DNA of 7,839 bases from Gammaproteobacteria bacterium (GTDB taxonomy: Bacteria > Pseudomonadota > Gammaproteobacteria > UBA11654): contig JABHDX010000070.1 of the NCBI GenBank assembly GCA_018672815.1, positions 1-7,839 of the forward strand. The letters are read 5' to 3'. The translations under genes were made by a program, and so were the position numbers. A model generated the notes under the pieces. It searched no databases and was not told the origin of the DNA. It worked only from the letters and a program-made list of their open reading frames with translations. Positions 1 to 7,839 of the stretch are shown piece by piece. Every line of letters starts with the position of its first letter. Position 1 is the stretch's first letter.

Positions 1-134
1 CTCACCACCATCTCTTTGAGATTAAACTGCAACATATCATTGCCTTCAATGACTTGATTGCATGAGTCTGCTGCGACGAAGTTAGAAGCTGATAATAAGA
101 CAATTAATGTCAGTAATAGTGATGATTTATTCAT
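1..134 (-). CDS. azu: Azurin precursor, N-terminal part (gene runs off the left edge)
   Basis: Azurin is a small periplasmic type-1 copper protein that carries single electrons between respiratory complexes or to peroxidases. I translated this from the ATG at 134-132 leftwards; 44 codons are visible. Residues 1-22 form a typical Sec signal peptide: a lysine near the start, a leucine/isoleucine-rich core, and a cleavage site after Val-Ala-Ala. The mature part begins DSCNQVIEGNDMLQFN, which matches the start of azurins (Cys near residue 3, then Gly-Asn-Asp, Met/Gln, Gln-Phe-Asn). That Cys normally forms a disulfide with a second Cys that lies outside the window. The copper ligands (His, Cys, His, Met) are also outside, so copper binding cannot be checked. 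A ribosome binding site, AAGGAT, lies about 5 nt before the ATG. The gene follows icd on the same strand after 74 nt. The family call is firm for so short a piece because the first mature strand is distinctive. Confidence 0.85.
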   Translation of the reverse strand, partial: MNKSSLLLTLIVLLSASNFVAADSCNQVIEGNDMLQFNLKEMVV

Positions 135-208
135 ATTGATCCTTAGTTAGTATTGATTAGTACTGTTATTTCGAATAATGATAGTAATTGGACGGAAAAA
201 TAAATTAT

Positions 209-1492
209 CTATTGATCCATATTATTGATTAAAGCATCTCCAAATTCACTGCATTTTACTGGAGTGATATCATTCATTAATCGGGCAAAATCATATGTAA
301 CTACCTGATCTTGAATGGTTTGATCCATGGATGAGATGATCAAATCTGCTGCTTCTGTCCAATCAAGATAGCGTAGCATCATTTCACCAGATAGGATCAC
401 AGATCCAGGGTTAACTTTATCTAGGCCACTGTATTTTGGTGCTGTCCCATGAGTGGCTTCAAATACGGCATGCCCAGTTAGACTATTGATATTTCCACCT
501 GGCGCTATACCTATTCCGCCCACTTGTGCTGCTAGAGCATCAGATAGATAGTCTCCATTCAGATTCATTGTTGCTATTACATCAAATTCAGAAGGTCTAG
601 TTAATACTTGTTGTAATGTAATATCAGCAATTGCATCTTTGACAAGTATTGCTCCATTATCCATAGCATCCGTCTGTTCTTTGTTAGCTGCATCTTCTCC
701 ACTTTCAGCTTTAGTTCTTTCCCATTGATCCCAGGTATAGACATAATCTCCATACTCTTTTTCAGCCAATTCGTAGCCCCAGTTTCTGAAAGCACCCTCT
801 GTGAACTTCATAATATTGCCTTTATGAACAAAGGTGACACTTTTACGTTTATTTTTTATGGCAAAATCGAAAGCCGATCTTAATAATCTTTCCGTACCCT
901 CAATGGATATTGGTTTTATTCCGATGCCAGACGTCTCTGGAAATCTTATTTTAGAGTAATCTTCTGGAAAAGACTCTTTAAAGAAGTTAAGAAATTTTTT
1001 ATTAGACTCACTGCCTTGTTCAAATTCAATACCAGCATAGATATCTTCAGTATTCTCTCTGAATATAACCATATCAATTTGCTCAGGAGTTTTAACAGGA
1101 GAGGGAACACCTTTGAACCAGCGAACTGGTCTTTGACAAACATATAGATCAAGCAATTGTCTTAACGCTACGTTGAGTGATCTCATTCCACCACCAATTG
1201 GTGTGGTAAGAGGGCCTTTGATTGAAACTAGGTATTTCTTGCAGTCTTCTATCGTTTCATCTGGAAGCCAGTTGTTAAATTTATCAAAAGCTTTCTGACC
1301 AGCATAGACTTCAAGCCAATGAATCTTTCTTTCTCCATTATAAGCTTTTTCAACTGCGGCATCTAAGACTCTAACGGCTGATTTCCATATATCTGGACCT
1401 ATACCATCTCCTTCTATAAATGGGATTATTGGATCGTTTGGAACTGTTAATTTTCCATCTATTAGCTCAATCTTTGATCCTTGTTGTGACAT
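209..1492 (-). CDS. icd: Isocitrate dehydrogenase (NADP+), TCA cycle
   Basis: Cytosolic homodimeric enzyme that oxidatively decarboxylates isocitrate to 2-oxoglutarate, making NADPH. At 427 residues it is close to the E. coli enzyme (416). The isocitrate-binding segment [12 protein letters not shown] (96-107) contains Ser105, the counterpart of E. coli Ser113, which AceK phosphorylates; Asn107, Arg111, Arg121 and Arg145 follow in their usual places. Tyr152 and Lys224 match the catalytic Tyr and Lys. Asp290, Asp314 and Asp318 match the metal-binding aspartates. The cofactor loop HGTAPKYSG (348-356) plus Tyr400 and Arg404 in VTYDFARL match the NADP-specificity residues (E. coli Tyr391, Arg395), so NADP rather than NAD use is expected. 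The start is supported by AGGGG 6 nt upstream. The gene has its own probable promoter in the 94-nt gap behind the hydrolase gene. No aceK or glyoxylate-shunt gene lies in the window, so phosphorylation control remains unproven here. Confidence 0.97.
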
Positions 1493-1545
1493 ATGTAACC
1501 CCTAATTTCTAATATTTTATTTAATACTCTAGACTTTGGGCTGTA

Positions 1546-1573
1546 ATTATATGTTTTTGGATTTTTTATACAA
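1546..1573 (-). promoter_or_regulatory. Probable sigma70-type promoter of icd
   Basis: On the minus strand a perfect TATAAT (plus-strand ATTATA, 1546-1551) is preceded after 16 nt by TTGTAT (1568-1573), which keeps the TTG of the -35 consensus but is otherwise poor. Transcription would start near 1540, giving a leader of about 45 nt before the icd start at 1492. The element lies in the 94-nt gap between the hydrolase stop and icd. Seen by eye only. In such AT-rich DNA a chance TATAAT is possible, although its position is right. Confidence 0.45.
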
Positions 1574-1586
1574 TAGTTATGTTTGA

Positions 1587-2390
1587 TTAATGTTGACGCA
1601 AGAAATCAAACAAGATTTTACAAAAAGCAATTTTTTGCTCCTTACCTGCAACCACGTGTGCTACATCCTCCATAGTCACACCAATCGCATTGGGAATACC
1701 TTCTTCTATTGGAATTGTTGTTCTTGGACCTGTAACCATATCTTTAGCTGCATGTATAATAAGACAAGGAGCTTTGATTTCAGAAAGCTGTTGTCGAACA
1801 TCATGATTTAAGCAGGCTTCAACGAGTCTTTCATGGGTCACTAGATTTCCATTTAACTCTTTCCAACCAGCATTCTCTCCCAATAATTTACCTCTGTTCT
1901 CATTGTAATACTCAGGCAGAAAAGAATAAATACTAACGAACTCTTGAAAAGTTAGGAAACCAGAATCTCTATGAACATCCCTGAAGAGTTTTAACTGATT
2001 ATAAAGATAGGTGTCACAAAAAACCCAAGCACCCATATTTACCATACTTCTTACTAAATTATTTCTTTGAATAGCAACTTCTTGAGCCACACAACAACCC
2101 ATCCCAACCAATCCTATCATGTGTACATTCTTCCATTGCAAATGATCCAAAAGACCAATCAAATCATTAGCATGCATTTTCATTGAAGGAGTGACATTTA
2201 AATCATCCGAGGAATCCCCTATACCACGATAATCAAAAACCAATACTTGATATTCATCTGTTAATCCTCTGGCTAATAATTTTTCATTACCATGTGCAAA
2301 CGTACCCCAACCACCCATGCAGACAACAGGTTCACCCTCACCATGAATTTCATAATACATTTCGTGATTATTAATTTCGATTGTAGGCAT
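1587..2390 (-). CDS. Alpha/beta-hydrolase-fold protein lacking the usual nucleophilic serine
   Basis: A 267-residue cytosolic protein (no signal peptide or membrane segment) with the layout of the single-domain alpha/beta hydrolases: an N-terminal beta strand pair (YYEIHGEGEP), an oxyanion-loop region MGGWGT (25-30), the strand and turn VFDYRGIGDS (51-60), a helical cap around 120-190, and a C-terminal segment with a likely acidic residue Asp217 (HAAKDMVTG) and His245 (EDVAHVVAG). The nucleophile elbow, normally G-x-S-x-G, reads GLVGMGCCVAQE (93-104). Aligned through AQEVA, Gly96 stands where Ser belongs; two cysteines, 99 and 100, lie nearby. It is therefore either a non-hydrolytic member, an enzyme with displaced chemistry such as a Cys nucleophile, or a lyase-like or binding protein. 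The substrate is unknown. The start is supported by GGGAG about 7 nt upstream. It is transcribed away from the RCCR-like gene across a 125-nt shared region and lies upstream of icd. Confidence 0.8.
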   Translation of the reverse strand: MPTIEINNHEMYYEIHGEGEPVVCMGGWGTFAHGNEKLLARGLTDEYQVLVFDYRGIGDSSDDLNVTPSMKMHANDLIGLLDHLQWKNVHMIGLVGMGCCVAQEVAIQRNNLVRSMVNMGAWVFCDTYLYNQLKLFRDVHRDSGFLTFQEFVSIYSFLPEYYNENRGKLLGENAGWKELNGNLVTHERLVEACLNHDVRQQLSEIKAPCLIIHAAKDMVTGPRTTIPIEEGIPNAIGVTMEDVAHVVAGKEQKIAFCKILFDFLRQH

Positions 2391-2407
2391 ATAAATTCTC
2401 CCAAGGT

Positions 2408-2437
2408 TTGAATGAATGTTTGAAATGATTATATAAT
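2408..2437 (+). promoter_or_regulatory. Sigma70-like promoter for the RCCR-like / two-component operon
   Basis: TTGAAT (2408-2413; four of six match TTGACA) is followed after 18 nt by a consensus TATAAT (2432-2437). Transcription would start near 2444, leaving a leader of about 72 nt that ends in a T-rich tract and the ribosome binding site of the reductase gene. It is the best promoter match I found in the window. Because the three downstream genes have no usable gap between them, it would drive all three. Confidence 0.55.
2428..2437. promoter_or_regulatory. Perfect palindrome giving a -10 box on both strands of the divergent region
   Basis: The 10 bases ATTATATAAT are their own reverse complement and contain TATAAT on each strand (2432-2437 plus; 2433-2428 minus). 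The plus-strand copy has a good -35 partner. The minus-strand copy, facing the hydrolase gene, has only a weak one (TAGATC, 17 nt upstream). If both are used, the two promoters overlap completely and polymerase could occupy only one direction at a time. An 8-bp palindrome TAGATCTA (2449-2456) nearby could be an operator, but short palindromes are common in AT-rich DNA. Confidence 0.35.
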
Positions 2438-2515
2438 TGCTAATCTACTAGATCTATATGTTTCTTGATGGAATACTGTAATTCTAATTTTTTATTTTTT
2501 AAAGGAATAAAGCCC

Positions 2516-3346
2516 ATGAGCGAAAGAAAAGAAACAAAAACTATAATGGAGTTTTTGGCTGAAAATCCAGATGTTGATGTCAATAATGCCTGGGAACGCT
2601 GTTGGGGTATTCAGACTGGTATTATAGATAGGATTAGACAGAGGTTTGAGGTCTCAAAGCATCCATCATGCAAGGGCAGGGAATACTTTACTTCTGAAGT
2701 GCATCCTGAAAATGGCCAACTAGAAGGCTCTTTTAATTCTTATACAGGAGAGAGTATGGACTGGTTAGTTCACTCTTGGCTTGGCAACAGAAAACGTAGT
2801 ATTTTGGATATCAATGCAACAGCATTCTTGGGACAAGAAACAAGAGTTCCCCATTTGACAGTTATTTTTGGAACAATACCTCGTCTTTATTTTTATGCTG
2901 AATATACACCGAGGATGGATTTAAGAATGAATCCAGATTATTTACACAAATATTATGAGCCAGTAAATAAAGATTTTCTTGAATTTAGAGATCATCCAAA
3001 CTGGACTAGATTTGTCAGTCATGGAACTTATCTTAGATCTCTTATGTCTCCTATTTGTATTAGTTCGCATGCAGAGTTAAATGACGAAAATATCGATTTT
3101 TGTGAAACTTACTTAAAAACCTTTATCGATCGATGGTTTGAATGGCTAGATAAAGCTGAAACTGTTCCAGAATCAGAGAGAGATGAACTTCAAACCTATG
3201 ATTTAAAGGTAAGAGAGTTGGGGTATAGGAATGACCCAATGAATATACTTCCAATTCAAATATTCGGTGCCGAAGAAGCCAATAGAATGCTGGAAATGAG
3301 AATAGGTGTCGATCAAATTAAAACTGTTTCTGGTCGTTGGAAATGA
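2516..3346 (+). CDS. Red chlorophyll catabolite reductase-like protein (linear-tetrapyrrole reductase family)
   Basis: A 276-residue soluble protein without signal peptide or membrane segment. It resembles RCCR, the plant enzyme that reduces red chlorophyll catabolite using ferredoxin and is related to ferredoxin-dependent bilin reductases. Seen here: MDWLVHSWLG (81-90) followed by a strand like the RCCR 'hydrophobic-x-SW' segment; PR-x-DL-x3-P-x-YL-x2-YYE (132-148); YLRSLMSP (172-179); and the C-terminal FG-x3-A-x-R-x-L (250-259). These come in the same order and spacing as I recall in plant RCCR. By the same recalled alignment, a glutamate considered important in Arabidopsis RCCR (Glu154) is hydrophobic here, so substrate or chemistry may differ. 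The start at 2516 is chosen because AAAGGA (2501-2506) lies 9 nt upstream; in-frame TTG 2465 and ATG 2468 lack such a site and would add an unrelated, hydrophobic N-terminus. First gene of an operon with a two-component system. The family call is fairly confident; the substrate is unknown. Confidence 0.75.
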   Translation: MSERKETKTIMEFLAENPDVDVNNAWERCWGIQTGIIDRIRQRFEVSKHPSCKGREYFTSEVHPENGQLEGSFNSYTGESMDWLVHSWLGNRKRSILDINATAFLGQETRVPHLTVIFGTIPRLYFYAEYTPRMDLRMNPDYLHKYYEPVNKDFLEFRDHPNWTRFVSHGTYLRSLMSPICISSHAELNDENIDFCETYLKTFIDRWFEWLDKAETVPESERDELQTYDLKVRELGYRNDPMNILPIQIFGAEEANRMLEMRIGVDQIKTVSGRWK

Positions 3347-3355
3347 TTAAAGTCG

Positions 3356-4039
3356 ATGTCTAGAGCACTTCTAATTGATGATGATGTTAAACTAGGAAGA
3401 CTCTTAAAGGATTTTTTGAAAAAGTCAGAGATACATTTGTTGCCCATTATCGATCCTACTCAATCTTTGTCATCCATAGATGAATACGAACCAGATATTA
3501 TAATTCTTGATGTTATGATGCCTCAATTGGATGGTTTTGAGGTGTGTAAAAGAATTAGAAAAAATCACTCAATACCAATCATTATGCTAAGTGCTAGAGG
3601 CCATGCTGAGGATAAAATTAAAGGCTTAGATTTGGGCGCTGATGATTATATTGCTAAACCATTTCAACCAAGAGAGCTTTTAGCAAGAATCAATAGTCTT
3701 TTACGAAGAGTTCCAGAGAAGAAAAAGATCACAATTAAAGGATCTTTTATAGTTGATACACTGCATCGAGAAATTAAAATGGAGGGAGATTTATTAAAGC
3801 TGACCAATAAGGAGTATGAATTACTTTCTTTTTTAGTTTTTAACCCTGGTGTTATCTTCTCCAGAGATGATCTTCTTAAACAAATTAAAGGTATTGAGGC
3901 CAAGCTGTTTTCAAGATCTATTGATATTTTGATTTCAAGGCTTAGAAATAAGGTAGAAAAAAATACCGATGACCCAGAATTTATTAAAACAATTTGGGGT
4001 AAAGGTTATACCTTTATCAATTTCGATAGGTCTGAATGA
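3356..4039 (+). CDS. OmpR/PhoB-family response regulator
   Basis: Cytoplasmic DNA-binding regulator of 227 residues, the normal family length. The receiver domain (3-115) has the acidic pocket Asp8-Asp10, phospho-acceptor Asp52 in IIILDVMMP, Ser79 in the conserved Ser/Thr position (IIMLSARG) and Lys101 in IAKPF. The C-terminal winged helix (about 125-222) shows the LTNKEYELLSFL start, recognition-helix segment RSIDILISRLRNKVE and the closing IKTIWGKGYTF wing. It is most like the CpxR/RstA group. It starts only 9 nt after the RCCR-like stop with no clear ribosome binding site, so translation is probably coupled to the upstream gene. Its stop overlaps the kinase start (ATGA), so the kinase is its partner. 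Likely targets include its own operon and perhaps the hydrolase promoter opposite, but no binding-site repeat is obvious. Confidence 0.95.
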   Translation: MSRALLIDDDVKLGRLLKDFLKKSEIHLLPIIDPTQSLSSIDEYEPDIIILDVMMPQLDGFEVCKRIRKNHSIPIIMLSARGHAEDKIKGLDLGADDYIAKPFQPRELLARINSLLRRVPEKKKITIKGSFIVDTLHREIKMEGDLLKLTNKEYELLSFLVFNPGVIFSRDDLLKQIKGIEAKLFSRSIDILISRLRNKVEKNTDDPEFIKTIWGKGYTFINFDRSE

Positions 4040-5394
4040 TGCATAAGTTTTTTCAATCATTAACAATTAAGTTAACTTCTATTTTCTTTATTACAGCTAT
4101 TGCTTATGTCTATCTTTTGACCATTGGAGTTCAGAGGCTTGTGTTTAATGATGAGGTACGAGAAACTCTTGGCTATTATCAGTCAGGTTATTTTGAATAC
4201 ATGTTGGAGGACTTAGGTTACCCACCTAGCTTAGTTAAAGCCAAGAAAATTGTAGAAGCGATGCCTTTAGACATGATGATTTATGATGATAATCCAGTAT
4301 GGTCTTCGTCAATAGATTTTCCAGATATTAAATCAATTGATTTTCAACTGAGTAACCTGAACCTTGCTAAGATTAAGGCGGATATAGAGGTAGGAAGAGA
4401 AGCCTCTATAGAGGGATTAGAGTTTTCTAGGTATAAGGGGAGAGTTTATACTAAAATTCCTTTTGATGAATTCACAATTATAATGGTTAACCCTAAATTC
4501 TCAGAACCTGTAGTATCAATCTATATTCTTGAGCTTGTCATTGCAATTACTCTCATTATTCTTTTGGTTTGTTTTGTAAGCGTTTCTAAAATCTTCAAGC
4601 CAATACAAATTATTCAGGATGGTACTAATCGTATTGGTAGTGGAGAACTTAATCATAGAATTGAAGTTAAACAGAAAGATGATTTGGGGAGGCTTGCAAA
4701 ACAGATCAATTTGTTAGCAGATAATATAGAAGAAATGCTTCATGCAAAGCAAATGCTTAATCTTGGTGTCAGCCATGAATTAAGATCTCCACTGACAAGA
4801 GCAAGGCTTCAAGTTGAAATGATAGAAGATGACATTAATAAGGAAGATCTTTTAGCTGAAATTACTGCCATGGAAACAATAATTTCAAATTTATTGGATA
4901 GCGAGGCTATCAATTATGGTCATAAGAAACTAAATTTGGAGACTTTCAGCTTAAAGAGAAGTCTAGAAAAGGTGATTGAGAATTCAGCGTTTCTTAAAGT
5001 GAAAAAAGTAAGTGTTAATATGGATACTGACGATGTAAGTCTTGGAGCTGATCAAGTTTTAATCGAAGTAGTATTAAAGAATATTTTAGAGAATGCTGCT
5101 AGATTCTCACCAGAAGAAAATTCAACCATTGAAGTTAAAATAGAGCATCATAATGATGAATTTATTAATATCTCCATTAGAGATTTTGGTCCTGGTTTCC
5201 TAGAAGAAGATATTGAAAAAGTTACAGAACCTTTTTATAGAACTAGTAAATCAAGAAGTAGAGAAAGTGGAGGCTTTGGTTTGGGCCTCTATTTATGCAA
5301 GCAAATCGTACTTGCACACCAAGGTTTATTATCCATCAGTAATCATGAGGAAAAAGGGGCAGTTATCTTTATTCAGATACCAATGGAACAATAA
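4036..5394 (+). CDS. Membrane sensor histidine kinase, partner of the upstream regulator
   Basis: Inner-membrane kinase of 452 residues. Order: TM1 about 12-32; periplasmic sensor domain about 33-160 (small, no recognisable PAS or CACHE motif by eye); TM2 about 161-182; HAMP linker about 183-235 (containing DDLGRLAKQIN); dimerisation and phosphotransfer helix with His247 in LGVSHELRSPLTRAR; and an HATPase domain with N-box NILENAARFSP (Asn353), G1 DFGPGF (383-388), F-box EPFYR (398-402) and G2 GGFGLGL (412-418). All motifs needed for kinase activity are present. HELRSPLTR is typical of the CpxA/RstB type. The ATG at 4036 overlaps the regulator stop (ATGA); a second ATG at 4039 is equally possible and changes one residue. 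The signal sensed cannot be read from the sequence; a periplasmic sensor points to an envelope or external cue rather than cytoplasmic bilin. Confidence 0.95.
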   Translation: MMHKFFQSLTIKLTSIFFITAIAYVYLLTIGVQRLVFNDEVRETLGYYQSGYFEYMLEDLGYPPSLVKAKKIVEAMPLDMMIYDDNPVWSSSIDFPDIKSIDFQLSNLNLAKIKADIEVGREASIEGLEFSRYKGRVYTKIPFDEFTIIMVNPKFSEPVVSIYILELVIAITLIILLVCFVSVSKIFKPIQIIQDGTNRIGSGELNHRIEVKQKDDLGRLAKQINLLADNIEEMLHAKQMLNLGVSHELRSPLTRARLQVEMIEDDINKEDLLAEITAMETIISNLLDSEAINYGHKKLNLETFSLKRSLEKVIENSAFLKVKKVSVNMDTDDVSLGADQVLIEVVLKNILENAARFSPEENSTIEVKIEHHNDEFINISIRDFGPGFLEEDIEKVTEPFYRTSKSRSRESGGFGLGLYLCKQIVLAHQGLLSISNHEEKGAVIFIQIPMEQ

Positions 5395-5482
5395 TTTAAT
5401 ATCGATTCATTAGAATTCTTTTACTATCTAGAAATAATCTTCATTCTATGGTTTAATCCGGTCTAAATTTTAGGTAAATATT

Positions 5483-5800
5483 ATGGCATTAATACATGTA
5501 ATAGACAGTGAGGGCGAAGAGCATGAAGTGGAAGGGCAAGTCGGCCTTTCACTAATGGAAAGTTTGCGAGACTTAGATAATGGAACGTTAGCATTATGTG
5601 GAGGCATGTGTTCATGTGCTACTTGTCATTGTTTTATTGAAGAACCATGGGCCTCATCATTATCAGAAAGACAAGATGATGAACACGAATTACTTGAAGA
5701 TTTAGATTCTTTTAGAGAAAACCAGTCTCGTTTGTCTTGTCAGATTGAGTTGACAGAAGAAATGGATGGCATGAGAGTCGAAGTCGCACCTGATGAATAA
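5483..5800 (+). CDS. [2Fe-2S] ferredoxin, adrenodoxin/putidaredoxin type
   Basis: A small acidic electron carrier (105 residues; putidaredoxin has 106). The cluster ligands are Cys39, Cys45, Cys48 (C-x5-C-x2-C in LCGGMCSCATCHC) and Cys86 in LSCQI, the same numbering as putidaredoxin. Such ferredoxins take electrons from a flavoprotein reductase and pass them to cytochromes P450, Rieske oxygenases or Fe-S assembly; no reductase or P450 is in this window. Two further cysteines, 43 and 50, flank the ligands. The C-terminal half is rich in Asp and Glu, as expected for docking to a basic partner. The start at 5483 has AGGTAA about 5 nt upstream. An 88-nt gap separates it from the kinase gene, so it may be read through from that operon or have its own promoter. 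It lies 12 nt before the GST gene. It could supply electrons to the RCCR-like enzyme, although plant RCCR uses plant-type ferredoxin. Confidence 0.93.
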   Translation: MALIHVIDSEGEEHEVEGQVGLSLMESLRDLDNGTLALCGGMCSCATCHCFIEEPWASSLSERQDDEHELLEDLDSFRENQSRLSCQIELTEEMDGMRVEVAPDE

Positions 5801-5812
5801 AAAAGGCTAATA

Positions 5813-6421
5813 ATGATAAAACTATTTCATGCTAAAGGCAGTCGATCTGCAAGAATTATATGGCTATTTGAAGAACTAGGTATGGATTATCAATTAGATA
5901 TTCTAGAACGAGGAAAACCAAATCTAGCTTTTAATTCAGCAAGTCCATTTGCAAAAATACCTGCTATCCAAGATGGTGATCTAACCCTTACAGAGTCCGT
6001 TGCAATTATTCAATACATTCTCAATAAGTATGGTAATGGCCAACTTCAGCCAGCAATCGATAGTGTTGAATATCCAGTTTTTTTACAGTGGCTCATGTTT
6101 GGAGAATCAACAATGATTCTTCCAGTTGTTGAGATTTTAGTTAACACAATGTTTAGATCTGAAGAAAATAGGCATCAATATTCGATAGACTCTGCAACGA
6201 AGCAGTTTAAAAAAATAGCTCAATCTTTGGATCCTATACTCAGTAAACAAGATTATCTTATGGGGAATCGCTTTACAGCTGTGGATATAGTTAATGGTTA
6301 TACCTTGAGACTTGCTAGCAGGCAGCAATTACTTGATCATTCTGAGGGTATTGAAAATGTATGTGATTATTTTAGAAGACTTGAAGCTCGTGAGGCTTAT
6401 CAGAAAGCTATCTCTATATAG
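5813..6421 (+). CDS. Glutathione S-transferase family protein
   Basis: A 202-residue cytosolic protein, the usual size. The N-terminal thioredoxin-like domain (1-75) begins with a beta strand and GSRSARIIWLFEELG (9-23), where Ser10 or Ser12 is in the position of the catalytic residue. It has the cis-proline Pro50 in AKIPAI and the Glu61-Ser62 pair (TESVAI) that holds the gamma-glutamyl group of glutathione. The all-helical C-terminal domain (about 85-202) contains the N-capping box Thr155-x-x-Asp158 in FTAVDIVNGY. It should bind glutathione and conjugate or bind a hydrophobic ligand; the substrate is unknown. Some GSTs bind porphyrins and other tetrapyrroles, which would suit this locus, but nothing in the sequence shows it. 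AAGG lies 6 nt before the start, and the gene begins 12 nt after the ferredoxin stop, so the two form an operon. Its last 8 bases overlap the amidase gene on the other strand. Confidence 0.93.
   Translation: MIKLFHAKGSRSARIIWLFEELGMDYQLDILERGKPNLAFNSASPFAKIPAIQDGDLTLTESVAIIQYILNKYGNGQLQPAIDSVEYPVFLQWLMFGESTMILPVVEILVNTMFRSEENRHQYSIDSATKQFKKIAQSLDPILSKQDYLMGNRFTAVDIVNGYTLRLASRQQLLDHSEGIENVCDYFRRLEAREAYQKAISI
6414..6421. other. Overlapping convergent gene ends inside an 8-bp palindrome
   Basis: CTATATAG is its own reverse complement and holds both stop codons: TAG of the GST gene on the plus strand (6419-6421) and TAG of the amidase gene on the minus strand (6416-6414). Both proteins end in isoleucine encoded by ATA just before the stop. 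There is no space and no GC-rich hairpin with a T-run for an intrinsic terminator, so transcripts from each side probably run into the antisense of the other gene. Confidence 0.9.
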
Positions 6422-7839
6422 GTCGTCTATTTTTCCAAGGCTTAGCTTCTTCTAGGTCTAAAGCGAGTTGTAATAGTTCTTTTTCTTTTCCTATGCCTGC
6501 CTGAAAATGTGACCCAATTGGTAATCCTATTGAAGACCAATGCAACGGCAAGGATATAGCTGGTTCACCTGTCACATTTGCTAGGGGAGTAATACTGATA
6601 ATATCAATGCATCTTTGTAATAAATCATCATAAGCTACACTGGGAGCAAGAAATCCTAATTTCGGCACTGTTGTTTGCATTACAGGCGTTAGAAGCATGT
6701 CATATTCTTCAAAAAAACCTTTCGTTTTTATCGTATCGTTTTTTAGAAGATTAACGGCTTTCTTTACTTGATTTTCGGGTCTGGAATCAAACCATTTCCC
6801 AAGTCCTAGTGTCCATGGCTCTAGTAATTTTTCATTAATAATTTTTTCCATTCCATATGTTTGCTCTGCGAAAGTAATAATTTCTTTAGCGCCATAAGCC
6901 CACATAGTAAGAAAAGAATCTATAAAATTAATACCATTAATAAACGGCTTAACTATTTCTATATTATGTCCTAGGTTTTCGCATAACTTAGCAGTATCTT
7001 CGGTTGCATTTTTAACTTCAGGATCCGATTCTATTCCAAGCATACTTTGTGTCATCATTGCTATTTTAAGTACTTTTTTTGATCGAGTTAAGCTTGTTGG
7101 AAATATGGGTAAATGTTTGGGTAATTTTTTTCTTTGCATAGCATGTAGAGCAGTAATGGAATCTCTAATAGTTTTTGTATGAACAAATCGAACGCTCAAA
7201 TCAATAGGTCTATTCGGTTGTGACGAATCAATTGTCCTATAGAGGCTTGGCTTTAATCCGACCAGACCACAGCAAGAAGCAGGTATTCTTATAGATCCAC
7301 CACCATCACTGGCAGAAGCAATAGCTGTCATCCCAGAAGCAACAGCTGCTGCTGATCCACCACTGGAGCCACCTGTTGAATAATCTTGGTTCCATGGATT
7401 TTTAGCTATACCTAAATGAAATGACTCTGTGCTTGGTAGCAGACCAAATTCAGGTGTATTTGTTTTTCCCAAAGAAATTAAACCTGCATCTAAAGCAGCT
7501 TGTACATTGGAAGAATTATTTTGAGCTACTCTTTTAGCAAATAATTTTGAACCAGAAGAAGTTATTAATCCCTGTTGGTTTAGTAAATCTTTGATTAAAT
7601 AGGGCACACCAGCGAAGGGGCCTTTCGAATTTTGATTTTTAGCTATTAACCTTGCTTGCTCAAATGAGGTTTCAACTACAGCATTTAATGATGGGTTTAG
7701 TCTTAAAATTCGATCAATAGATGCGTCGACCAACTCTAATGCCGTTATTTCTTTTTTCTTGATTAATGCAGCCTGTGCAGTGGCATCTATATTATTGAAT
7801 GGATCGATATCACTAAATGCTTTTTTGATTGGAAAGGAA
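6414..7839 (-). CDS. Amidase-signature family hydrolase, 5' end beyond the right edge
   Basis: A Ser-cisSer-Lys amidohydrolase; 474 residues are visible and the frame stays open to the window edge. Numbering from the first visible codon: Lys83 in [10 protein letters not shown], cis-Ser158 in the Gly/Ser-rich [14 protein letters not shown], and nucleophile Ser182 in [13 protein letters not shown], with the expected 24-residue spacing between the two serines. The upstream part [20 protein letters not shown] (12-31) is the normal amidase N-terminal helix, so the TTG at 7733, a formal start in this frame, is internal; no in-frame ATG lies between it and the edge. The family cleaves amide bonds in many small molecules; [16 protein letters not shown] and the overall layout resemble the aryl-amidase / 6-aminohexanoate-cyclic-dimer-hydrolase branch rather than GatA, and no other gat gene is near. 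The substrate is unknown. It converges on the GST gene and is not part of that operon. Confidence 0.92.

Follow-up and report, generated by a model that had tools for sequence, protein, structure and literature searches.

The described systems closest to the gene studied here are the red chlorophyll catabolite reductase (RCCR) of Arabidopsis (PDB 2zxk/3aga), the ferredoxin-dependent bilin reductases (FDBRs) HY2, PebB, PebA and PcyA, and the coproporphyrinogen oxidase HemF, which shares their fold. Bacterial RCCR homologues, from Nostoc and Anabaena, were reported in 2009 according to the available part of that paper (PMC2716323). In the accessible sections of a study describing pre-PcyA clusters of heterotrophic bacteria, RCCRs 'and related sequences' form the outgroup for the bilin reductases, with Schekmanbacteria sequences inside this outgroup (PMC10151467); the same use of RCCR is noted in an excerpt of a 2026 paper (PMC13193486). 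Several proteins of heterotrophs already bear the name 'red chlorophyll catabolite reductase' in databases, and a bacterial copy is thus less unusual than a first, sequence-only reading of the present DNA had implied. The yearly turnover of chlorophyll has been estimated at one billion tons (PMC12930011, excerpt). A literature search with subscription papers mostly outside its coverage yielded neither a published bacterial route for the mineralisation of chlorophyll's tetrapyrrole nor a description of a unit of RCCR, response regulator, histidine kinase and ferredoxin or of an RCCR island in bacteria.

The RCCR-like gene analyzed here lies in a stretch of 7,839 nucleotides, referred to throughout as the window, and its source bacterium is probably marine. 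With Arabidopsis RCCR its product shares the Pfam family, the predicted fold, the motif order and Asp291, at ∼21% identity in the structure alignment; it differs in having Ile117 in place of Glu154 and 276 instead of 319 residues (P0121), in falling into a clade apart from the plants, and in being encoded in a bacterial unit with a two-component system and a ferredoxin. Unlike the FDBRs, it has no match to their profile PF05996 at E <= 1, and haem oxygenase was found in none of the 30 non-actinobacterial carriers searched; HemF is likewise set apart by the absence of a sequence match to its profile PF01218 at E <= 1. The cyanobacterial homologues, also bacterial members of the RCCR family, come from phototrophs and were distinguished from the window protein by description, not by sequence (PMC2716323, available part). 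The pre-PcyA clusters resemble the window in combining an FDBR-fold enzyme with a nearby Fe-S protein in non-phototrophs, whereas the bilin-binding globins and V4R proteins given for them in the accessible sections (PMC10151467) were not seen among the window and island genes scanned.

Family assignment and active-site residues

The gene was read with an ATG start (Table 1); the mechanical open reading frame begins earlier, at TTG 2465, and most homologues start at or near the Met encoded by the ATG (alignment A1). PF06405 (RCC_reductase) matched residues 65-260 with 56.6 bits (curated cut-off 24.9; E 3e-15) and was the only Pfam family found at E <= 1. In a phmmer search of PDB sequences, residues 65-259 matched Arabidopsis RCCR with an E of 5.6e-10, and nothing else was returned at E <= 10. 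Neither Pfam nor NCBIfam yielded a better match to an unrelated family; the best NCBIfam entry was PebB (phycoerythrobilin:ferredoxin oxidoreductase), below threshold at E 0.087. These results bear out the homology to plant RCCR proposed in the sequence-only reading. The four motifs on which that proposal had drawn, MDWLVHSWLG (residues 81-90), PRMDLRMNPDYLHKYYE (132-148), YLRSLMSP (172-179) and FGAEEANRML (250-259), indeed follow the plant order in the phmmer alignment with Arabidopsis RCCR. The FDBR profile, suggested there as a further check, gave the negative result stated above, and a profile built from subfamily A alone (the subfamily of the window protein) also retrieved no bilin reductase from the PDB at E <= 1. 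Structure comparison of the predicted fold matched the protein to both the alpha/beta/alpha fold of RCCR and the FDBR fold of HY2, PebB and PcyA.

Residues were mapped in a MAFFT alignment of 30 proteins that included Arabidopsis RCCR. The equivalent of Asp291, Asp240 in the window protein, is retained in all 30. The position of Glu154 is occupied by I or V in subfamily A, by A in subfamily B and by D in the protein family denoted C; in the window protein it is Ile117, in agreement with the earlier remark that a glutamate had given way to a hydrophobic residue. Sugishima and colleagues (2010) are said to have found that Glu154 and Asp291 flank the reduced C20/C1 bond of red chlorophyll catabolite (RCC); a literature search by residue name gave no paper that names the two residues among the matches listed. 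Because Glu154 is replaced by Ile117, we file the window protein as a member of the family and not as an RCC reductase, and we would expect it to depart from plant RCC reduction in its substrate, in the bond reduced or in the stereochemistry.

Against its nearest loci, L001 (94% identical) and L002 (93%), the window gene gave dN/dS values of 0.045 and 0.044, which indicate strong purifying selection. From 462 candidates, 266 database proteins matched at E <= 1e-3. PF06405 is rare: a survey of 274 genomes of the class found it in two, one of them the centre genome itself. A phage, plasmid or viral origin was rejected, as protein searches of 50,697 phage and 72,556 plasmid records returned no match and nine pattern matches in viral contigs included no relative. 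Two relatives lie in metagenome bins titled Klebsiella pneumoniae (L048) and Rheinheimera tuosuensis (L029), names that may be wrong.

The conserved gene unit and the RCCR-like paralogues

Table 1. Features of the window, in order of position.
Feature	Position	Strand	Basis and remarks
Isocitrate/isopropylmalate dehydrogenase-family protein	209..1492	-	Pfam; flank outside proposed unit
Alpha/beta hydrolase, divergent neighbour	1587..2390	-	Pfam
Shine-Dalgarno-like AAGGA	2502..2506	+	Read from sequence; 9 bases 5' of ATG 2516
RCCR-like protein, subfamily A, 276 aa	2516..3346	+	ORF read from sequence, ATG at 2516, stop ends at 3346; PF06405, phmmer vs Arabidopsis RCCR, fold, tree
Ile117 codon, at place of plant Glu154	2864..2866	+	MAFFT alignment of 30 proteins
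Asp240 codon, at place of plant Asp291	3233..3235	+	Invariant in alignments A1 and A2
OmpR-type response regulator	3356..4039	+	Response_reg, Trans_reg_C; 9 bases after RCCR-like stop
Histidine kinase (HAMP, HisKA, HATPase)	4036..5394	+	Pfam; 4-base overlap with regulator
[2Fe-2S] ferredoxin, candidate electron donor	5483..5800	+	Fer2, E 6.4e-8
Glutathione S-transferase (GST) family protein	5813..6421	+	Pfam; 12 bases after ferredoxin
Amidase, flank, runs off window	6414..7838	-	ORF and Pfam

To describe the neighbourhood we used 81 loci, namely the window and the best 80 of 169 relatives. Genes were called by a heuristic choice of open reading frames by length and amino-acid make-up, not by a trained gene finder; neighbours were grouped into families through BLAST links, and each family took its Pfam name from one or a few of its members. 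The RCCR-like anchor was located in every locus, and since the loci vary in length, all neighbour counts are lower bounds. In the window, the RCCR-like, regulator, kinase, ferredoxin and GST genes share one strand. Regulators of the same family lie on the same strand 1 to 3 open reading frames downstream of the RCCR-like gene in at least 34 of the 81 loci, and the kinase family follows downstream in at least 32. The ferredoxin cluster is present in at least 28, with the motif C-x5-C-x2-C-n-C in 28 of 28, the GST family in at least 13, and the alpha/beta hydrolase is the opposite-strand neighbour in at least 18. The complete order RCCR, regulator, kinase, ferredoxin is conserved in at least 27 loci, down to 63% protein identity; six others (L021, L024, L025, L030, L032 and L034) instead carry a ferrochelatase-family gene directly 3' of RCCR-A. 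The window kinase matched the HAMP, HisKA and ATPase models and neither GAF nor PHY. A ferredoxin in the unit would fit the needs of an RCCR/FDBR-type reductase; it could also serve other enzymes, and may instead supply the Rieske oxygenases that these genomes encode.

Genome searches covered 36 genomes (G001-G036), taken from 36 of the 80 relative loci; the genomes of the window and of L001 lay outside this search. At least two PF06405 matches were found in 17 of the 18 genomes G019-G036, which represent Halieaceae, Spongiibacteraceae, Microbulbifer, Aestuariicella, Nocardioidaceae and similar groups; the remaining one, G021, has a single copy. Among G001-G018, four genomes (G005, G008, G012 and G014) have at least two matches, the second copies being of type A; these copies (L105, L106, L107 and L108) form a clade of their own within A (100/100). 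RCCR-B has 270 residues and scores 70.8 bits with PF06405 in Parahaliea. The third family, C, is a 250-residue protein without a Pfam match that is distantly related to A. Two C proteins matched the window protein by BLAST (E 5.6e-7 and 4.4e-6), and the C profile finds A genes, with an E of 3.4e-9 in G001. The kinship of C rests on these two lines, because a search of the PDB with the C profile gave no bilin reductase (best E 0.025, unrelated name).

In a tree of 60 proteins, rooted at the midpoint only, subfamily A, the plant proteins and C each formed one group (100/100 in all three cases) and B was not a clean single group. The window protein, L001 and other relatives make up a 14-row part of A whose other rows come only from G001-G018; the A genes of Halieaceae/Microbulbifer and of Nocardioidaceae branch outside this part. 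Since the root is a midpoint and the plants, C and one B row have long branches, we draw no conclusion on the origin of plant RCCR. In L109 and L111, a diverged C-type protein adjoins an epimerase-like NAD(P)-binding protein, and the same kind of partner adjoins RCCR-A in several island genomes.

A putative catabolic gene island in related genomes

Fetching 20-60 kb around PF06405 matches revealed a common gene set in Actinomycetota and Gammaproteobacteria, parts of which are missing from some genomes. Besides RCCR-A, RCCR-B, C and a 320-residue protein without a Pfam match, this island encodes a Rieske oxygenase with a VanA_C domain, a CN_hydrolase, an FAD_binding_3 oxygenase, an aldehyde dehydrogenase, an acyl-CoA-dehydrogenase-like flavoprotein and, in two actinobacterial members, a flavin reductase. 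Further members are an isochorismatase-type amidase, a relative of maleate isomerase and arylmalonate decarboxylase, a CoA-transferase III, an HMG-CoA-lyase-like protein, MFS and TonB transport proteins, LeuC/LeuD-like proteins and a PrpB-type lyase; each of these names was taken from one or a few representatives of the family. Subfamily A usually lies beside the island in Halieaceae, Microbulbifer, Nocardioidaceae and their kin, and named isolates with the island are Parahaliea maris, Litorivivens lipolytica, Microbulbifer and Nocardioides. The distance from A to C or to the 320-residue protein is at most 40 kb in 14 of 18 island genomes and 140 kb in G022; in three genomes A is on another contig. 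The island of G411 has one PF06405 match, of type B, and no A match, so A is not required for the island. In that genome the island is compact, ∼30 kb (L135-L136; G411:C16:460000-499999); it is also seen at L085-L104 and L115-L124.

The 320-residue protein, modelled from six sequences with a pLDDT of 82.7, aligned with DUF3598 (2o62) and BFA1 at TM scores of 0.49-0.66 and an rmsd of 7-11, and single barrels of the model matched the bilin lyase CpeS and Rv2717c with an E of about 0.02. On the model, the protein is a predicted tandem lipocalin-like barrel; an example is encoded at L097:16872-17876 (+), with homologues in alignment A3. It was detected in 17 of the 18 genomes G019-G036, the exception being G021, and in none of G001-G018, relatives of the window included. 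In a sample of one order, PF06405 and the lipocalin occurred in the same 7 of 194 genomes, the centre genome among them, and the other 187 had neither, a count that ignores shared descent; three of the seven were known through their RCCR loci and four were new (G374, G411, G462 and G478). Matches to C in G001-G018 were weak or diverged, or missing: of the window's relatives, G001 and G002 gave only the A gene itself with the C profile and G003 gave nothing. With no lipocalin and no clear C in G001-G018, what holds for the island does not transfer directly to the window; the island is a lead from cousins and not a description of the window.

In plant chlorophyll breakdown the Rieske oxygenase is of the PaO type, whereas no such enzyme stands beside RCCR here: that of the island is of the VanA_C type, with SxtDIOX and NdmA as its nearest PDB relatives. 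PaO (PF08417) matches occurred in 4 of the 36 genomes, two of them over the cut-off and all outside the island. Relatives of the island Rieske protein at E <= 1e-40 occur in all but one (G016) of the 18 genomes G001-G018, with up to 16 per genome; the small genomes G001-G003 (1.1-1.4 Mb) have 4, 3 and 2. By the same threshold the island genomes have one each, except for two in G022 and none in G021. An FAD_binding_3 protein adjoins VanA_C-type Rieske relatives in L125, and L127 and L131 have similar neighbours. The Staygreen Mg-dechelatase (PF12638) was found in none of the 36 genomes and in none of the control genomes either. We also considered, and rejected, the possibility that the island is the riboflavin/lumichrome island of Nocardioides: the P450, xanthine oxidase and catechol dioxygenase given for the latter in the available part of the source (PMC12746152) are not among the island genes scanned.

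Explanations for the window gene and the island

We lean, with modest confidence, towards the window gene encoding a member of the RCCR/FDBR superfamily that most likely reduces an open-chain tetrapyrrole with electrons from ferredoxin. The tetrapyrrole would bind between the central sheet and the C-terminal helices, and a small [2Fe-2S] ferredoxin, for which a candidate is encoded three genes downstream, would deliver electrons one at a time for the reduction of one double bond, with Asp240 as the putative acid residue. The substrate would probably be imported debris of chlorophyll or another pigment rather than a product of the cell's own haem. Against this reading we count the loss of Glu154, the failure of the A-only profile to retrieve a bilin reductase, the mismatch between island and window, the G411 island without A, the single PF06405 copy of G021, the distant or separate A genes of four genomes, the non-PaO type of the Rieske protein, the cut-offs passed by LeuC/LeuD, the possible use of the ferredoxin by Rieske oxygenases and the haem oxygenase of Nocardioidaceae.

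Haem metabolism would offer two other roles. The haem oxygenase family (PF01126) was found in none of the 30 non-actinobacterial genomes with an RCCR-like gene, in 6 of 6 Nocardioidaceae and in 3 of 14 control genomes. Biliverdin from this family is therefore unlikely in the window's relatives, and the haem-derived bilin that the sequence-only reading had offered as one possible substrate loses ground. That the protein is a usual bilin synthase, which turns haem-oxygenase biliverdin into the chromophore of a photoreceptor or a bilin-binding globin, is highly improbable: the likeness of its predicted fold to HY2, PebB and PcyA and the histidine kinase gene in its unit agree with such a role, whereas the lack of a PF01126 match in the 30 non-actinobacterial genomes and the absence of a GAF or PHY model from that kinase speak against it. 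A haem-biosynthesis enzyme, for example an unrecognised coproporphyrinogen oxidase (CPO), would suit the fold and the ferrochelatase gene that directly follows subfamily A in some genomes. There is room for it, because G001-G003 and the three ferrochelatase-linked genomes searched (G009, G010 and G013) leave CPO unaccounted for; the latter three have no HemN_C match and no HemF over the cut-off. The HemN_C model has 67 residues and may overlook divergent HemN, and several of the genomes may be incomplete. We still regard this role as very unlikely in view of the missing PF01218 match, of the coexistence of A with a strong HemF in 11 and with HemN_C in 26 of the 36 genomes, and of the linkage of A to RCCR-B and C, which CPO activity leaves unexplained. 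Proteins of ∼300-320 residues with weak CPO matches (E 3e-6 to 1.5e-9) are encoded at L128:3695-4600 (+), L129:12636-13589 (+) and L134:7815-8762 (-); by eye their N-termini are hydrophobic or signal-like, and the one in L129 adjoins a Rieske-like gene.

Two further explanations dispense with catalysis or with the tetrapyrrole. A non-catalytic tetrapyrrole binder that reports on the ligand or protects against it, in partnership with the two-component system next to it, could account for the conserved linkage to regulator and kinase and for the loss of one of the two acid residues; it seems quite unlikely beside the retention of Asp291 in 30 of 30 proteins, the strong purifying selection and the ferredoxin gene that comes after that of the kinase in 27 of 81 loci. 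It is unlikely, too, that the island and the RCCR-like proteins act on an unrelated substrate, such as another heterocycle or a lipid-like compound, for which the fold was recruited; the generic catabolic families of the island (SDR, ALDH, CoA-transferase, HMG-CoA-lyase-like, MFS) and the proximity of its Rieske protein to SxtDIOX and NdmA in the PDB would be consistent with this.

A lower pathway can be proposed for the island. Oxidative breakdown of linear tetrapyrroles yields alkylmaleimides, and 2-ethyl-3-methylmalate is a substrate of the petal death protein. This malate would match the ring of chlorophyll a that carries a methyl and an ethyl group; a literature search on this point found nothing useful. 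The PrpB-type lyase falls below the NCBIfam cut-off for methylisocitrate lyase, and in the PDB it matches the petal death protein best (E 3.6e-55) and 2,3-dimethylmalate lyase as well (1.4e-45). In the proposed sequence, the amidases would convert alkylmaleimides to alkylmaleamates and alkylmaleates, a LeuCD-like enzyme would hydrate the alkylmaleates to dialkylmalates, and the petal-death-like lyase would split these. The LeuC/LeuD-like proteins exceed the NCBIfam cut-offs for 3-isopropylmalate dehydratase, and the HMG-CoA-lyase-like protein likewise exceeds the one for its family, so these proteins possibly do ordinary work, for example as leucine enzymes in the case of LeuC/LeuD.

Our broadest proposal, which is tentative and which we hold to be rather doubtful, is that heterotrophs of two phyla use this undescribed island to degrade open-chain tetrapyrroles, derived from chlorophyll or otherwise, completely under aerobic conditions, and that the window gene is its reductase A, kept without the island. 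The tandem lipocalin would hold the pigment; the Rieske and flavin oxygenases, together with as many as three reductases of the RCCR/FDBR type (A, B and C), would cut it to alkylmaleimides; and the amidases, hydratase and lyase would carry these to central metabolites. Gammaproteobacteria with small genomes, probably marine, would have retained reductase A in a unit with a two-component system and a ferredoxin.

The RCCR-like gene alone is a variant within a known superfamily, and the island of its cousins is the more interesting find. The island is a testable lead on the bacterial breakdown of chlorophyll or similar molecules, and its presence in named isolates makes bacterial tetrapyrrole mineralisation directly testable. 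The window contributes the further point that a reductase of this set is kept by other bacteria in a separate ferredoxin/two-component unit.
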